DNA of 64,000 nucleotides, taken from Erysipelotrichaceae bacterium. GTDB lineage: Bacteria; Bacillota_I; Bacilli_A; Erysipelotrichales; Erysipelotrichaceae. The notes beneath the pieces are model-generated. The model was not told where the DNA came from. It ran no database searches and saw nothing but the letters and a program-made list of their open reading frames with translations. The stretch covers positions 1-64,000 of the forward strand of contig JAUNCS010000001.1 of assembly GCA_030526485.1 (NCBI GenBank). The letters are read 5' to 3'. Positions 1 to 64,000 of this stretch are shown in pieces. Numbering within the stretch: position 1 is the stretch's first letter; every line of letters starts with the position of its first letter. Position numbers and translations under genes: made by a program.

Positions 1-262
1 TTAGTTACTCATCCTATCGATCAGGACGAACGACTAAATCCGCGGTGCCACCTGTTTTGCCTAAAGCCACTTGTTCAATGGTCTAATAACCATCTCTCTA
101 CTAACGTAAGATATCCGGCTCATCTACTCAATTTCTTTTTCGACTCGCAGCTGTTAGAGTGTTTTTTCATAATTACCTTCATACCAGTTTCCACCACACA
201 CTGGCTCTCTATAAATCGGGTAAGAATTACTTCTCTCCGTCGTCGCTTATTAAAAATATGTT
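1..262 (-). promoter_or_regulatory. T-box riboswitch leader (gene lies left of the window)
   Basis: Read on the minus strand this stretch has the hallmarks of a T-box leader. A Stem I AGAGAG box complements 203-210 and is followed by GGTGGAAAC and a GAAG segment. The invariant T-box AGGTGGCACCGCGG complements 40-53, and a terminator-like hairpin TCGTCCT/AGGATGA complements 9-29. T-boxes sense uncharged tRNA and control aminoacyl-tRNA synthetase or amino-acid genes. The specifier codon falls in an A-rich run before ACTCT; AAC or AAA (Asn or Lys) are possible but I cannot fix it. The regulated gene lies beyond position 1, so its identity is unknown. Confidence 0.88.
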
Positions 263-265
263 TTT

Positions 266-294
266 ATAATAATCCTGTTTTTTTGACATTACAA
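266..294 (-). promoter_or_regulatory. Promoter of the T-box transcript
   Basis: On the minus strand a TTGTAA -35 box (complement of 289-294) and a TATTAT -10 box (complement of 266-271) are separated by 17 bp. Transcription would begin just before the T-box Stem I. The remaining DNA from about 295 to 488, between this promoter and pyrG, is very AT-rich. It contains short palindromes, such as TTTCAT/ATGAAA and ATTTCA/TGAAAT near 313-345, but I see no clear pyrG promoter or attenuator in it. Confidence 0.6.
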
Positions 295-488
295 TACCCA
301 AATTGAAAAAATTTCATATATTTATGAAAATTATTTCAAATGAAATTATTTCTACTAAAAAGGGGATAATTCAAATCTTATTCTAATTTTTCTTTAAAAA
401 ATAGTCTATAATTTTTTATTTTTTTTAAATAAAATTTGAAATATATTTTTGTTTGAAAGAAATTATTTCAAGCAAGAGGAGAAAAAAT

Positions 489-2078
489 ATGGCAACAAAA
501 TATGTATTTGTAACTGGTGGCGTGGTATCAGGACTTGGTAAAGGTATCACAGCTGCTTCTTTAGGCAGATTATTAAAAGCGCGTCATTATAAGGTGACTA
601 TGCAGAAGTTTGACCCTTATTTAAATATTGATCCAGGCACTATGAACCCTGTTCAGCATGGCGAAGTATTTGTAACTGATGATGGGGCAGAAACCGATCT
701 GGATTTAGGTCACTATGAAAGATTTATAAATGAAAACTTAACTAAGCAGTCAAATGTTACTTCTGGTAAGGTTTACTGGTCAGTATTACAAAAGGAAAGA
801 AAAGGTGAATATGGCGGTGGCACTGTTCAGATCATTCCCCATGTGACTAATGAGATTAAATCAAGATTCTATGTCAATGAAGAGGATGATTTAAAGATAG
901 CTATTATTGAGGTTGGTGGCACTGTTGGTGATATTGAGTCGCAACCATATTTAGAGTCAATCAGACAGTTTAGACAGGAAGTTGGTGAAGAAAACACCTG
1001 TCTTATTCATGTAACCTTGATTCCATATTTAAATTCTTCTCAAGAGTTAAAGACTAAGCCAACACAGATGTCAGTTAAAGAATTACAGTCTATTGGCTTA
1101 CAGCCGGATGTAATTGTCTGTCGTTGTGAGCATCCTCTTGATGATGGCATTAAGAATAAGATTTCTCTTTTCTGTAATGTTAAGAAAGAGTGTGTACTGG
1201 AAAATAGGGATCTTGAATATCTGTATGAAGTACCACTGGTTATGGAAGAAGAAGGCTTGGCTAAAGTTGTTTTAGATAAATTACAGCTTGAAGATACCGA
1301 GGTTCATCTAAGAACCTGGAGAACTATGGTTGATAATATGAAAAATCCGGACAAGGATGTAAGAATAGCTATTGTTGGTAAGTATGTAAGTCTGCATGAT
1401 GCCTATATTTCAGTAGTTGAAGCCTTAAAACATGCCGGTTTTAAATATCGAGCACGAATTGATTTTAAGTGGGTAGATTCGGAAACTGTTACTTATGAAA
1501 ATGTTGAAGATGTATTAGGCGATGTGGATGGCATACTGGTGCCTGGTGGTTTTGGTAATCGTGGTATTGAAGGTAAGATTTGTGCTATCAACTATGCCAG
1601 AACGCATAAAAAACCATTCCTTGGTCTATGCTTGGGTATGCAGTTATCAATTGTGGAATTTGCCAGAAATGTATTGGGATATGCGGATGCCAATAGTATG
1701 GAAATCGATCCAAGCACTACTCATCCAATGATTCATATCATGCCTGATAAAGATGGCTTGGATTTAGGTGGTACTTTAAGACTTGGTTCTTATCCATGTG
1801 TCTTAGAAAAGGATAGCTTGGCTCATAAACTGTATGGTGAAGAAGTCATCAACGAAAGACATCGTCACCGTTATGAAGTAAATAATGAATATCGCGATGA
1901 ATTAAGCAGAAATGGTTTGAGTCTATGTGGTAAGTCTCCAGATGGTGTGATAGTTGAAATGTGCGAAATCAAGGATCATCCATTCTTTATCGCAACCCAG
2001 GCTCATCCAGAATTGAAGTCTCGTCCAAATCATCCTCATCCATTATTTGTGGGTTTGATTGAGGCTTGTCTTAAATAA
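489..2078 (+). CDS. pyrG: CTP synthase
   Basis: This enzyme makes CTP from UTP, ATP and glutamine, the last step of pyrimidine nucleotide synthesis in the cytoplasm. The 530-residue protein has the usual length. The N-terminal synthetase domain begins with [12 protein letters not shown]. The C-terminal class I amidotransferase domain shows the nucleophile Cys381 in GLCLGMQ and the His506/Glu508 pair in AHPELKSRP. The start at 489 is preferred over an upstream in-frame ATG at 453 because an AGGAG site lies just before it and family members begin near this residue. The gene stands alone between the T-box promoter region and murQ. No GGGC-type CTP attenuation leader was recognised. Confidence 0.97.
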
Positions 2079-2158
2079 ATACCAAAAGGGTATTATTTGT
2101 TGAAACAAAATACCAAAGAAATAAAAATTATTGAAACATTTGTACCAAAACATATACG
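2070..2158 (+). promoter_or_regulatory. murQ promoter with operator-like repeats of 31-bp period
   Basis: ATACCAAAAGGGTAT (2079-2093) is an inverted repeat directly after the pyrG stop codon. Related ATACCAAA and GTACCAAAA copies start at 2110 and 2142, giving spacings of 31 and 32 bp. TGAAAC copies at 2101 and 2132 repeat with the same period. TTGAAA at 2131-2136 can serve as -35 with TATACG at 2153-2158 as -10. The same ATACC-N5-GGTAT palindrome lies in the rpiR/PTS intergenic region, so a shared regulator, probably the adjacent RpiR protein, is inferred. Confidence 0.6.
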
Positions 2159-2186
2159 ATGATGATGAAGATATAAGGGGTGCAAT

Positions 2187-3083
2187 ATGTTAGATTTAAC
2201 AAAATTTACAACCGAAAGAAGAAATCCGGATTCTATGAATCTGGATGAAATGACTTCATTAGAAATTGTTACTCTAATGAATAATGAAGATAAAAAAGTA
2301 CCAGAAGCTATTTCAACAATACTTCCAGAAATTGCCTTATTGGTAGATAAAACAGCTAAAGCTTTTGAAGAAGGTGGCCGTCTGGTCTATATGGGAGCAG
2401 GAACAAGTGGCCGGTTAGGTGTACTTGATGCCTCAGAATGTCCACCAACCTATGGTGTTGATCCTGATATGGTAGTTGGCTTGATAGCCGGTGGCGATAG
2501 AGCTTTAAGATTTCCAATTGAAGGGGCAGAAGATTCCAAAGAGTTAGGTAAGGAAGATTTAATTAAGATTAACTTAACAAATAAGGATGTGGTGGTAGGT
2601 ATTGCGGCCAGCGGTCGTACACCTTATGTTATAGGTGGCTTGGAATATGCCAAGGAAATTGGTGCTTATACGGCAGCTATTGCCTGCAACAAGAATACAG
2701 CTATTGGTCAAACTGCTGATCTGGCTCTAGAAGCTGAAGCAGGTCCTGAAATCTTAACTGGCTCTACCAGATTAAAGTCCGGTACAACTCAAAAGCTGAT
2801 TCTTAATATGATTACTACCGCTTCAATGGTACGTATTGGCAAGGCTTATCAGAATCTGATGGTTGATGTCCAACAGAGTAATGAGAAACTGCAGAGACGC
2901 GCTGAAAATATTGTGATTGAAGCTACAGGCATCGAAAGAGAAGAAGCGCGTACATATATTGATAAGGCCAGCGGCAGTGTTAAATTAGCCATTGTCATGG
3001 TGCTTACAGGTAAGGATGTAAATGTAGCTAAGGATCTATTGTCTAGAAACAAAGGTCACGTTAAAGCTTGCATAAAGAAATAA
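2187..3083 (+). CDS. murQ: N-acetylmuramic acid 6-phosphate etherase
   Basis: MurQ cleaves the lactyl ether of MurNAc-6-phosphate to give GlcNAc-6-phosphate and D-lactate, in peptidoglycan sugar salvage. The 298-residue protein has the family length and shows the SIS-domain signature [19 protein letters not shown], in which Glu84 matches the catalytic glutamate. A second SIS phosphate-binding segment, [11 protein letters not shown], follows, and a helical C-terminal domain ends the protein. ATG at 2187 has an AAGGGG site eight bases upstream. The neighbouring SIS-type regulator and the PTS operon carrying the same operator-like palindrome support a shared role in amino-sugar use. No MurP-type glucose-family EIIBC is present in the window. 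Confidence 0.95.
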
Positions 3084-3110
3084 GGTCATCGTTAAGCGAT
3101 GACCTTCTCT
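3082..3110. terminator. Bidirectional terminator between murQ and rpiR
   Basis: A perfect 10-bp stem, AAGGTCATCG/CGATGACCTT with a 5-nt loop (3082-3106), overlaps the murQ stop codon and is followed by TCTCTTT. It lies between convergent genes and can act on both strands. Confidence 0.8.
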
Positions 3111-3965
3111 TTAAAATATTTCACTAGCATTTTTCTTCATATGTGTCTTAGTTAGATTCATAGTAGCTTCTTCATAGTATTTTGAACAATACAGATTAAA
3201 TAAGATATCTAAAAGATTTAATTGAGATATTCTTGAAGACATGGTGCCACAGGAAAACATTGATTCATTTGATGATGAATTCAAGACGTAATCACAGTTC
3301 TTTGAAAGCGAAGTTTCGCCATATCTGGTGATGGCCACACAGATTCCTTCTTTTTCCTTGGCAATCTGATTGATTTCGAGAATTTCTTCAGTCTCACCAG
3401 AATAGGAAATAAAGATACAGATATCACCTTTCTTAACATTTAGGGCATTAATAATCTGGGTGTGATATTCACTGGTGAAGTTGGCGTGTTTACCAAGTCT
3501 TAACATTTTTAAGAAGAAGTCGTTACAGGCTTCAAGAGATGCGCCTAGACCAAAAAGATTAATAGTATTGGCATCATGAATCTTTTCAACTACTTCATCT
3601 AAAACTTTATCGTCAATCAGATGACGGGTATCGATTAGTGACTGGATATTGTTGTTGGTAGTCTTTTCAATAATTAAGGCTGTGCTATCCAGGGCGGTTA
3701 CATTCTCTTCGGAATGTTTATCTTCCTGGCCAATAGTAACCAGTTCAGTTAATAAGGCGTGTTTAAATTCTTTATAGCCATCATAGCCAATCAGTTTGCA
3801 TAGTCTTAAAACTGAACTTGGCGATGAATAAGAATTGGCTGCCAGTTTCTGAATCGATAGTTTAGTTACTTCTTCAGGGTGGGCCAGAATATATTTGATT
3901 ATTTCTTTTTCAACATTATTAGCGGTAGGTGATACTTCCCTTAACATGATTAATGGACTTTTCAT
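3111..3965 (-). CDS. RpiR/MurR-family transcriptional regulator with SIS domain
   Basis: This 284-residue protein has an N-terminal RpiR-type helix-turn-helix (about residues 1-75, with SIQKLAANSYSSPSSVLRLC) and a C-terminal SIS sugar-phosphate-binding domain (TINLFGLGAS and IFISYSGETEEIL). Family members repress or activate sugar-phosphate catabolic genes and sense a phosphorylated sugar through the SIS domain. It lies between murQ (convergent) and the PTS operon (divergent), and palindromes of the same sequence flank both. I infer that it controls both units with an amino-sugar phosphate, possibly MurNAc-6-P, as effector. AAGGAG precedes the ATG, and one palindrome (3979-3993) abuts that site, which suggests autoregulation. 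Confidence 0.9.
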   Translation of the reverse strand: MKSPLIMLREVSPTANNVEKEIIKYILAHPEEVTKLSIQKLAANSYSSPSSVLRLCKLIGYDGYKEFKHALLTELVTIGQEDKHSEENVTALDSTALIIEKTTNNNIQSLIDTRHLIDDKVLDEVVEKIHDANTINLFGLGASLEACNDFFLKMLRLGKHANFTSEYHTQIINALNVKKGDICIFISYSGETEEILEINQIAKEKEGICVAITRYGETSLSKNCDYVLNSSSNESMFSCGTMSSRISQLNLLDILFNLYCSKYYEEATMNLTKTHMKKNASEIF

Positions 3966-3969
3966 TTAT

Positions 3970-4081
3970 GGTCTCCTTATACCAAAATGGTATGTTTTTA
4001 TGAAATAAAGTTCCAAAGAATTATAAAACGATGAAACAATATCCTGTATTCATTATAATGAAAGCGTATACAAAAGGGTAC
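3970..4081 (+). promoter_or_regulatory. Divergent rpiR/PTS promoter with phased operator motifs
   Basis: ATACCAAAATGGTAT (3979-3993) is nearly identical to the palindrome before murQ. GTTCCAAAG begins 31 bp later at 4010. TGAAAT at 4001 and TGAAAC at 4032 are also 31 bp apart. ATGAAA (4031-4036) and TATAAT (4054-4059), 17 bp apart, form the plus-strand promoter. A degenerate copy, TATACAAAAGGGTAC (4067-4081), sits at the expected transcript start and covers the ribosome binding site of the GNAT gene. Confidence 0.6.
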
Positions 4082-4086
4082 TAATT

Positions 4087-5025
4087 ATGGAAATAAAACA
4101 GTATTTACAAGAATATGAGGGTCAGGTAGTAGATTTGTGGAATCGCTGTTGTACATTTGATCCGATTGATATTAAAAAATTTAGAAAACAGGCTTTGTTT
4201 GATGATAACTTCAATCCTGAATTATCTTGGGTAGCCCTGGATGGTGATAAGGTAGTTGGCTATATTCTGGCGATGAAAAGAATATTCCCATATCTTGAAA
4301 GAGGCACCGAACCTGAAAGAGGCTGGATTGATGTGATGTTTGTTGATAAAGAATATCGTCGACAGGGCATTGGTACAAAATTATTAAAACTGGCAGAAGA
4401 TAAATTAAAGGAAATGGGTGCTAAGAATATTACCTTAGCTGCTTATTCACCTTCTTACTTCTTCTGGGGCCTTGATCCTGATCATTATCCTGAATCTATC
4501 GCTTTCTTTGAGAAACATGGCTATAAGGGTTATGAAGAACACTTCTCAATGGGTAAGGATTTACATGGATTTGAGATTCCCGAAAAGACTAAGGAAAAGA
4601 TTAAGGCTGCTGAAGAAAAAGGTTACAAGTTCATTAATTTCGATTACAAGTATTCAATTGAACTGCTGGAATTTATGAAGAATGAATTTGGCGGTGGCTG
4701 GAAGCGCAATGCTCTGATGGCTATGCAGAATAATACAGCTGAAGATGTCTTATTCCTGGTTTTGAATAAAGATGGAAAAATCTGTGGCTGTTGTAATCGT
4801 GCAATCGATGGCAATCCAATGCGTTTTGGACCTATCGGTATCGCTAAGTCTGAAAGAAATGCTGGTTTAGGCTCAATACTCTTAGATATGGTTTGTTTCG
4901 AGATGTGCAAAAAAGGAATATATAGAATGTTCTTTATCACTACTGATGAACCAGGTCGCAGATATTATGAGAGAAATGGTTTAACAGTCTTTAGAAGATT
5001 TATTACATATAAGAAGGAGATTTAA
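4087..5025 (+). CDS. Tandem-domain GNAT family N-acetyltransferase
   Basis: This 312-residue protein contains two GNAT folds. The first has the acetyl-CoA pyrophosphate loop RRQGIG (91-96). The second has a looser RNAGLG loop (257-262), so only the first may be fully active. GNAT enzymes transfer acetyl groups from acetyl-CoA to amines; the substrate cannot be read from the sequence. It is the first gene of an operon with a PIG-L deacetylase-like protein (2 nt gap) and mannose-type PTS genes, so an amino sugar or amino-sugar-derived substrate is plausible. The short leader (about 20 nt) carries an AAAAGGG site that overlaps a possible operator. Confidence 0.85.
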   Translation: MEIKQYLQEYEGQVVDLWNRCCTFDPIDIKKFRKQALFDDNFNPELSWVALDGDKVVGYILAMKRIFPYLERGTEPERGWIDVMFVDKEYRRQGIGTKLLKLAEDKLKEMGAKNITLAAYSPSYFFWGLDPDHYPESIAFFEKHGYKGYEEHFSMGKDLHGFEIPEKTKEKIKAAEEKGYKFINFDYKYSIELLEFMKNEFGGGWKRNALMAMQNNTAEDVLFLVLNKDGKICGCCNRAIDGNPMRFGPIGIAKSERNAGLGSILLDMVCFEMCKKGIYRMFFITTDEPGRRYYERNGLTVFRRFITYKKEI

Positions 5026-5027
5026 AA

Positions 5028-5708
5028 ATGAGTGAATTTAAAAGAGTAGTATCTGTTGGCGCTCATAGTTTGGACGCTGAATTAATGGGTGGACCTTTAC
5101 TTCTTAAATACGCTAAAGAGGGCGCTCATGTAACTTGTATTCATGTTACCCAGGGTCGTCTGGAAGATCCTAACGCTACTAAGGAAGAATGTGATGCATA
5201 CTTAAAAACATTACTTGATCAGAATAAGGAGGCAGCTGCTCATCTTGGTGGTGATTCTATCTGGCTGGGTTATGTAAGTTCTAATATGCCTTCGTTAAAT
5301 GAATTTGCTGATCGCATGGAAAAGTATTTCACTGAAGAAAAAGTCGATTTAGTTATTACCCACTGGCGCGGTTCAATGCATCCCCGTCATATCAATACCC
5401 ATGATGCAGTAACAGAAGCTGTTAAGAGAATGCGTCGTAAGGGTTCAAATATTCAGTTATTATATGGTGAAACATTTGAAGATCTGGTTGGTTTTATCCC
5501 GCAGTCTTATTTCGTATTAAAACAGGAAGAAGTAGACCAGTGGTATAAGGCTTTAAATACTTACACAGTATTTAGAGGTGGAGTCAATAACTTCCCATAC
5601 CAGCAATATTATCCAACTAATCTAAAAGTAAGAGCTATTGAAGCAGGATCTGATGGTCCAACTGTATGTTATATGCATGCAAGTTTAATTGAAAATAAAT
5701 TATTCTAG
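5028..5708 (+). CDS. PIG-L family deacetylase-like protein with altered active site
   Basis: PIG-L/LmbE proteins are zinc-dependent N-deacetylases of GlcNAc-type substrates. This 226-residue protein keeps the zinc ligands His13 and Asp16 of the usual AHPDDE motif and a downstream HPRHINTH segment. The motif itself reads AHSLDAE, so the residue matching the usual general-base aspartate is Leu15. It may use another base, belong to a divergent subfamily or be a non-catalytic binder. It lies between the GNAT gene and PTS genes with an AAGGAG site, and is probably co-transcribed. A role in processing the imported sugar is inferred from context. Confidence 0.82.
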   Translation: MSEFKRVVSVGAHSLDAELMGGPLLLKYAKEGAHVTCIHVTQGRLEDPNATKEECDAYLKTLLDQNKEAAAHLGGDSIWLGYVSSNMPSLNEFADRMEKYFTEEKVDLVITHWRGSMHPRHINTHDAVTEAVKRMRRKGSNIQLLYGETFEDLVGFIPQSYFVLKQEEVDQWYKALNTYTVFRGGVNNFPYQQYYPTNLKVRAIEAGSDGPTVCYMHASLIENKLF

Positions 5709-5718
5709 GAGAAAACAC

Positions 5719-6207
5719 ATGGGAAAGGTTTATGTAAGAGTAGATGACCGTTTAATTCATGGTCAGACTGTAGTCAGTTGGGGTCCAACATTAGGTATTA
5801 AGGAAATCATTGGTATTGATGATGTCAGTGCCAAGAATCCAATGTTGAAGTCAATAATGACTATGGGTGTTCCAAAGAACTTTAAAACAGAGATTGTGAC
5901 AAGCGAAGAAGCTTTACCATTGCTTGCTAAGGAAAGTGATGATACTCGACTTGTTATTGTGAAATTCCCTTCAGTTTTAGAAAAGATTAAGGAAGGGATT
6001 AAGGGTTGCGAAGTAATCTATTTAGGTAATATCGCAAAAAGACCCGATACAAATCATCAGTTAAGTGGCGCTACTGGTATCTTCTTTCTAAGTGATGATG
6101 ATATTAGAGTTGTTGATGATTTAGTTAATTCAGGTTTCAAGGTTTGTTTCCAGCAATTGCCAAACACCAGCTTGACAGAGTGGGCAGACTTTAAAAAACA
6201 AATATAA
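5719..6207 (+). CDS. PTS mannose/fructose/sorbose family EIIB
   Basis: This 162-residue protein is the cytoplasmic phosphocarrier of a mannose-family PTS. The VRVDDRLIHGQ motif places the phosphorylated histidine at residue 14. The start at 5719 is chosen because AGGAG lies just upstream; an in-frame ATG at 5689 would overlap the previous gene and precede the conserved N-terminus. EIIC and EIID follow directly. No EIIA gene is present in the operon or elsewhere in the window, so phosphate must come from an EIIA encoded elsewhere. Substrate is unknown; the neighbourhood suggests an amino sugar. Confidence 0.93.
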   Translation: MGKVYVRVDDRLIHGQTVVSWGPTLGIKEIIGIDDVSAKNPMLKSIMTMGVPKNFKTEIVTSEEALPLLAKESDDTRLVIVKFPSVLEKIKEGIKGCEVIYLGNIAKRPDTNHQLSGATGIFFLSDDDIRVVDDLVNSGFKVCFQQLPNTSLTEWADFKKQI

Positions 6208-6235
6208 ATAATAATATTTTAGGAGGATTATTTAA

Positions 6236-7009
6236 ATGAACACAGTTCAAATTATTTTGGTAGCACTGTTCGTTTATCTGGGTTCAATCGGTTCAATTGT
6301 GGGTAATACAATCGGCTGGTACGCTTTAGGTAGACCTTTAGTTGCTTCATTTATCGTTGGTTTAATTACTGGCGATATGCAGGATGCAATGATCGTTGGT
6401 ATCCCACTACAAATCATGTACATGGGTAACGTTACTCCTGGTGGCGCTGTTGCCTGGGATTTATCTTATGCAACTTATATCGGTACTGCTGGTGCAATTA
6501 TGTTTGGTAGAGGCGCTGGTGCCACTGAACTGATTGGTCTTGCGGTAGTATTTGCTGGTATTGGTGGTTTAGTTGGTCAGTTAATGTGGAACGTATCATA
6601 TGCATTAAACCTTCCATTAAACCGTATCGCTAAGAAATATGCTGATGAAGGTGACACTAAACATATGTTTGTTCCAAACGTAGTTGGTGGTCAGCTAATT
6701 GGTTTTATCTGCAGATTTGTTCCAGCTATGATCGTTTTAACAGCTTTATCAGTTGGTTCTTCACAAGCTGATTTCGCTAACTTAATTCCTAGCTGGTTAA
6801 CAACTACATTATCAGTATTTGGTGGTATGATGGCTTCCCTAGGTATGGGTATCATCTTATCATTCCTGGTTAAGAAGGGCTGGCATTATGCAGTATTCTT
6901 AGCAGGATTTATTCTAGTTACTTATTTCAATTTATCAACAATGGCAGTAGCTGTTGTAGCTATTATCGTTGGTGTCTGCTACTACAACGTAGTTACTAAG
7001 GAGGCTTAA
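6236..7009 (+). CDS. PTS mannose/fructose/sorbose family EIIC
   Basis: This 257-residue polytopic membrane protein forms part of the sugar channel. It shows the conserved family region GDMQDAMIVGIPLQIMYMGNVTPGG split across adjacent helices (residues about 45-70) and alternating hydrophobic segments throughout. AGGAGG precedes the ATG by a normal distance. It is followed after one base by the EIID gene, the usual order for this PTS family. Substrate specificity cannot be read from sequence alone. Confidence 0.94.
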   Translation: MNTVQIILVALFVYLGSIGSIVGNTIGWYALGRPLVASFIVGLITGDMQDAMIVGIPLQIMYMGNVTPGGAVAWDLSYATYIGTAGAIMFGRGAGATELIGLAVVFAGIGGLVGQLMWNVSYALNLPLNRIAKKYADEGDTKHMFVPNVVGGQLIGFICRFVPAMIVLTALSVGSSQADFANLIPSWLTTTLSVFGGMMASLGMGIILSFLVKKGWHYAVFLAGFILVTYFNLSTMAVAVVAIIVGVCYYNVVTKEA

Positions 7010-7010
7010 G

Positions 7011-7880
7011 ATGGCTAAGAAAATTAGTGAAAAAACATTAAAGAAATCATTCTTTAACTGGTTCTTCTGGAATGGTTGTTCACAACAGGCTGAATCAATG
7101 CTGGGTATGGCCTTTGGTCAGTCTATGGCTCCAGTAATCGAAGAATTATACGATACAAAGGAAGAAAGAGCAGCTGCTTTAAATAGACATATCACATTAT
7201 TCAATACTGAATCACAGGTTGGTTCAATCTGTAATGGTATTACTTGTGCATTGGAAGAAGCTAATGCGAATGGCCAGTGTACACCTGAAGTTATTGAATC
7301 TGTAAAGGTTGCCTTGATTGGCCCTACCTCTGCCATTGGTGACTCTTTATGGGTAGCAACCATCATTCCTATCTTATTAACTGTATGTCTATCAATTTCT
7401 GAAGCTGCAGCAGGAGCTGCTTGGGCAGGTGCTCTTCTTTATTTGGTAGCTTATCCAAGCTTAACTTGCTTACTAAGCTGGAAATTATTCAAACTTGGTT
7501 ATAAGTCAGGTCTAGAAGGTCTTCAGACAATGATGGCTTCTGGTAAGCTTGATCATTTAACTGATACATTATCACTTGTTGGTCTAATCGTAACTGGTGC
7601 TTTAACTGCTTCATTTGTAAGCTGTTCATTACCAATTCAGATCACAAAGACTGTTGTTGACTATACTGGTGCTGATTTAGTAGAAACAACTGCTGTATTA
7701 TTTAATGCAGATAATATGTTAAACGGTATTTTCCCTAAGATTTTACCTTTAGGTTTAACACTTCTTGTTTACTACTTATACTCTAAGAAGAAATGGTCAC
7801 CACTTAAGCTTATGGGTCTAATCCTGGTTATGGCATTAGTTCTAACTGGTTTAGGTTTCGCTACTGGTGTATACGCTTAA
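7011..7880 (+). CDS. PTS mannose/fructose/sorbose family EIID
   Basis: This 289-residue membrane protein pairs with EIIC. The soluble N-terminal half contains the family pattern FNWFFWNGCSQQAESMLG and the conserved GPTSAIGDSLWVATIIPI segment near residue 105. The C-terminal half has several transmembrane helices. It is the last gene of the GNAT/PIG-L/PTS operon; a strong terminator follows. ATG at 7011 overlaps nothing and has a GGAGG site within the end of EIIC. Confidence 0.94.
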   Translation: MAKKISEKTLKKSFFNWFFWNGCSQQAESMLGMAFGQSMAPVIEELYDTKEERAAALNRHITLFNTESQVGSICNGITCALEEANANGQCTPEVIESVKVALIGPTSAIGDSLWVATIIPILLTVCLSISEAAAGAAWAGALLYLVAYPSLTCLLSWKLFKLGYKSGLEGLQTMMASGKLDHLTDTLSLVGLIVTGALTASFVSCSLPIQITKTVVDYTGADLVETTAVLFNADNMLNGIFPKILPLGLTLLVYYLYSKKKWSPLKLMGLILVMALVLTGLGFATGVYA

Positions 7881-7894
7881 TTGATAATATTTAT

Positions 7895-7923
7895 AAGGGG
7901 CGTTTAATCGCCCCTTCTTCTAA
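7895..7923 (+). terminator. Terminator of the PTS operon
   Basis: The stem AAGGGGCG/CGCCCCTT with a 6-nt loop (7895-7916) is followed by CTTCTAATTT. It closes the operon before the next independent gene. Confidence 0.8.
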
Positions 7924-7936
7924 TTTGGAGGCATCT

Positions 7937-8611
7937 ATGTACAAACTTGTAATAGCTATCACAATTCTGATTGTTGTATTCATTATGTTTCTATTTAAAC
8001 TGCGAAAGCAGACAATCAGTGAATTAAATAAGGTTTTATTAATCGATAATAATCCAAAACTATATTTGGAATTATTGAATAATAAGAGATTGAATCTGCT
8101 TTTTGAAAAGGCATCAATTGAACATCTACGATTAAAGGCTTATTTAATTCTTAATGATGAAAAGTTAATTGAAGATAGCTTTGATAAGCTTGATCAAATG
8201 AAACTGTCTAAGGGTGAAAGAGTTGAATATAACACTCTTAAACTTTCTTACTATGCCAAGAAGGTAAATGCAGAGAAGTCAAAAGAGGCTTTAGAAGAGC
8301 TGGAAATCCTTTTAGATAATGCCAGAACCGAAGAGTCTAAAGAAATACTTAAGGATGCGAAAATCATCTATGAAGTATATGTAGCCAAAAACAATACTGT
8401 CCATAAGGAATTACAGAAACTGTCTAAAGAACAGAATGGTTTAAAGAAAGGCATTACTTTATTCAGATTGGCCAAGCTATCTAATTACCAGGGCAATAAT
8501 GATAGTGTAAATAAGTATCTGAATGAGGCCTTAAAGTATTCCAAGGGCAGTACTTATGAACTGATTATTGAGGAATGTCTAAAAGATAATTCCAAGTTGA
8601 ATGAATACTAG
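7937..8611 (+). CDS. Hypothetical single-pass membrane protein
   Basis: This 224-residue protein is not recognised. Residues 1-24 form one hydrophobic N-terminal helix (LVIAITILIVVFIMFLF), followed by a basic stop-transfer region. The rest is a charged, helical domain with regularly spaced leucines that resembles a TPR-like or other alpha-solenoid bundle. A membrane-anchored cytoplasmic domain is the likely topology. The ATG at 7937 is chosen because GGAGG ends five bases before it; a TTG at 7925 lacks this. It is flanked by terminators on both sides and is therefore monocistronic. Confidence 0.75.
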   Translation: MYKLVIAITILIVVFIMFLFKLRKQTISELNKVLLIDNNPKLYLELLNNKRLNLLFEKASIEHLRLKAYLILNDEKLIEDSFDKLDQMKLSKGERVEYNTLKLSYYAKKVNAEKSKEALEELEILLDNARTEESKEILKDAKIIYEVYVAKNNTVHKELQKLSKEQNGLKKGITLFRLAKLSNYQGNNDSVNKYLNEALKYSKGSTYELIIEECLKDNSKLNEY

Positions 8612-8637
8612 TCATCGCCTGATGACTTTTATTTTGT
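8610..8637 (+). terminator. Rho-independent terminator
   Basis: The stem AGTCATC/GATGACT with a GCCT loop (8610-8627) is followed by TTTATTTTG, right after the stop codon of the preceding gene. Confidence 0.8.
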
Positions 8638-8668
8638 TACTATGTAGATATAAAGGAGGTAGTGAATT

Positions 8669-9640
8669 ATGTGCACTGCTGCTGTTTATAAAACAGAAAA
8701 TACCTATTTTGGTAGAAATTTAGATTATGAATTCTCTTATGGTGAAGAGATTGTAATAGTACCTAGAAACTTTACATTAAAGTTAAGACATGAAGCTGAA
8801 ATCAAGAGTCATTATGCAATTATTGGTATGGCTCATGTAATAGCTAATCAGCCATTATTCTATGACGCGATTAATGAAGAAGGCTTAGGTATGGCGGGCT
8901 TAAACTTTGTTGGTAATGCCTGCTATAACGAATATAAGGAAGGTGAAAAGAATATCGCTACCTTTGAATTCATCCCTTATTTATTAGCTGTCTGCAAGAA
9001 TGTTAATGAAGTAAAAGAAGAACTTTCAAAGATTAATCTTTGTACAACTCAGTTCTCTGAACAGTTACCAATCGCCTTATTGCACTGGATGGTTTCTGAT
9101 AAGGAAGGTAATAACATCACTATTGAATATATGAAGGATGGACTACATATCCATGACAATAAGGTTGGTGTTTTAACTAATAACCCACCATTTGATTATC
9201 AGATGTTTAATCTGAACAATTACTTCAGCGTTTCTCCTAAAGATCCAGCAATCTTTGAAGAAGGCAAGCTATACCGTTATTCAAGAGGTATGGGTGGCAT
9301 GGGTCTTCCTGGTGATTTATCTAGTATGTCTCGATTTGTTAAGGTAGCATTTACCAGAAATAACTCTAAGTCAAAGTCTGATGAAATCTCTTCAGTTTCT
9401 CAGTTCTTCCATATCCTTTCTTCTGTTGAACAACAGAAGGGCTGTTGCGAAGTAAAACCAAATGAATATGAATATACTATTTATTATTCATGCGCTAACC
9501 TGGATAAGGGTATCTACTATTATGTAACTTATGATGGTCACCAGATTAATGCAGTGGATATGCACAAGGTAGATCTGGACACAGATACTTTATATACTTA
9601 TCCAATGTTGCTGGAACCAATTATTAATAATCAGAACTAA
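8669..9640 (+). CDS. bsh: Bile salt hydrolase (choloylglycine hydrolase)
   Basis: This Ntn-hydrolase cleaves the amide bond of glycine- or taurine-conjugated bile salts. After Met removal Cys2 becomes the N-terminal nucleophile (MCTAAVY). The other expected catalytic positions are visible: Arg16 and Asp19 in GRNLDYEFSYGE, Asn79 in AGLNF, Asn171 in LTNNPPF and Arg222 in SRFVKV. The length (323) and the AGLNFVG and GLPGDLSS segments fit bile salt hydrolases better than penicillin V acylases. No signal peptide is seen, so it acts in the cytoplasm. It has its own AAGGAGG site and terminator and appears monocistronic. It points to an intestinal lifestyle. Confidence 0.93.
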   Translation: MCTAAVYKTENTYFGRNLDYEFSYGEEIVIVPRNFTLKLRHEAEIKSHYAIIGMAHVIANQPLFYDAINEEGLGMAGLNFVGNACYNEYKEGEKNIATFEFIPYLLAVCKNVNEVKEELSKINLCTTQFSEQLPIALLHWMVSDKEGNNITIEYMKDGLHIHDNKVGVLTNNPPFDYQMFNLNNYFSVSPKDPAIFEEGKLYRYSRGMGGMGLPGDLSSMSRFVKVAFTRNNSKSKSDEISSVSQFFHILSSVEQQKGCCEVKPNEYEYTIYYSCANLDKGIYYYVTYDGHQINAVDMHKVDLDTDTLYTYPMLLEPIINNQN

Positions 9641-9661
9641 GATGGCAATGCCATCTTTTTA
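9639..9661 (+). terminator. Terminator of the bile salt hydrolase gene
   Basis: The stem AAGATGGC/GCCATCTT with an AAT loop (9639-9657), followed by TTTAAAT, overlaps the stop codon of the hydrolase gene. Confidence 0.82.
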
Positions 9662-9676
9662 AATGGGCATAGATAA

Positions 9677-9706
9677 TTGACACCATATATGACACCACTT
9701 TATAAT
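9677..9706 (+). promoter_or_regulatory. Consensus promoter of hicAB with a direct repeat in the spacer
   Basis: TTGACA (9677-9682) and TATAAT (9701-9706) match the sigma-A consensus perfectly and are 18 bp apart. GACACCA occurs twice, at 9679-9685 and 9691-9697, 12 bp apart and overlapping the -35 box and spacer. HicB antitoxins commonly bind their own promoter, so this repeat is a candidate operator. Confidence 0.75.
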
Positions 9707-9714
9707 AAAGACAG

Positions 9715-9969
9715 ATGTCTAAATGGAGCAAATTGTTATCTGAAATTTGCAGTTTGTCCAATGATTTGAGATTTGAAGAGCTGCAAAAAGTGCTCGAAAG
9801 TTATGGATATGTGATGTCTAATCCTAAAGGGGGGAGCAGTCATTACACTTTTAGAAAGAAAGGTTGTTTTCCGATAACTATCCCTAAACACGAGCCAATC
9901 AAAAAAGCTTATGTGAGACTGGTAAAAGAAGTAATAGAAGAGGAGGAAGAGGTAGGTGCAAAATGCTGA
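9715..9969 (+). CDS. hicA: HicA-family mRNA interferase toxin
   Basis: HicA toxins are small double-stranded-RNA-binding-fold ribonucleases that block translation by cleaving mRNA. This 84-residue protein shows the family core GYVMSNPKGGSSHYTFRKKG with the catalytic His43, and ITIPKHEPIKKAYV near the C-terminus. It has about 15 more N-terminal residues than typical HicA. The ATG lies eight bases after TATAAT, so the transcript would be nearly leaderless, and no Shine-Dalgarno sequence is present. Its end overlaps the hicB start by 14 nt, the usual toxin-antitoxin coupling. Confidence 0.9.
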   Translation: MSKWSKLLSEICSLSNDLRFEELQKVLESYGYVMSNPKGGSSHYTFRKKGCFPITIPKHEPIKKAYVRLVKEVIEEEEEVGAKC

Positions 9970-10315
9970 TGAATTAATCGCGAAGAACTATCGGATGGAG
10001 ATAGTTCGTGATGAAGCAGAAGGCGGATATGTTGTCTCTTTTCCTGACCTTCCGGGTTGTTTAAGTAGTGGTGAAACAATTGAAGATGCAATCAAAAATG
10101 CTGATGAAGCAAAGAAACTATGGATTTATGCTGCCATAGAAGATGGGATTCAGATACCTGATCCAGATTCTTTAAATGAGTATTCTGGTCAGTTTAAACT
10201 AAGGATCCCTAAGAGTTTACACAAATCGCTGACTGAACATTCTAAAAAAGAGGGTGTTAGTATGAATCAGTATTGTGTATATCTCTTATCTAAATATGAT
10301 GCGTTAAACAATTAG
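9956..10315 (+). CDS. hicB: HicB-family antitoxin
   Basis: This 119-residue protein neutralises HicA and probably represses the operon. The N-terminal half is the partial RNase H-like fold typical of HicB (GGYVVSFPDLPGCLSSGETIEDAIKNADEA in two parts, residues about 23-52). The C-terminal part (FKLRIPKSLHKSLTEHSKKE) is a ribbon-helix-helix-type DNA-binding segment. The start is GTG at 9956, inside hicA, preceded by a purine-rich GAGGAGGAAGAGG stretch that also lies within the toxin gene. A strong terminator follows. Confidence 0.9.
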   Translation: MQNADELIAKNYRMEIVRDEAEGGYVVSFPDLPGCLSSGETIEDAIKNADEAKKLWIYAAIEDGIQIPDPDSLNEYSGQFKLRIPKSLHKSLTEHSKKEGVSMNQYCVYLLSKYDALNN

Positions 10316-10342
10316 AAGGCACTGCCTTCTAATTTTTTTTTT
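10312..10342 (+). terminator. Terminator of hicAB
   Basis: A perfect 9-bp stem TTAGAAGGC/GCCTTCTAA with a 3-nt loop (10312-10332) is followed by an uninterrupted run of about ten T residues. Confidence 0.9.
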
Positions 10343-10434
10343 AGAAAAATAGATGGGACTAACTTGCTGATAAATGTGTATATTTAAGTATTTCTAGATT
10401 TTACAATAAAGTCATAAACAAAGGAGGAATTAAG

Positions 10435-10635
10435 GTGTTCATCACATTCTTAACATTAATGATTGTCTACTTTATTTTTAAGACAACATTCAAAATCGTT
10501 GGTTGGGGAATAGACTTATTATTCCTCATCATCTCAGGAGCAATTTCATTGATATTTAATATCGTGGACTTCTTGTTACCTGTGCTTATTGTTGCATTGA
10601 TTATTAGCTTAATTGTAAAAGCGAAGGAGAATTAA
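10435..10635 (+). CDS. Small membrane protein, two predicted helices
   Basis: This 66-residue protein is mostly hydrophobic: one segment at about residues 2-25 and another at about 28-62, ending in a short charged tail KAKEN. It starts with GTG at 10435 with AAAGGAGG nine bases upstream. One base separates it from the next small gene, so the two are probably co-transcribed. No family is recognised; a role in the envelope is inferred only from the helices. Confidence 0.7.
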   Translation: MFITFLTLMIVYFIFKTTFKIVGWGIDLLFLIISGAISLIFNIVDFLLPVLIVALIISLIVKAKEN

Positions 10636-10636
10636 A

Positions 10637-10867
10637 ATGATCGGAAAATTAGTAGTATTAGCAGGTGCTGCAGCTGGTATTGCAGCTTATAAGAAAAATG
10701 ACAACTTCAAGGAAAAGGTTGATGCGATTGGATCAGCTGTAAAAGACCTTGGTAAGACAACTGTTGAAGAAGTTAAGAAAGAGGTTGTTAAAAAGAAAGA
10801 AGAAAGAACATCTTCTGTTACCAAGTGTGAAGATGAAAATAGCAGTGAAGTAGAAAAGGCTGATTAA
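10637..10867 (+). CDS. Small YtxH-like protein
   Basis: This 76-residue protein has a short hydrophobic Gly/Ala-rich N-terminus (LVVLAGAAAGIAAY) and a long Lys/Glu-rich helical tail, the general pattern of YtxH-like envelope or stress proteins. The resemblance is one of composition, not of a clear motif. An AAGGAG site precedes ATG. It follows the small membrane protein gene by one base and its last codons overlap the end of the convergent DUF4298 gene. Confidence 0.65.
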   Translation: MIGKLVVLAGAAAGIAAYKKNDNFKEKVDAIGSAVKDLGKTTVEEVKKEVVKKKEERTSSVTKCEDENSSEVEKAD

Positions 10868-11103
10868 TCATCATACTCATCAAGTAAATTGTAAAGGGCG
10901 TCTTGTGAAAGTACGCCTCTTTTTATATCTTTGGGTATTAATCCCTGTTCATCCAGTTCATAGTCGAAGAGCCATTTAGTATCCATGTATTTAGATAGCT
11001 GTTTATAAGCTTTTTCGTTATTAATATCATTTGAAAGAATATCAAAATATCTTTCCATTCTTTGAATCCTTTTAATTGCTCTATCAACTGTTCTTTTATC
11101 CAC
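10864..11103 (-). CDS. DUF4298 domain protein
   Basis: This 79-residue cytoplasmic protein fits DUF4298: an N-terminal RIQRMERYFDIL helix and a C-terminal LIPKDIKRGVLSQDALYNLL motif, the family's most conserved part. The family has no assigned function. The start is GTG at 11103, without a clear Shine-Dalgarno; ATG at 11055 with AAAAGG upstream is an alternative but would cut the conserved first helix. It converges with the small-protein pair with a 4-nt overlap and no terminator between them. Confidence 0.72.
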   Translation of the reverse strand: MDKRTVDRAIKRIQRMERYFDILSNDINNEKAYKQLSKYMDTKWLFDYELDEQGLIPKDIKRGVLSQDALYNLLDEYDD

Positions 11104-11155
11104 GTCTTAAGTATACAAAAAAGCTCATCATTATTAGATGAGTTTCACTAAGAGA

Positions 11156-11330
11156 TTAGAATGAGATTTCTTTATTACCAGTTACCTTTATGTAGATTAG
11201 AAGTGAAATAGCGGTAATGACAGTCAGGATTGTTGCACATGCTGCCACATGAACCTAATGCAAGACACGTTAGAACAGTTAGCAGGACAACTAAATTTGA
11301 AAAGTGATTAAATAAATGAGTGCTAAAAGA
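11156..11330 (-). pseudogene. Possible remnant of a small two-helix membrane protein
   Basis: On the minus strand one frame reads NLVVLLTVLTCLALGSCGS and the next frame continues ATILTVITAISLLIYIKV before a stop at 11156. Joined by a single frameshift near 11245 they would form a compact two-helix hydrophobic protein. No start codon or ribosome binding site is present at the upstream end. I read this as a decayed gene, but chance hydrophobic reading is possible. A small hairpin (GCTCATC/GATGAG) lies at about 11122-11141. Nothing else was recognised between 11104 and 11372. Confidence 0.3.
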
Positions 11331-11372
11331 TTATATGGCAATATTTGGTAGAATAAATAGAAAGAATAAGTT

Positions 11373-12701
11373 ATGTATTTAAATAGTTTAAGAGTTCTAA
11401 ATGTTGGAATACTGATGTTTGCCATTGCGATAATGACAACTATTTTTATCTGTAGTTTTACCAGTAGAACCAGACTGTTTTATCTATTGAAACCCTTTGT
11501 CGCCTTGGTGGCGATGTTTATTGTGATGATGATTGCTGAATTATCAATCTGGTTTTTGGAAGGTAATCCAGCTAACGCAACACTGATCAGGATCTGCTGT
11601 TTAACTATAATGTTGTGTGCTGGCACTATCGGCTCACTATATTCGGCTTGTCTTTATAATATGGCAAGAATAAGAAAACATTATTCTTCATTGCCAACTA
11701 AAGTTATTGTGTTTTTCAATTTTGCGCTTTGTGCCTTTGTAATCTGTTTGTCAGGAACTGATTTGATTTTCTATGTCGATGAATTTGGTTATTATCAAAG
11801 CGGTCCCTACTACGCTGTTATTGAATTGTCTATTGTTGCCGGTTTATTAATAGATACCTTGCTGGTTTTCTATTATCGTGAATCTTTACCTTTAAGAAAT
11901 ATGATAAATCTATTAATATTCGCCATATCACCTATCTGTGCTGTTCTATTGGCGCCTATCTGGTATCCGGCACCGGTTTATATGGCATTCACGATTTCCT
12001 GTTTTCTTTTATACAACATGTTTGTCAGTGAATTAACCGATCGTTTTAATGAAACAGAAAAACAATTGGCTGAGATTGAAAAGACTTTGGCGGAAAATCG
12101 TATTTCAACTATGATGTCTCAGATTCAGCCACACTTTATCTACAATACTTTAGGTACGGTTGAATACTTGTGTAAGACTAATCCTGAAGAGGCGGCAGAA
12201 CTGGTACATGATTTCACTCTATATCTGCGCGGTAATTTTACAGAACTTGATAGTATTAATGTAGTTTCGCTGGGACAGGAAATTAAACATGTTGAGCACT
12301 ATGTAAATATAGAAAAGAAACGTTTTCCAGATATTGAAGTTATTTATGACTTAAAGGCCAATGGATTCTATTTGCCAGCCTTATCAATACAGCCATTAGT
12401 AGAGAATTCTATTAAACATGGACTAATGGGTTTAGAAAGTGGTGGAACCGTTACTATTTCAACTTATGAAACAGATAAATATTATGGTGTTTCTGTATCT
12501 GATAATGGTGTAGGATTTAATGTAGAAGAAATATATGCTGATAAAAATAAACACATCGGCATCAGCAACGTTAAGGAAAGAATTGAATTACTTACTAAGG
12601 GAACACTTGGTATAAAAAGCGAGATAAATAAAGGAACAATAGCAGAAATATTGATTCCAAAGTCGGGGGGGGTAACTAATGAAAGCGATAGTTGTAGATG
12701 A
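11373..12701 (+). CDS. LytS/YehU-like sensor histidine kinase
   Basis: This 442-residue membrane kinase has about six to seven hydrophobic helices in residues 1-225 and a short coiled linker. A His_kinase (PF06580) domain follows, with phospho-acceptor His254 in QPHFIYNTL. A HATPase domain then shows QPLVENSIKHG, VSDNGVGFN and HIGISNVKERI. It would phosphorylate the response regulator encoded next, with which it overlaps by 23 nt. The signal is unknown. An eight-base G tract (12665-12672) lies in its last codons; a change of one G would place TAA right after the tract, shortening the protein slightly. Confidence 0.9.
   Translation: MYLNSLRVLNVGILMFAIAIMTTIFICSFTSRTRLFYLLKPFVALVAMFIVMMIAELSIWFLEGNPANATLIRICCLTIMLCAGTIGSLYSACLYNMARIRKHYSSLPTKVIVFFNFALCAFVICLSGTDLIFYVDEFGYYQSGPYYAVIELSIVAGLLIDTLLVFYYRESLPLRNMINLLIFAISPICAVLLAPIWYPAPVYMAFTISCFLLYNMFVSELTDRFNETEKQLAEIEKTLAENRISTMMSQIQPHFIYNTLGTVEYLCKTNPEEAAELVHDFTLYLRGNFTELDSINVVSLGQEIKHVEHYVNIEKKRFPDIEVIYDLKANGFYLPALSIQPLVENSIKHGLMGLESGGTVTISTYETDKYYGVSVSDNGVGFNVEEIYADKNKHIGISNVKERIELLTKGTLGIKSEINKGTIAEILIPKSGGVTNESDSCR
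12665..12672 (+). repeat. Homopolymeric G8 tract
   Basis: Eight consecutive G residues lie at the 3' end of the histidine kinase gene, seven bases before the response-regulator ATG. This is unusual in such an AT-rich sequence. The tract also supplies the only purine-rich sequence at the ribosome-binding position of the next gene, so slippage could change both the kinase end and the spacing for translation initiation. Confidence 0.9.
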
Positions 12702-13461
12702 TGAAATTGCGATGTTGTCAGCGTTAAAAGAAGCGGTAGAAGCCTCGACAGATATTGAAAAAGTAGATGCTTTTTCTGCTTGTTCAGCAGTTTTAGAATA
12801 TATCGAAGAAAATGAAGTAGATATTGCGTTCTTAGATATCATGATGCGTGGTATCGGTGGCATTGAACTAGCTAAAAAGATTCAGGAAGTTCATCCAGAA
12901 TGCAAAATTGTTTTCTGTACTGGCTATTCAGAATACGCTATCGAAGCTTTCCAGCAGCATGTTTCTGGTTATCTGATGAAGCCAATTACCAAAGAAGCTG
13001 TTCAAAAAGAAATTGACCATATTAAGGAATTGCAAGTTTCTAAGAAAGTCTTAAAGGTAAATTGTTTTGGTAATTTTGAAGTTTTGGCCAATGGTAAACC
13101 TTTAAGTTTCAAAAGAAGCATGACTAAAGAGTTATTTGCCTATCTGATTGATAGAAATGGTTCCGGTGTTACTTCCCAACAGATCTGTGCTGTACTTTGG
13201 GAAGATGGCGATGAAAAAGCAAAACTAGTTTATTTAAGACAGTTATTCTCTGATTTAAGACACACTATAAATGAAGCTAATATTTCCGGTATTGTCAGAG
13301 TAAATGGTTACCAGTATTCTGTTGAAACCGAGAAAATTGATTGCGATTATTACAGTTATTTAAAGACTGGTTTTCCTAAATTTCATGGTGAATATATGAG
13401 CCAGTATTCCTGGGCGGAAGGTACTTGTTCAGTGCTGGCTTATGAAAATAAGAGAGACTAA
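12679..13461 (+). CDS. Response regulator with SARP-like winged-helix output domain
   Basis: This 260-residue protein has an N-terminal receiver domain with acidic pocket Asp7/Asp8, phospho-acceptor Asp53 (AFLDIMM), Thr81 and Lys101 (MKPI). The C-terminal domain (about 123-230, LKVNCFGNFEVLANGKPLSFKR) resembles the OmpR/SARP type of winged helix rather than LytTR, which is the more usual partner of LytS-type kinases. It is translationally coupled to the kinase gene. Targets are unknown; the nitroreductase gene follows after two bases and is likely in the same operon. Confidence 0.88.
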   Translation: MKAIVVDDEIAMLSALKEAVEASTDIEKVDAFSACSAVLEYIEENEVDIAFLDIMMRGIGGIELAKKIQEVHPECKIVFCTGYSEYAIEAFQQHVSGYLMKPITKEAVQKEIDHIKELQVSKKVLKVNCFGNFEVLANGKPLSFKRSMTKELFAYLIDRNGSGVTSQQICAVLWEDGDEKAKLVYLRQLFSDLRHTINEANISGIVRVNGYQYSVETEKIDCDYYSYLKTGFPKFHGEYMSQYSWAEGTCSVLAYENKRD

Positions 13462-13463
13462 AT

Positions 13464-13973
13464 ATGGATGTTAGGGAAGCATTACAGAAAAGAAGAAGTA
13501 TTAGAAAATTTACTGATCAAAAAGTAAGTGATGAAGATATCGAGTTATTGCTTCATGCAGGCATGAGTGGTCCTAGCGCTGTTAACCGCAAGCCATGGAA
13601 GTTTTATGTAATTACTAATGCAGAGAAACTTGAAGCACTAAAGGATTCTAGCCGTTTTACTAAAATCACCGCTCCTTTAGCTATTGTGGTTTGTGGCAAT
13701 CTATCCAAGGCTCTTCCTTTTGGTATGGCGGAGTATTGGATACATGACTGTTCAGCAGCTACAGAAAACATCTTATTGCAGGCAACAGAACTTGGCTTAG
13801 GTTCTGTTTGGTGTGGGGTCTATCCACAAAAAGGTGCTGTAAAAAGAGTAACTGAGGTATTGAAACTCAGCAAAAAAGAAGTGCCTTTAAATATTATTTA
13901 TATTGGTCATCCTGATCAGTTTCCTGAGGCAAGAGACCAATATGATGAGGATGATATTGTATATGTTAAATAA
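13464..13973 (+). CDS. Nitroreductase family protein
   Basis: This 169-residue FMN-dependent oxidoreductase of the NfsA/FRP superfamily uses NAD(P)H to reduce nitro or quinone compounds. It starts with the flavin-binding RRSIRKFTDQKV and contains SGPSAVNRKPWKF and GLGSVWCGVYP, the usual FMN contacts. It begins two bases after the response regulator and has no good Shine-Dalgarno of its own, so it probably depends on upstream translation. A terminator follows. The natural substrate is not evident. Confidence 0.9.
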   Translation: MDVREALQKRRSIRKFTDQKVSDEDIELLLHAGMSGPSAVNRKPWKFYVITNAEKLEALKDSSRFTKITAPLAIVVCGNLSKALPFGMAEYWIHDCSAATENILLQATELGLGSVWCGVYPQKGAVKRVTEVLKLSKKEVPLNIIYIGHPDQFPEARDQYDEDDIVYVK

Positions 13974-14001
13974 CTCCTGAAATACGGGAGTTTTCTTTTT
14001 A
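13972..14001 (+). terminator. Terminator after nitroreductase
   Basis: The stem AACTCC/GGAGTT (13972-13992, 9-nt loop) overlaps the stop codon and is followed by TTCTTTTT. Confidence 0.75.
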
Positions 14002-14014
14002 AAACAGCAAAATG

Positions 14015-14070
14015 ACAAAAAATTGTAAAATTCGCAAAAAATTGTGACAAAAAATTGCGAGTATTACAAT
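14015..14070 (+). promoter_or_regulatory. Promoter with three ACAAAAAATTG repeats
   Basis: ACAAAAAATTGT (14015), GCAAAAAATTGT (14034) and ACAAAAAATTGC (14047) are near-identical direct repeats. The last two also lie within an outer inverted repeat, TCGCAA (14032) and TTGCGA (14054). TTGTGA (14042-14047) and TACAAT (14065-14070) are 17 bp apart and form the likely promoter of the downstream ATPase gene, so the repeats cover the -35 box and could be an operator. Confidence 0.55.
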
Positions 14071-14099
14071 AATTTGTTATTATCTACTTAGGAGCTACT

Positions 14100-15434
14100 A
14101 TGTTAAAGAGAAAAATAGATCAGTATTTACTAGAGTGGAAAAACAGAGAAGACCATAATCCGCTTATTTTGTATGGACCTAGACAGGTTGGTAAAACAAC
14201 TTCAGTAGAGGAATTTGGTAAGAATAATTATGAATCTCTGGTGTCAATCAATTTTATTACCAATCCTGAGTATAAAAGTGTTTTTGATAATTTTAATCCA
14301 GACGATATTTGTAGAAAGTTGTCTTTATATAATCCTGAATTTAAGTTTATACCTAATAACACTTTAATCTTTTTTGATGAAATCCAGGATTATATGCAAG
14401 CCACCACCGCGCTAAAATTTTTTAAACTTGATGGAAAGTATGATGTGATTTGTTCTGGTTCAAAACTAGGTGTAACAAATAGTGAAATATCGAGTGTAGC
14501 CGTTGGTTATAAAGAAGAAAAGATTATGTATTCCATGGATTTTGAAGAATTTCTTTGGGCAAAGGGCTATGATAGTAATTTAATAGAAAGAATTGTTGAG
14601 TCAATGTCAAAAGGAATTAAACTGGATGATGCGACATTGGAAGTAATGAATAAGTCTTTCATGGATTATGTGATCGTTGGTGGTTACCCAAGGATTGTGA
14701 ATGATTTTTTGAAGAACGGCAATTATTCAAATACACTATTCCTGCAAAGAAATTTATTAAATGACTATAAATCTGATGCGATTAAATATCTTAGAGGTTT
14801 GGATGTTGCAAAGGTCTTAAAAATCTACGATTCAATACCTTCACAATTAGCCAAAGAAAATCACAAGTTCCAATTCACTAAAGTAAGTCACGGAGCCAGA
14901 TTCTCATCACATTATGAATGTATGCAATGGTTAAAAAATTCTGGGGTTGTTTTGTTGTCTAATAATATACCTTTATTAGAACTTCCTTTAAAAGGTAATG
15001 AAGATGATAATAACTTCCGTGCTTATTTCTCAGATACATCTCTTTTGATAGCTTCTTTGGATGAAGAAACAGCCACTGATTTGTTAACGGATCAAAACTT
15101 AAATGTATACAAAGGTGCGATGTATGAAAATATAGCGGTCTGTGCATTAAATAAACAGGGATATGATTTGTATTTCCATCGAAGTGAAGATTCAACTATT
15201 GAATTGGATTCACTGGTGCGTTTTAAAAACGAAATCATTCCAATAGAAGTTAAAGCTAAACAGGGCAGACATCGTTCTTTAAGTACAGCGATGGAAACAT
15301 ATAGATTGGAACGTGGTTTAAAATTTGGCAACTATAATATAGGCCAGAGTGAAAATGTTTTAACTTTACCGTTATTTGCTATTAGTTTTTTGAAGAAATA
15401 TTTAGAAAAAATTAGAAAAAATGAAAATACTTGA
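14100..15434 (+). CDS. AAA_14/DUF4143 family ATPase
   Basis: This 444-residue protein has an N-terminal P-loop ATPase domain with Walker A GPRQVGKTT (26-34) and Walker B LIFFDEIQD (Asp93/Glu94). The C-terminal DUF4143 region ends in a nuclease-like segment, ELDSLVRFKNEIIPIEVKAK, with the acidic/lysine pattern of the PD-(D/E)XK fold. The family is common in gut anaerobes and has no settled function; toxin-like or defence-linked roles have been suggested. It is preceded by GGAG and a repeat-containing promoter. Its end overlaps the next gene by 14 nt. Confidence 0.88.
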   Translation: MLKRKIDQYLLEWKNREDHNPLILYGPRQVGKTTSVEEFGKNNYESLVSINFITNPEYKSVFDNFNPDDICRKLSLYNPEFKFIPNNTLIFFDEIQDYMQATTALKFFKLDGKYDVICSGSKLGVTNSEISSVAVGYKEEKIMYSMDFEEFLWAKGYDSNLIERIVESMSKGIKLDDATLEVMNKSFMDYVIVGGYPRIVNDFLKNGNYSNTLFLQRNLLNDYKSDAIKYLRGLDVAKVLKIYDSIPSQLAKENHKFQFTKVSHGARFSSHYECMQWLKNSGVVLLSNNIPLLELPLKGNEDDNNFRAYFSDTSLLIASLDEETATDLLTDQNLNVYKGAMYENIAVCALNKQGYDLYFHRSEDSTIELDSLVRFKNEIIPIEVKAKQGRHRSLSTAMETYRLERGLKFGNYNIGQSENVLTLPLFAISFLKKYLEKIRKNENT

Positions 15435-16011
15435 ACATGATGAAAATATCGTCGCTGTCATCAAAGACTTGGGCGAAGACAGTGAACATGATTTACCAGA
15501 ACTTATTAAAAATGAATTAGGTGGCGAAGTGTATTGTTTACATCGCTTGGATAAAAATGTAGGTGGTGTCATACTGTTTGCCAGAAATAAAAAATATGCA
15601 GCCATTATGTCTAAGGCAATACAGGACAATCTCTTTATCAAAGAATATGTCACAATGGTTCATGGCATCCTTGATGAAAAAGAAGGAATACTTGAAGACC
15701 TGCTTTTTAAGGATTCCCGTAAGAATAAGGTTTTTGTGGTAAACAGAGAAAGAAAAGGTGTTAAAAAAGCTAAGCTGGCTTATGATGTGATCAGAGAAGA
15801 AGAAAATAAGTCTTTAGTACATGTAAGACTATATACTGGTCGCTCTCATCAAATCAGAGTACAGTTTGCCCATCTTAAGCATCCTCTAATTGGTGATCAT
15901 AAATATGGAAGCAGGGATGAAGTAAAGGAACCAATGCTGTATTCTTGCAAAATCAGTTTCCCATACAATAAGGAAACTAAAATCGTAGAAAATTATCCGG
16001 AATGGTACTAA
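15421..16011 (+). CDS. RluA-family pseudouridine synthase
   Basis: The enzyme isomerises uridine to pseudouridine in rRNA or tRNA. The 196-residue protein has the catalytic loop HRLDKNVGG with Asp44 and the later RLYTGRSHQIRVQFAH and HPLIGDHKYG motifs. It lacks the N-terminal S4 RNA-binding domain found in many RluA/RluD proteins, so it is a short catalytic-domain-only form. It starts within the end of the ATPase gene and is probably co-transcribed with it. Target position cannot be deduced. Confidence 0.9.
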   Translation: MKILEHDENIVAVIKDLGEDSEHDLPELIKNELGGEVYCLHRLDKNVGGVILFARNKKYAAIMSKAIQDNLFIKEYVTMVHGILDEKEGILEDLLFKDSRKNKVFVVNRERKGVKKAKLAYDVIREEENKSLVHVRLYTGRSHQIRVQFAHLKHPLIGDHKYGSRDEVKEPMLYSCKISFPYNKETKIVENYPEWY

Positions 16012-16012
16012 A

Positions 16013-16040
16013 AAATCGCTGAAATCATCAGCGATTTTAT
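16013..16040. terminator. Bidirectional terminator
   Basis: A perfect 10-bp stem, AAATCGCTGA/TCAGCGATTT with a 5-nt loop (16013-16037), separates the convergent pseudouridine synthase and GTPase genes. Confidence 0.85.
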
Positions 16041-18529
16041 TATTCTTCATCCATTAAAGTTTTAAGAATCTCTAAAGGTCTATTAGGTTTGATATTAGTC
16101 TTTGTATTATTCAGTTTCTTAAAAGACTCATATCTTAACATAAATTCCCTTGAAGATAATCTTAAAGAAGAATTTGATAAAACCTTAATCTGTTCAAGAT
16201 AGTCAGAAGTAACAGTAATTACTTTATAATCCTTAGATAATTTCTTAGATACTTCTTCAATATAAGAGTCAGCGGTCTGATTAGCCTTGGTATAAACGAC
16301 AGAAATAAGCCCGTCATTATTAACCTGAGCCTTTTTATAATCCTGTTTATAGGCATCAAAGACGACAATCAGTTCAGCTGAAACATAACCCTTAAAATCA
16401 GAAACGATATCGATAACCTTTTCTCTGGCCATAAAGAAGTTGGAAGCGGCCATATCCTTTAGGTCTTCAATAGAATACATCAGATTATAACCATCAACGA
16501 TATAAATGATCGGCTTATATTTAATTTCCACCGGTCTTCTATCATAATCTTCACTGACGACTTTATTAACTTTTCTAACAACTCTTTCCTTAGGCTTATA
16601 TAAAGTATTCCAAACTCTTTTTAATTCATCTTCAGAAATTGAAGACTTATTATGCTTAATGGTGCCAACAGTAATTTCCTTAAAGTAATCGGCATAATTC
16701 AGGTGCATCTTTTCTTCAACTTCATCAATATCCACATAATGACCAGCACCCTTGGAAGTAAAAATAGAACCAGCCGGATTTCTTAAATCATTCATGAAAT
16801 CATAATGAATTTCTTCAATGATTTCTTCCTGATTATTTGCCTTATCATAGACAGTTTCAATCAGTTCATAAGAAAGACTTTCCTTTAATCTTTGTCTTAA
16901 AGAAAGAATAAAAGAATTGAATTGCTTTAAAGGTACCTTAGCCAGAATAGAATCCTCTTCTATTGAATAAATAGAATTAACATTATTTAATTCCGGAATA
17001 ATCTGGTTAATACTTGTTGAATCACAATCAATATTAATCAGATAGTAAGGTTCAAGCAATGCTGATTCATTCTTGGACAGGGCGTGTCTGATAGCACGCC
17101 TTAGGGCGTTGATTAAGTCGCCACCTTCAGTATGTTTAGGATGAGTCTTGTAATCAACGATGGTTATTTCTAAGTTAGTAAGATAAGAATTAGTCAAGAT
17201 ACCACGAGGGTGGTGGTTTTCCAGGTAATTAATTAAAGTACCAGTATATGAATTATTAACCAATGACTTGACTCTTAGACCATTTTCAATTGGTTTTAAA
17301 GAAACAATTACTTCGGCATAATGTCTTAAAGGTTCAAAGTGACCAACACCATATGATTCATTTAGTATAGTTTCCTTATAGAAGATAACCGGATCAGAGA
17401 AAGAAGCATTTAAGTCAAATCTTTCCTTTAATAATTTAGTGATGATTTCCTTATGCAGATCACCAGACAGCTTTAAATAGATGTGATTATGTTTTAATTC
17501 GATATTTAATTCTGGAGATTCCTGATTTAAGATTTCAATCTTGTGATAGACTTCATTGACGTCAATCCCAGTCTTTAATTCATAAGTTAATAACTGATTA
17601 CTGTCACTGTTTTCATTAATAAAAGAAGGAATATAGGTTCCAACATTGATATCATTTAGTCCTTTAACAGCACAGATATCACCAGCTTCTACTTCCTGGA
17701 CCTGTTTGTAGTTAAGGCCTGAATATAGTCTTATTTCATTGATCTTCTGATTATTAAAAGCTTCCTTATTGTGTAGAGTACCACTTAATACTTTTAAATG
17801 AGTGAATACTTCATTATTGATGGTGTTTACCTTATAGACATAGGCATTAAGCTTTTCTTCCTTGATTTCAGGTAACTCAATATATTTATCAATAAAGTTT
17901 AATAAATCATCAATGCCTTCATCTTTTAAGGCTGAGCCAAAGATTAGAGGAATTACTTCATTATTATTTATAGCTTCTTTTACGTATTTGATATCCAAAT
18001 TGCCTTCAAGATACTGTTCCAGCAGGTCTTCATCATTTAAGGCGACAGTCTCTTCCAGGTTCTCTAAAGTACAGATATCTTCAGAAATCTTATTCTTAAT
18101 ATCATTAAAAACCTTAGTCTTATCAACATAGGAGATATCAGATTTATTAATAAATAAGATGATGGGAATATGATAGTTCAATAAATTATTAAAAGTAGAA
18201 ATGGTATCAGTAGAGATGTTTTGTGATCCATCAATGATTAATAGAGCTACATCAATTACTTTGATAGCACGGCTGGCTTCTGATCTCAGTTCAAAGTGGC
18301 CGGGTGTATCCAGGTAGATATAATCCTTGTCTAAATAAGAGAAACGGGCTTCCTTGTTGTAGATGGTGATGCCACGATTTCTTTCTTCACTGTTGAAGTC
18401 TAAAAAAGAGTCGGCGTGGTCAACTCTGCCCTTATTATTTATCGTATTTGTCTTATATAGTAAGGCTTCACATAGGGTAGTTTTACCAGCATCTACGTGA
18501 GCCAGAGCGCCTAAAATAATTTTTCTCAT
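16040..18529 (-). CDS. TetM/EF-G-like translation GTPase fused to a C-terminal NYN (YacP-type) nuclease domain
   Basis: This 829-residue protein has the domain order of ribosomal-protection GTPases. The G domain shows AHVDAGKTT, RGITIYN, DTPGHFE and NKSD; domain II, III/IV (GVGHFEPLRHYAEV, HTEGGDLINALRRAIR) and V follow. A NYN/YacP-like domain is added at about residues 673-800, with acidic residues Asp679 (VDGYN), Asp725 (VFDAYK), Asp754 (TADSYIEE) and Asp776 (TSD). EF-G-like proteins act on the ribosome and NYN domains cleave RNA, so a ribosome-associated endonuclease is plausible. It is more likely an intrinsic factor than an acquired tetracycline resistance gene. TATAAT (complement of 18539-18544) lies nine bases before ATG with no Shine-Dalgarno. 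Confidence 0.87.
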   Translation of the reverse strand: MRKIILGALAHVDAGKTTLCEALLYKTNTINNKGRVDHADSFLDFNSEERNRGITIYNKEARFSYLDKDYIYLDTPGHFELRSEASRAIKVIDVALLIIDGSQNISTDTISTFNNLLNYHIPIILFINKSDISYVDKTKVFNDIKNKISEDICTLENLEETVALNDEDLLEQYLEGNLDIKYVKEAINNNEVIPLIFGSALKDEGIDDLLNFIDKYIELPEIKEEKLNAYVYKVNTINNEVFTHLKVLSGTLHNKEAFNNQKINEIRLYSGLNYKQVQEVEAGDICAVKGLNDINVGTYIPSFINENSDSNQLLTYELKTGIDVNEVYHKIEILNQESPELNIELKHNHIYLKLSGDLHKEIITKLLKERFDLNASFSDPVIFYKETILNESYGVGHFEPLRHYAEVIVSLKPIENGLRVKSLVNNSYTGTLINYLENHHPRGILTNSYLTNLEITIVDYKTHPKHTEGGDLINALRRAIRHALSKNESALLEPYYLINIDCDSTSINQIIPELNNVNSIYSIEEDSILAKVPLKQFNSFILSLRQRLKESLSYELIETVYDKANNQEEIIEEIHYDFMNDLRNPAGSIFTSKGAGHYVDIDEVEEKMHLNYADYFKEITVGTIKHNKSSISEDELKRVWNTLYKPKERVVRKVNKVVSEDYDRRPVEIKYKPIIYIVDGYNLMYSIEDLKDMAASNFFMAREKVIDIVSDFKGYVSAELIVVFDAYKQDYKKAQVNNDGLISVVYTKANQTADSYIEEVSKKLSKDYKVITVTSDYLEQIKVLSNSSLRLSSREFMLRYESFKKLNNTKTNIKPNRPLEILKTLMDEE

Positions 18530-18538
18530 AGTAATTCA

Positions 18539-18544
18539 ATTATA
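18539..18544 (-). promoter_or_regulatory. -10 box of the TetM-like gene, leaderless arrangement
   Basis: TATAAT on the minus strand ends nine bases before the ATG at 18529. With a normal start point the transcript would have a leader of only a few bases. No -35 consensus is clear. Confidence 0.5.
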
Positions 18545-18598
18545 CACATATGATAACAAGCCTCTTTATTATAAAATTTATTAATAGCGAGGTTAATT

Positions 18599-19519
18599 AT
18601 GACTCTACAACAAATCCTTTATGCCCTGACTATTGCCAGTGAGGGTTCAATGAATAAGGCGGCTGAAAAACTATATATTTCGCAGCCTACTCTTACTTCT
18701 TCTATTAAACAGCTGGAAGAAGAATTAAATATTACGATTTTCAATAGAACTAATAAGGGTATTGCCGTAACTGCTGAGGGCAAAGATTTTTTGGCTAATG
18801 CCCGTTCTATTTATACCCAATATGAAATGCTGGAAGAAAAGTATGGTCCAAAGGGGAGCGTTAAGCGCAACTTTGGTGTATCATGTCAGCACTATTCTTT
18901 CGCAACCAAAGCCTTTGTAAATATGGTTAAGAAATATGGCTATGACTCTTTGAACTTCTCTTTTGCGATTAAGGAGACTAAGACTCATAACGTAATTGAT
19001 GATGTGGCGGAAGGCCGTTCTGATGTCGGTGTACTTTATTTAAGTAACTATAATCAGAAATACATCAAGAAACTGCTTGATACCAATGGCTTGGAATTCC
19101 ATTTCCTCTACAACTGTACAGCCCAGGTTTATTTATACAAGAATCATCCCCTGGCTAAGGAGAAGTCTATTACTTTAAAACAGCTGCAGGATTATCCATG
19201 CATGTCCTTTGAACAGGGTTCCCAGGAAGTTTCTTATCTGGCAGAGGAAATTCTGGTGGAAAATACTTATGCCCGTACTATTAAGGTAAATGATAGAGCG
19301 ACTATGCTTAATCTGATGCAGGGTTTAAATGGTTATACCTTATGTAGTGGTGTTATCTATAACGAATTTAATGGTGATGATTATATCGCTGTGCCTTATC
19401 AGGCTGATGATGATAACCCGAATGCAGAAATGCAGCTTGGATATATCACCAGAAAGAACACAATCAATTCTAAGATTGCGGAAGATTATATTGAGGAGTT
19501 AAAGAATTACTTTAAATAA
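18599..19519 (+). CDS. LysR family transcriptional regulator
   Basis: This 306-residue protein has an N-terminal winged HTH (residues about 1-60, TLQQILYALTIASEGSMNKAA and ISQPTLTSSIKQLEEEL) and a C-terminal periplasmic-binding-protein-like effector domain. It is divergent from the TetM-like GTPase gene and followed after one base by a GH13 gene and uppP. LysR proteins usually regulate adjacent or divergent genes and respond to small metabolites. The effector is not known. GAGGT lies upstream of the ATG. Confidence 0.92.
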   Translation: MTLQQILYALTIASEGSMNKAAEKLYISQPTLTSSIKQLEEELNITIFNRTNKGIAVTAEGKDFLANARSIYTQYEMLEEKYGPKGSVKRNFGVSCQHYSFATKAFVNMVKKYGYDSLNFSFAIKETKTHNVIDDVAEGRSDVGVLYLSNYNQKYIKKLLDTNGLEFHFLYNCTAQVYLYKNHPLAKEKSITLKQLQDYPCMSFEQGSQEVSYLAEEILVENTYARTIKVNDRATMLNLMQGLNGYTLCSGVIYNEFNGDDYIAVPYQADDDNPNAEMQLGYITRKNTINSKIAEDYIEELKNYFK

Positions 19520-19520
19520 T

Positions 19521-20813
19521 ATGGCAAGAGATACAAAATATGATTTAAGAAAATGTAGCATCTATCAGTTATTTCCTTTTATTCACAGTAAAGAGGGAAC
19601 ACTTAGAAAGCTGGAAGATGACTTATTAAGAATTAAGGATATGGGCTTTGACTATATCTATTTATTACCGGTCCAGGAAAGAGGTGTACTTAATAGAAAG
19701 GGTACATTTGGCAGTCCTTATGCGATTAAGGATTACTACTCAATCGATAAAAATATCGGTACTATGGAAGACTTTGAACATTTAGTAAATAAGTGTCATG
19801 AAGTTGGTTTAAAGATTATGATGGATGTGGTAATTAATCACTCGGGCTGCGATTGTGTTTATACTGAAACTCATCCGGAATACTATTTAAAAGATAAGGA
19901 TGGCAATTTTACTCGCAAGGTAGCAGACTGGTCTGATGTCTATGACTTCGATTACAGTTGTAATGGTCTAAGAGAAGAATTATTAAAAATGCTAAGCTTC
20001 TGGGCTAATAAGGGTATTGATGGTATTAGGTGTGATGTGGCATCTCTGGTTCCTGTTGATTTCTGGCTTGAAGCCCGCAAGACTTTGAAAAATATTAATC
20101 CTGACTTTGTGATGCTGGCAGAATCAGTGCATAGTGGACTGGTTCAATATGCCCGTTTTAATGACTTTTATGCAGCCAGTGATAATGATTTATATGAAGC
20201 CTTTGATATCTTGTACAGTTATGACATCGCCAATGAATATAATGAGGCAACCAAGGAAAAGAAACTTGAGCGTTATATCAACTGTTTAAACTATCAGCAG
20301 GCATGTTTTCCTAAGAATGCCTTAAAGCTTTTCCATCTGGAAAATCACGACTATCCCCGTATCTATAATCTGGTAAAGGATAAGGATAGAGCTAGAAACT
20401 GGACAGCTTTTTCATTCTTGACTAAGGGTGTTTCCTTTGTCTATGCTGGGCAGGAATGCTTTGCTGATCATATGCCAGACTTCTTTGAAAAAGATGATGT
20501 CGATTGGACTAAGCTCGATAAGGAACATGTCTTATTCATTAAGAAATTAAATGAATTAAAGAAGGCTATGTTTAATGATGATGACTATATCGATATCACT
20601 TATGAGGGTGATAAGGCTATTGTCTTTAAGCAGAAAAACAAAGAAGAAGAGTACATTGGTATCTTCAATGTAAATATGACAAATGAAATTCTAGATATTA
20701 AACTAGAAACAGGTACTTATCTAAATCTGATTGATAATACAGATATTGAAATTAGGGATAATAAATATCAGTTAGATAATCGTCCAGTACTGATTAAAAG
20801 AAAGGTTAAGTGA
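19521..20813 (+). CDS. GH13 (alpha-amylase family) glycoside hydrolase
   Basis: This 430-residue intracellular (no signal peptide) enzyme has the four GH13 regions: DVVINH, GIRCDVAS with nucleophile Asp172, LAESVH with acid/base Glu201, and ENHDYP with Asp277. It probably acts on alpha-glucosidic oligosaccharides. The short C-terminal domain is beta-rich. It sits between the LysR gene (one-base gap) and uppP (overlap region), likely in one transcript. Exact specificity (amylase, oligo-1,6-glucosidase or transferase) cannot be assigned. Confidence 0.88.
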   Translation: MARDTKYDLRKCSIYQLFPFIHSKEGTLRKLEDDLLRIKDMGFDYIYLLPVQERGVLNRKGTFGSPYAIKDYYSIDKNIGTMEDFEHLVNKCHEVGLKIMMDVVINHSGCDCVYTETHPEYYLKDKDGNFTRKVADWSDVYDFDYSCNGLREELLKMLSFWANKGIDGIRCDVASLVPVDFWLEARKTLKNINPDFVMLAESVHSGLVQYARFNDFYAASDNDLYEAFDILYSYDIANEYNEATKEKKLERYINCLNYQQACFPKNALKLFHLENHDYPRIYNLVKDKDRARNWTAFSFLTKGVSFVYAGQECFADHMPDFFEKDDVDWTKLDKEHVLFIKKLNELKKAMFNDDDYIDITYEGDKAIVFKQKNKEEEYIGIFNVNMTNEILDIKLETGTYLNLIDNTDIEIRDNKYQLDNRPVLIKRKVK

Positions 20814-20815
20814 AA

Positions 20816-21730
20816 ATGTTAAATATATTAGTATCAATACTATTTGGTATTGTTGAGGGTATTACGGAATGGCTGCCGATTTCTTCAACAGGCCATATGA
20901 TTCTTTTGGATGAATTTGTTCATTTAAATGTAAGTAAAGAATTCTATTCAATGTATGAAGTTGTAATTCAATTAGGCGCCATTATGGCGGTAGTTGTGAT
21001 TTATTGGTGGAAGATCTGGCCATTCTATATCTGGGGCAATAAGAAAGGTAAGGGTCAGATTAAGAAAAGCAAAAAAGACTTAAGAGTTGGTAAGGTAGCT
21101 CTTTCAACTGATGCCTTCTTTATGTGGGTTAAGATCGTGGTTGCCTGCCTACCAGCAATTGTCTATGGCTTAGTCTTTGATGATAAGGTTGAAGAAATAT
21201 ATGCTTCTACAACGATTGCAGGTACTGTAAATCTTAGAACTTTTACAGTAGCAGCTATGCTGATTATTGTGGGTATTCTATTTATTGTGGTAGAAAAACA
21301 CAATCAGGGCAAGGAATATAAGGTAAACAGTATTGGTGATATCACTTATAAGATGGCAATCATTATTGGTATCTGGCAGATGTTTGCAGCTATGCTTCCT
21401 GGTACATCAAGATCTGGTTCTACTATTATTGGAGCTATGCTTCTTGGTGTAAGCAGAGTTACCGCTGCCGAATTTACTTTCTATCTGGCAATTCCAGTTA
21501 TGTTTGGTGCCAGCCTGTTAAAGATTCTTAAGTTTGGTTTAGTTTTTACCACAAGCGAGTTAGTAATATTGCTTGTAGGTATGCTGACTGCCTTCTTAGT
21601 ATCTTATGTAGCTATTAGAACTTTCATTGGCTATATTAAGAAAAACAGCTTTACTGCCTTTGGTATCTATCGTATCGTTTTAGGTGCCTTGGTTCTGATT
21701 TATTTCCTGGTATTTAAAGTATTAATCTAA
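20816..21730 (+). CDS. uppP: Undecaprenyl-diphosphatase
   Basis: UppP (BacA) dephosphorylates undecaprenyl pyrophosphate at the membrane to recycle the lipid carrier for peptidoglycan and other wall polymers. It shows both signature motifs, EGITEWLPISSTGHM near the N-terminus and PGTSRSGSTIIGAML in the C-terminal half, with about eight hydrophobic segments. An in-frame GTG at 20810 overlaps the GH13 stop; ATG at 20816 is better spaced from AAAGG and is preferred (304 residues). A strong terminator follows. The lipid carrier is also needed by the polysaccharide genes farther right. Confidence 0.93.
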   Translation: MLNILVSILFGIVEGITEWLPISSTGHMILLDEFVHLNVSKEFYSMYEVVIQLGAIMAVVVIYWWKIWPFYIWGNKKGKGQIKKSKKDLRVGKVALSTDAFFMWVKIVVACLPAIVYGLVFDDKVEEIYASTTIAGTVNLRTFTVAAMLIIVGILFIVVEKHNQGKEYKVNSIGDITYKMAIIIGIWQMFAAMLPGTSRSGSTIIGAMLLGVSRVTAAEFTFYLAIPVMFGASLLKILKFGLVFTTSELVILLVGMLTAFLVSYVAIRTFIGYIKKNSFTAFGIYRIVLGALVLIYFLVFKVLI

Positions 21731-21733
21731 ATA

Positions 21734-21763
21734 AAAATCTCGTGCAAACGAGATTTTCTTTTA
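21734..21763. terminator. Terminator of the LysR-GH13-uppP unit
   Basis: A perfect 10-bp stem, AAAATCTCGT/ACGAGATTTT with a GCAA tetraloop (21734-21757), is followed by CTTTTAG. It also serves the convergent XRE gene. Confidence 0.85.
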
Positions 21764-21973
21764 GTCTTCTTTAATATATTCCAGGATGTCGCCAGGCTGA
21801 CAATCCAGGGCTTGGCAGATTGCTTCTAAAGTTGAGAATCTGATGGCTGATATCTTGCCAGTTTTCATCTTTGATAGATTAACATTGGTGACGCCAACAA
21901 TTTCCGATAGCTCCTTTAAAGACATCTTGCGGTCAGCCATGACTCTATCTAGTCTAAGTATTATCTTTCCCAT
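21761..21973 (-). CDS. Small XRE/Cro-like transcriptional regulator
   Basis: This 70-residue protein is one HTH domain (MSLKELSEIVGVTNVNLSKMKTGK) of the YozG/HTH_26 type that usually accompanies DUF2975 genes. ATG at 21973 directly follows the stop codon of the upstream gene, so translational coupling is likely; an in-frame GTG at 21991 inside that gene is less likely. It probably regulates its own two-gene operon. Confidence 0.88.
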   Translation of the reverse strand: MGKIILRLDRVMADRKMSLKELSEIVGVTNVNLSKMKTGKISAIRFSTLEAICQALDCQPGDILEYIKED

Positions 21974-21974
21974 A

Positions 21975-22574
21975 TTAGAGTGTCTCGTCACTTAGCTGCT
22001 GCAGTTCTTGTCCATAGTCAAAGATTTTTGAAAGGATATAAATGACATAGGCCAGAATGAAGTAACCAAGTTCAATTTTAAAATTAATGTTTATTGAAGA
22101 AACAACCGCATTGTTAAGTAACAGATTTAAATCAGTGTAATTATTTAAGCGGAAGCATTCAATAAACTTGGCGATATTTATCAGTACACCATTAATCAGA
22201 ATATAGATGGCAATGTTTCTGATGCTCTTGGTATTATCTTTATTAAATATTGAAGAACTCAGGGCATTAGAGATGATGGTATCCAGTTCTTTTAGAATTA
22301 ATAAGTAAATTACAAAATAGATACAAAGGTGAATTATTGTATAGGGAATTGAGAATCTGGCAAAGGCCGGATTAGTGATAAAGACACCTTCTTTTAAGTC
22401 GATACTTAATTGGCCAATGGCGAAGGAATTGGAACTTATTTCAATAGTTTTAAAGACGATGCCAATTGTAAGTATAGTTCCAATAATGATGGTAAATATT
22501 ATGGTACTTATCATGAACCATCTAATAGTTTTAATTGTTTTCTTTGTGCTTTTTAAGATTTCCTGTAAAGACAT
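21975..22574 (-). CDS. DUF2975 membrane protein
   Basis: This 199-residue protein has four hydrophobic helices (about 20-45, 75-95, 120-140 and 160-185) and the layout of DUF2975 proteins, which are encoded with a small XRE regulator as here. Function is unknown. It has a good TAAGGAGG ribosome site and is the first gene of the pair. The connection between membrane protein and regulator suggests membrane sensing, but this is inference. Confidence 0.82.
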   Translation of the reverse strand: MSLQEILKSTKKTIKTIRWFMISTIIFTIIIGTILTIGIVFKTIEISSNSFAIGQLSIDLKEGVFITNPAFARFSIPYTIIHLCIYFVIYLLILKELDTIISNALSSSIFNKDNTKSIRNIAIYILINGVLINIAKFIECFRLNNYTDLNLLLNNAVVSSININFKIELGYFILAYVIYILSKIFDYGQELQQLSDETL

Positions 22575-22651
22575 AAGGTAATCCTCCTTACAGCTTCATT
22601 ATACATATAATTATCAATAAACGATAATAAATATAATTTAAACAATAAGAA

Positions 22652-22669
22652 AACTCGGTTTCCCGAGTT
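22652..22669 (-). terminator. Terminator of the 174-residue protein gene
   Basis: On the minus strand AACTCGG/CCGAGTT with a GAAA loop is followed by TTCTTATTG. It overlaps the stop codon at 22668. Confidence 0.75.
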
Positions 22670-23192
22670 ATTTATCTAAGAATTTCAATAAGAAGTCCAA
22701 TCCCTTGTCCGCAACATTTAGGGCAGCCAGAGCTACATCATCTACTTTCTTTTTAGTATTTGGATCCTTGATGAACTTAATGGCATCTTCTTTTAGGTTA
22801 GTAGCCATCTTAGCGGCCTGTTTAACATTTTCATTATCCATGAACTTTTCCATGGAGCTCTTACTTACTGTTTTGTCTTCTTCTTCAATTACTACATATT
22901 CAGCATCCGGTGCCAGTTCATTGAATTTGGCATAAGCGTAGTTTTTAGCGTTTTCACACTTTTCTTCTACTCTTTCCAAGAAGCGATTTAATTCTTCTTC
23001 ATTGCTTACTTTTTCAATAGCGTCTTTTAGTCTGATGGCTGCTTCATTAATCACATCGATTGTTTTAGTTGAAACAGCTTTGATTTTGGTCACCGTTTCT
23101 TCGTCCTGTCCAAAGCAAGCTCTATCAGCTTTGGCTGCTATTTCTGTGGTGATGTCCTGCATCTTTTTAATTGTTTCATCATACTTGTTCAT
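22668..23192 (-). CDS. Hypothetical helical protein
   Basis: This 174-residue soluble protein is not recognised. It is rich in Lys, Glu and Ala, with heptad-like patterns that predict helical bundles or coiled coil through residues 1-105, an acidic stretch VVIEEEDK in the middle and an amphipathic C-terminal half. No signal peptide or metal motif is visible. It is monocistronic with an AGGT-type weak site before ATG and its own terminator. It is divergent from the XpaC-like gene. Confidence 0.7.
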   Translation of the reverse strand: MNKYDETIKKMQDITTEIAAKADRACFGQDEETVTKIKAVSTKTIDVINEAAIRLKDAIEKVSNEEELNRFLERVEEKCENAKNYAYAKFNELAPDAEYVVIEEEDKTVSKSSMEKFMDNENVKQAAKMATNLKEDAIKFIKDPNTKKKVDDVALAALNVADKGLDFLLKFLDK

Positions 23193-23321
23193 AATGAGTA
23201 CCTATTCTTTCTATCTTTAAAATATCACATATTTGTGAATAAAGTTTGCTAAGTAGCTGTTAAGAGGACAGAAGTGACTTAATTGTCACTTTACAAGCAA
23301 ATTAACATAGTCTAATTATTG

Positions 23322-23327
23322 TATAAT
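23322..23327 (+). promoter_or_regulatory. -10 box of the XpaC-like operon, leaderless arrangement
   Basis: TATAAT lies eight bases before the ATG at 23336 and no Shine-Dalgarno sequence separates them, so the mRNA would start at or next to the start codon. Confidence 0.55.
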
Positions 23328-23335
23328 TACTTTAT

Positions 23336-24304
23336 ATGTATAGAAGAAGAGGTTCAGGGTTTCCTGGCGGATTATTTATATTTTTCTTTATTTTTGGTAT
23401 TGGTGGATTATTTGAAGGTTTGATTTCACTATTGCCCATTATTATTACCGGCCTGGTAATCTATAATCTGGTAAATAGTTTTAATAGAAAATCAGCGAGA
23501 AAGGACTATTACAAGAGCCAATCCAGTGTTAGATATAACAGTGAAGAAAAGAGCGTGAATATTGGTATTTCTAATGCCGATATGAATAAGATTGATAAAA
23601 AACTTAATGAATATTTTAAGTCTAATCTTTCATTAGCGATTGTTGATGGAATTTCTTTAACTACCAAGTCCGGAAAGTTTACAACTGTTGATCAGTTATA
23701 TCTTTCTTATGGCGATGAAAAGATTATTAAACTGGCTGATTTCAAGAAGAAATATGGTGATGTTTATAAACGTATCATGGACTTATTATTAGTCTTCGCT
23801 AAGAAGAGTGATATAAATCTGAGCACTGTTGAAGTTAAGCAGCAGAAGAAAGAAGAAGTTAAGGCTAAGCGAACAGAGGTACTTAGCGATGCGGATAAGT
23901 ATATCAATAAGATTGACGCCTTAAACAAGGCTATTCCGCAGGAAGAAATCACTAATGGTCTATATCAGACTTGTGACTTATTAAAACAGATTGATATCTT
24001 AAAGGAAACAAGTCAGGATAATTCCAAGATTGATAAGTTATATACTTACTATCTGCCTATTTTAACTGATGTTTTAGAGAAGTATAAGAAGTTACAGGAT
24101 GCGCCAGTTCATGGTGAAGATTTCAAGACCTGCGAAGAGCAGCTAATCAAAACAATCGTTTTAATTAATGAGGCTTTAAAGACTATCTGTTCAAATATGC
24201 AGGAAGATGACTATATGCATATTAATGCCGATATCAATACCTTGCAGTCACTTTTACAGAAAGATGGTTTCGGCACTAATCCTTTTGGTGGAGATAAGAA
24301 ATAA
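23336..24304 (+). CDS. XpaC-like (5-bromo-4-chloroindolyl phosphate hydrolysis family) protein
   Basis: This 322-residue protein has two short N-terminal hydrophobic segments after MYRRRGSGFPGG and a long helical C-terminal region (about residues 185-300, with LNKAIPQEEITNGLYQTCDLL and YTYYLPILTDVLEKYKKL) that resembles the XpaC family. XpaC proteins are often found beside TelA-type tellurite-resistance proteins; TelA is absent here. Two further genes follow with one-base overlaps, an unknown protein and a double AAA+ ATPase, so the three are one operon. Biochemical role is unknown. Confidence 0.72.
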   Translation: MYRRRGSGFPGGLFIFFFIFGIGGLFEGLISLLPIIITGLVIYNLVNSFNRKSARKDYYKSQSSVRYNSEEKSVNIGISNADMNKIDKKLNEYFKSNLSLAIVDGISLTTKSGKFTTVDQLYLSYGDEKIIKLADFKKKYGDVYKRIMDLLLVFAKKSDINLSTVEVKQQKKEEVKAKRTEVLSDADKYINKIDALNKAIPQEEITNGLYQTCDLLKQIDILKETSQDNSKIDKLYTYYLPILTDVLEKYKKLQDAPVHGEDFKTCEEQLIKTIVLINEALKTICSNMQEDDYMHINADINTLQSLLQKDGFGTNPFGGDKK

Positions 24305-24840
24305 TGGCACAGCAGGATATTTATAAACTGGTTGCTGAAATGAATAAAAATAACGTTTCAGAAAACAAGAAAATCGATGATATCTACGACATGTTGGATA
24401 ACATCGGTAAGGGTAATGATTATTCAACAGTCAATGAAAATTTTAGTAACGAAAAGAAGTCAGCTACTTTAAAGGATATGATTAAGCCGGCTATTAAGCC
24501 GAAGTTTCCAACTTCGATTAGAGCCTTTGACAATCGTTCTGATTGTTTCTTCAATATCCTGGAAGCGGTAGACTATGGAAGCAATAATGAGGAATACGTA
24601 AAGGGTCATAGAACGGCTTTGGAAAAGTATTACGAAATCGCCAAAAACAATACCAAGAACTTTATCACTCTGGAGGGTCAGGTAAGTGATGAATATGATA
24701 ATCAGCGTATGGCTAATAATAATGATAACTTTGCGCTTGGTTACTATGATGGTTTGGAATATGTTTTAAGAGCCTTGGATAAGTCAAGAGACTTAATTGC
24801 CAAGAAAATATATGAAAATTTATTGAAAGAACTTAACTAA
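24304..24840 (+). CDS. Hypothetical protein of the XpaC/AAA+ operon
   Basis: This 178-residue soluble protein has no motif I recognise. It starts inside the stop codon region of the XpaC-like gene and its own stop overlaps the next ATG by one base, so its dosage is tied to the other two. The N-terminal 50 residues are charged and helical; a conserved-looking core (FDNRSDCFFNILEAVDYGSN) follows. It may be an adaptor or substrate of the AAA+ protein; this is inference from position only. Confidence 0.72.
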   Translation: MAQQDIYKLVAEMNKNNVSENKKIDDIYDMLDNIGKGNDYSTVNENFSNEKKSATLKDMIKPAIKPKFPTSIRAFDNRSDCFFNILEAVDYGSNNEEYVKGHRTALEKYYEIAKNNTKNFITLEGQVSDEYDNQRMANNNDNFALGYYDGLEYVLRALDKSRDLIAKKIYENLLKELN

Positions 24841-26816
24841 TGAAAAAAGAAGAAAGAGAAAAATTAGTAGAAGAACTGTTGAATAATCGTCGTACTACTA
24901 GCTATGATGATTCAATCAAGATTATCAATGATGTGGAAAAACAGTTGAATCAGTTACTGGAATCTAATAAGAAGGGCATTGATGAAATTGTTGGTAAGAA
25001 GGAAGAATCTGAGGATTATTTAGCTTCTTTAAAGAAGGGTCTGGAACAGGACTTTAATACCAAGATTGAAACACCAGAAACAGTAGTGGTTGGCAAGTCC
25101 AGCAAGGAAGTCTTTGAAAAAATTAATGCTGAATTAAAAGAAGTAGTAATTGGTCAGGATGAGGCCTGTGATAAATTAACCATGGCTTTTAGAAGACCTT
25201 ATGTAGTAGGCTCAAGTCCTGATAAGATTAGAAATTCAATTATTCTTTATGGCAGCAACGGTACTGGCCGTCATAAATTAATTAATACCATGGGTGAACT
25301 TCTTAAGAAGTATGGCTTAACTGTCAGCAGTGAAGTTTATCTATTGGATATGAAACGTTATCAGTCAAGCAATCAGGAATTATTGTTCCTGCAGGACTTA
25401 TATGTAGCTTTACAGGGCAAGAATCCTATTATCTTAATTGAAAACTTCAAGGAGTCTTCACCAATCTTTAATCGTATGCTTAATGAACTGGTGCTTGAGG
25501 GTAAGTGTTTATTAAATCAGCGCTATACTTTTGCGAATAATCATATGCAAGAGGCCAGTGGCAAATTAAGTAAGGACGTGATTGATCATCTTTCTGGTAA
25601 TAATAAGACTTTGGTCTTCATCAGTGAAGATAAGCCAGCTAAGTTAATGGATGTCTTTGGCAAGTCTTTTGTGGATAAGATTGAAGATAAGGTGGATACT
25701 GTTAAGCTTTCAGAAGAAGCTTTAAGTTCAATTATTAAGGAACTTTTAAAGAATCTGGAAAAGAAGAGTGAAGCTCAGTTTGAACTTGATTTAGTCATTG
25801 ATGAAAGTGTTGAAGATTATTTAAAAAAGAACTACGAGCCAAATGATGGCGTTGATTCGATCAGTCCATTAATTGATAAGATTTATAATTCTTTGGTTAA
25901 TATCACTTTAAGAAGAGATGGTATTGCCAAGATGACTTTAAAGTATGAAGATGCTTTAAAGGTTGTCTTTAATGAAGAAAGTATTAACCTGGATATTCTT
26001 TCTGATGATTCAGAAGAAAGAAGACAGATTCAGGCTGAACTTGATGAAATTGTTGGTTTAGCCAAGGTTAAGGAATACCTCTTATCGCTGGAAAACCATA
26101 TCAAGATTACGCAAATCAGAAAACAGAAGGGTCTTAAGACTTCTGAAGTTTCTAAACATATGATTTTCACTGGTAATCCTGGTACTGGTAAGACTACTAT
26201 TGCCAGAATTGTTTCCCGCATGATGAAGGCTTGTGGCATTCTGGAACAGGGCCAGCTTGTAGAAGTAACAAGAGCTGATCTAGTTGGTAAATATGTTGGT
26301 CATACTGCACCATTAACAATGAATGTGATTAATAGCGCCTTAGGTGGTGTACTGTTTATTGATGAAGCTTACTCTTTATATCGTGGTAAGGATGATTCTT
26401 TTGGTTTAGAAGCTATCGATACAATTGTTAAGGCGATGGAAGATCATCGCGATGACTTGATTGTTATTTTGGCTGGTTATTCTAAGGAAATGCAGGAATT
26501 CTTAACTGCCAATTCTGGCTTGAAATCAAGATTTGCCAATATCATTAACTTTGATGATTATACTGGCGAAGAAATGATGAAGATTGCCAAGTCTATTGCC
26601 AAGGGCAAGGGTTATGTCTTGAGTGAGGAATGTGAAAAGCCACTTCAGGAATATTTCACAATGATTCAGGCTAAGGAAGATCCTAATACCGGTAATGGCC
26701 GTTTGGCGAGAAATAAGGTTGAGGAAGCAATTCTTAAACAGTCTAAACGTTTAATTGAAAATCCAGATGCGGATTTCTCAGAACTTAGAATAGAAGATTT
26801 TAATATCGAAGATTAA
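24840..26816 (+). CDS. Double AAA+ ATPase, CbxX/CfxQ (SpoVK-like) type
   Basis: This 658-residue protein has a coiled N-terminus (1-95) and a first ATPase-like domain at about 100-390 with a degenerate Walker A, GSNGTGRH (138-145), lacking the usual Lys-Thr. A second domain of the CbxX/CfxQ type has intact Walker A GNPGTGKT (445-452) and Walker B FIDEAYSL with Asp508/Glu509. Only the second is expected to hydrolyse ATP. CbxX proteins remodel partner complexes. It ends the three-gene operon and is followed by a terminator. Partners are probably the two upstream proteins. Confidence 0.87.
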   Translation: MKKEEREKLVEELLNNRRTTSYDDSIKIINDVEKQLNQLLESNKKGIDEIVGKKEESEDYLASLKKGLEQDFNTKIETPETVVVGKSSKEVFEKINAELKEVVIGQDEACDKLTMAFRRPYVVGSSPDKIRNSIILYGSNGTGRHKLINTMGELLKKYGLTVSSEVYLLDMKRYQSSNQELLFLQDLYVALQGKNPIILIENFKESSPIFNRMLNELVLEGKCLLNQRYTFANNHMQEASGKLSKDVIDHLSGNNKTLVFISEDKPAKLMDVFGKSFVDKIEDKVDTVKLSEEALSSIIKELLKNLEKKSEAQFELDLVIDESVEDYLKKNYEPNDGVDSISPLIDKIYNSLVNITLRRDGIAKMTLKYEDALKVVFNEESINLDILSDDSEERRQIQAELDEIVGLAKVKEYLLSLENHIKITQIRKQKGLKTSEVSKHMIFTGNPGTGKTTIARIVSRMMKACGILEQGQLVEVTRADLVGKYVGHTAPLTMNVINSALGGVLFIDEAYSLYRGKDDSFGLEAIDTIVKAMEDHRDDLIVILAGYSKEMQEFLTANSGLKSRFANIINFDDYTGEEMMKIAKSIAKGKGYVLSEECEKPLQEYFTMIQAKEDPNTGNGRLARNKVEEAILKQSKRLIENPDADFSELRIEDFNIED

Positions 26817-26833
26817 ATTATTAGTATTTTAAA

Positions 26834-26866
26834 AAGAAGGTTTCTGTTTAGAAACCTTCTTACATT
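26834..26866. terminator. Bidirectional terminator
   Basis: A 12-bp perfect stem, AAGAAGGTTTCT/AGAAACCTTCTT with a 4-nt loop (26834-26861), lies between the AAA+ gene and the convergent GGDEF gene. Confidence 0.85.
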
Positions 26867-27389
26867 ATTGTTGATTATTATTGTAATAGTTCTTTTTATC
26901 AGCATACATGCGCTTATCGGCTAGAACTATCATGTCATGAATAGACATATTATTGTCTTTTTCTTTAACTACATAGCCACAAGAGATAGACAGGTTTTTG
27001 ATATGTGTACTTTCAAAAGTAGAAACAACTTTTTGGAATTCATATTGAAGTTCAGTTAACTGACTCTCTTTAATCCTTAAGATGGCACAGAATTCATCGC
27101 CACCGGTTCTAAATACCTTGCCATATTTATCGAAGCATTTCTTCATACAAGAGGCAGCACCAATAATTAATTCATCACCACATTCATGTCCTATAGTGTC
27201 ATTGATTTTCTTTAGACCATTAACGTCCATAGCTACAATTACCAGGTCATCCATATCCTTGTGTTCCCTGATAGTGTTTAATTCTTCTTCATAAGCACGA
27301 CGGTTTAGTAAACCGGTCATGTCATCATGGAAGCTTAATTCTTTGATGATTCTGGTCTGTACCAAATTGTTGATACGAATTGGGATCAT
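26865..27389 (-). CDS. GGDEF diguanylate cyclase domain, separate 3' half of a split gene
   Basis: This 174-residue protein is a GGDEF domain with intact signature RTGGDEF, the substrate-binding DDMTGLLNRRAYEEEL and DVNGLKKINDTIGHECGD segments. It should make c-di-GMP. An RxxD inhibitory site five residues before GGDEF is not obvious. Its ATG overlaps the stop of the upstream membrane-domain gene by ATGA, exactly where a fused membrane diguanylate cyclase would have its linker. Either a one-base deletion broke a single gene, or the two halves are made by coupled translation. Confidence 0.8.
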   Translation of the reverse strand: MIPIRINNLVQTRIIKELSFHDDMTGLLNRRAYEEELNTIREHKDMDDLVIVAMDVNGLKKINDTIGHECGDELIIGAASCMKKCFDKYGKVFRTGGDEFCAILRIKESQLTELQYEFQKVVSTFESTHIKNLSISCGYVVKEKDNNMSIHDMIVLADKRMYADKKNYYNNNQQ

Positions 27390-27955
27390 AATGACATAGT
27401 CAGTACTGAAACAATCAGGAAAGTGAAGCTGTTCCAGATATCAATGTAGGCAATTTCAGGATATTTGAAGATGCTGACACAGATACAGAAAATAATTACA
27501 AATATTGTTTGGCAGATAATTGTAACAAATGGAACCTGGGCAAACAGTAGCGGTATCATCAGCAGAATGCCTATATAGGTAACAGCTGGCATACTTGGAT
27601 GCAGGGTGGTCAGGTAGATAGATTCAAAATACAGGATAGTCGCAAATGTATAAACATAGGCAGTATTAACCGGATTATTGATACCGCATTTTTTAATACT
27701 TATTTTCAAACAAATAAACTGAATAAAGAATAAGACAGAAGTGACAAGATATACCAGGGCGTTGGTATGGGCAAAACCGTTAGTGACAAGACTTGCCATC
27801 CATAATAAACCAAAGCCTGTTCCCGCAATTAAAAGATAGATTGTTAAGTGTCGAATATCGTTCTCAGTTATACAATCCTTATGCTTGTTGAATGTTTCTT
27901 TGTCTAATCCGCCATATAGCAGTGTTCTTTTGATTTTATCCATATTTGCCACCAT
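27386..27955 (-). CDS. Six-helix membrane sensor half of a split diguanylate cyclase
   Basis: This 189-residue protein has an N-terminal cytoplasmic segment and about six transmembrane helices, the usual sensor portion of membrane GGDEF proteins. It ends abruptly in the last helix (LIVSVLTMSL) where the GGDEF frame takes over. TATAAT (complement of 27964-27969, part of an extended TGTTATAAT) lies eight bases before ATG with no Shine-Dalgarno. On its own the half has no recognisable catalytic part. Confidence 0.72.
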   Translation of the reverse strand: MVANMDKIKRTLLYGGLDKETFNKHKDCITENDIRHLTIYLLIAGTGFGLLWMASLVTNGFAHTNALVYLVTSVLFFIQFICLKISIKKCGINNPVNTAYVYTFATILYFESIYLTTLHPSMPAVTYIGILLMIPLLFAQVPFVTIICQTIFVIIFCICVSIFKYPEIAYIDIWNSFTFLIVSVLTMSL

Positions 27956-27963
27956 TTTTATTA

Positions 27964-27969
27964 ATTATA
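27964..27969 (-). promoter_or_regulatory. -10 box of the split cyclase gene, leaderless arrangement
   Basis: TGTTATAAT on the minus strand is an extended -10 box placed eight bases before the ATG at 27955. Confidence 0.5.
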
Positions 27970-28019
27970 ACAATTGTAGGATTATTAACTGAAGAGTTAT
28001 TAACTCGTGAGTTAATAAT

Positions 28020-28616
28020 CTATTTGTCTAAAATATCTAAAACTTCCTGTTTATTCCCTAAAAAGCGATAAGCATTAATGCCTAATCTTTTAGCCGCTTC
28101 AATATTGTCATAATTATCATCGAAGAAAAGACATTCTTCAGCCTTAAGATTGAACTTATCTAATAAGTACAAATAGATATCGTCATGTGGTTTAATCATT
28201 TCAATTTTGCCTGATACCACGCGTCCATCCGCTTCTCTAATAAAAGGAAATTCATTGTAAACAAAGTCAAAGCCGTATGATGAGAAGTTGGTTAAAAGAT
28301 AAATCTTGTAGCCATTATCCTTGGCTTTTTGAAACAAATCTAAATTGATAGGAATAAAGACTTCTTTTTTCCATTCTTTAGAAAAGAAATCTTTAATTAA
28401 TTCATGATGTTGAGGATGCTTATTAATATACAGATTAATGGCCTCTTCCTCACTCTTATATACGCCAGCGTCGCCATCCTGCCAAAGCTGGTCATTAAAA
28501 ATAATCTCATTTAAGAGTTCGGCTTCTTTTTGAGGATAGCCCATATTCAATAAAGAGTTTAAAGGATTAAAGCCAATTAAAACCTGACCTAAATCAAAAA
28601 TAATGTTTTTTATCAT
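28020..28616 (-). CDS. HAD-family phosphatase, YihX-like
   Basis: This 198-residue HAD-superfamily hydrolase begins MIKNIIFDLGQVLIGF with nucleophile Asp8 and has the later TNFSSYGFDF, MIKPHDDIYLYLL and CLFFDDNYDNIEAA motifs. The DLGxV form is like YihX-type sugar-phosphate phosphatases. Its substrate is not known. TATAAT (complement of 28623-28628) lies six bases before ATG without a ribosome site. It is divergent from the Gfo/Idh gene with a 23-bp intergenic space that must hold both promoters. Confidence 0.85.
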   Translation of the reverse strand: MIKNIIFDLGQVLIGFNPLNSLLNMGYPQKEAELLNEIIFNDQLWQDGDAGVYKSEEEAINLYINKHPQHHELIKDFFSKEWKKEVFIPINLDLFQKAKDNGYKIYLLTNFSSYGFDFVYNEFPFIREADGRVVSGKIEMIKPHDDIYLYLLDKFNLKAEECLFFDDNYDNIEAAKRLGINAYRFLGNKQEVLDILDK

Positions 28617-28639
28617 ATATTAATTATAGAGGAAAGAAT

Positions 28640-29566
28640 ATGGTAAATTGGGCAATATTGGGAGCTGGTAAGATTGCAAAAAGAATGGCCAGCAGTTTAA
28701 AGAATGTAGAAGGTGCAAAACTTTATGGTATCTATGCCAGAGATGAAGAAAAGGCTGAAGTCTTTAGCGAAGAATTCAATGTAGAGAAAATATATAAAAG
28801 CGAAGAAGAATTATTAAATGATGAAAATGTTGATGTCGTTTATATTTCTTCCATCACCAGTAAACATTTTGAATATGCGAAGATGGCCATTAAACATCAT
28901 AAAGCAGTACTGGTAGAAAAACCGGCTTTTATGAACTATAAGGAAGCGAAAGAAATTGTTGATCTGGCTAAGCAAAATAATGTTTTATTTATGGAGGCAT
29001 TAAAGACCCGCTTTGTGCCGGCTTATATCCATTTAAAAGAAATAATTGATAATAATATCTATGGAAAAGTGTTGAGTATAAATACTCAATTATGTTCGTT
29101 CTACACAATGGAAGACTTAAAGAAGACCCATGTCTATAAGGGTTTTAATGGCGGTTGCCTCCACGATGTAGGCCCATATTGCCTATCTTATTTCGATGAC
29201 TTTATAGATGATTTAAAGATTGAAAGAACTGATATCAGATATGTTGATAGTGTTGACGTCCATACAAAAGTTAACTTTAACTGTGGAAGTCTGGAAACGG
29301 CTTTTGATGAGAAAAGAGAGAAGACCTGTCTGATTAAACTGGAAAAAGGTGAAATCTTTATTCCAGATTTACATCGTCCCACATCTTTAATCATTAATGG
29401 GAATGAAGAAAGTTATCCATATATTAATGATGACTTTTATGGGCAATTAGACCATTTTAATAAGTTATATAAGAACGGTTTAAAGGAAAGTAAAGTAGTA
29501 CCTTTTAAGACTACTTTACACTTGGCTTCTATATATGACGAGGTATTAAAAAACACAGCAGAGTAG
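28640..29566 (+). CDS. Gfo/Idh/MocA family oxidoreductase
   Basis: This 308-residue NAD(P)-dependent dehydrogenase has the Rossmann start WAILGAGKIAKRMASSL and the family EKPAFMNYKEAKEIV motif with the conserved Lys of the active site. A C-terminal alpha/beta domain follows. Members oxidise or reduce sugars, inositols and related compounds. GAGGAAAG precedes the ATG. Neighbouring HAD and inositol-monophosphatase-like genes on the other strand suggest sugar or inositol metabolism, but the genes are not in one operon. Confidence 0.87.
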   Translation: MVNWAILGAGKIAKRMASSLKNVEGAKLYGIYARDEEKAEVFSEEFNVEKIYKSEEELLNDENVDVVYISSITSKHFEYAKMAIKHHKAVLVEKPAFMNYKEAKEIVDLAKQNNVLFMEALKTRFVPAYIHLKEIIDNNIYGKVLSINTQLCSFYTMEDLKKTHVYKGFNGGCLHDVGPYCLSYFDDFIDDLKIERTDIRYVDSVDVHTKVNFNCGSLETAFDEKREKTCLIKLEKGEIFIPDLHRPTSLIINGNEESYPYINDDFYGQLDHFNKLYKNGLKESKVVPFKTTLHLASIYDEVLKNTAE

Positions 29567-29573
29567 CTGTGTT
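29552..29573 (-). terminator. Terminator for the inositol-phosphatase-family gene
   Basis: AACACAGC/GCTGTGTT with a 6-nt loop is followed on the minus strand by a T-run (TTTTTTAATA). It overlaps the last codons of the convergent Gfo/Idh gene. Confidence 0.65.
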
Positions 29574-30339
29574 ACTTATCGATAATATTTAGGAATTCCT
29601 CTTTATTGTTTGGGTTGCAGGCATAAACAGGGATTCTTTTTTCATAGGTAAAGTTTTCGCCCTTGTAGGTATCGCAAATACCACCTGCTTCTTTAACAAT
29701 CAAAGCTCCCGCAGCATAGTCCCAAGGTGAAAGTATTTCTTCAAAATAACAGCTGGCCTTGCCGGCAGCAACATTGCATAAATCAATGGCTGCTGAGCCA
29801 GATCTTCTGATATCTCTAGAATGTCTAAAGACTTCTTTGACCTTGTCTAATGTTTCATCTAAGAGTTCTTTATTATATGGCGAAGAACCAAACAGGACTA
29901 ATGAAGAAGCCAGATCATCGTTATTAACATGGATTGGGTTATCATTCAGGAATGATCCTTCACCTTTAATTGCGTAATAGCATTCATCAACATAGGGGTT
30001 ATAAACCACACCAAAGATCACTTCTTTATTCTTTAACAGGGCAATTGAGACACAAGACATATTGTAGTCATAGGCATAATTAGTGGTGCCATCAATTGGG
30101 TCGATGATAAAGACATATTCATTATCCAGTTCTCTTACATCATTTTCTTCCGCAAAGAAGATGGCTGTAGGATAGACTTCTTTTAATTGTTTTATGATGT
30201 ATTCTTGCGTTTCCACATCCATAGAAGTAACGATATTGGAAATATCAGACTTAATTTTGATGTCGAAATTACGGTTTAATTTAAAGTTTTCGCCGGCTTT
30301 TTTGGCGATATTGATAATTTGCAGGTATTTACTTTCCAT
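29572..30339 (-). CDS. Inositol monophosphatase family protein
   Basis: This 255-residue Mg-dependent phosphatase has the family metal-binding sites: EEN in FFAEEND, DPIDGTTNYAY and SPWDYAAGALIVKEAGG. Substrates in the family include inositol phosphates, fructose 1,6-bisphosphate and phosphoadenosine compounds, which cannot be separated by sequence inspection here. TATAAT (complement of 30346-30351) is six bases before ATG with no Shine-Dalgarno. It is monocistronic. Confidence 0.87.
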   Translation of the reverse strand: MESKYLQIINIAKKAGENFKLNRNFDIKIKSDISNIVTSMDVETQEYIIKQLKEVYPTAIFFAEENDVRELDNEYVFIIDPIDGTTNYAYDYNMSCVSIALLKNKEVIFGVVYNPYVDECYYAIKGEGSFLNDNPIHVNNDDLASSLVLFGSSPYNKELLDETLDKVKEVFRHSRDIRRSGSAAIDLCNVAAGKASCYFEEILSPWDYAAGALIVKEAGGICDTYKGENFTYEKRIPVYACNPNNKEEFLNIIDK

Positions 30340-30477
30340 AAAACAATTATAGTCTAGTATAATTGTTGTGCGGTCTATATTTGTAGTAAAGACGGAAATT
30401 CTCTGTACTTTAACAAGCTATGAATAAAAGCCCTTTATAGAACGTTGTATTCTTATGAAACGACAGTTGGAGGAAAA

Positions 30478-31086
30478 ATGAATAATAAGATTAAGCGATT
30501 TTCTTTGCTGACAATGTTTGTGACAATTGAAGTGCTTTTTGCGGTTGTCCCTTTTTTAGGTTACATCCCACTTCCAGTTATCAATATCACAACATTGCAC
30601 ATGCCGGTAATTATTGCAGCGATGTTGCTGGGGCCAAAAGAAGGTGGAATTGTTGGTTTTGTCTTTGGTTTAACTTCTTTAATCAAAAATACCATGACAC
30701 CAAATTTAACTTCTTTCCTGTTTAGCCCATTCTACAGTGTGGGTGGTACCAGCGGTAACTTTATGTCTGTATTAATTGCGATTGTGCCTAGAGTCCTAAT
30801 TGGCGTGGTTGCCGGTTATGTATATCAGCTATTAAAGAAGAAAGTAAATGTAAATATTTCGATGGTAATCAGCTCAGTTTTAGGTGCCTTTGTAAATACT
30901 TTCCTAGTTATGAGCAGTGCTTATATTTTCTTTGGTCAGGAATATGCGGCAGCCAGAGGTGTAGAATATTCGGCATTATTAGGTGTTATCTTAACAGTAG
31001 TATTTACTAATGGTTTAGCTGAAAGTATTGCAGCTGGTATCATCTGTCCTATTGTGACTAAGGTAGGAGAAAGGTTAACTAAATAA
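30478..31086 (+). CDS. panT: ECF transporter S component, probably for pantothenate
   Basis: This 202-residue membrane protein has about six helices and the ECF S-component pattern (LHMPVIIAAMLLGPKEGGIVGFVFG in two parts). Such proteins bind a vitamin and need shared EcfA/EcfT modules, not found in this window. The two genes directly downstream are coaBC and coaX, which use pantothenate, so a PanT role is well supported by context. ATG at 30478 has GGAGG upstream and is preferred to an in-frame ATG at 30445. The region 30352-30444 shows no clear riboswitch. Confidence 0.82.
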   Translation: MNNKIKRFSLLTMFVTIEVLFAVVPFLGYIPLPVINITTLHMPVIIAAMLLGPKEGGIVGFVFGLTSLIKNTMTPNLTSFLFSPFYSVGGTSGNFMSVLIAIVPRVLIGVVAGYVYQLLKKKVNVNISMVISSVLGAFVNTFLVMSSAYIFFGQEYAAARGVEYSALLGVILTVVFTNGLAESIAAGIICPIVTKVGERLTK

Positions 31087-32259
31087 ATGAAAACAGTTAT
31101 TGTTGGCATATCATCTTCAGTTGCGGCTTTTAAGAGTGTGCAGCTGGTTTCTGATCTGTTGAAAGAAGGTTTGGATGTAGAAGTAATTGAAACAAAAAAT
31201 GCGACAGAGTTCGTCACTCCTTTGCAGTTTTCTTCTTTAACAAAACATAAAACTTATGTGAATACTTTTGATAGAGTAGAAAACTACGATGTAGAACACA
31301 TATCTTTAGCTAAGAAAGCTGATGTTTTTATTGTGGCACCAGCTACAGCGAATGTGATTGCGAAACTGGCTAATGGTATTGCGGAAGATATGTTAACAAC
31401 AACTTTCCTGGCTTGTGATTGTGAGAAAATTATTGCTCCGGCAATGAATACCAAGATGTATGAGAATCCAATTACTCAGGAAAATATCGAAAAACTAAAA
31501 AAATATGGAGTTAAGTTTGTTGAACCCGCTACCGGCCTATTGGCGTGCGGCGATGAAGGTAAGGGGAAACTGGCTTCAGTTGATGATTTAAAGGAAGCGG
31601 TTCTTTCTTCTTTAAGAGAAAAGAAATTGGCTGGTAGAAAGGTTTTAATTACTGCTGGTCCAACTATGGAAGCTATTGATCCAGTTAGATTTATCTCAAA
31701 TCATTCTTCAGGTAAACAGGGCTATGCCTTGGCTAAGGCGGCTAAGAATCTGGGCGCAGAAGTTACTTTGGTATCAGGTCCAGTTTCAATTAAAGAGCCA
31801 TATGGCGTAAATACAATAAAAGTAAAAAGTGCTTTAGAAATGTTTGAAGAAGTAAAGAAACATTTTGATGAAGTGGACTATGTAGTGATGTCAGCTGCTG
31901 TTGCGGATTATCGTCCTAAGAATGTAGCCAGTCAAAAGCTTAAGAAAAGCGATGATGATATGAGCATTGAACTGGTACGTAATCCCGATATTCTTAAGTA
32001 TTTAGGTGAGCATAAGACAAAGCAGAAAATCTGTGGCTTTGCGATGGAAACGGAAAACCAGCTAGAAAATGCCACTAAGAAGTTCTTTGGTAAGAACTGC
32101 GATTTACTGGTATTGAATGACTTATTTGAAAAGGGTGCTGGTTTTAAGGGTGATACTAATGTGGTTACTTTAATCACTAAGGAAAATAATGAGAAGCTGG
32201 AAATGATGAGTAAGGAAGAGCTTTCTTATGTCATCTTAAATAAACTGATGGAGGTCTAG
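31087..32259 (+). CDS. coaBC: Bifunctional phosphopantothenoylcysteine decarboxylase/phosphopantothenate-cysteine ligase
   Basis: This 390-residue protein carries two consecutive steps of coenzyme A synthesis. The N-terminal CoaC flavoprotein domain (about 1-175) has PATANVIAKLANGIAEDML and PAMNTKMYENP. The C-terminal CoaB domain starts near RKVLITAGPTMEAIDPVRFI and has ISNHSSGKQGYALA. It begins immediately after the panT stop codon and is followed after one base by coaX. Length and domain order are normal. Confidence 0.95.
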   Translation: MKTVIVGISSSVAAFKSVQLVSDLLKEGLDVEVIETKNATEFVTPLQFSSLTKHKTYVNTFDRVENYDVEHISLAKKADVFIVAPATANVIAKLANGIAEDMLTTTFLACDCEKIIAPAMNTKMYENPITQENIEKLKKYGVKFVEPATGLLACGDEGKGKLASVDDLKEAVLSSLREKKLAGRKVLITAGPTMEAIDPVRFISNHSSGKQGYALAKAAKNLGAEVTLVSGPVSIKEPYGVNTIKVKSALEMFEEVKKHFDEVDYVVMSAAVADYRPKNVASQKLKKSDDDMSIELVRNPDILKYLGEHKTKQKICGFAMETENQLENATKKFFGKNCDLLVLNDLFEKGAGFKGDTNVVTLITKENNEKLEMMSKEELSYVILNKLMEV

Positions 32260-32260
32260 T

Positions 32261-33025
32261 ATGTTATTAACAGTTGATATTGGAAATACTAATCTTACTT
32301 TGGCTATTATGAATGATAGTAAGGTTTTGGCTACATATAGACTTACTACAACTTTAAAGAGAACCAGTGATGAATATGGTATGCATATTGTGAATATGTT
32401 GAATATTCATAACTTAAAGAAAGAAGATATTGAAGGAATCATTATCAGTAGTGTTGTACCTAAACTGATGCATTCATTTACTAATGCAATTAGAAAGTAT
32501 CTTGATAAGGAACCAATGATTGTTGGTCCTGGTATCAAGAGTGGTATTTCTATCAGATATGATAACCCTAAAGAAGTAGGTGCTGATAGAATTGTGGATG
32601 CGGTGGCTGCCCATAAATACTATGGGGGCGATATCCTGGTAATCGATTTTGGCACAGCAACAACTTTTGAATATATTGACGCTAATGCGAACTACTATGG
32701 CGGTTGCATCTGCCCGGGTATTGAAATCGCTGGTCAGGCTTTATCAAATATGGCGGCTAAGCTACCAGATATTGAAATCAAGCCTACACAAAAGATTATT
32801 TCTTCTGATACCATTGGCGCTATGCAAGCTGGTCTATTCCATGGCTATGTAGGCCAGGTAGAACATATCATCGAAATGTTCAAGAAAGAGACTGGCAAGG
32901 AACTTAAGGTTATTGCGACTGGTGGTTTAGGAAAGCAGATTACTAAGGCTACCGATAAGATTGATATCTATGATGGTGAACTGGCTTATAAGGGTCTGGA
33001 AATCATTTATAAAAAGAACAAATAA
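32261..33025 (+). CDS. coaX: Type III pantothenate kinase
   Basis: CoaX phosphorylates pantothenate as the first committed step of CoA synthesis and, unlike type I and II kinases, is not feedback-inhibited by CoA. The 254-residue protein begins with the ASKHA phosphate motif DIGNTNLTLAI and has GADRIVDAVAAHKY and IDFGTATTFEYID. GGAGG precedes ATG within the coaBC end. With panT and coaBC it forms a pantothenate import-and-use operon closed by a strong terminator. Confidence 0.95.
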   Translation: MLLTVDIGNTNLTLAIMNDSKVLATYRLTTTLKRTSDEYGMHIVNMLNIHNLKKEDIEGIIISSVVPKLMHSFTNAIRKYLDKEPMIVGPGIKSGISIRYDNPKEVGADRIVDAVAAHKYYGGDILVIDFGTATTFEYIDANANYYGGCICPGIEIAGQALSNMAAKLPDIEIKPTQKIISSDTIGAMQAGLFHGYVGQVEHIIEMFKKETGKELKVIATGGLGKQITKATDKIDIYDGELAYKGLEIIYKKNK

Positions 33026-33032
33026 AAAAGAA

Positions 33033-33060
33033 ATGGGCTTCGCAAGAAGCCCATGTTTTT
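33033..33060. terminator. Bidirectional terminator between coaX and glyA
   Basis: A perfect 9-bp GC-rich stem, ATGGGCTTC/GAAGCCCAT with a GCAA tetraloop (33033-33054), is followed by GTTTTT and preceded by A-rich sequence for the other strand. Confidence 0.9.
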
Positions 33061-34303
33061 AATAGATAGGATATTTAGCGCAAAGCTTATTAGCTCTGTC
33101 TTTGATTTCGTCTTTCTTTTCTTCGTACTGGTAAGCTGTCATGTAGATTAGTTCAGCAATTTCTTCCATGTCGCTTTCTACCATACCACGTGAAGTGATA
33201 GCTGGAGTACCAATTCTAACACCTGATGTTACAAATGGTGAACGCTGATCGTTAGGTACAGCATTTTTATTTAAAGTGATGCAGACAGTATCACATCTGT
33301 TTTGCATTTCTTTACCAGTTAATTCAGTACCAGTGAAATCCAGTAACATTAAGTGGTTATCAGTACCACCAGTTACCAGCTTAAAGCCCTTAGCCATTAA
33401 CGCATTAGCCAGAGCCTTGGCGTTCTTAACAATCTGTTTCTGGTAAGCTTTAAATTCTGGTTTTAATGCTTCACCAAAGCAGATAGCCTTAGCAGCGATA
33501 ATATGTTCTAGCGGACCACCTTGAGTGCCTGGGAAGATAGCCTTGTTGAAGTTGAATTTTTCAGCGGCTTCTTTATTAGCTAAGATCATACCACCACGTG
33601 GACCTCTTAAAGTTTTGTGAGTAGTAGTAGTTACAACATCAGCATATGGGAATGGTGATGGGTGTAATCCTGCAGCAACTAGACCTGCGATATGAGCCAT
33701 ATCGACCATTAGATAAGCACCAACTTCATCACAGATTTCTCTGAATTTCTTGAAGTCGATAGTTCTGGCATATGCAGAAGCACCAGCGATAATCATTTTT
33801 GGTTTTGCTTCTTTGGCAATTCTTAGTACTTCATCATAGTCAATATAGCCTTCTTCATTAACGCCATAAGGAACGATATTGAAGTATGTTCCTGAGAATG
33901 ATACAGGTGAACCGTGTGTTAAATGACCACCAGCGTCCAGATTCATACCCATTAGGGTATCACCAGGTTTTAACATAGCAAATTGTACAGCTGTATTTGC
34001 CTGAGCACCTGAGTGAGGCTGTACGTTAGCGTAGTCACATCCAAATAGTTTTTTAGCTCTTTCAATAGCGATGTTTTCAACTACATCGACATGTTCACAA
34101 CCGCCATAGTATCTCTTGCCTGGGTAGCCTTCTGCGTACTTGTTTGTAAGTACTGTAGACATAGATGCCAAAACAGCTTCAGATACGATATTTTCAGAGG
34201 CGATTAGTTCAATATTATTTCTCTGTCTTGTAGCTTCCGCTTCTATTGCGTTACCAACTTCTGGATCATAGTCGGTAATGTATTTCATTAATTCATCTAC
34301 CAT
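33059..34303 (-). CDS. glyA: Serine hydroxymethyltransferase
   Basis: GlyA interconverts serine and glycine and charges tetrahydrofolate with a one-carbon unit. The 414-residue PLP enzyme shows [13 protein letters not shown], the PLP-lysine motif [11 protein letters not shown] and the C-terminal [22 protein letters not shown] lies eight bases before the ATG. It is monocistronic and its 3' end shares a terminator with coaX. It marks the boundary between the housekeeping part and the surface-polysaccharide region. Confidence 0.97.
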
Positions 34304-34380
34304 AGGTAAATCTCCTTTTACACATTAGTTAAATTATATGTGAAAAAATGAGCGATGAATCAATAGAATTGTGGATAGTG

Positions 34381-34386
34381 TAAAAT
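34381..34386 (+). promoter_or_regulatory. -10-like box of the YfhO-like gene, leaderless arrangement
   Basis: TAAAAT lies seven bases before the ATG at 34394, with no Shine-Dalgarno and no obvious -35 box. Confidence 0.4.
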
Positions 34387-34393
34387 AAAAGAT

Positions 34394-36685
34394 ATGTTAA
34401 AGAACATAAAGAACAGATTAATTAATAATTCTTTATTAAAAACCTTTTTACTGGTTAGTTTTGTATTGATTATTTTTTTCATACCTAATTTTATAAAAAC
34501 AATGCCATACTATCGTGATTATGATTTCTTTCAACAATGGCTTAATTTTTATGAAGAATACTACTCTATGCTTGAGTATTCAATCGAGAATAAAACATTA
34601 CCTTTTTATTCATGGCACTTATTTCTTGGTAATAATTTCTGGGCTTCAAAAAGTTATTACCTAGTTGGCGATATTTTTGCGTATATTGGTTTTTTATTTA
34701 GGAAACTTGGAATGATAAAAGTAATGACCATTTTAGCGGTTCTAAAATATTATGTTTCTGCGTTTACTATGAATCGTTATATGAAAAAGTGCGGATTTAA
34801 GAATAACACTATAGCTATAGGTTCTTTGGCATATGCTTTTAGTTCTTTTGGTGTTTATTATAGCGATCAAATCGTTTTCCATTCTTTTTACGCTTTGATG
34901 CCTCTATATTTTCTAGCGATAGAATGTTATTTTTCAGATAACAAAAAAGTTCCGTTTGCTATTATGGCGGCTGTAATGCTGTTTACTAATTGGTATTTCT
35001 TTTATATATTATCTATTTGCACAGTTTTATATTTTGTGTACAGATATTATTTAATAAACGGTAATTTAAACGGGATGTGGAAGTCCGCGTTTAAATTAAT
35101 TGGCGTATATTTTATTGGCGTATTGATAACTGGTGTTCTTTTAATTCCGACTCTAATGTATATGAAGGAAAGTTCGCGATTTGCAACAAATATCGAAAAC
35201 TTCTATGAACCAATCACATACGTTCATTTATTGATTTCCTTGTTGCTTCCTGAACAAATATTAAATATTACAAATCCGATATCAGGAAAATTGCTATTTT
35301 CTACAATCAGTTACCAGACAAGCGAAATTCCATTATTTACAACCGCAATAGGAGCTGTATTGTTGCCACAGGTATTTATAGACAAAAATAAGAAGTTTAA
35401 GAAGGCTTCCATTATGTTGATCGCATTATTGATTGTGATCGCCTTAATACCAAGGCTATCACTAGTAATGCATGGCTTTAGTAATCCTAGTTTCAGATTT
35501 TTTGTATTTGGCATTTTTGTTTGCATTTATATCTACTCTAGATACATTGATAACTTGGAACAAGTGAATTATGAATTATTGAAAAAAACGGTAATAACAT
35601 ACATTGCAGTGTTAATTAGCGCTTCAGCACTGGCGTTGTATTTGAAAGGGTTTGGCTTGCAATTGAATTTAGCTTCACTAAGCTTAACTTGTATCTTAGC
35701 TTATGCTGTATTATATGTGGTAATTGGTGTTTTATTTAAAAAAATCAATTCGCAAAAGATAGCGTTATTAATCATAGCTGAGTTAGGAATAGTTTCTGCT
35801 GTGTACAACAATTCTTTTGTTTCTATGAACAGGGATAAAGAATTCTTTAACAAGTATTTCAATTCCTTAGAAATAGAAAAAGGAACGTTTGCTGAAAATA
35901 TCAATTACTTGGATCAAGATAACTATAGTTCTTACTATAGGATTTATGTTGATTCAAAATCGGTATTGTGGGATATCTCAAAAAATTTATCGTGTTATTA
36001 CAAATACAATGGAACGATGACGTATGATTCAACATTTGAACCAACATGGTCAGACTTTGATAGAAGAATTAATGGTCCTAGTTCACATTGGATTTTCGAT
36101 ATAAAAGATGCTGATGTATTAGATTTTTTAAACACAAAGTATTTAATAGTGAGCAAAGGCGATAAATTACCTGAAGGAGATTACAGTTTAATAGATGATA
36201 ATTTTAATGGCTTTTTAAAACTATATGAAAATAACAATTATATTCCTTTAGGAAGAACTGTTTCTTCTGTGGATGTTATGGATAATTTCAATAAAGAAAA
36301 GCTAAATGAAGTATTATTTGTTGAACAGGATGATTTAGTTATATTAGGTAATCTTATAAACGATTATTATAGTGAGCTAAATGAAATAGAATACTATGGC
36401 AATGAAATGCATGGTTACATCCAAAGTGATGGAGGGGTAATGTTGCTCACGCTTCCATACAGTAAAGGCTGGAAAGTATATTTAAATGGAGAAATAACAG
36501 AATTATACAAAGCGGATGGTAGATTTATAGCTATGTGCCTACCAGGAGGTGATGTATCTGTTGATATGTATTTTATGCCACCTGGCTTTAAATCTGGCGC
36601 CATTATGTCAGTTGGTGGCTTTGCTTTGTTGACTGTTTTGATTTTACTTGAAAACATGAAAAGAACTCAAAAGCGCATTGTCTAA
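34394..36685 (+). CDS. YfhO family polytopic membrane protein
   Basis: This 763-residue protein has about twelve hydrophobic helices in residues 15-470 with an early Asp-rich loop YRDYDFFQQW, the layout of GT-C-fold glycosyltransferases. A soluble extracytoplasmic C-terminal domain ends in LLTLPYSKGWKVYLNG before a last helix, typical of YfhO. Family members add sugars to lipoteichoic acid or other surface polymers from lipid-linked donors. It is shorter than B. subtilis YfhO. It opens the polysaccharide region. Confidence 0.82.
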   Translation: MLKNIKNRLINNSLLKTFLLVSFVLIIFFIPNFIKTMPYYRDYDFFQQWLNFYEEYYSMLEYSIENKTLPFYSWHLFLGNNFWASKSYYLVGDIFAYIGFLFRKLGMIKVMTILAVLKYYVSAFTMNRYMKKCGFKNNTIAIGSLAYAFSSFGVYYSDQIVFHSFYALMPLYFLAIECYFSDNKKVPFAIMAAVMLFTNWYFFYILSICTVLYFVYRYYLINGNLNGMWKSAFKLIGVYFIGVLITGVLLIPTLMYMKESSRFATNIENFYEPITYVHLLISLLLPEQILNITNPISGKLLFSTISYQTSEIPLFTTAIGAVLLPQVFIDKNKKFKKASIMLIALLIVIALIPRLSLVMHGFSNPSFRFFVFGIFVCIYIYSRYIDNLEQVNYELLKKTVITYIAVLISASALALYLKGFGLQLNLASLSLTCILAYAVLYVVIGVLFKKINSQKIALLIIAELGIVSAVYNNSFVSMNRDKEFFNKYFNSLEIEKGTFAENINYLDQDNYSSYYRIYVDSKSVLWDISKNLSCYYKYNGTMTYDSTFEPTWSDFDRRINGPSSHWIFDIKDADVLDFLNTKYLIVSKGDKLPEGDYSLIDDNFNGFLKLYENNNYIPLGRTVSSVDVMDNFNKEKLNEVLFVEQDDLVILGNLINDYYSELNEIEYYGNEMHGYIQSDGGVMLLTLPYSKGWKVYLNGEITELYKADGRFIAMCLPGGDVSVDMYFMPPGFKSGAIMSVGGFALLTVLILLENMKRTQKRIV

Positions 36686-36754
36686 GTATTTTGATAATAT
36701 TGCAAATAAGGGTTTTTTAATTGAGTAGTATACAATTAAATTAAGGAAATTGAT

Positions 36755-38776
36755 ATGAAATATTTTGTTGTTCCAATTCTGCTAATGATTTATCTGGAAT
36801 TGTTAGGAAGAAGTTTTTATAGATTTATTGATAAGAAACCATTGGAATTCGCTTTTCCGATAGGCTTTATTTTAATGATGGCTGTCACATATGTTGTGGG
36901 CTGGCCTATTACTGCCTTTAATGGTAATTTTTATCATTTGCTGATTTTATATGGAATACTAATACTTTTAAGTCTGGTATTCATTCTTAAAAATATCAGA
37001 AAGATAGATCTAAAGATTGATATTAAATGGTGGGTATTATTTTTAGTATTAACGCTTTTTCAGACATATATGTCATATAGCCGTACCTTAGGTGAGGTGC
37101 ATGGCTATGACTGTGTTTATTATTTCAATACGATTGGCTTTAATATTGGCAATACTGAATTAAATAGTCTGCATCCACATTTTGGTACCTATCCTAATCT
37201 GGATATTCAATGGATAACCTATGTATTCCAGTCTTTCTATTATGTGGTGGCAGTTTATATTTATGTCTTTGAAAAATCCTTCTCACTGATTGGTTCTACT
37301 TTTGAGCTTGTTCCAGGATATGTCTGGACTTTCCAGATATTGTTGAATGCTTTCTTTGTTTCAACATCATTGATGTGTATCAAAGAGTTTAAGATTAAAA
37401 ACAAGTTATTAAACCTGAGTTTAATTATTCTATTGATCTTATTTATGAATAACTTCTACTGGAATAATGCTTTTGGCTTTATTGGTAATAACTATAGAAT
37501 GTCTGTTCATGCCTTGGCTACACTTTACCTGTATCGTTATGTAAAAGATAAGGATTTGAAGAACTTATATATTGTAATTCTATGCATGCTTGGTATGTGT
37601 GGTCTATCTTCAACCGGTACTTTTGCGACAGTTTTCTTACTATTTGGTTTGTTCTTCTATTTATTTGATAAAGAAAAGAATACATTAAAGATAATTGCTG
37701 TTAGTTTACTTATACCTTTAATCAATATTTCAGTAGTTAAACTGGGACAACATTTATATGCGGTTATATTACCAGCTGTTGCTTGTGCAATTGTTTATTT
37801 CTTAAATGATTTTATTTTGAAACTATACCAGAATAAGTATTTAAGATATGGAACTATCGCATTAGTTTTTATCGCATTATATGGCTTATCAGTAATCACT
37901 TCTGGTAATCTTATTGATTTATCAATGTTCTTTAATAATTACAGTGAGATAGCTGATATGTCCTGGGACTATTTCTATTTCCCTGACTTGAAACATTATA
38001 TTTTCAATATTCTTTTACTGGGAACTGCTTCTTTCTATTTTGTTAAGAATAGAAAAGACCCGCTTACTATTGTTTCTGTGGTGCTGATTTTAACTTTCTT
38101 TAATCCTTTGTGTTCATATTTTGTGAATATGATTAACTGGGTTTATTACAGATGTTATGACATCATTATTAATCAGTACACGATGGTCTTATTTATCTAT
38201 TTCTTAATTGAATGCTTTAAGAAAGATATTTATAAGAATATTGTTTCAGGCGTTTTATTATTGATATCTGTATATCTGGCTGCAGTGCAGATTCCTTGTT
38301 ACTGGCATCCGACATTTAAACCAGATGAAGACTATAACTATGTCTATAAGATTGAAAACAAGGAAATTGAAATCTGTTTAAATGTCAGAAACCTGGTAAA
38401 TGAATTGGGCTTGGAAAATCCAAAAATTATTGCGCCAAATTTCTATATGCCAACATTTATCAGAAATGGTGAATATCTGTATGGTAAGGAAAAGCGTTAT
38501 AACTGGAATCAATATTCTGAAGATACTTATGGTTTATATGTAATCTTCTTCCCTAAGGATGGAGTAGATAATTTCATGCCACCAGATGATCCACTATATC
38601 CATATACTTTGGAATTTTTGGAATCAAGTGGTTATGATATCTTGGTTGTTCCTTATGATAAGTATTACTATAACTGGGAGGATGGCAAGACTCATCCAAT
38701 AATTGAACTTATTGAAACAAAATATCAGCCATCAGATGCCGGCACAGATACTTATGCTGTATATTATTTAAAATAG
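36755..38776 (+). CDS. Large polytopic membrane protein (paralogue of 46742-48748)
   Basis: This 673-residue protein has many hydrophobic helices and a soluble C-terminal tail. It shares length and motifs with the gene at 46742: LGRSFYRF vs FGRWLAYKF, SYSRTLGEVHGYDCV vs SYNTSLGNLHGFDAV, and KPDEDYNYVYKIENKE vs EPEKDFNYIYKMNNDE. The pattern (early Asp after His-Gly, big extracytoplasmic loop) fits GT-C-type glycosyltransferases or a polymerase, but no named family is certain. AAGGAA lies before the ATG. It is followed by a terminator. Confidence 0.78.
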   Translation: MKYFVVPILLMIYLELLGRSFYRFIDKKPLEFAFPIGFILMMAVTYVVGWPITAFNGNFYHLLILYGILILLSLVFILKNIRKIDLKIDIKWWVLFLVLTLFQTYMSYSRTLGEVHGYDCVYYFNTIGFNIGNTELNSLHPHFGTYPNLDIQWITYVFQSFYYVVAVYIYVFEKSFSLIGSTFELVPGYVWTFQILLNAFFVSTSLMCIKEFKIKNKLLNLSLIILLILFMNNFYWNNAFGFIGNNYRMSVHALATLYLYRYVKDKDLKNLYIVILCMLGMCGLSSTGTFATVFLLFGLFFYLFDKEKNTLKIIAVSLLIPLINISVVKLGQHLYAVILPAVACAIVYFLNDFILKLYQNKYLRYGTIALVFIALYGLSVITSGNLIDLSMFFNNYSEIADMSWDYFYFPDLKHYIFNILLLGTASFYFVKNRKDPLTIVSVVLILTFFNPLCSYFVNMINWVYYRCYDIIINQYTMVLFIYFLIECFKKDIYKNIVSGVLLLISVYLAAVQIPCYWHPTFKPDEDYNYVYKIENKEIEICLNVRNLVNELGLENPKIIAPNFYMPTFIRNGEYLYGKEKRYNWNQYSEDTYGLYVIFFPKDGVDNFMPPDDPLYPYTLEFLESSGYDILVVPYDKYYYNWEDGKTHPIIELIETKYQPSDAGTDTYAVYYLK

Positions 38777-38784
38777 ATTTAATG

Positions 38785-38816
38785 ATTGCATCACCAAAAG
38801 TGATGCAATTTTATAT
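38785..38816 (+). terminator. Terminator upstream of rnr
   Basis: A perfect 10-bp stem, ATTGCATCAC/GTGATGCAAT with a 5-nt loop (38785-38809), is followed by TTTATATAT. Confidence 0.85.
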
Positions 38817-38885
38817 ATAAAGGATATAATGTCTATACAATTTTATCGGTGTCACTAAAATTGTTTTTAATGAAAGGAGAATGAG

Positions 38886-40949
38886 ATGTTAAATAAAATA
38901 ATTAATACTTTAAAAGAAAATGTTTTTACTGCTGATGAACTAATGAATGAATGTGAAGTAAATACTTCCAAAGAACTGATCGATTTCAATAAGACTCTTA
39001 ATTCTCTGATAGATGAGGGCACTGTTTTTGAAATAAAAGATAAGTTATATTTAACTGAAAACTATAAAGTTGGCAAAGTTAAGAAAGATAGAGGCTTCAT
39101 CTATGTTGAGGATGACAGAATTCTGGAAATAGAGAATGCTCAGGATTTTTCTTTATTTTCAAATGATGAAATTATCTATGAACCATTTAAGCACTATGCT
39201 AACTGCTTAAAGATTGTAAAAAGAGCGGTTACCTATGTTTTAGGTACGACAACTCTTAGAAGAAGAAACCTGTATTTTTATAGTGATGATCCTAGATTTA
39301 CTGAATACAAGGTTGTTAACTTTAAAGACTTTGGCAAAGAACTAAAGCCTAATTATCGTGTTAGAGCATATATTTCTAATTATCAGAAAAGAGAATTAAA
39401 GATTGATAGTATCATTGGTGATGCGAATGATAGAGATGTTCTTGTTAAGACAATTCTATTGATGAATGATGCACCTGGTGATTTTGGTGATGAAGTTAAA
39501 AAAGAAGTTAAAGCTTTAGATGATACAGTTACAGTAAGTGAAGGCAGAAGAGATCTAAGAAATCTTGATTTCATTACTATTGATGGTGATGATGCGAAAG
39601 ACTTTGATGATGCCATCTATGTTGAAAGAAAAGATGAGGGATATAGCCTATATGTTTCAATTGCCGATGTATCACATTATGTAAAAGAGAGAACGCATCT
39701 TGATAAGGAAGCGCGTTCAAGAGGTACTTCTATTTATTATCCTGGCAAGGTTATTCCAATGCTGCCTTTTAAGCTGTGCGATGACTTGTGTTCATTAAAA
39801 GAAGGTGTTGATCGTTATACATTAACCTGTCAGATGAATGTTGGCTTTGATGGTGAAGTTTCTACTTACGAGATTTATCCATCAGTAATCAAATCTAAAC
39901 ATCGTATGACTTATAGTAAGGTAAATAAGATTTTAGATCACGATAAAGAGTTATTAGAAGAATATGCTGATATCTGTCCAATGATTTATACAGCTTATGA
40001 ATTAAGCAGAATCGTTGATAAGTTAAGAAAGTCTAAGGGTGGTATAGAGTTTGAATCTAATGAACCAATTATTATCGAAGAAGATGGTAAGGTGGTTGAT
40101 ATCAAATTAAGAACTCAGGGCAAGGCTGAAATCTTAATTGAAGACTTCATGATTCTAGCTAATGAAACCGTAGCCAGCCATATGTTCTATTTAAATTATC
40201 CACTGGTATATAGAAACCATGATTATCCTAAACAGGATAAGATTATGGATTTTATCAGACATATGGAAGACTTGGGTTATGTCTTTAAAGGCAATAAGTT
40301 GGAACTAAAGTCTTCAAGCCTGCAGAAGTGTTTGAGCAGTTTTGAAGGTAAGGAAGAATATTCCTTGGTAAGTAATATGTTACTAAGAAGCATGGCTAAG
40401 GCTCTTTATGAGTCTACTTCTAATGGCCACTATGGTTTGGGCTTGGAACACTATTGTCACTTTACTTCACCAATCAGAAGATACCCAGACTTAATTGTTC
40501 ATAGAATGCTTAAGAAATATATCTTTGAAGGTAATACTACTGATATCGACTTGGATAATCAGAAAAATGAAGAAATGGTTAAGAACTGTAATGCTACAGA
40601 AAAAAGAGCGGTGCAGATTGAAAGAAATATCTTGGATTTAAAGCGCTGCGAATTTATGAAAGACAAGGTTGGCCAGATCTTTGATGCGATGATTTGTTCA
40701 GTAGTTAAGTATGGCTTCTATGTTGAATTAGGCAATACGGTAGAAGGCCTGGTTCATATTTCTAAATTAGGTGTTGGTTTTGTCTTAAATGATGATGAAA
40801 TCACTAATGGTGAGATTTCGTATAAGGTAGGCCAAAAGATCAAGGTCAGATTAATAGATGTTGATCTGCAAAGAAGAAATATTGACTTTGAGATTGCCAA
40901 GAAAAGAAGAAGCAAGCCACAAGATTTCTACGAAGTAAGATACTATTAA
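38886..40949 (+). CDS. rnr: Ribonuclease R
   Basis: RNase R is a processive 3'-to-5' exoribonuclease that degrades structured RNA and takes part in RNA quality control. The 687-residue protein has an N-terminal OB/cold-shock part, the RNB catalytic domain from about residue 205 with ITIDGDDAKDFDDAIYV holding the metal-binding aspartates, and a C-terminal S1 domain (QIFDAMICSVVKYGFYVEL). The basic tail is short. AAAGGAG precedes ATG. The common neighbours secG and smpB are absent. It stands alone within the polysaccharide region, with terminators on both sides. Confidence 0.95.
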   Translation: MLNKIINTLKENVFTADELMNECEVNTSKELIDFNKTLNSLIDEGTVFEIKDKLYLTENYKVGKVKKDRGFIYVEDDRILEIENAQDFSLFSNDEIIYEPFKHYANCLKIVKRAVTYVLGTTTLRRRNLYFYSDDPRFTEYKVVNFKDFGKELKPNYRVRAYISNYQKRELKIDSIIGDANDRDVLVKTILLMNDAPGDFGDEVKKEVKALDDTVTVSEGRRDLRNLDFITIDGDDAKDFDDAIYVERKDEGYSLYVSIADVSHYVKERTHLDKEARSRGTSIYYPGKVIPMLPFKLCDDLCSLKEGVDRYTLTCQMNVGFDGEVSTYEIYPSVIKSKHRMTYSKVNKILDHDKELLEEYADICPMIYTAYELSRIVDKLRKSKGGIEFESNEPIIIEEDGKVVDIKLRTQGKAEILIEDFMILANETVASHMFYLNYPLVYRNHDYPKQDKIMDFIRHMEDLGYVFKGNKLELKSSSLQKCLSSFEGKEEYSLVSNMLLRSMAKALYESTSNGHYGLGLEHYCHFTSPIRRYPDLIVHRMLKKYIFEGNTTDIDLDNQKNEEMVKNCNATEKRAVQIERNILDLKRCEFMKDKVGQIFDAMICSVVKYGFYVELGNTVEGLVHISKLGVGFVLNDDEITNGEISYKVGQKIKVRLIDVDLQRRNIDFEIAKKRRSKPQDFYEVRYY

Positions 40950-40950
40950 T

Positions 40951-40985
40951 AAATGTCCTTGGAGAATTATCCAAGGACATTTTTA
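40951..40985. terminator. Bidirectional terminator after rnr
   Basis: AAATGTCCTTGG/CCAAGGACATTT with an 8-nt loop (40951-40982) ends in TTTTAAA; it serves rnr and the convergent GH3 gene. Confidence 0.85.
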
Positions 40986-42199
40986 AATATAGGCGTATTT
41001 AACTGTTGTTTATAACGATATTTATCGTCAAAGTACTTATTGAATCTTTCTATATTGGTAAATTTAGAATATTTTAATTTAATAATGCGATAGACACTTT
41101 CATTTATTCTTTCTTCACTGATTTCACCATTAATTACAGCATCCTTAACAGCGTCAAAGGCTCTTCGATAATTGGTTGGCATCAGGATAATATCAACCCC
41201 AGCTTTAATAGCTTTAACGGTAGATTCTTCAACACTGTAGTTTTTTGCGATTGCACCCATTTCCATAGAATCGGTAATAATTATTCCATCGTATCCCAGT
41301 TCATTTCTTAATTTGTTAGTGACTAACTCATAAGATAAAGTAGCTGGTTCATCATCACCTGTTACATTAGGCGCAGAAATATGGCCGATCATCGTAAATT
41401 CGGTATTGGCTTCAAAGGCACCTCTAAAGGTGTACATTTCACAATCCAGCATTTCTTCCCATGTTTTATAGGTGTAAGCCGGTTTATAGTGACTGTCATT
41501 ATAAGTATCTCCATGGCCTGGGAAGTGTTTTACACAGGAATAGATACCTGTATCATGTAAACCAAATACATAAGACTGAACCATCCAGCTGGCAGCGAAT
41601 GGATCAGAGCCAAAGGCTCTATCGCCGATAACGGTATTTAACGCATTGGTATTTACATCAGCTACCGGTGCGAAGTTTAAATCGATGTCGTATTTTTTAA
41701 GATACTTACCAATCTGGTAACCAACATTATAGGCGTAGGCAGGATCTCCTAATTTAAGAATGTAATTCATATTCGGAAAGTCTTCAACGATATCGAAATT
41801 TGGGTTATTGGCAATTCTACTGACTGAGCCACCTTCTTCATCAATGCTGACAAATGGTGAAATCAAATGTAACTTATGCAGCTTATTATTTAAATTGATT
41901 AACTGTTCTTCAATTTGAATATTTTTAGCGAACAAAACAAAGCCACCGCATGGATACTTATAAAAGTTCTCTATCATCTCTTCATTTAAATCAGTGTAGT
42001 GATTTTCATACGAATTATTGAAGTCCAGGGCTTCAGGTCTAATGATAAACAGCTGACCTATTTTTTCTTCCAACGTCATATTGTCAACGATGTTTTGAAC
42101 ATAAGAAAAAGATGCTGCCTGAACATTGTGACATGGCAATGTAAAAAGCAGCAATCCACAAAATATAAATGTAAGTAAACTCTTAATTTTGAATTTCAT
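40967..42199 (-). CDS. Secreted GH3 beta-N-acetylhexosaminidase-like protein
   Basis: This 410-residue protein has a typical signal peptide (residues 1-28, basic start, hydrophobic core, VQA-A cleavage site). It is followed by a GH3 catalytic domain with IDEEGGSVSRIA, KHFPGHGDTYNDSH (the His-Asp dyad loop of NagZ-type enzymes) and the nucleophile Asp310 in IIITDSMEMGA. It probably removes N-acetylglucosamine from peptidoglycan or another surface glycan outside the membrane. Its gene overlaps the GT2 gene upstream by one base. Only one domain is present. Confidence 0.88.
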   Translation of the reverse strand: MKFKIKSLLTFIFCGLLLFTLPCHNVQAASFSYVQNIVDNMTLEEKIGQLFIIRPEALDFNNSYENHYTDLNEEMIENFYKYPCGGFVLFAKNIQIEEQLINLNNKLHKLHLISPFVSIDEEGGSVSRIANNPNFDIVEDFPNMNYILKLGDPAYAYNVGYQIGKYLKKYDIDLNFAPVADVNTNALNTVIGDRAFGSDPFAASWMVQSYVFGLHDTGIYSCVKHFPGHGDTYNDSHYKPAYTYKTWEEMLDCEMYTFRGAFEANTEFTMIGHISAPNVTGDDEPATLSYELVTNKLRNELGYDGIIITDSMEMGAIAKNYSVEESTVKAIKAGVDIILMPTNYRRAFDAVKDAVINGEISEERINESVYRIIKLKYSKFTNIERFNKYFDDKYRYKQQLNTPIFKNVLG

Positions 42200-43158
42200 T
42201 ATTTCTTTTTATCGTGATTTAAATAAGATTCAACATAGTATCTTGGTCTCTTTTTGGTTTCAATAAAAGTTTTACCAACATATTTGCCAATAATACCCAA
42301 AGAGACAAGCTGTACACCGCCTAAGAACCAGATTGATACAAATAGCGATGTCCAACCCTGTATAGTATGACCTGTGAAATGCCTAATCACAGAGTAAATT
42401 ACAGCTAAAAATGAGAAGAAAATAGCCAGAAAGCCCATTACCATAATCAGGGTTAATGGTTTATCACTGAATGAGGTAACTCCATCAAAGGCGAAGGCCA
42501 TCATTTTCTTAAGAGGATATTTTGATTCACCTTTCAAACGTGGATTTCTCTTGTAGTAAACACAATCTGTTTTGAAGCCTAATTCAGTGGCGATACCTCT
42601 TAGGAATAAATGTTGTTCTGAATATAGTGATAGTTCATCTAAGGCACGGTTAGACATTAGTCTAAAGTCAGCACTGTTATAGACAGTTTTTGTACCTAAC
42701 CAGTTCATGATCTTATAGAATGATTCGGCTGTAAATTTCTTAAAGAAACTGTCAGATGTTCGGTCGTTTCTAACACCATAGACAATGTCACAGCCTTCAT
42801 AGTATTTCTTTATCATTTCTTCAATGGCGTTTACATCATCCTGCAGATCAGCATCGATAGAGACGGTCATATCTACTTCATCTTTAACTTGCATTAAGCC
42901 TGCCAGTAAAGCGTTCTGATGTCCTTTGTTGCCAGCTAGATTTAAGCCATAGACATATTTACTCTGTTTATGTGCTTCACTTATAACTTCCCAGGTTCTA
43001 TCTTTAGATCCATCATTTACATAAAGAATAAAGCTATCGGCTTTAACCAGTTTCTTTTTGATTAAAGACTTTAAGTAGTCATTTAAAACAGCATTAGTAT
43101 CAACTAATGCTTCTTCTTCGTTATAGCAGGGTACAACAATTGCGAGTCTTTTAATCAT
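42199..43158 (-). CDS. DPM/GtrB-type glycosyltransferase with two C-terminal membrane helices
   Basis: This 319-residue GT2 enzyme begins IVVPCYNEEEALVD and contains the metal-binding SIDADLQDD and the acceptor-side RNDRTSDSFFK region. Two hydrophobic helices near residues 230-290 anchor it. GtrB-type proteins transfer a sugar from a nucleotide donor to polyprenyl phosphate for use outside the membrane. It lies in a minus-strand cluster with DUF2304, a second GT2 and a flippase, with short overlaps indicating one transcript. Confidence 0.9.
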   Translation of the reverse strand: MIKRLAIVVPCYNEEEALVDTNAVLNDYLKSLIKKKLVKADSFILYVNDGSKDRTWEVISEAHKQSKYVYGLNLAGNKGHQNALLAGLMQVKDEVDMTVSIDADLQDDVNAIEEMIKKYYEGCDIVYGVRNDRTSDSFFKKFTAESFYKIMNWLGTKTVYNSADFRLMSNRALDELSLYSEQHLFLRGIATELGFKTDCVYYKRNPRLKGESKYPLKKMMAFAFDGVTSFSDKPLTLIMVMGFLAIFFSFLAVIYSVIRHFTGHTIQGWTSLFVSIWFLGGVQLVSLGIIGKYVGKTFIETKKRPRYYVESYLNHDKKK

Positions 43159-43516
43159 TTTGTTTCTTTTCCAGTTCTTCTACTTTTTTCTTTAAAGCAG
43201 CTAATTCGTAATTTAAATTAATAATATCTTCATTATGTCTGCTTAACTTTAAATAAACATAGAATGTTAAGCAATATAACAGGAAGATAAAAATAAGGAA
43301 TACGGTGTTTGATGGAACGATGATTCCTAATAATCCAGATAGTTTAATTACGATATCTGGGAATATAGAGATTAAAATCATACCAAGAGCCCATAAAATC
43401 CAGACCATGGCATATTTAATATTTAATCTGTTTTTAATAACGCTTCTAAGTACATATAGAAGGGTAATAATAGATACAGTTAATAAGATTGTATATAACA
43501 TATAAGGACCTACCAT
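43151..43516 (-). CDS. DUF2304 membrane protein
   Basis: This 121-residue protein has three hydrophobic helices (about 5-22, 34-52 and 63-88) and a coiled-coil C-terminal tail (NYELAALKKKVEELEKKQ), matching DUF2304. These proteins occur with GT2 enzymes in polysaccharide and lipid-sugar clusters and may help the glycosyltransferase or act as a small flippase; this is not established. It overlaps the genes on both sides by a few bases. The start may be the ATG at 43501 instead of 43516. Confidence 0.83.
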   Translation of the reverse strand: MVGPYMLYTILLTVSIITLLYVLRSVIKNRLNIKYAMVWILWALGMILISIFPDIVIKLSGLLGIIVPSNTVFLIFIFLLYCLTFYVYLKLSRHNEDIINLNYELAALKKKVEELEKKQND

Positions 43517-44178
43517 TGGATAAATAGTATTGATACTATTTGTGAGAACATAAATTTAATTGATTTAAATGGACTGACAAAGTAACTGGTACCAGCTTGT
43601 CTATCAAGCATTTCGACCTGAACTTCTTTGACCTTGTATCCTCTTTTCAAAAGATAACAAACAGCATCTGGTTCAGCGTGAAAGTTCATAGATTCAGCGA
43701 AATCTTTAATGACTTTTTTGCCTAATGCACGCATACCACTGGTTGGATCGTTAATTGTTTTGCCTGTTTTAATCTTAATTAAAAAGCTAAGAATTCTAGA
43801 TCCCAGCATACGCATACTTAAAGGTTTCTTTTCGGTTACAAAACGAGAACCAATTGAGTAGTCATAACCATTTTCAATTTCTTTGATAACAGACTGAACG
43901 TATTTAGGCTGGTGCTGTCCATCGCCATCAATGCAGATTACACAATCATAGTTATTGTCATATGCATATTTAAAACCAACTCTGGTTACGCCAGCCAAAC
44001 CAACATTTACACTTAAATCAAGTATATTAAAACCATTTCCCTTAGCAATTAAAGAAGTATCATCAGTACTATGATCATTAATGATTAAATAGTCATATCC
44101 AAATGACTTAATATCGTTAACAAGATTGGCAATGTTATCTCTTTCGTTAAAAGCAGGAATAATGATTAAAGTTTTCAT
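43510..44178 (-). CDS. Family 2 glycosyltransferase, dolichyl-phosphate mannosyltransferase-like
   Basis: This 222-residue soluble or membrane-associated GT2 domain has IIPAFNERDNIANLV, the NDHSTDDTS segment and the metal-binding CIDGDGQHQP. The pairing with DUF2304 is typical. It would load a sugar onto a lipid phosphate carrier. TATAAT (complement of 44186-44191) lies seven bases before ATG and no Shine-Dalgarno is visible, so the gene may also be expressed from a leaderless transcript separate from the flippase gene upstream. Confidence 0.9.
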   Translation of the reverse strand: MKTLIIIPAFNERDNIANLVNDIKSFGYDYLIINDHSTDDTSLIAKGNGFNILDLSVNVGLAGVTRVGFKYAYDNNYDCVICIDGDGQHQPKYVQSVIKEIENGYDYSIGSRFVTEKKPLSMRMLGSRILSFLIKIKTGKTINDPTSGMRALGKKVIKDFAESMNFHAEPDAVCYLLKRGYKVKEVQVEMLDRQAGTSYFVSPFKSIKFMFSQIVSILFIQW

Positions 44179-44185
44179 ACATATT

Positions 44186-44191
44186 ATTATA
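44186..44191 (-). promoter_or_regulatory. -10 box of the GT2-DUF2304-GT2-GH3 unit, leaderless arrangement
   Basis: TATAAT on the minus strand ends seven bases before the ATG at 44178, in the gap after the flippase gene. Confidence 0.45.
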
Positions 44192-44199
44192 ACTTAACA

Positions 44200-45693
44200 C
44201 TATTTTCTTTTGATATAGCTAGATAGATAGTTTAACAGTGTTTTAAACTCGTTGGTTCTCACAAACAGCAATGAGGTAAATAAAGCAACAAATAAGCAAA
44301 TAAAACCATTAACTACCCAGTTCAGGTAATTGTTTACTGGAATTGTAATCAGGTTTGCAATATAAGTGTTAGCTATTATTACAGCCAGATATAAAAATTT
44401 CTTGAAAACAATCTTTAAATCTAAATTTAAATCAGAGTGAATGGCTAGTAATTCGTCGCCAATCAGCAATGCAATTTCTGAAATGATGGTTGCCAGTAAA
44501 ACACCTTGAGGGCCAATTTTAATTGCCAATAAAATAGAAAGCGATACGTTTAAAAACATTGCTAGTGTAGTAAAAGGCACTTCCTTGTTTACCAGTTTTC
44601 TAGAGATAACCACCATTGAAGATGGCATTTTCATTACGTCCAGTAATAGAATTGTCGACATCAGATAAGTAATACTCTTGTCTAAAACGTATTGCTGTCC
44701 AAAGAATAGTTTGATGAAGTCGTTGGTTAAGACATTTAGACATGTTACAAAAATAGAACAGATTGCAAAATAGAAAAACATTGAGAAGTCATATTGGAAC
44801 TTTTTATCTGTTGAATCTATATTGTAGTTCTTTATTATTTGCGCTTCGATGGCGTTTGATATCTGTACAACCAGAGCTTTAATAGCATTTACTATGATGT
44901 AGTAATACGAAAGTTGACCAACAACGATAGTGCCACAGAATTTAGATAAGACGATGTTGTCGGTACTGTTGTAAACGAAGTAGTTAATGTTAGAAACAAA
45001 AAGCGATTTGGCATAGTTGAAAATATCTTTTTCTAATTGTTTATTTGTTTCTTTTAGATTGGTATCAATGTAATGGTATTCCTTTTTGAATCTAAAAAAG
45101 ATATATGCTGCAGAAATTAAAGTTTCGATTGTTAATAATAGGATATAAATCAATAAGTTCATGGTTTTGATGATAAAGAAAATCTTTAAAACCAGGAAGA
45201 TCATCATAGCGATTAGATCGCTAAAAATAATGACATATCTTTTGCCATCGCATTGAAAACAGGTTCTAGGACAGATTAAAAGATTATATAGAACAGTCTT
45301 TAATAAAAAGGCTCCAAAAACAATTTGCAAAAAAGCTTTATTTCCTTCGATATCAATAATCAGATTAATATTGAATAAAATAAATAATCCGAAGATAAAA
45401 ATGCCAAGAGCTACTTTTTTAAAAATGTGTTTATAGAAGCTGTAGACTTCAGATATTTTGTAATGGTTGTTTTCGGCAAAGTATTTATACAGGTAGTACA
45501 TGCAGGCGTCACCTACACCAAAGTTTAAAAGAATAAGCATAGACATGGCGTTTTCAAAAACACCAATAACCCCTAGATTATAGACTCCTAAATAATCACT
45601 GATGTATTTTCTAATGGCAAAGCCAGTCAGCATTACGCAAACCTGATATATTATGCCTACATATAAATTCTTTTTTACGACGTTACTTTGCAT
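44200..45693 (-). CDS. Wzx-like polysaccharide flippase (MOP superfamily)
   Basis: This 497-residue membrane protein has 12-14 helices and the pattern of the oligosaccharide-flippase family, including the N-terminal YISDYLGVYNLGVIGVFENA and a central SNINYFVYNSTDNIVLS segment. It would flip lipid-linked glycan units across the membrane. ATG at 45693 has GGAG six bases upstream; the preceding TTG in frame is less likely. It lies at the head of the minus-strand cluster and is divergent from a GT2 gene. Confidence 0.87.
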   Translation of the reverse strand: MQSNVVKKNLYVGIIYQVCVMLTGFAIRKYISDYLGVYNLGVIGVFENAMSMLILLNFGVGDACMYYLYKYFAENNHYKISEVYSFYKHIFKKVALGIFIFGLFILFNINLIIDIEGNKAFLQIVFGAFLLKTVLYNLLICPRTCFQCDGKRYVIIFSDLIAMMIFLVLKIFFIIKTMNLLIYILLLTIETLISAAYIFFRFKKEYHYIDTNLKETNKQLEKDIFNYAKSLFVSNINYFVYNSTDNIVLSKFCGTIVVGQLSYYYIIVNAIKALVVQISNAIEAQIIKNYNIDSTDKKFQYDFSMFFYFAICSIFVTCLNVLTNDFIKLFFGQQYVLDKSITYLMSTILLLDVMKMPSSMVVISRKLVNKEVPFTTLAMFLNVSLSILLAIKIGPQGVLLATIISEIALLIGDELLAIHSDLNLDLKIVFKKFLYLAVIIANTYIANLITIPVNNYLNWVVNGFICLFVALFTSLLFVRTNEFKTLLNYLSSYIKRK

Positions 45694-45788
45694 CAAATTC
45701 TCCGTTTTATCAGTATTAACATTCTAACATTTTATTGATGTACACCAAAAATTAACTAAATAAGAAGTGTATGTGAGAAAATATAAGA

Positions 45789-46742
45789 ATGAAACAGCCA
45801 CTAGTATCAATAATTGTTCCAGTATATAACTGCGAACCATATCTAAGAAGATGTTTGGATAGTTTATTAAAACAGGACTATGCAAATTTTGAAGTGCTTT
45901 GTATAGATGATGGTTCAAAAGATAATTCTGCTCAGATTATAAAAGAGTACCCTTTTAAATATTTTTATCAGGAAAATGCTGGACAGGCTGCAGCTAGAAA
46001 TAGAGGTATTGAATTAGCTAATGGTGAATGGATCTGTTTTGTAGATGGTGATGATGCAGTTAATGAAAAATATCTTTCGTCATTAGTGGCAGGTATTAAA
46101 GAAGATGTTGGTATGGTGGTTTGCCGAATCAACAGAATTAATGAAGATGGTAAATACAATGTTGATGTCATGAAAAAGTATGGTGTTATCACAGCCAATG
46201 AAGCTTTATGTACTATTAACATCGGGCCTACTAACAAACTGATTAAAAAAGAAATTATTGGTAAGTGCCGATTCATAGAAGGCAAACTTCGTTTTGAAGA
46301 TATTCTGTTTACGCCAGAACTATTGGTTAATGCCAAGAAAATAAACGTTATTGAAGATGTCTTATATGATTACTATGTTCGTGAGAACTCAACAATGAGA
46401 CGTTTTGATAAAACATTAGATGACATCTTTACTGTCTTAGATAAATTATTAAGTAAAGATTTCTACAAGGAATATAAAGAAGAAATAGATTATATTGTCT
46501 TTAAAAATGGCTTGTTTGGTCATTTTTCAAGAATAGTATATTTTGATAGAAACACTTTTAAGAAAGAACTTAAAAAAGCTTCTGACTATATTAAGAAAAA
46601 CGTACCTGATTACTGGAATAATAAGTACATCAGAAATGATAAACAAGCTTATTTCTTTGTTGGCACAAGATTATTCAAGATTAACATGTTAGGCATTTTG
46701 GCCTTACCTTTAAAACTAATGGAAAAGAGGGTTAACCGTTAA
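45789..46742 (+). CDS. Family 2 glycosyltransferase
   Basis: This 317-residue GT2 enzyme has VSIIVPVYNCEPYLRRCLDS at the N-terminus, CIDDGSKDNS and the metal-binding FVDGDDAV. No membrane helix is obvious, so it probably works at the inner face of the membrane, adding a sugar to a lipid-linked intermediate. Its stop codon overlaps the next ATG by one base, coupling it to the large membrane protein. No Shine-Dalgarno lies before its ATG. Confidence 0.9.
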   Translation: MKQPLVSIIVPVYNCEPYLRRCLDSLLKQDYANFEVLCIDDGSKDNSAQIIKEYPFKYFYQENAGQAAARNRGIELANGEWICFVDGDDAVNEKYLSSLVAGIKEDVGMVVCRINRINEDGKYNVDVMKKYGVITANEALCTINIGPTNKLIKKEIIGKCRFIEGKLRFEDILFTPELLVNAKKINVIEDVLYDYYVRENSTMRRFDKTLDDIFTVLDKLLSKDFYKEYKEEIDYIVFKNGLFGHFSRIVYFDRNTFKKELKKASDYIKKNVPDYWNNKYIRNDKQAYFFVGTRLFKINMLGILALPLKLMEKRVNR

Positions 46743-48748
46743 TGTTTTACTTTCTTATTCCATTTGTTTTAAGTATTTATTTTGAATTCTTTGGCAGATG
46801 GCTTGCATATAAATTCGATATAAAAATGGGCCTATATTTACCATTAGGCTTTTTTAGCTTTTTAGCTCTTATTTATCCATGTTTATTGCTGACAATTAAT
46901 AATGTATCGTTTTATATTCTACTGATATTGTTTGGATTGCTGGTTCTACTATCTCTTTTCTTTATAGTTAAAGATCTTAAGAAACTGGATAAGAGTATCA
47001 ATGTAAAGAGCCTTGTTTTTTTATTGGTGGTTACACTATTGCTGACTTATTATTCATACAATACAAGTCTTGGTAACTTACATGGATTTGATGCAGTTAC
47101 GTATTTGAACTTTGTAACCAATAATATTGGTAACAAGGCATTAAACAGCAAAGATATTTATTTAAATGGACCAGCTGAGATATCTACCAACTACTACAAT
47201 GGCCAGGTTTATTATTATTTTGCTGGAGTTATAGTTTATGTTTTTGGCAAAGTAGCAAGTTTATTAAAACAGGAATTTTTCTACGCAACTGCATATATCT
47301 GGACATTCCAGATTATGTTTAATCTGCTGTTTGCATCACTTCTTTCAGAAACAATAAATATAGTTAAAAATAAGAAAGTTATATACCTGCCTTTATCTAT
47401 ATTGATATTCATTTTTGGCAGATATTATTTCAACAACATTTATGGATTCTTTGGAAATTCATTATTAACAATCACGATAAGTTATGTAAGTTTATTTACA
47501 TATCTATATTTCAAAACAGATGATAAGAAATATCGTCTAATCTCATATGTTTTATTAACAGGTGGGTGTTGTTTGAGTTCCAGTGGAATCTATATTTTAA
47601 TATTCTATTTATTCGCTTTATATTTCTTTGATTATGAAAAGAATGAATTGATGAATGAGTATTCAATTCTAGTGGTTTTGCCGCTATTGAATGCAATAAA
47701 TATGGAAAGATATCCATTGATATTTGTCTATGGAATTCCATTATTGATGTTTATCTTAATTCGATATTTAGGCAAGTATATCAGTGAACTGATTTCTAAA
47801 TATAAACTTATTAAGATTTTATTAATTGCTGTGTTTATTTTGACATTTGTAGTGTCGCGTTTTTATAGTAATGGATTATTTGATTTCACAGGTTTATTGA
47901 ATAATCTAAGCCAAAAATACGACATGACAATTAACTATTTTTCATTTGTGGATGATGGGTTGTTGTTAATTGTTTATAAGATTTTTGTGATTGCAGTTTA
48001 TTTATTGGCTGCAATTAAAGATCATAAAAAGCTATATATGATGTTTGGATTAATACTGATTATTGCGTTCTTTAATCCATTCTCGTGCAATGTGCTAAAT
48101 CATTTTGTGAATGTCTATTATCGAGCATATGTATTAATAATCAATCCATTTACTCTAATATTGATGTTTGACTCAATAATGGAATTATTAGAAAAGAAAT
48201 ACATCTTTTATTTGGGTATTTTGCTAAGTGTTGTAGTAATACTGATTTCAAATCCTACAAAGCCAATTTATTATCACTATCAGCACGAACCAGAAAAAGA
48301 TTTTAACTACATCTATAAGATGAACAATGACGAGATGGATATTGTTAGAGAACTAAAGGAATCAATTAATTTCTATGGTGAAGAAGATCCATACATCATC
48401 ACCGGAAATATTCTAACTCAGAGCATGATTCCAAATGCTCATTATCTGTACGGCAGAAACTTCTTTGTATCAAAGAACTGGTCTGAGTCTGAAAAAGAAT
48501 TATATGGCATTTTCTATACACCTGAATATTTAGGGGATGAACTGGTTGAAAATCCTGATTATGACCAAATGCATCAATATCTAAATGATGCAGAAGTTAA
48601 TTATGTTGTGGTAGATAAGCGAGTTGAATACTTTGATCCTGAACAGAACAATTATTACTCACTTATATATAAGGTAAATAATACTTGCGGTGTATATCCG
48701 GCATATGAAAATGATACGTATGTTATTTACCGATTTGAGTGGAAATAA
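46742..48748 (+). CDS. Large polytopic membrane protein (paralogue of 36755-38776)
   Basis: This 668-residue protein has about a dozen hydrophobic helices, a LHGFDAVTYLNF segment early on and a soluble tail ending near the C-terminus. It is clearly related to the protein at 36755-38776 by shared motifs throughout, so the two arose by duplication or repeated acquisition. The GT-C or polymerase-like layout suggests glycan transfer or assembly on the outer side of the membrane. It is coupled to the GT2 gene upstream. A large inverted repeat follows. Confidence 0.78.
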   Translation: MFYFLIPFVLSIYFEFFGRWLAYKFDIKMGLYLPLGFFSFLALIYPCLLLTINNVSFYILLILFGLLVLLSLFFIVKDLKKLDKSINVKSLVFLLVVTLLLTYYSYNTSLGNLHGFDAVTYLNFVTNNIGNKALNSKDIYLNGPAEISTNYYNGQVYYYFAGVIVYVFGKVASLLKQEFFYATAYIWTFQIMFNLLFASLLSETINIVKNKKVIYLPLSILIFIFGRYYFNNIYGFFGNSLLTITISYVSLFTYLYFKTDDKKYRLISYVLLTGGCCLSSSGIYILIFYLFALYFFDYEKNELMNEYSILVVLPLLNAINMERYPLIFVYGIPLLMFILIRYLGKYISELISKYKLIKILLIAVFILTFVVSRFYSNGLFDFTGLLNNLSQKYDMTINYFSFVDDGLLLIVYKIFVIAVYLLAAIKDHKKLYMMFGLILIIAFFNPFSCNVLNHFVNVYYRAYVLIINPFTLILMFDSIMELLEKKYIFYLGILLSVVVILISNPTKPIYYHYQHEPEKDFNYIYKMNNDEMDIVRELKESINFYGEEDPYIITGNILTQSMIPNAHYLYGRNFFVSKNWSESEKELYGIFYTPEYLGDELVENPDYDQMHQYLNDAEVNYVVVDKRVEYFDPEQNNYYSLIYKVNNTCGVYPAYENDTYVIYRFEWK

Positions 48749-48751
48749 AAA

Positions 48752-48824
48752 ATGGTGTAAATTAGTCTATTCAAGCAGTTAACTAAATATTCTTAACTGA
48801 CTTATACAGATTAATTTACACCAT
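48752..48824. repeat. Long inverted repeat at the left boundary of the accessory island
   Basis: Arms of 17 bp, ATGGTGTAAATTAGTCT (48752-48768) and its complement with one G-T pair (48808-48824), enclose an inner stem CAGTTAA/TTAACTG (48776-48782, 48793-48799). The whole can fold as one long hairpin with an internal loop. It lies between the stop codons of two convergent genes and could be a terminator or an element boundary; U-runs are weak (CTATTTCTG). Confidence 0.8.
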
Positions 48825-48874
48825 CTATTTCTGTTAAGCATTAAATTTGTTATTGTTGATTAAAACTATAACTC

Positions 48875-50035
48875 TTATTTACCATTGCCATTTTTCTTTC
48901 TATTTAGCATGAATTCTTTGATTTTATCTTTATATTTTAAAATTTCTTCGTTATTTAGGCGTCTATTTTTGTTAAATACCTTGTTTGATATATACAACCA
49001 ATCTTCTTCTGATGTATGGCCGCTTTGCGATCTCTTTCTGTTGCTTTCGCCAAAGAAGCCTGGGTGAGCCACAGCAAATAGATTAATTTTCATATCATTT
49101 ATTTCATATGAATGGTCGTGTTTTCCTTCTAATTGTTCATTAAGGAAATCGTTGTAATTACTTATTGGTTTAAATTCTGTATCAAGAGCTGACAGACATT
49201 CTTCATATACATCTTTACCAAGACAAATAATATTTTCGGGCTGAAGGTAATCTACGAGTTCCTTAAAATAATCTCTAACGGTATAGTCCCCAGTAATCGT
49301 TCTGCATTCGCTAGACCATAACTTGAAGTTTCCGCCACTTATGGTTTTTGAAGTTCTATACAGAGGAATAAAGTTCGTAAAATACAAATCATCGTAATTG
49401 TTTTCGTGAATATCGTATTTATCATCGAGTATGTGAATGTATCTAATAAGATTTTTATCAGATGCCATTATGTTTTTAAATGAATCAAGGTTATCTTTTG
49501 CGGTGAACTTCTTTAGATTGGGAAAGCTTTTTATCTTTTGAATCAGAGGATCACTGTATGCAAGACTGCCGTAATCCTGGCCAACAATCATAAATTTAAT
49601 CTTTTTATGATTTAAACCCTGCCAGTATGTCCACAGATTACCTTTTTCAGCAATCCATTCATCATCAAGTCCTTTAAATAACCCCGAATCCTTACCATCT
49701 TTATTAAACACAACTAGCCTGTTACCTCTTTTAAGAATATCTTCCAGTAATACATCTTTCATAATTATCTCCTTATCCGTCTTAAACCAGTATTTGTGGA
49801 TTTCTCTCATAAATGTTTTTGTGATAGGAAATCCACTGTGTTCACCAATAACACTATCTATATTGCAATATGGGCAAATAGCTGTACCGCTTCTATCTTC
49901 TATCCATTCATTTATCTCATTTGGGTGAAATATGCTTGTGCAGTTAACGCATCCACATACATTGTCTTTTATTAGTTTTTCTTTATGGTTAATAGTATAT
50001 TTATAGGCTTTTTTATAATTATAATTCTTACGCAT
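48875..50035 (-). CDS. Zinc-ribbon domain fused to uracil-DNA-glycosylase-like domain
   Basis: This 386-residue protein joins two parts. Residues 10-85 contain CGCVNC and CPYC (Cys27, 29, 32, 54, 57) with NIDSVIGEHSGFPI, a zinc-ribbon-like domain seen elsewhere as a small stand-alone protein. Residues 140-365 resemble the uracil-DNA glycosylase superfamily: motif 1 as VGQDYGSLAY (152-156 GQDYG) and motif 2 as AHPGFFG (His324). Such enzymes flip and excise damaged bases, but substrate and activity here are unproven. It is last in the minus-strand group with the ADP-ribosylglycohydrolase and small acidic protein. Confidence 0.75.
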   Translation of the reverse strand: MRKNYNYKKAYKYTINHKEKLIKDNVCGCVNCTSIFHPNEINEWIEDRSGTAICPYCNIDSVIGEHSGFPITKTFMREIHKYWFKTDKEIIMKDVLLEDILKRGNRLVVFNKDGKDSGLFKGLDDEWIAEKGNLWTYWQGLNHKKIKFMIVGQDYGSLAYSDPLIQKIKSFPNLKKFTAKDNLDSFKNIMASDKNLIRYIHILDDKYDIHENNYDDLYFTNFIPLYRTSKTISGGNFKLWSSECRTITGDYTVRDYFKELVDYLQPENIICLGKDVYEECLSALDTEFKPISNYNDFLNEQLEGKHDHSYEINDMKINLFAVAHPGFFGESNRKRSQSGHTSEEDWLYISNKVFNKNRRLNNEEILKYKDKIKEFMLNRKKNGNGK

Positions 50036-50055
50036 ATTGTTTCTGATGATAAGTA

Positions 50056-51372
50056 TTAATTCAACTGCACACCTCTTGCCACTTTGACCCTCAATAAAAT
50101 TTCCTTTAAAACTTCTTTATTAATAAATACTCTTTTACCAAAAGGATTAACAATTACACCAGATACATTTTCTTTTTCTAATGTAATCTTAATTAAATCT
50201 TCAATCTTCATGCTTATTACAGTTTTTGACATCATTGAGTTTTTACACTGTTTACTATTTGTAAATAAAGGAATCCACTCAGTATCATCTTCAACCAGAT
50301 TTAATGGATCAAGTGCAAGATATCCTGTTTCTTCACATTCTTTATATTCTTCGATTGTCATGTCAAATATTTGACGTTCCTCAAATAAATCTGCGGGATC
50401 TATTACAGGAACTGGAACTAGGCCACCTTCCGCCATCCTTTCAATGATTGCGTCATATATATTGGAATAATATTGTTCATTATCTTTTTCGTCTTTATTT
50501 CGGTATAAATCCTCTATCTTGTATGCGATATCTATATTTTTAAAATATTCAGGATTTGGATCTCTTGCATCTTCAAGTACATATACGGCTTCAGTATATC
50601 TAAGTGCAGTAGTCCAAATATCAACAGGAAGATAATTCATAACGTTCTCTAACATATACATAGGAATTTCATACATCGCTTCTGCCATTGAGCCTGCAAT
50701 CGCAGCAATTGTATCGGTGTCGCCACCTAGCCAAACCGCATTTCTAATTACTTCTTCAAACGATTCACCTTCCATAAAAGCAGTTAAAGCTAAAGGCAGA
50801 GCATCCATACATGAAACATCATTTCTTTCAGCTTCTTTTAATTCGCGAAGTGTTTTAGATAAATCATAACCAAAGTCTTCTTCTACATACTCCTTAATTT
50901 CTTGTTTAGATTTGCCATTCCTTGCTAGAAAAATTACGGCAGCTACACATTGTGCACCTTTAATTCCCTCTGGATGATTATGGGTAATTTCTGCAGAGTA
51001 TTGTGCAAGCGCCACTGTTTCATCAAGCGTTTCTTTGATCCAGCCACAAAACGAACATCTCATTGCTGCACCATTTCCGTATGAATAATATGGATGTGGA
51101 TTATCCTTTTTCAACCATTCCTTAAACCTCCTTCCATATCCGGCATGTGGATATTTCTTACCCCACGCTCTCATGGCATCAATCATGTATTCTTGCATTT
51201 CATCAACGCTGTTTGTATATGACTGATACAGAGCATCAGCAATGGCTACAGTCATTACAGTGTCATCGGTAAATCTGCAATCTTTATGAAATAACTCAAA
51301 GTCTTTTCTAATATTGCCTTTTCTAAATTCGAATCTTGAACCTACTACATCTCCAATAATTGCTCCAAACAT
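50056..51372 (-). CDS. ADP-ribosylglycohydrolase fused to an SseB-like domain
   Basis: This 438-residue protein starts with an ADP-ribosylglycohydrolase (DraG/ARH) domain (1-270). Metal ligands are visible as FTDDTVM (Thr35, Asp36, Asp37) and GGDTDTIAAIAG (Asp218, Asp220, Thr221). It would remove ADP-ribose from a target. The C-terminal part (about 365-438, EWIPLFTNSKQ and GVIVNPFGKRVFINKEVL) looks like an SseB N-terminal domain. An AAAGGAGG site precedes the ATG. It lies 20 nt upstream of the glycosylase-like gene and downstream of the small acidic protein; a macro-domain gene is divergent nearby. Confidence 0.85.
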   Translation of the reverse strand: MFGAIIGDVVGSRFEFRKGNIRKDFELFHKDCRFTDDTVMTVAIADALYQSYTNSVDEMQEYMIDAMRAWGKKYPHAGYGRRFKEWLKKDNPHPYYSYGNGAAMRCSFCGWIKETLDETVALAQYSAEITHNHPEGIKGAQCVAAVIFLARNGKSKQEIKEYVEEDFGYDLSKTLRELKEAERNDVSCMDALPLALTAFMEGESFEEVIRNAVWLGGDTDTIAAIAGSMAEAMYEIPMYMLENVMNYLPVDIWTTALRYTEAVYVLEDARDPNPEYFKNIDIAYKIEDLYRNKDEKDNEQYYSNIYDAIIERMAEGGLVPVPVIDPADLFEERQIFDMTIEEYKECEETGYLALDPLNLVEDDTEWIPLFTNSKQCKNSMMSKTVISMKIEDLIKITLEKENVSGVIVNPFGKRVFINKEVLKEILLRVKVARGVQLN

Positions 51373-51391
51373 ATTTAAAATCCTCCTTTAT

Positions 51392-51682
51392 TTAGTTAGT
51401 TACTTCTTTTATTAAGTTGATTAGATATTCTTCTAATTTGTTATTGATAAATTCTTTAGATGATTTAACACCCTGATATTCAAGATCCATATAAAACATT
51501 TTGTTCTTATAAAACTCCAGGTATTTACATGAATCTAGTAAATCTTCTTGTCTAAGGGTTAAATGAGAATAAACTACACTTTCGTCTGAATAGATTCGGA
51601 AATTAAAGAAATTAAAATATCTATCTTCTTCTACTTGTTCTTCTTCCTCTGTTAGTTCCAATTCGATCTTTTCATCTATCAT
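51392..51682 (-). CDS. Small acidic hypothetical protein of the ADP-ribose island
   Basis: This 96-residue protein is not recognised. It is acidic at the N-terminus (LELTEEEEQVEEDRY), followed by aromatic-rich strands (FNFFNFRIYS, YLEFYKNKMFYMDLEY) and a C-terminal helix. It has an AGAGG-type site and begins the minus-strand group, 20 nt before the ADP-ribosylglycohydrolase gene. It may be an inhibitor, adaptor or substrate; nothing in the sequence decides this. Confidence 0.68.
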   Translation of the reverse strand: MIDEKIELELTEEEEQVEEDRYFNFFNFRIYSDESVVYSHLTLRQEDLLDSCKYLEFYKNKMFYMDLEYQGVKSSKEFINNKLEEYLINLIKEVTN

Positions 51683-51740
51683 TCTTAATCGCCTCTTTTC
51701 TTGTTACGCCTACATAGTATGTTTGACCGACACAAAAAAG

Positions 51741-51772
51741 GTCTCGTATAACGAGACGTTAGAATATATAAT
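51741..51772 (+). promoter_or_regulatory. Macro-domain gene promoter with perfect palindrome
   Basis: GTCTCGTATAACGAGAC (51741-51757) is a perfect 7-bp-arm palindrome in the divergent intergenic space. TATAAT (51767-51772) lies ten bases after it, so the palindrome covers the -35 position. On the minus strand it is followed by six T residues (complement of 51734-51739) and may also be a leader terminator for the ADP-ribosylglycohydrolase group. The macro gene ATG is only 15 nt after the -10 box and lacks a Shine-Dalgarno. Confidence 0.55.
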
Positions 51773-51787
51773 AAAAATGAAAATAAT

Positions 51788-52771
51788 ATGGCAATTAAAT
51801 TTGTAAGAGCAGACATAACAACTATCAAAGCAGACGCTATTGTTAACTCCGCTAACCCAAGACCGGTGGTAGGCGGTGGAGTAGATAGTGCTATTTATAA
51901 TGCGGCTGGAAGAGAAGACCTTTTAGAACAAAGAAAAAAGATAGGTTCCATAGATAGAGGGCAAGCTAGAATAACCTGGAGTAAGAAGTTGAACTGTCAC
52001 ATAATACATACTGTTGGCCCCAAATGGATAGATGGAAATCATGGGGAGTTTGATACTTTAAGGGACTGTTATAGAAATTCATTAAATCTTGCATATAAAT
52101 ATAGATGTAAATCAATCGTCTTCCCTTTAATATCTGCTGGCGTGTATGGTTTTCCAAAACAAGAAGCACTAAAGATTGCGCTAGATACAATTAATGAATT
52201 TCTTTTTAGAAATACACTGGATGTTACACTATGCGTTTTTGATGAACAGTCTTTTGTGTTGTCAGGCAAAATTGCCGATGTAGTAGAAGAACTTATCACA
52301 AGGAAAGAAAGCGAAGACAAATTAAAGGAAGAATACAATGCGTATTTCGATTTGGTTAAGCAGCGTACACAAAAGGCCAATGATTATAAGCCTGGACATA
52401 AACAAACATATTCCTATAGAAATGAACTGTCTCACATAAATCTTAGCTTTGGTGAAATGTTGAGGCGATATATAGATTCTTTAGGACTTAAAGCAAGCGA
52501 GATTTATAAAACCGCAGGAATACCTAAACAGTCATTCTCTAGAATGTTGTGGGATGTAAACATTCCAAAGAAACACAGTGTCATTATGATTTGTATTGCA
52601 ATGAAGTTAAATCTAGAGCAAACAATCGACATGTTATCTCGTGCCTCTTGTTCTTTTAATCCGGCAAGTGAGGCTGATAAATGTATTATGAATTGTATTA
52701 AAGAAGGTGTGCATGATCTTAATTCAATAAACCAGGCATTGGCTAAATTGAATTTAGATTATCAACTGTAG
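51788..52771 (+). CDS. Macro domain fused to C-terminal HTH domain
   Basis: This 327-residue protein has an N-terminal macro domain (about 1-165) with IVNSANPRPVVGGGVDSAIY (Asn20 and the glycine-rich loop) and PLISAGVYGFPKQEA, both ADP-ribose-binding segments. A charged linker follows, then an HTH-like domain (about 220-280, FGEMLRRYIDSLGLKASEIYKTAGIPKQSFSRM). It may act as an ADP-ribose-sensing transcription factor, an ADP-ribosyl hydrolase or both. It is divergent from the ADP-ribosylglycohydrolase group and is flanked by a palindrome that could be its operator. Confidence 0.85.
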   Translation: MAIKFVRADITTIKADAIVNSANPRPVVGGGVDSAIYNAAGREDLLEQRKKIGSIDRGQARITWSKKLNCHIIHTVGPKWIDGNHGEFDTLRDCYRNSLNLAYKYRCKSIVFPLISAGVYGFPKQEALKIALDTINEFLFRNTLDVTLCVFDEQSFVLSGKIADVVEELITRKESEDKLKEEYNAYFDLVKQRTQKANDYKPGHKQTYSYRNELSHINLSFGEMLRRYIDSLGLKASEIYKTAGIPKQSFSRMLWDVNIPKKHSVIMICIAMKLNLEQTIDMLSRASCSFNPASEADKCIMNCIKEGVHDLNSINQALAKLNLDYQL

Positions 52772-52890
52772 AAATTAATAAAATGCATATAGAGTAGTAT
52801 TAATTGCGAGGAGATTTGATTGATTAATCAGAGACATGCTTTTATTTGTTTTTGGTGGAGTCGACCAAAGAGCGTAAATACTTACTATGG
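52772..52890. other. Intergenic stretch at the right boundary of the accessory island
   Basis: This 119-bp AT-rich stretch carries no gene. TGATTGATTAATCA-type short palindromes and a weak TTTGGT/ACCAAA hairpin around GTCGAC (about 52850-52868) are visible. It does not repeat the inverted repeat seen at the left boundary, and no tRNA or attachment site was recognised. Confidence 0.5.
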
Positions 52891-52896
52891 TATAAT
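52891..52896 (+). promoter_or_regulatory. Extended -10 box of the DUF6020-like operon, leaderless arrangement
   Basis: TGGTATAAT is an extended -10 box; TATAAT ends seven bases before the ATG at 52904, leaving no room for a ribosome binding site. Confidence 0.55.
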
Positions 52897-52903
52897 TTGA
52901 TGT

Positions 52904-54673
52904 ATGGCTATTCATAAAAATCAAATTAAATCTTTGATTTTATCTTTAATTAGCACATTAGCATTTTGTTATCTAAATAGTATTGAAACAAGTGATGTGA
53001 TTGTTTTTGCAATCACATTTTTCTTATGTTTCATATTCTTTAAAAAAACAAAGAAAACAGCAGATATTTATACAAGATTATTAGCAGTTATTCTTTCGGT
53101 ATTACTGTTGCTTGGTAAATATCCGGTTTATATTTATGAGTCAACTGGTGTATATCTGATATTAAAAATGTTTATTACATTAATTGGATCGTATCTGTTC
53201 ATTAATAGATTCACATCTGTTATGTTTAAGTATTTTGATGATTTAAAGGTGCAAGAAGGAAATGATAAAACAGCTAAATGGATTTTCTGGTTGTCATTCA
53301 TAATTATCTTTATTGCCTGGATACCTTCCTGGTTAGCTGAATATCCTGGTAACTTTCCACCAGATACTATTAACCAGATAAGACAGACATTTGGCTTATA
53401 TCCATACAGAAATGCCAATCCGTTAATCCATACACTGATTATTCAGGGGCTATATAATTTATTCTCTTTTATTAAAAACAACAATCTGATATTTGCACTA
53501 ATAGGAATGGTGCAGATGGCAGTAAATGCGTTTATATACTCATCTGTAGTGAAATACGTATATAAGAAAACCGGAAAGAAAAGTTTAGCTCTTTTAAGCA
53601 TGTCTTTCTATGCTTTTATTTCGTATAACGCAATTTATAACTCATCTATATCTAAAGATGCGATGTATGCATCTATTTTGGTATATCTGGCAATCTTATT
53701 AAGTGAATATACGGATAGTGATTCTATATTCAAAAATATTATCTTTATAATTTCTTTCATTCTTTATGGATTGATGAGAACGAACGGTTACTATTCATTA
53801 ATTATCTTGATGGTCTTTGCTGTAGTTGTTGGTCTATTTAAGCATAAAAGAAAACTATTTGTTCTAATGATTGTAGCATTTGTATTGTGTTCAGTTATTA
53901 GAACACCAGTTTATGCATCTTTTATGAATTGGGCTAACAGCAATAATGAACTCTTAAAAATTGATGATGATGAACCGGCTCCAGTATCGTATTTTAGAGG
54001 TTCTTTCTTCAAGGTAATGACTTTTCAACAGGTTGCCAATGTTGTTGTTCATGAACGAGAATTGAATGAAAAGGAAACATGGCTGATTGAAGAATACTGT
54101 TCTTTAGAAGGAATAAAGAAAGCTTATAATCCTATTCTGGTTGATCCGTTATTTGAACAATTAAAAGAGGAGACTAAGGCTACCCGTTTGGATATTAGCT
54201 ATTTTGAATATCTGAAGCTTTGGCTGGAATTGTTTATTAAGTATCCTGGTGACTATTTAGAAGCATATGTAAATATGACCAGATATTATTTCTATCCTAA
54301 CAGATATGTGAAAACTTATTATGAAGGTATTCGTGAAAATGACGTGAATATCTATAAAGAAGAAATTGTAAGTGCGAAATTTAAAGAGAATCTTGATGAA
54401 TTCTATGAATTTGAAAGAAAACTGCCAATAGTAGGAACGGTGTTCAATCCTGGTACAAGTACGTTTATAGCGATTGCTGCATTGATTTATGCAATCCGAA
54501 AAAGAAATACTGTTTCCGCAATGGGCCTTATGTTGAGTTTTTCTAATTTCTTTATATTAATGGCTTGTGTTCCGGTGAATGATGAATTTAGATACATCTA
54601 TCCGATTGTGGCTTCACTGCCATTTATGTGCGCGCAGTTTTGTGTGAACGAAAGGAAAATAGATGAGAATTAA
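52904..54673 (+). CDS. DUF6020-like polytopic membrane protein
   Basis: This 589-residue protein has about twelve helices and a signature WIPSWLAEYPGNFPPDTINQ region in an extracytoplasmic loop, with NPLIHTLIIQGLYN afterwards. The next gene encodes a relative with LPVWLMEYPSNVSPDTLSQ and HHPFAHTMWLKAL at the same places. The family (DUF6020-like) appears in surface glycan regions and may act as GT-C-type transferases; function is inferred. It overlaps the next gene by 11 nt. TATAAT lies seven bases before ATG. Confidence 0.78.
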   Translation: MAIHKNQIKSLILSLISTLAFCYLNSIETSDVIVFAITFFLCFIFFKKTKKTADIYTRLLAVILSVLLLLGKYPVYIYESTGVYLILKMFITLIGSYLFINRFTSVMFKYFDDLKVQEGNDKTAKWIFWLSFIIIFIAWIPSWLAEYPGNFPPDTINQIRQTFGLYPYRNANPLIHTLIIQGLYNLFSFIKNNNLIFALIGMVQMAVNAFIYSSVVKYVYKKTGKKSLALLSMSFYAFISYNAIYNSSISKDAMYASILVYLAILLSEYTDSDSIFKNIIFIISFILYGLMRTNGYYSLIILMVFAVVVGLFKHKRKLFVLMIVAFVLCSVIRTPVYASFMNWANSNNELLKIDDDEPAPVSYFRGSFFKVMTFQQVANVVVHERELNEKETWLIEEYCSLEGIKKAYNPILVDPLFEQLKEETKATRLDISYFEYLKLWLELFIKYPGDYLEAYVNMTRYYFYPNRYVKTYYEGIRENDVNIYKEEIVSAKFKENLDEFYEFERKLPIVGTVFNPGTSTFIAIAALIYAIRKRNTVSAMGLMLSFSNFFILMACVPVNDEFRYIYPIVASLPFMCAQFCVNERKIDEN

Positions 54674-56372
54674 TATTTTATTAAAGGCGATTACATCTGT
54701 ATTATCTTTTCTATATATAACCAACAATAAAATAGGTATAAACAGTATCTATCCTTTAGTAATGGTTGCGTTAACTTATTATTTTTATAAGAATATAAAT
54801 TATGAGAAAAATATTTGGACGAGACTGGCATCTGTTATTTTTGGTTTATACGGAATTATCAGCATATTCCAGGTAAATGTGTATGAAGAACAGTTGCAAA
54901 GACTTCCTGTTCTTTTGATGCTTATTAAACTATTGGTAATTTTCTTTGGTATTTATTTCTTTGTGAATTATTCTCTTTCATGGTTGTATAAAAAGATAGA
55001 TAATCTTGAATTAAAGAAAAACAATAAGTATACAGGTAAACACATTTTCATAGTATCGTTTATTTTCTTGTTGATTATGTATCTACCAGTATGGTTAATG
55101 GAATATCCTAGCAATGTAAGTCCAGATACACTTTCACAAGTAAAGCAGATTTTAAGTGGAGAATACATTAATCATCATCCTTTTGCCCATACAATGTGGC
55201 TTAAGGCTTTAATGATGTTCTCTAAAGACCTAAATATCAGAATTGGTATAGCTGCTTTACTGCAAATGATAATTAACGCTTTGGCATTTAGTTATGTGTC
55301 AACTTTCATATACAAGAAAAGTAAATCATTATTGTTAACAGTGATTTCTACGCTATTCTATGGCTTGTTAAGTTTTAATGCTTTCTATTCAATAACTTTA
55401 ATTAAAGATGTTACGCATGCGGTTATCTGCTGTTTATTAACTGTTTTAATTATCGACTACTTTGATAGTGAACAAAATAGGAATATTAAATTAGGATTGA
55501 TTTTCATAGTATTGGTTTTATTCTGTTTATTCAGATCAAATGGTTATTATGCGTGTATTTTAGTGTTCTTAATTTCTTTGATATTAAATATCGAAAATAA
55601 AGAATACAGACTAAGTGCTGTAATCTTACTTTCAATAATTGTTTCAGCAATTGTTAAAGGACCAATATATAGCGCTTTAGGAGTTGGTAATGCAAGTCCT
55701 GCAGAAATGCTTTCAATACCTCTTCAGCAAATAGCTTTAACCATTAAAAATGGCTGCTATTTAAAGGAAAATGAATTAGCGTTATTAAATAAAGTGATTG
55801 ATGTTTCAAAAGTACCAGATGCTTATGATGTATTCTTATCTGATCCGATTAAGAATCTGTTGAATGAACACGGAAATATTGATTATTTATTAAATAATAA
55901 ATTTGAATATTTAAAGTTGTGGATATCAATAGGTATAAGAAATCCGATTGTATACATTAGGGCTTGGGTAAATCAGATTAGTATGTTGTTTAGCCCATAT
56001 TATTATTCAACCAGCATTTTCTGGGAAGTTACTCCTAATAATATTGGAATTGTAGGAACACCATTATTAATTAATGGAGGTTTAAACGAAACACTGCATA
56101 TGTTAGCTTATAAGCAACACAATATTTCGTTGATTGGCTGGTTCCATTATCAGTCTATAACTACTTGGATAATGACTGTATCAGCATTCTATTTATTAAG
56201 AAAAAAGAATAACACTACCATTATTGTTTTTGCCTTATATTTTAGCGTGCTATTTACTTTATGCATCAGCTCTCCATATAACGCATGCTTTAGATATTTT
56301 TATGGTGTGATAGTGTGTCTGCCGTTAATGTTGTTAATGGTTTTGGGAAAGGACTGTAAAGAAAATGAGTAA
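54663..56372 (+). CDS. DUF6020-like polytopic membrane protein, second copy
   Basis: This 569-residue protein is a tandem paralogue of the preceding one with the same loop motif (EYPSNVSPDTLSQVKQI) and helix order, but clearly diverged. It begins 11 nt inside the upstream gene, where GAAAGG supplies a ribosome site, and overlaps the following GT2 gene by eight bases. Both proteins probably work on the outer face of the membrane, with acceptor or linkage differing between the copies; this is inference. Confidence 0.78.
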   Translation: MRINILLKAITSVLSFLYITNNKIGINSIYPLVMVALTYYFYKNINYEKNIWTRLASVIFGLYGIISIFQVNVYEEQLQRLPVLLMLIKLLVIFFGIYFFVNYSLSWLYKKIDNLELKKNNKYTGKHIFIVSFIFLLIMYLPVWLMEYPSNVSPDTLSQVKQILSGEYINHHPFAHTMWLKALMMFSKDLNIRIGIAALLQMIINALAFSYVSTFIYKKSKSLLLTVISTLFYGLLSFNAFYSITLIKDVTHAVICCLLTVLIIDYFDSEQNRNIKLGLIFIVLVLFCLFRSNGYYACILVFLISLILNIENKEYRLSAVILLSIIVSAIVKGPIYSALGVGNASPAEMLSIPLQQIALTIKNGCYLKENELALLNKVIDVSKVPDAYDVFLSDPIKNLLNEHGNIDYLLNNKFEYLKLWISIGIRNPIVYIRAWVNQISMLFSPYYYSTSIFWEVTPNNIGIVGTPLLINGGLNETLHMLAYKQHNISLIGWFHYQSITTWIMTVSAFYLLRKKNNTTIIVFALYFSVLFTLCISSPYNACFRYFYGVIVCLPLMLLMVLGKDCKENE

Positions 56373-57372
56373 TGAATTAGTTTCTGTAATTATTCCCACT
56401 TATAAAGGAAGTGACTCAATCTGTGTTGCCCTGGAAAGTTTAGCACAACAAACCTACAAAAATATTCAGGTTATTGTTTCTGATGACAATGGTCCAGGAG
56501 AATCTGAACAATTAAAAACTCAGGAAATAGTAGACATTTATAAAAGTTATATTAGTATTGATTATTTAATTAATGAACATGTTAATGGATCACATGCCCG
56601 CAATGAAGGATTAAAAAAAGCTAAAGGGGAATATGTTTGTTTTCTTGATGATGACGATTTCTTTTTAAATGACTATATTGAAAAAGCTGTAACAACATTA
56701 AGTTCAAACAATGAATGCTCAATAGTTTTCTTTAATGTTGTTATTGCGAGCAAGGATTCTTCGGCTCGAATCGTAAGCAATGAAGAAATTGATTATAGAG
56801 ATATTTTGTTCTCAACCAAAGAAATTGGAACAGGTTCTAATCTTTTCTTTAGAAAAAACATATATGAAGAAACTGGTGGTTTTGACGAAAGATATCTGCG
56901 TTTCCAGGACTTTGAATTTGTTACAAAGAAATTAAAAAACTATAAATCAATCTGGATAAAAGAAAACAAAATTGTTAAATTCTTTAATAAGACTGACAAT
57001 TATTTGAACTATCAAAAGAGTCTGCAAATGCAGGAACTTTATAGAAATGACTCTTTGGAACATGGTTTAATCAATGATGAAGAATTATCAAAGATGAGAA
57101 GCGTTCAGCAGCATAATTTATATAAAGATATGCTGGCAAGATATATGCCTAAAGAAGATGTGAGAAATGTATATGATCTTCTATTAAAGAATAATGATTT
57201 AAGTTTCTCTGATAAGGCTATGTGGCAAGTATACAAAACTTCAAAGGCAATATTTAAAGCTGTTTTAGGAGCTTATATGTATCTTGTATATGGTAAATCC
57301 AATAATAATGGCTCTGAATACCTGGAATTCAGAACAGAATTACAAAGAAATTATTTAAGAAAGTGTAAATGA
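56365..57372 (+). CDS. Family 2 glycosyltransferase
   Basis: This 335-residue protein has the GT2 start SVIIPTYKGSDSICVALES, VSDDNGPGES and the metal-binding site FLDDDDFF. The C-terminal 100 residues are helical and basic, probably for membrane association. Overlaps of 8 nt with the upstream gene and 4 nt with the SGNH-like gene downstream place it in one operon running from 52904 to 59731. Confidence 0.9.
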   Translation: MSNELVSVIIPTYKGSDSICVALESLAQQTYKNIQVIVSDDNGPGESEQLKTQEIVDIYKSYISIDYLINEHVNGSHARNEGLKKAKGEYVCFLDDDDFFLNDYIEKAVTTLSSNNECSIVFFNVVIASKDSSARIVSNEEIDYRDILFSTKEIGTGSNLFFRKNIYEETGGFDERYLRFQDFEFVTKKLKNYKSIWIKENKIVKFFNKTDNYLNYQKSLQMQELYRNDSLEHGLINDEELSKMRSVQQHNLYKDMLARYMPKEDVRNVYDLLLKNNDLSFSDKAMWQVYKTSKAIFKAVLGAYMYLVYGKSNNNGSEYLEFRTELQRNYLRKCK

Positions 57373-58355
57373 AAAAAGCATTAAAAATTATTAAAAATAT
57401 ATTTATTTCGGGGATATTGGTATTTATTGTACTTAATATTTTTTGTATGGTTTTTTATAATCTTCCAACCAGAACAAGTTGTGATGATGGTTCTACAGAT
57501 TACAAATGGGAAAAATACAATTACTTTTGTCGAGCAACAGAAGGCTTTGGTTATGGAAGAATCAATGACGATGGTTACAATAACAGCTTTGATTTAAAAG
57601 ATATAGATACAATTGATATTTTAGCCATTGGTTCATCTCACTTAGAAGGCTTTAATATACCTCAAAATAAGATTATTACCGAATTGTTAAATGAAAGACT
57701 GGATAAATATACAACTTACAATATCGGAATCAGTGAACATAACCTGATTGACTGTTTAGACAATCTGGAAAATGCTTTAAGAAAATATCGCCCAACAAAG
57801 TATGTCTTGATTGAAACTATGTCAGTTTCTTTTTACGACGATCAGCTGACAAACCTTTTAAATGACAGCAGAACCAAGTATCAAAGCTATGATAGTGGAA
57901 TTGTTGGCTTTGCCCAAAAGATTCCGGTATTAAGACTTCTGGCTTTTCAGTTAAACAATTTAAACAACAGCAAGAAAGTATCTGTAAATGAAATTGTTGA
58001 TAGTCGTACAGATGAAGAAATGTTTTCAAAGGTTCTAAGTAAAACTGCTGAAGTATGTAGAGAATATGGTGTGCAGCCTATTATCGTTTACCATCCAATA
58101 CTGTCTGTAAATGAAACAGGAATAGTGGATAATACCTTACATAAAGATAAGGAACTTTTTGATAAACTTTGCAAGGAAAACAACATTACCTTTATCGACA
58201 TGACTGATACATTTGTTGAATACTATAAGGAAAACGATAAGTTGCCTCATGGCTTTATGAATACTTCAATTGGCAGTGGCCATTTAAATGAATTGGGCCA
58301 TTCCTTAATAGCTGATGAAATAATTAACGTAATCAAAGAAATGGAGAATAACTAA
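57369..58355 (+). CDS. SGNH-like membrane-anchored protein, partner of MBOAT
   Basis: This 328-residue protein has one N-terminal transmembrane helix and an extracytoplasmic SGNH-hydrolase-like domain. It shows the serine block IGSSHLEG near residue 91, an Asn in GISEHN and a C-terminal GSGHLNELGH block. The aspartate usual three residues before that His is not seen. It directly precedes an MBOAT gene, with which it shares one base. As in DltB/DltD and alginate acetylation pairs, the two probably move an acyl group to a surface glycan. Confidence 0.8.
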   Translation: MKKALKIIKNIFISGILVFIVLNIFCMVFYNLPTRTSCDDGSTDYKWEKYNYFCRATEGFGYGRINDDGYNNSFDLKDIDTIDILAIGSSHLEGFNIPQNKIITELLNERLDKYTTYNIGISEHNLIDCLDNLENALRKYRPTKYVLIETMSVSFYDDQLTNLLNDSRTKYQSYDSGIVGFAQKIPVLRLLAFQLNNLNNSKKVSVNEIVDSRTDEEMFSKVLSKTAEVCREYGVQPIIVYHPILSVNETGIVDNTLHKDKELFDKLCKENNITFIDMTDTFVEYYKENDKLPHGFMNTSIGSGHLNELGHSLIADEIINVIKEMENN

Positions 58356-59731
58356 TGAATTTGAATAGTATTAAATTTATCCTTTTCTTTGCGCTTGTAT
58401 ATTTAGGGCTATATTTTGTAAAAGATATTAAGAAAAGGAATATCATCTTATTACTGGTGAGCTTCGCGTTCTATATTTTTAGTTCAATAAAATTTGCGAT
58501 TCTGTTATTACTGTTTATAACTCTGATTTATTTATTATCTTTAAAAGAAAATAAGAATTGTTTAAAAATTGGAATAATTATTTCTGTTCTAATGCTTGGA
58601 ACTTTTAAGTATTTCAATTTCTTCGTTGATTCATTTTCTAAAGTTTTAGGATTGTCTTTAAATACTGTAAAGATCTTAATCCCATTAGGTGTATCTTTCT
58701 ATGTATTTAGAGCTATTTCTTATTTGGTTGATATCTATCGTGGAAAGTATAAGGCTGAAAAAGACTTTGTATTGTTTGCTTTATATATTTCTTATTTCCC
58801 AGAAATGATTTCTGGCCCAATTTCCAGATTTGATTATCTATCTGAACAATTCAAAGAAAATAATCAGAACATTGAAAACCTGTTAATTGGCATACAAATG
58901 TTTGTAATAGGTTTATTCAAGAAAGTTGTGATAGCCGATAACCTTGCAGTGTTTGTAGCTGCGGTATTTGATAATCCGGAAGTATATAATTCGTTATCCG
59001 TTGTCTTAGCTGTGATTGCATATTCAATAGAAATCTATATGGACTTTAGCGGTTATTCAGATATGTCAATTGGTGTATCTAAGGCTCTGGGCTATGACAT
59101 TAAAAAGAACTTTGACATGCCTTATATTTCAAAGAGTGTTACCGAATTCTGGAAGAGATGGCATATCAGCTTATCTTCATGGCTGCAGGAATATGTTTAC
59201 TATCCATTAGGTGGAAACCGTAAGGGTGTGTTTAGACAATATTTAAATCTATTCTTAACAATGACTATTGGCGGTTTGTGGCATGGTGCCAGCTGGACCT
59301 TTGTAGTATGGGGTGCGTTACAGGGCTTGGCTTTAATTGTTCATAAACTGTTTATGGTATATAAGAAAAAGAGCAATCTAAAAGATATGCCTGATGTAGT
59401 AACAGTAATGCTTACGATGTTCTTTATAACTCTAAGCTGGATTCCATTTAGGGCTTCTTCATTTGGCAAAATGCTAATTATTTTAAAGAAGATCTTTATC
59501 TGGAGTGAAGGTCTTGCCTTCTATAGTTCATGGGCTATTGTGATGGTGTTAATTGTAACTGTTACATATTTATTTGTGATTAAGCAAAATAAAAACAGGA
59601 CAGTACATTCATACTATCCTGTGCAGAATTTAGAAACAGTAAAGGGCTTATTTGTTTTCTTCCTGCTAATTGCCTCTGTAATCTGTTTTGGATATACAGG
59701 TGGAAGTCCATTTATCTACGCCGCTTTCTAA
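58355..59731 (+). CDS. MBOAT family O-acyltransferase
   Basis: This 458-residue membrane protein has about eleven helices and the MBOAT core: PLGVSFYVFRAISYLVDIYRG, the conserved FWKRWHISLSSWLQEYVYYP and the catalytic His310 in GGLWHGASWTFVVWG. It resembles AlgI/DltB. It would pass acyl (probably acetyl) groups through the membrane to a partner. The SGNH-like gene upstream is that partner by position. It is the last gene of the operon, and its stop overlaps the convergent GT4 gene by 4 nt without a terminator. Confidence 0.93.
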   Translation: MNLNSIKFILFFALVYLGLYFVKDIKKRNIILLLVSFAFYIFSSIKFAILLLLFITLIYLLSLKENKNCLKIGIIISVLMLGTFKYFNFFVDSFSKVLGLSLNTVKILIPLGVSFYVFRAISYLVDIYRGKYKAEKDFVLFALYISYFPEMISGPISRFDYLSEQFKENNQNIENLLIGIQMFVIGLFKKVVIADNLAVFVAAVFDNPEVYNSLSVVLAVIAYSIEIYMDFSGYSDMSIGVSKALGYDIKKNFDMPYISKSVTEFWKRWHISLSSWLQEYVYYPLGGNRKGVFRQYLNLFLTMTIGGLWHGASWTFVVWGALQGLALIVHKLFMVYKKKSNLKDMPDVVTVMLTMFFITLSWIPFRASSFGKMLIILKKIFIWSEGLAFYSSWAIVMVLIVTVTYLFVIKQNKNRTVHSYYPVQNLETVKGLFVFFLLIASVICFGYTGGSPFIYAAF

Positions 59732-60801
59732 TTATTTTCTATAATATTTTTCCACTGTTTTATAATTTCATCGATTTTATATGAATCTGACATCAAAGAG
59801 TTATTGTTTGAAAATTCAATCCTCTTTGATTCGTCAGATATCAGATTTTGAATTTTAGATGCCATTTCTTCAGCATCAAATGGTTCAACAATATATCCGT
59901 TATAGTTATCTCTTATCAATTCTTTTATACTTGGAATACCAAAAGCAATTAATGGCAGTTTGCTGGCTATTCCTTCAAGCAGGGCCATTGGATAGGCTTC
60001 ACTTCTGGAAGTCATAACAAGTATTGAATACTCGTTATATCTGTCATACAAATCATTTACACTTCCCATAAGTTTTAATTGATTTGATAAACCTGATTCT
60101 TCAACCAACTGTTTTATTTCGTCAAAAGAAGCTCCATTTCCAAAGATATCCCATGTCCATTCTGTATTGTTTTTTAGAACTATGTTCGCAACTTCTACTA
60201 GTTTTTCATAGTATTTTTCAAAACAAAAACGTCCTACAGTAATGATTTTTTTAGAATCACTTTTATAGGCTTTATCATTAAACAGTTTTGGATCAATAGG
60301 ATTAGAAATAACAGTTACATTATTTGTTTTATACTTGATATCTAATTCTTTTTTAATTGTTTGAGTTAAAGCGATTACTTTATCAGCTGAGTGCATCATC
60401 AAAAACTTAAATGGTCTTTGAAGTATTGATTCGTTATATCTGTAAGCAGTTGAATGAGTCCAGCACATGAATTCTAAATCTAAAAATGATTTAGTTAGTA
60501 AACAGTATGGTGTCAGCATTTCGCTGGTAGATATCAATATATCTATAGAATTGTTGATGATGTAATCTCTTAAGAGTTTGCTGGCTTTTAAGCACTGCTT
60601 AACATATTCTTTTTTACCTTTAATTAATATGTGGACACCTCTTTTTGTTTTGTAAAAAGACAGGTTTTCACTATTATGTTCGTTGTACATTGATACTACG
60701 TGAACATCATAAAAAGCATCTAAATTAGATGCTATTAGTGGGACTACTCTTTGTATGCCTCCAGTTGCGCTGAAGTCATCGATTAAAAAACAGATTTTCA
60801 T
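59728..60801 (-). CDS. Family 4 glycosyltransferase
   Basis: This 357-residue GT-B enzyme begins with FLIDDFSATGGIQRVVP, contains the hinge VITVGRFCFEKYYEKLVEVA and the C-terminal donor-binding MTSRSEAYPMALLEGIASK, where the EX7E motif of GT4 is visible. It transfers a sugar, with retention, to a lipid-linked or surface glycan. It lies ten bases after the WecF-like gene in a minus-strand group of three; no Shine-Dalgarno lies before its ATG. Confidence 0.92.
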   Translation of the reverse strand: MKICFLIDDFSATGGIQRVVPLIASNLDAFYDVHVVSMYNEHNSENLSFYKTKRGVHILIKGKKEYVKQCLKASKLLRDYIINNSIDILISTSEMLTPYCLLTKSFLDLEFMCWTHSTAYRYNESILQRPFKFLMMHSADKVIALTQTIKKELDIKYKTNNVTVISNPIDPKLFNDKAYKSDSKKIITVGRFCFEKYYEKLVEVANIVLKNNTEWTWDIFGNGASFDEIKQLVEESGLSNQLKLMGSVNDLYDRYNEYSILVMTSRSEAYPMALLEGIASKLPLIAFGIPSIKELIRDNYNGYIVEPFDAEEMASKIQNLISDESKRIEFSNNNSLMSDSYKIDEIIKQWKNIIENN

Positions 60802-60810
60802 ATTATTTAT

Positions 60811-61884
60811 TTAAGAATGGTAATTAAATACATCATCCCATAGTGATTTTACGTAGTTTATATCCCAGATATTGCGGAAGTAAGCTACATTTTCATCAGC
60901 CAGTTCAGGTTCGAATTCAATGAATTCTTCAAAACTCATATCCTGGATTTTAATGGCATCATAGAAATGGCATTTATCTCTTTCGACATAATGAGGCCAC
61001 ATAGATGTATCGGAACGAAGATATAGTTTTTTACCAAGGTAGCCGATTATTTCAATATTACCAGTAGCCTGTTGCCTTTTATTGTTGAAAATGGCTACAT
61101 CAATACTGTTTAGTAGCTTAGAATACTCATTAGCATTCATAAACTCAGTAATTGGAATAAATTTATCTCCAAAAATTTGTTTACCAATTTCAGCAATTTT
61201 CTGTCCGTACTTCATGTCTCCATAAGAAAGAGGACAAATGATCTCAATATTTTCATCTTTAAACTTGCTTAAGGAATTTAGCACCTCTTCATGATAATTA
61301 GAAAGAGTTGCACTATTACCAATCATAATGCGTTTCACAGTTTCGGGTTTTTTATTTTCTCGAAGCTCATCTAATAGTTTTAAATCGGCATTAGACGGAT
61401 ATAAGCAGTCAAATTGTTTGCCATTAGCTCCATACCATTCATGAGCCAGGTTGTAGTCATAATAGGCAAAAGTCATGAATACTTTTGAGTGTTTGAAAAT
61501 GGCATTTTTCATTTTGTCAAAAACATATGGCTTGAGCTTAAAACCTTCGGAACTTAGTTTCTGATGAGTGTCATATAAATCGGCACCCCACATAATAAGT
61601 ACAAGCTGATCTTTTTTAATAAATGGCAGGTTTAGAAAAAGATATTCAACGATTTCCGGTTCATAGAAACCATGAATGAATAACTTATCATTTTTGTTTA
61701 AAAGTTTTAGATTAACACCTTTAAACAGTGTTTCAACATATAAAACATTAGGACTGGATAAATCTTGTTTTTTACCTTTGTTGTGGTAAATATAGACAAG
61801 GTTGCTGTCCTTTGGATAGCGACTGTCTATTAATTCAACAAACTTGCCAGTAAATTTTTCGTTAGGAATAATATGTAAATTCAT
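60811..61884 (-). CDS. WecF-like (TDP-N-acetylfucosamine:lipid II) glycosyltransferase
   Basis: This 357-residue protein matches the Glyco_transf_56 (4-alpha-L-fucosyltransferase/WecF) family. It shows IMWGADLYDT near residue 98, MIGNSATLSNYHEE and the strongly conserved FNNKRQQATGNIEIIGYLGKK segment, quoted here in parts. WecF adds Fuc4NAc in enterobacterial common antigen; in this Gram-positive setting it probably adds a 4-amino-6-deoxysugar to a lipid-linked glycan. It lies three bases downstream of a sugar aminotransferase gene that could provide that donor. Confidence 0.85.
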   Translation of the reverse strand: MNLHIIPNEKFTGKFVELIDSRYPKDSNLVYIYHNKGKKQDLSSPNVLYVETLFKGVNLKLLNKNDKLFIHGFYEPEIVEYLFLNLPFIKKDQLVLIMWGADLYDTHQKLSSEGFKLKPYVFDKMKNAIFKHSKVFMTFAYYDYNLAHEWYGANGKQFDCLYPSNADLKLLDELRENKKPETVKRIMIGNSATLSNYHEEVLNSLSKFKDENIEIICPLSYGDMKYGQKIAEIGKQIFGDKFIPITEFMNANEYSKLLNSIDVAIFNNKRQQATGNIEIIGYLGKKLYLRSDTSMWPHYVERDKCHFYDAIKIQDMSFEEFIEFEPELADENVAYFRNIWDINYVKSLWDDVFNYHS

Positions 61885-61887
61885 GGA

Positions 61888-63006
61888 TTATTTAGATTTA
61901 TCTTTCCATTGTGCAAATAATGAACAAATATAGCGAACATCATCTCCTGTTAAATCATCATACAGAGGAAGAGTCATTACGCTATTAGAAATTTCTTTAG
62001 CTACCGGTGTAAGATTTGAATCATATTCATTCTTATAACAATCAAAGTCTGTGATTAGTGGGTAGAAGTACTTTCTTGCGAATACACCATTAGCTTTTAA
62101 GAATTCGAAGATTTCATCTCTTGTATATCCAGCATTTTCTTTTTGAATTACCACAGGGAAATAACAGTAATTTTCTGTAGTATCTGGATTGATAGGATTT
62201 AATTTAACACCTGGTAGATCTTTTAATAATTCTCTATATAATTCAACAAGTTTCTTTCTTTTTGCGATAGTTTCATCAAAGTGACGAAGATTACATAGGC
62301 CCATAGCTGCGCAGAATTCATTCATTTTGGTATTTGTACCAGCTATTTCAACTGTTTCTTCATCCTTGATACCGAAGTCGCGCATTAAGAAAAGAGGTTG
62401 AACCAAGGCATCGTCGTTATAGCAAAGTGCACCACCTTCAATTGTGTGGTAAACCTTTGTAGCGTGGAAACTCAACATAGAAATATCGCCATAGTTTAAT
62501 ACGCCCTTGCCCTTATATGTTTCGCCGAAAGCATGAGCAGCGTCATATATTACTTTTAAATTATGCTTCTTTGCGATTTCTTCAATTCTTTCAACATCAC
62601 AGATATTGCCATATACATGTACAGGCATAATAGCGCATGTTTTATCAGTGATTAGTTCTTCGATTTTATCTACATCCATTGTGTAATCGTATGGGTTGAT
62701 ATCACAAAAAACTGGCTTTAAGCCACATCTGACAATTGCGTGCGTTGTTGATGCAAAAGTATATGGGGTAGTGATTACTTCGCCTTTTAGGCCTAGAGTC
62801 TGTAAGGCGATTTCTAAGCCCTGATGGCCATTAACCACTAAAGATACATGCTTAACACCAAGGAAATCCTGTAACTTTGACTCCAGTTCGTTATGTTTAG
62901 CACCCATATTTGTTAACCATCTAGATTCCCAGATAGGTTTTATTTCTTCTATAAATTCTTCAAAACTAGGTAATGAAGATTTGATTACTGGTATTTTTCT
63001 ATTCAT
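61888..63006 (-). CDS. DegT/DnrJ/EryC1 family sugar aminotransferase, VioA-like
   Basis: This 372-residue PLP enzyme has VVNGHQGLEIALQTL, TTPYTFASTTHAI, the PLP contact IYDAAHAFGETY (Asp155) and the Schiff-base lysine Lys184 in SFHATKVYHTIEGGA. The SFHATK form and the N-terminus resemble VioA-type enzymes that make dTDP-4-amino-4,6-dideoxyglucose; the exact isomer cannot be fixed. AGAGAGG precedes the ATG. It leads the minus-strand group with the WecF-like and GT4 genes. Confidence 0.88.
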   Translation of the reverse strand: MNRKIPVIKSSLPSFEEFIEEIKPIWESRWLTNMGAKHNELESKLQDFLGVKHVSLVVNGHQGLEIALQTLGLKGEVITTPYTFASTTHAIVRCGLKPVFCDINPYDYTMDVDKIEELITDKTCAIMPVHVYGNICDVERIEEIAKKHNLKVIYDAAHAFGETYKGKGVLNYGDISMLSFHATKVYHTIEGGALCYNDDALVQPLFLMRDFGIKDEETVEIAGTNTKMNEFCAAMGLCNLRHFDETIAKRKKLVELYRELLKDLPGVKLNPINPDTTENYCYFPVVIQKENAGYTRDEIFEFLKANGVFARKYFYPLITDFDCYKNEYDSNLTPVAKEISNSVMTLPLYDDLTGDDVRYICSLFAQWKDKSK

Positions 63007-63114
63007 ATGTAGCCTCTCTTTTAAAGTTCATACATATTAATTCTACTACATTTATATTATTGCCGTTTAGAAGAGGGTGGTTCTTTGCGTGATAGAATAT
63101 ATAAAGTAATGAAT

Positions 63115-63143
63115 AATCATATATTTCATGAAAATATATGATT
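63115..63143 (+). promoter_or_regulatory. Perfect 12-bp-arm inverted repeat in the leader of the ligase-like gene
   Basis: AATCATATATTT (63115-63126) and AAATATATGATT (63132-63143) form a 12-bp perfect stem with a 5-nt loop, 13 bases before the ATG at 63157. It has no T-run and is therefore more likely an operator or RNA stability element than a terminator. Confidence 0.6.
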
Positions 63144-63156
63144 TATGAGGTGAGAT

Positions 63157-64000
63157 ATGAGGAAAAAGATTAGCGACTTAATATTGTTAATTGCCTTAGC
63201 GATATATCCATTTTTATATGTCTTTGATGTCATTCAAGGCATGCTACCTTTGAATGTTGAAAGATATGTCTGTGCTTTTATATTTGTGATGACCATAATA
63301 TATGTGGTTTTAAATATTTCTAAATTTAAAAAGAATAATTATCTATATTTGTTCTTACTATATCTTGTTTATATTGGACTTCAAACATTCAACACAGACA
63401 AAGAAGTTTTCATATTTTTCATTTCAAAAATATTATTAACAATCTGTCTGGTTATTCTTTGTTTAAGTACCGGAACAGATGATAGTAATAAAAAGAAAAG
63501 CATATATTTTTCAGAGATTATCATGGTTGCCTTAGCTTTGATAGTTGATGTCTTAAGTATTAAAAATTTAAATATGCACAATCCTGGTGGAATTACAATC
63601 AACCAGAATTACCTGGGCTTTCTAAATTCAATTTCGGCCATTATTTGCTTGAACTACGTTATAAGAACAAAGAGTGGAAAAATAAATAGGGTCATAGGAA
63701 TTCTACTTGCAATAATCTTGTTGTATTTTATGATTCGTTCTGAATGTAGATCGGCTTTATTAGCTGTCATTGTATATGTGTTGATGTTTGTCCCTAATAT
63801 TTATAAGAAGAATAAGAAAATGTTTTTAATAGGCGGTGGAATCTGCTTGCTGGTTTCATTAGTCTTTATTAAAAAAATATTATTCTTTGTATTTACTGTT
63901 ACCAGTTTTGATCCAGAAACATTCATAGGTATTTTCACATCAGGTAGAGATGATATCTGGTTTAGAGCTTTCCCACATTTCTTTAAAACCAACTGGTTGT
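63157..64000 (+). CDS. O-antigen ligase-like membrane protein, cut by the window end
   Basis: An open frame runs from ATG 63157, preceded by GAGGTGAG, to the last base (281 residues seen). It has about eight hydrophobic helices and the conserved pieces of the O-antigen ligase/Wzy family: RSECRSALLAVIVYV and FTSGRDDIWFRAFPHF in a following extracytoplasmic loop. Such proteins join or polymerise lipid-linked glycans outside the membrane. Combined with the flippase, glycosyltransferases and MBOAT it supports a Wzx/Wzy-like surface polymer. The C-terminus lies beyond the window. Confidence 0.8.
   Translation, partial: MRKKISDLILLIALAIYPFLYVFDVIQGMLPLNVERYVCAFIFVMTIIYVVLNISKFKKNNYLYLFLLYLVYIGLQTFNTDKEVFIFFISKILLTICLVILCLSTGTDDSNKKKSIYFSEIIMVALALIVDVLSIKNLNMHNPGGITINQNYLGFLNSISAIICLNYVIRTKSGKINRVIGILLAIILLYFMIRSECRSALLAVIVYVLMFVPNIYKKNKKMFLIGGGICLLVSLVFIKKILFFVFTVTSFDPETFIGIFTSGRDDIWFRAFPHFFKTNWL

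Follow-up and report, generated by a model that had tools for sequence, protein, structure and literature searches.

The locus at positions 48752-52771 of the window, a stretch of 64,000 nucleotides from an Erysipelotrichaceae bacterium, is read here as an ADP-ribose-responsive, self-regulated operon and as a macro-HTH variant of the predicted ARG-centric counter-ADP-ribosylation systems, a reading that is given an even chance of being correct. Its conserved core consists of two genes, one encoding a macro-HTH protein and a divergent one encoding an ADP-ribosylglycohydrolase (ARH). An earlier note made from the sequence alone had proposed that the four genes of the locus belong together. The macro-HTH and ARH genes are indeed found together in numerous bacteria, far more often than chance predicts, but in none of the genomes searched does a homologue of the glycosylase core or of the small acidic protein accompany these partners, and the four genes are not conserved as one system.

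The ORF call returned four intact genes at the place where the earlier note had put them, three on the minus strand and one on the plus strand. The plus-strand gene (51788-52771) encodes the macro-HTH protein of 327 residues. Sequence and ORF boundaries define a divergent promoter region of 105 bp (51683-51787) between this gene and the minus-strand trio, which starts with a small acidic protein (51392-51682; 96 residues, pI 4.4), continues with an ARH-SseB fusion (50056-51372; 438 residues) and ends with a protein of 386 residues (48875-50035) that carries a zinc ribbon (approximately residues 10-95) and a UDG-superfamily domain (approximately residues 123-353). The gaps within the trio are only 19 and 20 bp, and it stops ahead of a strong hairpin, formed by a long inverted repeat between convergent genes with A/T runs on its flanks (48747-48829; -34.9 kcal/mol, z = -7.7). 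This repeat is probably a bidirectional terminator that closes the operon, or alternatively a MITE remnant. Surface-polysaccharide genes make up the majority of the flanking genes scanned, in agreement with the setting described earlier, and the flanking sugar genes are rare in the genus. The scan of window neighbours revealed no defence genes, and the PADLOC models gave no convincing match at the locus; a DrmMII match at 0.0054 was judged to be due to chance.

The N-terminal part of the macro-HTH protein (approximately residues 1-170) is a macro domain of the MacroD/YmdB type, with a Pfam Macro match of 7.3e-31 and the motifs NxAN and GGGVD. An AlphaFold2 model has two confident domains (mean pLDDT 88), and the solved folds nearest to it are YmdB and MACROD2. 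In this model the C-terminal part (approximately residues 221-320) appears as a five-helix, HTH-like domain. This part gave no profile match, and its assignment is based on the predicted helices together with a dyad in the promoter region. It is nevertheless kept in all 80 best matches of a genome-contig profile search that used an alignment of seven closer macro-HTH sequences.

The dyad, GTCTC-N7-GAGAC, is a predicted operator located at 51741-51757, 30 bp upstream of the macro-HTH start codon. The 1.95-Mb genome contains it a single time, and five of five close orthologues have it at the equivalent promoter, with 17-30 bp between it and the start codon. It is kept despite only 51-79% identity among these macro-HTH proteins and despite differences in its central bases. 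The product of the chance probabilities for this conservation is about 1e-20, a raw figure before correction for the choice of motif. A search for upstream palindromes in other macro-HTH clades gave no other widely shared dyad. In the window the dyad could also be taken for a short terminator-like hairpin, with an adjoining T run that is not kept in relatives, and the terminator reading was ranked below that of an operator. Because the dyad is single in the genome and all four closest relatives have it at this promoter, the macro-HTH protein is probably an autoregulator of the operon. The suggestion in the earlier note of a macro-domain regulator is thereby strengthened, and the protein is a probable ADP-ribose-sensing DNA-binding switch. 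Since the catalytic-type residues are kept, the macro domain could act as an enzyme as well as a sensor.

The ARH-SseB fusion matches the Pfam families ARH (2.5e-40) and SseB (2.6e-6) and contains the catalytic motifs TDDT and GGDTD, so that both ADP-ribose-handling domains named in the earlier note have their diagnostic residues. In a hand tally over full-length macro-HTH loci in relatives, an ARH gene adjoins the macro-HTH gene within a few kb in 18 of 35 loci, compared with approximately 0.13 expected by chance. Lack of co-occurrence, which the earlier note had named as evidence against its proposal, is thus not observed for this pair. A wider and partly selected set gave an ARH neighbour in 44 of 115 macro-HTH loci. 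Fusions of ARH to SseB beside a macro-HTH gene are also present in loci L090, L091, L109, L119, L144 and L147. A vWA gene accompanies one of seven ARH-SseB loci, compared with 25 of the 37 remaining ARH loci (Fisher p = 0.013). This distribution is read as chaperone exchange, matching the interchangeable chaperones described by Iyer et al. (PMC9503650, section 3.8). For the best 80 genome-contig loci, neighbours were counted by tblastn, because one recurrent neighbour group (c4) seemed to consist of spurious antisense ORFs from GC-rich genomes.

The cargo of the relatives' loci is variable and includes NMNAT with PnuC, Nmad3-macro with Sel1, and a Y-family polymerase. The first of these combinations leads to the question whether the macro-HTH protein is instead a macro-domain counterpart of NrtR that tunes NAD salvage and ADP-ribose recycling and has no role in defence. 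In G034 and G024 an NMN adenylyltransferase-like gene and PnuC come after the ARH gene, and G031 shows this order too, with PnuC interrupted by the contig end. A 5'-nucleotidase-type phosphoesterase adjoins the macro-HTH gene in G031, and a related ORF is present in G024. Because these three closest relatives carry NAD-salvage genes, NAD homeostasis is a serious rival to the counter-ADP-ribosylation reading. NrtR itself senses ADP-ribose (PMC9503650), and the two regulators would share an ADP-ribose-type sensor fused to an HTH domain, the ligand of the macro-HTH protein being predicted. NrtR, however, has a Nudix fold, which is unrelated to the macro domain, and the macro-HTH gene is paired with an ARH operon. 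Moreover, the macro-HTH proteins of G034, G024 and G031 are 78-79% identical, so the three probably represent one acquisition. PnuC and NMNAT homologues were not seen near macro-HTH genes in the best 80 genome-contig loci, the core in the window has no adjoining NAD-salvage gene, and salvage offers no obvious task for vWA and SseB. A switch for NAD homeostasis is considered possible but rather improbable.

The last gene of the trio gave weak direct profile matches to UDG (Pfam 0.031; NCBIfam type-4 UDG 0.027). A better link is provided by the phage SPR protein UNY48629.1, which matches the window protein with E = 4e-3 in a collection search and 7e-10 in a pairwise comparison, and which in turn matches the Pfam UDG superfamily at 5e-15 as well as solved UDGs. 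Based on this bridge and on the GQDxG (here GQDYG) and HPG motifs, which are accompanied by TNFIP and LG, the sequence is assigned to the UDG superfamily, in line with the glycosylase-like motifs and zinc ribbon described in the earlier note. An AlphaFold prediction from the single sequence was uninformative, with a pLDDT of 32. Outside its own genome, the glycosylase part has no homologue at E<=0.001 in the order (316 genomes) or in the phylum (392 genomes), and homologue searches of genome contigs, viral contigs and plasmids yielded nothing real for the glycosylase core. Two weak matches (L107 and L108) sit in unrelated proteins and were rejected. The zinc ribbon belongs to a common small-protein family and is found by itself in many genomes as well as on plasmids.

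The DNA-repair-like gene is a local passenger that is not conserved with the core, and the coupling of base excision to the other genes in one four-gene system, as formerly proposed, is not borne out. It might further be argued that only the macro-HTH/ARH pair is a real module, and that the genes of the small acidic protein and the UDG protein were inserted without relation to it, under a common promoter and with no functional link to ADP-ribose. This fits with glycosylase-core and small-protein homologues that never travel with the pair in the genomes searched, and with a zinc ribbon that is found on its own. Yet the genes lie on one strand with short gaps and a single terminator-like hairpin at the end, and UDG-ARH neighbourhoods in defence islands have already been published. 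Unrelated insertion of both genes is regarded as unlikely.

Iyer et al. (2022) predicted that ARG-centric systems counter phage ADP-ribosylation (PMC9503650, section 3.8). In these systems Nudix or WYL sensors form part of one-component HTH regulators in >42% of cases and are thus not obligatory (PMC9503650), and the chaperones vWA, SseB and TY-Chap are interchangeable (PMC9503650, section 3.8). The locus resembles them in an ARG/ARH core without a coupled ART, in a predicted one-component HTH regulator with a sensor of nucleotide derivatives, in a chaperone-like partner (SseB fused to ARH in the window, vWA at many of the related loci) and in variable accessory genes, macro domains included. 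It differs in that its sensor is a macro domain, its hosts are Bacillota and lie outside the lineages named in PMC9503650, R-P phosphatase and ARPP were not recognised at the locus, and the zinc-ribbon/UDG accessory is absent from PMC9503650.

The earlier note had compared the locus with DarT/DarG, with which it shares a macro domain and ADP-ribose chemistry. The ARG-centric systems, which already combine ARH, SseB or vWA and an HTH sensor, fit better. A remnant of a DarTG-like toxin-antitoxin pair, with the macro protein as antitoxin and no transferase left, would agree with the intact catalytic-type residues of the macro domain. However, in agreement with the earlier note, the neighbours scanned (38886-60801, apart from the ORFs at 54663 and 57369) include no ADP-ribosyltransferase, nor do they include a sirtuin, and no transferase was recognised among the annotated neighbours of macro-HTH genes in relatives. 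In addition, the macro protein is fused to an HTH-like domain and has a conserved dyad at its promoter, and the hydrolase is a separate ARH protein. The remnant is disfavoured and very improbable, and the earlier idea of ADP-ribose removal without a partner transferase is supported.

In the preferred counter-ADP-ribosylation reading, the macro-HTH protein would bind GTCTC-N7-GAGAC in the shared promoter and repress both its own gene and the divergent operon. ADP-ribose or a small derivative might rise through the action of a phage or toxin transferase on host molecules, for example, or upon NAD+ breakdown. Binding of this predicted ligand to the macro domain would release the repressor from DNA and allow synthesis of ARH-SseB, in which SseB may be a chaperone-like module presenting modified proteins from which ARH would strip ADP-ribose. 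The zinc-ribbon/UDG protein could be a swapped-in accessory that acts like Brig-type glycosylases and excises a damaged or modified base. Operon layout, domains, dyad conservation, gene pairing and membership in the UDG superfamily are computational results, whereas binding to DNA, the ligand, the sense of regulation, the substrates, the part played by SseB and any anti-phage function are inferred. More tentatively, and with a low probability, macro-HTH proteins may constitute a third, widespread class of ADP-ribose-sensing transcription factors in Bacillota, which would induce interchangeable modules for ADP-ribose removal to counter phage transferases, the local module having recruited a zinc-ribbon DNA glycosylase for a modified, possibly ADP-ribosylated, base.

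If correct, the preferred reading would add a macro-domain sensor with a specific predicted operator of 17 bp to the known ADP-ribose-responsive regulators. It would also provide a starting point for experiments on the host systems that are predicted to reverse phage ADP-ribosylation, no test of which was found. The locus would further be one more case of the published pattern of UDG next to ARH: an ARH gene is present in the brig3 clone and also adjoins both brig1 and an N. zhouii homologue (PMC11078745, PMC13160076), although ARH was dispensable for defence against the phage tested in the Brig3 work (PMC13160076). The window protein differs from Brig1 and Brig3 in its N-terminal zinc ribbon, and the likeness is one of neighbourhood and of a structural match shared through the phage SPR bridge protein: for this protein as for Brig1, comparison leads to the S. 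tokodaii family-4 UDG (4ZBY).

ORF calling in the window recovered the four genes that the earlier note had described within a surface-polysaccharide region, and glycosyltransferases and other surface-polysaccharide genes indeed make up most of the neighbours scanned. In a Pfam profile search, the 438-residue protein (50056-51372, minus strand) matched ADP-ribosylglycohydrolase (ARH, 2.5e-40) and SseB (2.6e-6), and the 327-residue macro-HTH protein (51788-52771, plus strand) matched Macro (7.3e-31). The 386-residue UDG-like protein (48875-50035, minus strand) gave uracil-DNA glycosylase (UDG) and zinc-ribbon matches that were both weak (NCBIfam type-4 UDG, 0.027). Together with the gene for a small acidic protein (96 residues, 51392-51682), the minus-strand genes are spaced by gaps of 19 and 20 bp. 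Past the end of this operon, between convergent genes, lies a very stable inverted repeat (48747-48829, -34.9 kcal/mol, z -7.7) that is most likely a terminator and possibly a MITE remnant. Two paralogous pairs of large proteins surround the locus (36755-38776 with 46742-48748, and 52904-54673 with 54663-56372), and both are rare in the genus.

The proposed co-occurrence of all four genes was borne out for macro-HTH and ARH, but not for the small acidic and glycosylase genes, which do not travel with the pair. Macro-HTH and ARH were searched for separately in 147 related genomes, and the two lists of places were matched by hand. An ARH gene was found within a few kb at 18 of 35 near-full-length macro-HTH loci, against 0.13 expected if a 2-Mb genome holds about 1.5 ARH genes. 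Searches of related genomes yielded no credible homologue of the small acidic protein and no close homologue of the glycosylase part of the UDG-like protein. A wider set from GTDB genomes comprised the 80 best-scoring macro-HTH matches listed, so that its fractions are not population estimates; the HTH part is present in all 80, with a vWA-domain gene near 56 and ARH near 18. Macro-HTH also accompanies a vWA-like gene in the phage record PV036457.1 and, on a plasmid from Selenomonas, a gene annotated as vWA.

An AlphaFold2 model of macro-HTH (40 sequences, mean pLDDT 88) combines a macro domain with a helical C-terminal domain, in which helices one to five follow an HTH-like order. The closest solved folds are YmdB and MACROD2. 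Residues placed like the MacroD-type catalytic Asn and Asp are kept in the window protein and missing from some relatives, and sensor-only forms may therefore exist.

The 105-bp divergent promoter between macro-HTH and the ARH operon contains GTCTCGTATAACGAGAC (51741-51757), a GTCTC-N7-GAGAC dyad that is a predicted operator. The dyad recurs, with varying central bases, at the equivalent promoter in four related genomes (G024, G034, G031 and G017), 17-30 bp ahead of the macro-HTH start. Among 131 upstream regions it is common to this clade only, within which protein identity is 51-79%. Across 36 scanned genomes of the genus, there is one copy each in the window's genome, G024 and G031, two each in G034 and G017, and a chance-level 0 to 6 in the remainder. 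The chance product of ~1e-20 is overstated because the motif was picked from these very regions; a fivefold match at one position by chance is very unlikely. An alternative reading of the window dyad is a weak terminator-like hairpin, of which the T run is unconserved.

Iyer et al. (2022, PMC9503650, section 3.8) predicted that ARG-centred host systems without a transferase counter viral ADP-ribosylation; in these, ARG is combined with a Nudix-HTH or WYL-HTH regulator and with chaperones of the vWA, SseB or TY type. The window locus fits this plan, and the sensor alone differs; macro-HTH regulators are undescribed in the literature found on the subject, coverage of which is incomplete. The ARH-SseB fusion adjoins macro-HTH in the window, in G102 and G056, and at L109, L119, L144 and L147. 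A vWA gene occurs at 1/7 ARH-SseB loci versus 25/37 ARH loci without the fusion (Fisher p=0.013, with small numbers and kinship ignored), which suggests that SseB and vWA are interchangeable. Other partners are an ARH-macro fusion (L157), ARH-DUF6508 (L122), and Nmad3-macro and Sel1 (G017). Nmad3 (nucleotide modification associated) is fused to a macro domain at L089:3047-4489, close to macro-HTH and ARH. On an IMG/VR contig (L114:11050-15293), a Y-family polymerase gene sits between macro-HTH and vWA.

Brig1 and one homologue adjoin ARH genes and the Brig3 clone carries one; in tests of Brig3, defence did not need ARH. The unit might instead serve NAD homeostasis: after ARH, both G034 and G024 carry a gene resembling NMN adenylyltransferase and then PnuC, an order that G031 shares as far as its contig end. 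However, the macro-HTH proteins of these three genomes are 78-79% identical and may represent one event. In G031 a 5'-nucleotidase-type phosphoesterase gene (L088:10452-12059) is convergent with macro-HTH, and G024 has a related ORF (L086:2-847); phosphoesterase, PnuC and NMN adenylyltransferase resemble an NAD-salvage set. On sequence evidence, the regulatory core is better supported than either a defence or a homeostasis role.

The N-terminus of the UDG-like protein belongs to a small zinc-ribbon family that is also present in 12 further relative genomes, on plasmids and in phages. A stand-alone ORF of this family (L145:8690-8944) lies ~1 kb from a macro-HTH/vWA/ARH locus, a weak hint of a link. 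The core has no close homologue but one distant match, UNY48629.1 of the SPbeta-type phage SPR, with ~230 residues aligned and GQDxG, TN and LG motifs in common. UNY48629.1 matches the Pfam UDG superfamily (5e-15) and solved UDGs including 4ZBY, and the UDG-superfamily gene of phage SPR (L255:2893-3549) lies two genes upstream of an AimR gene. The window's genome has two further UDG-superfamily genes.
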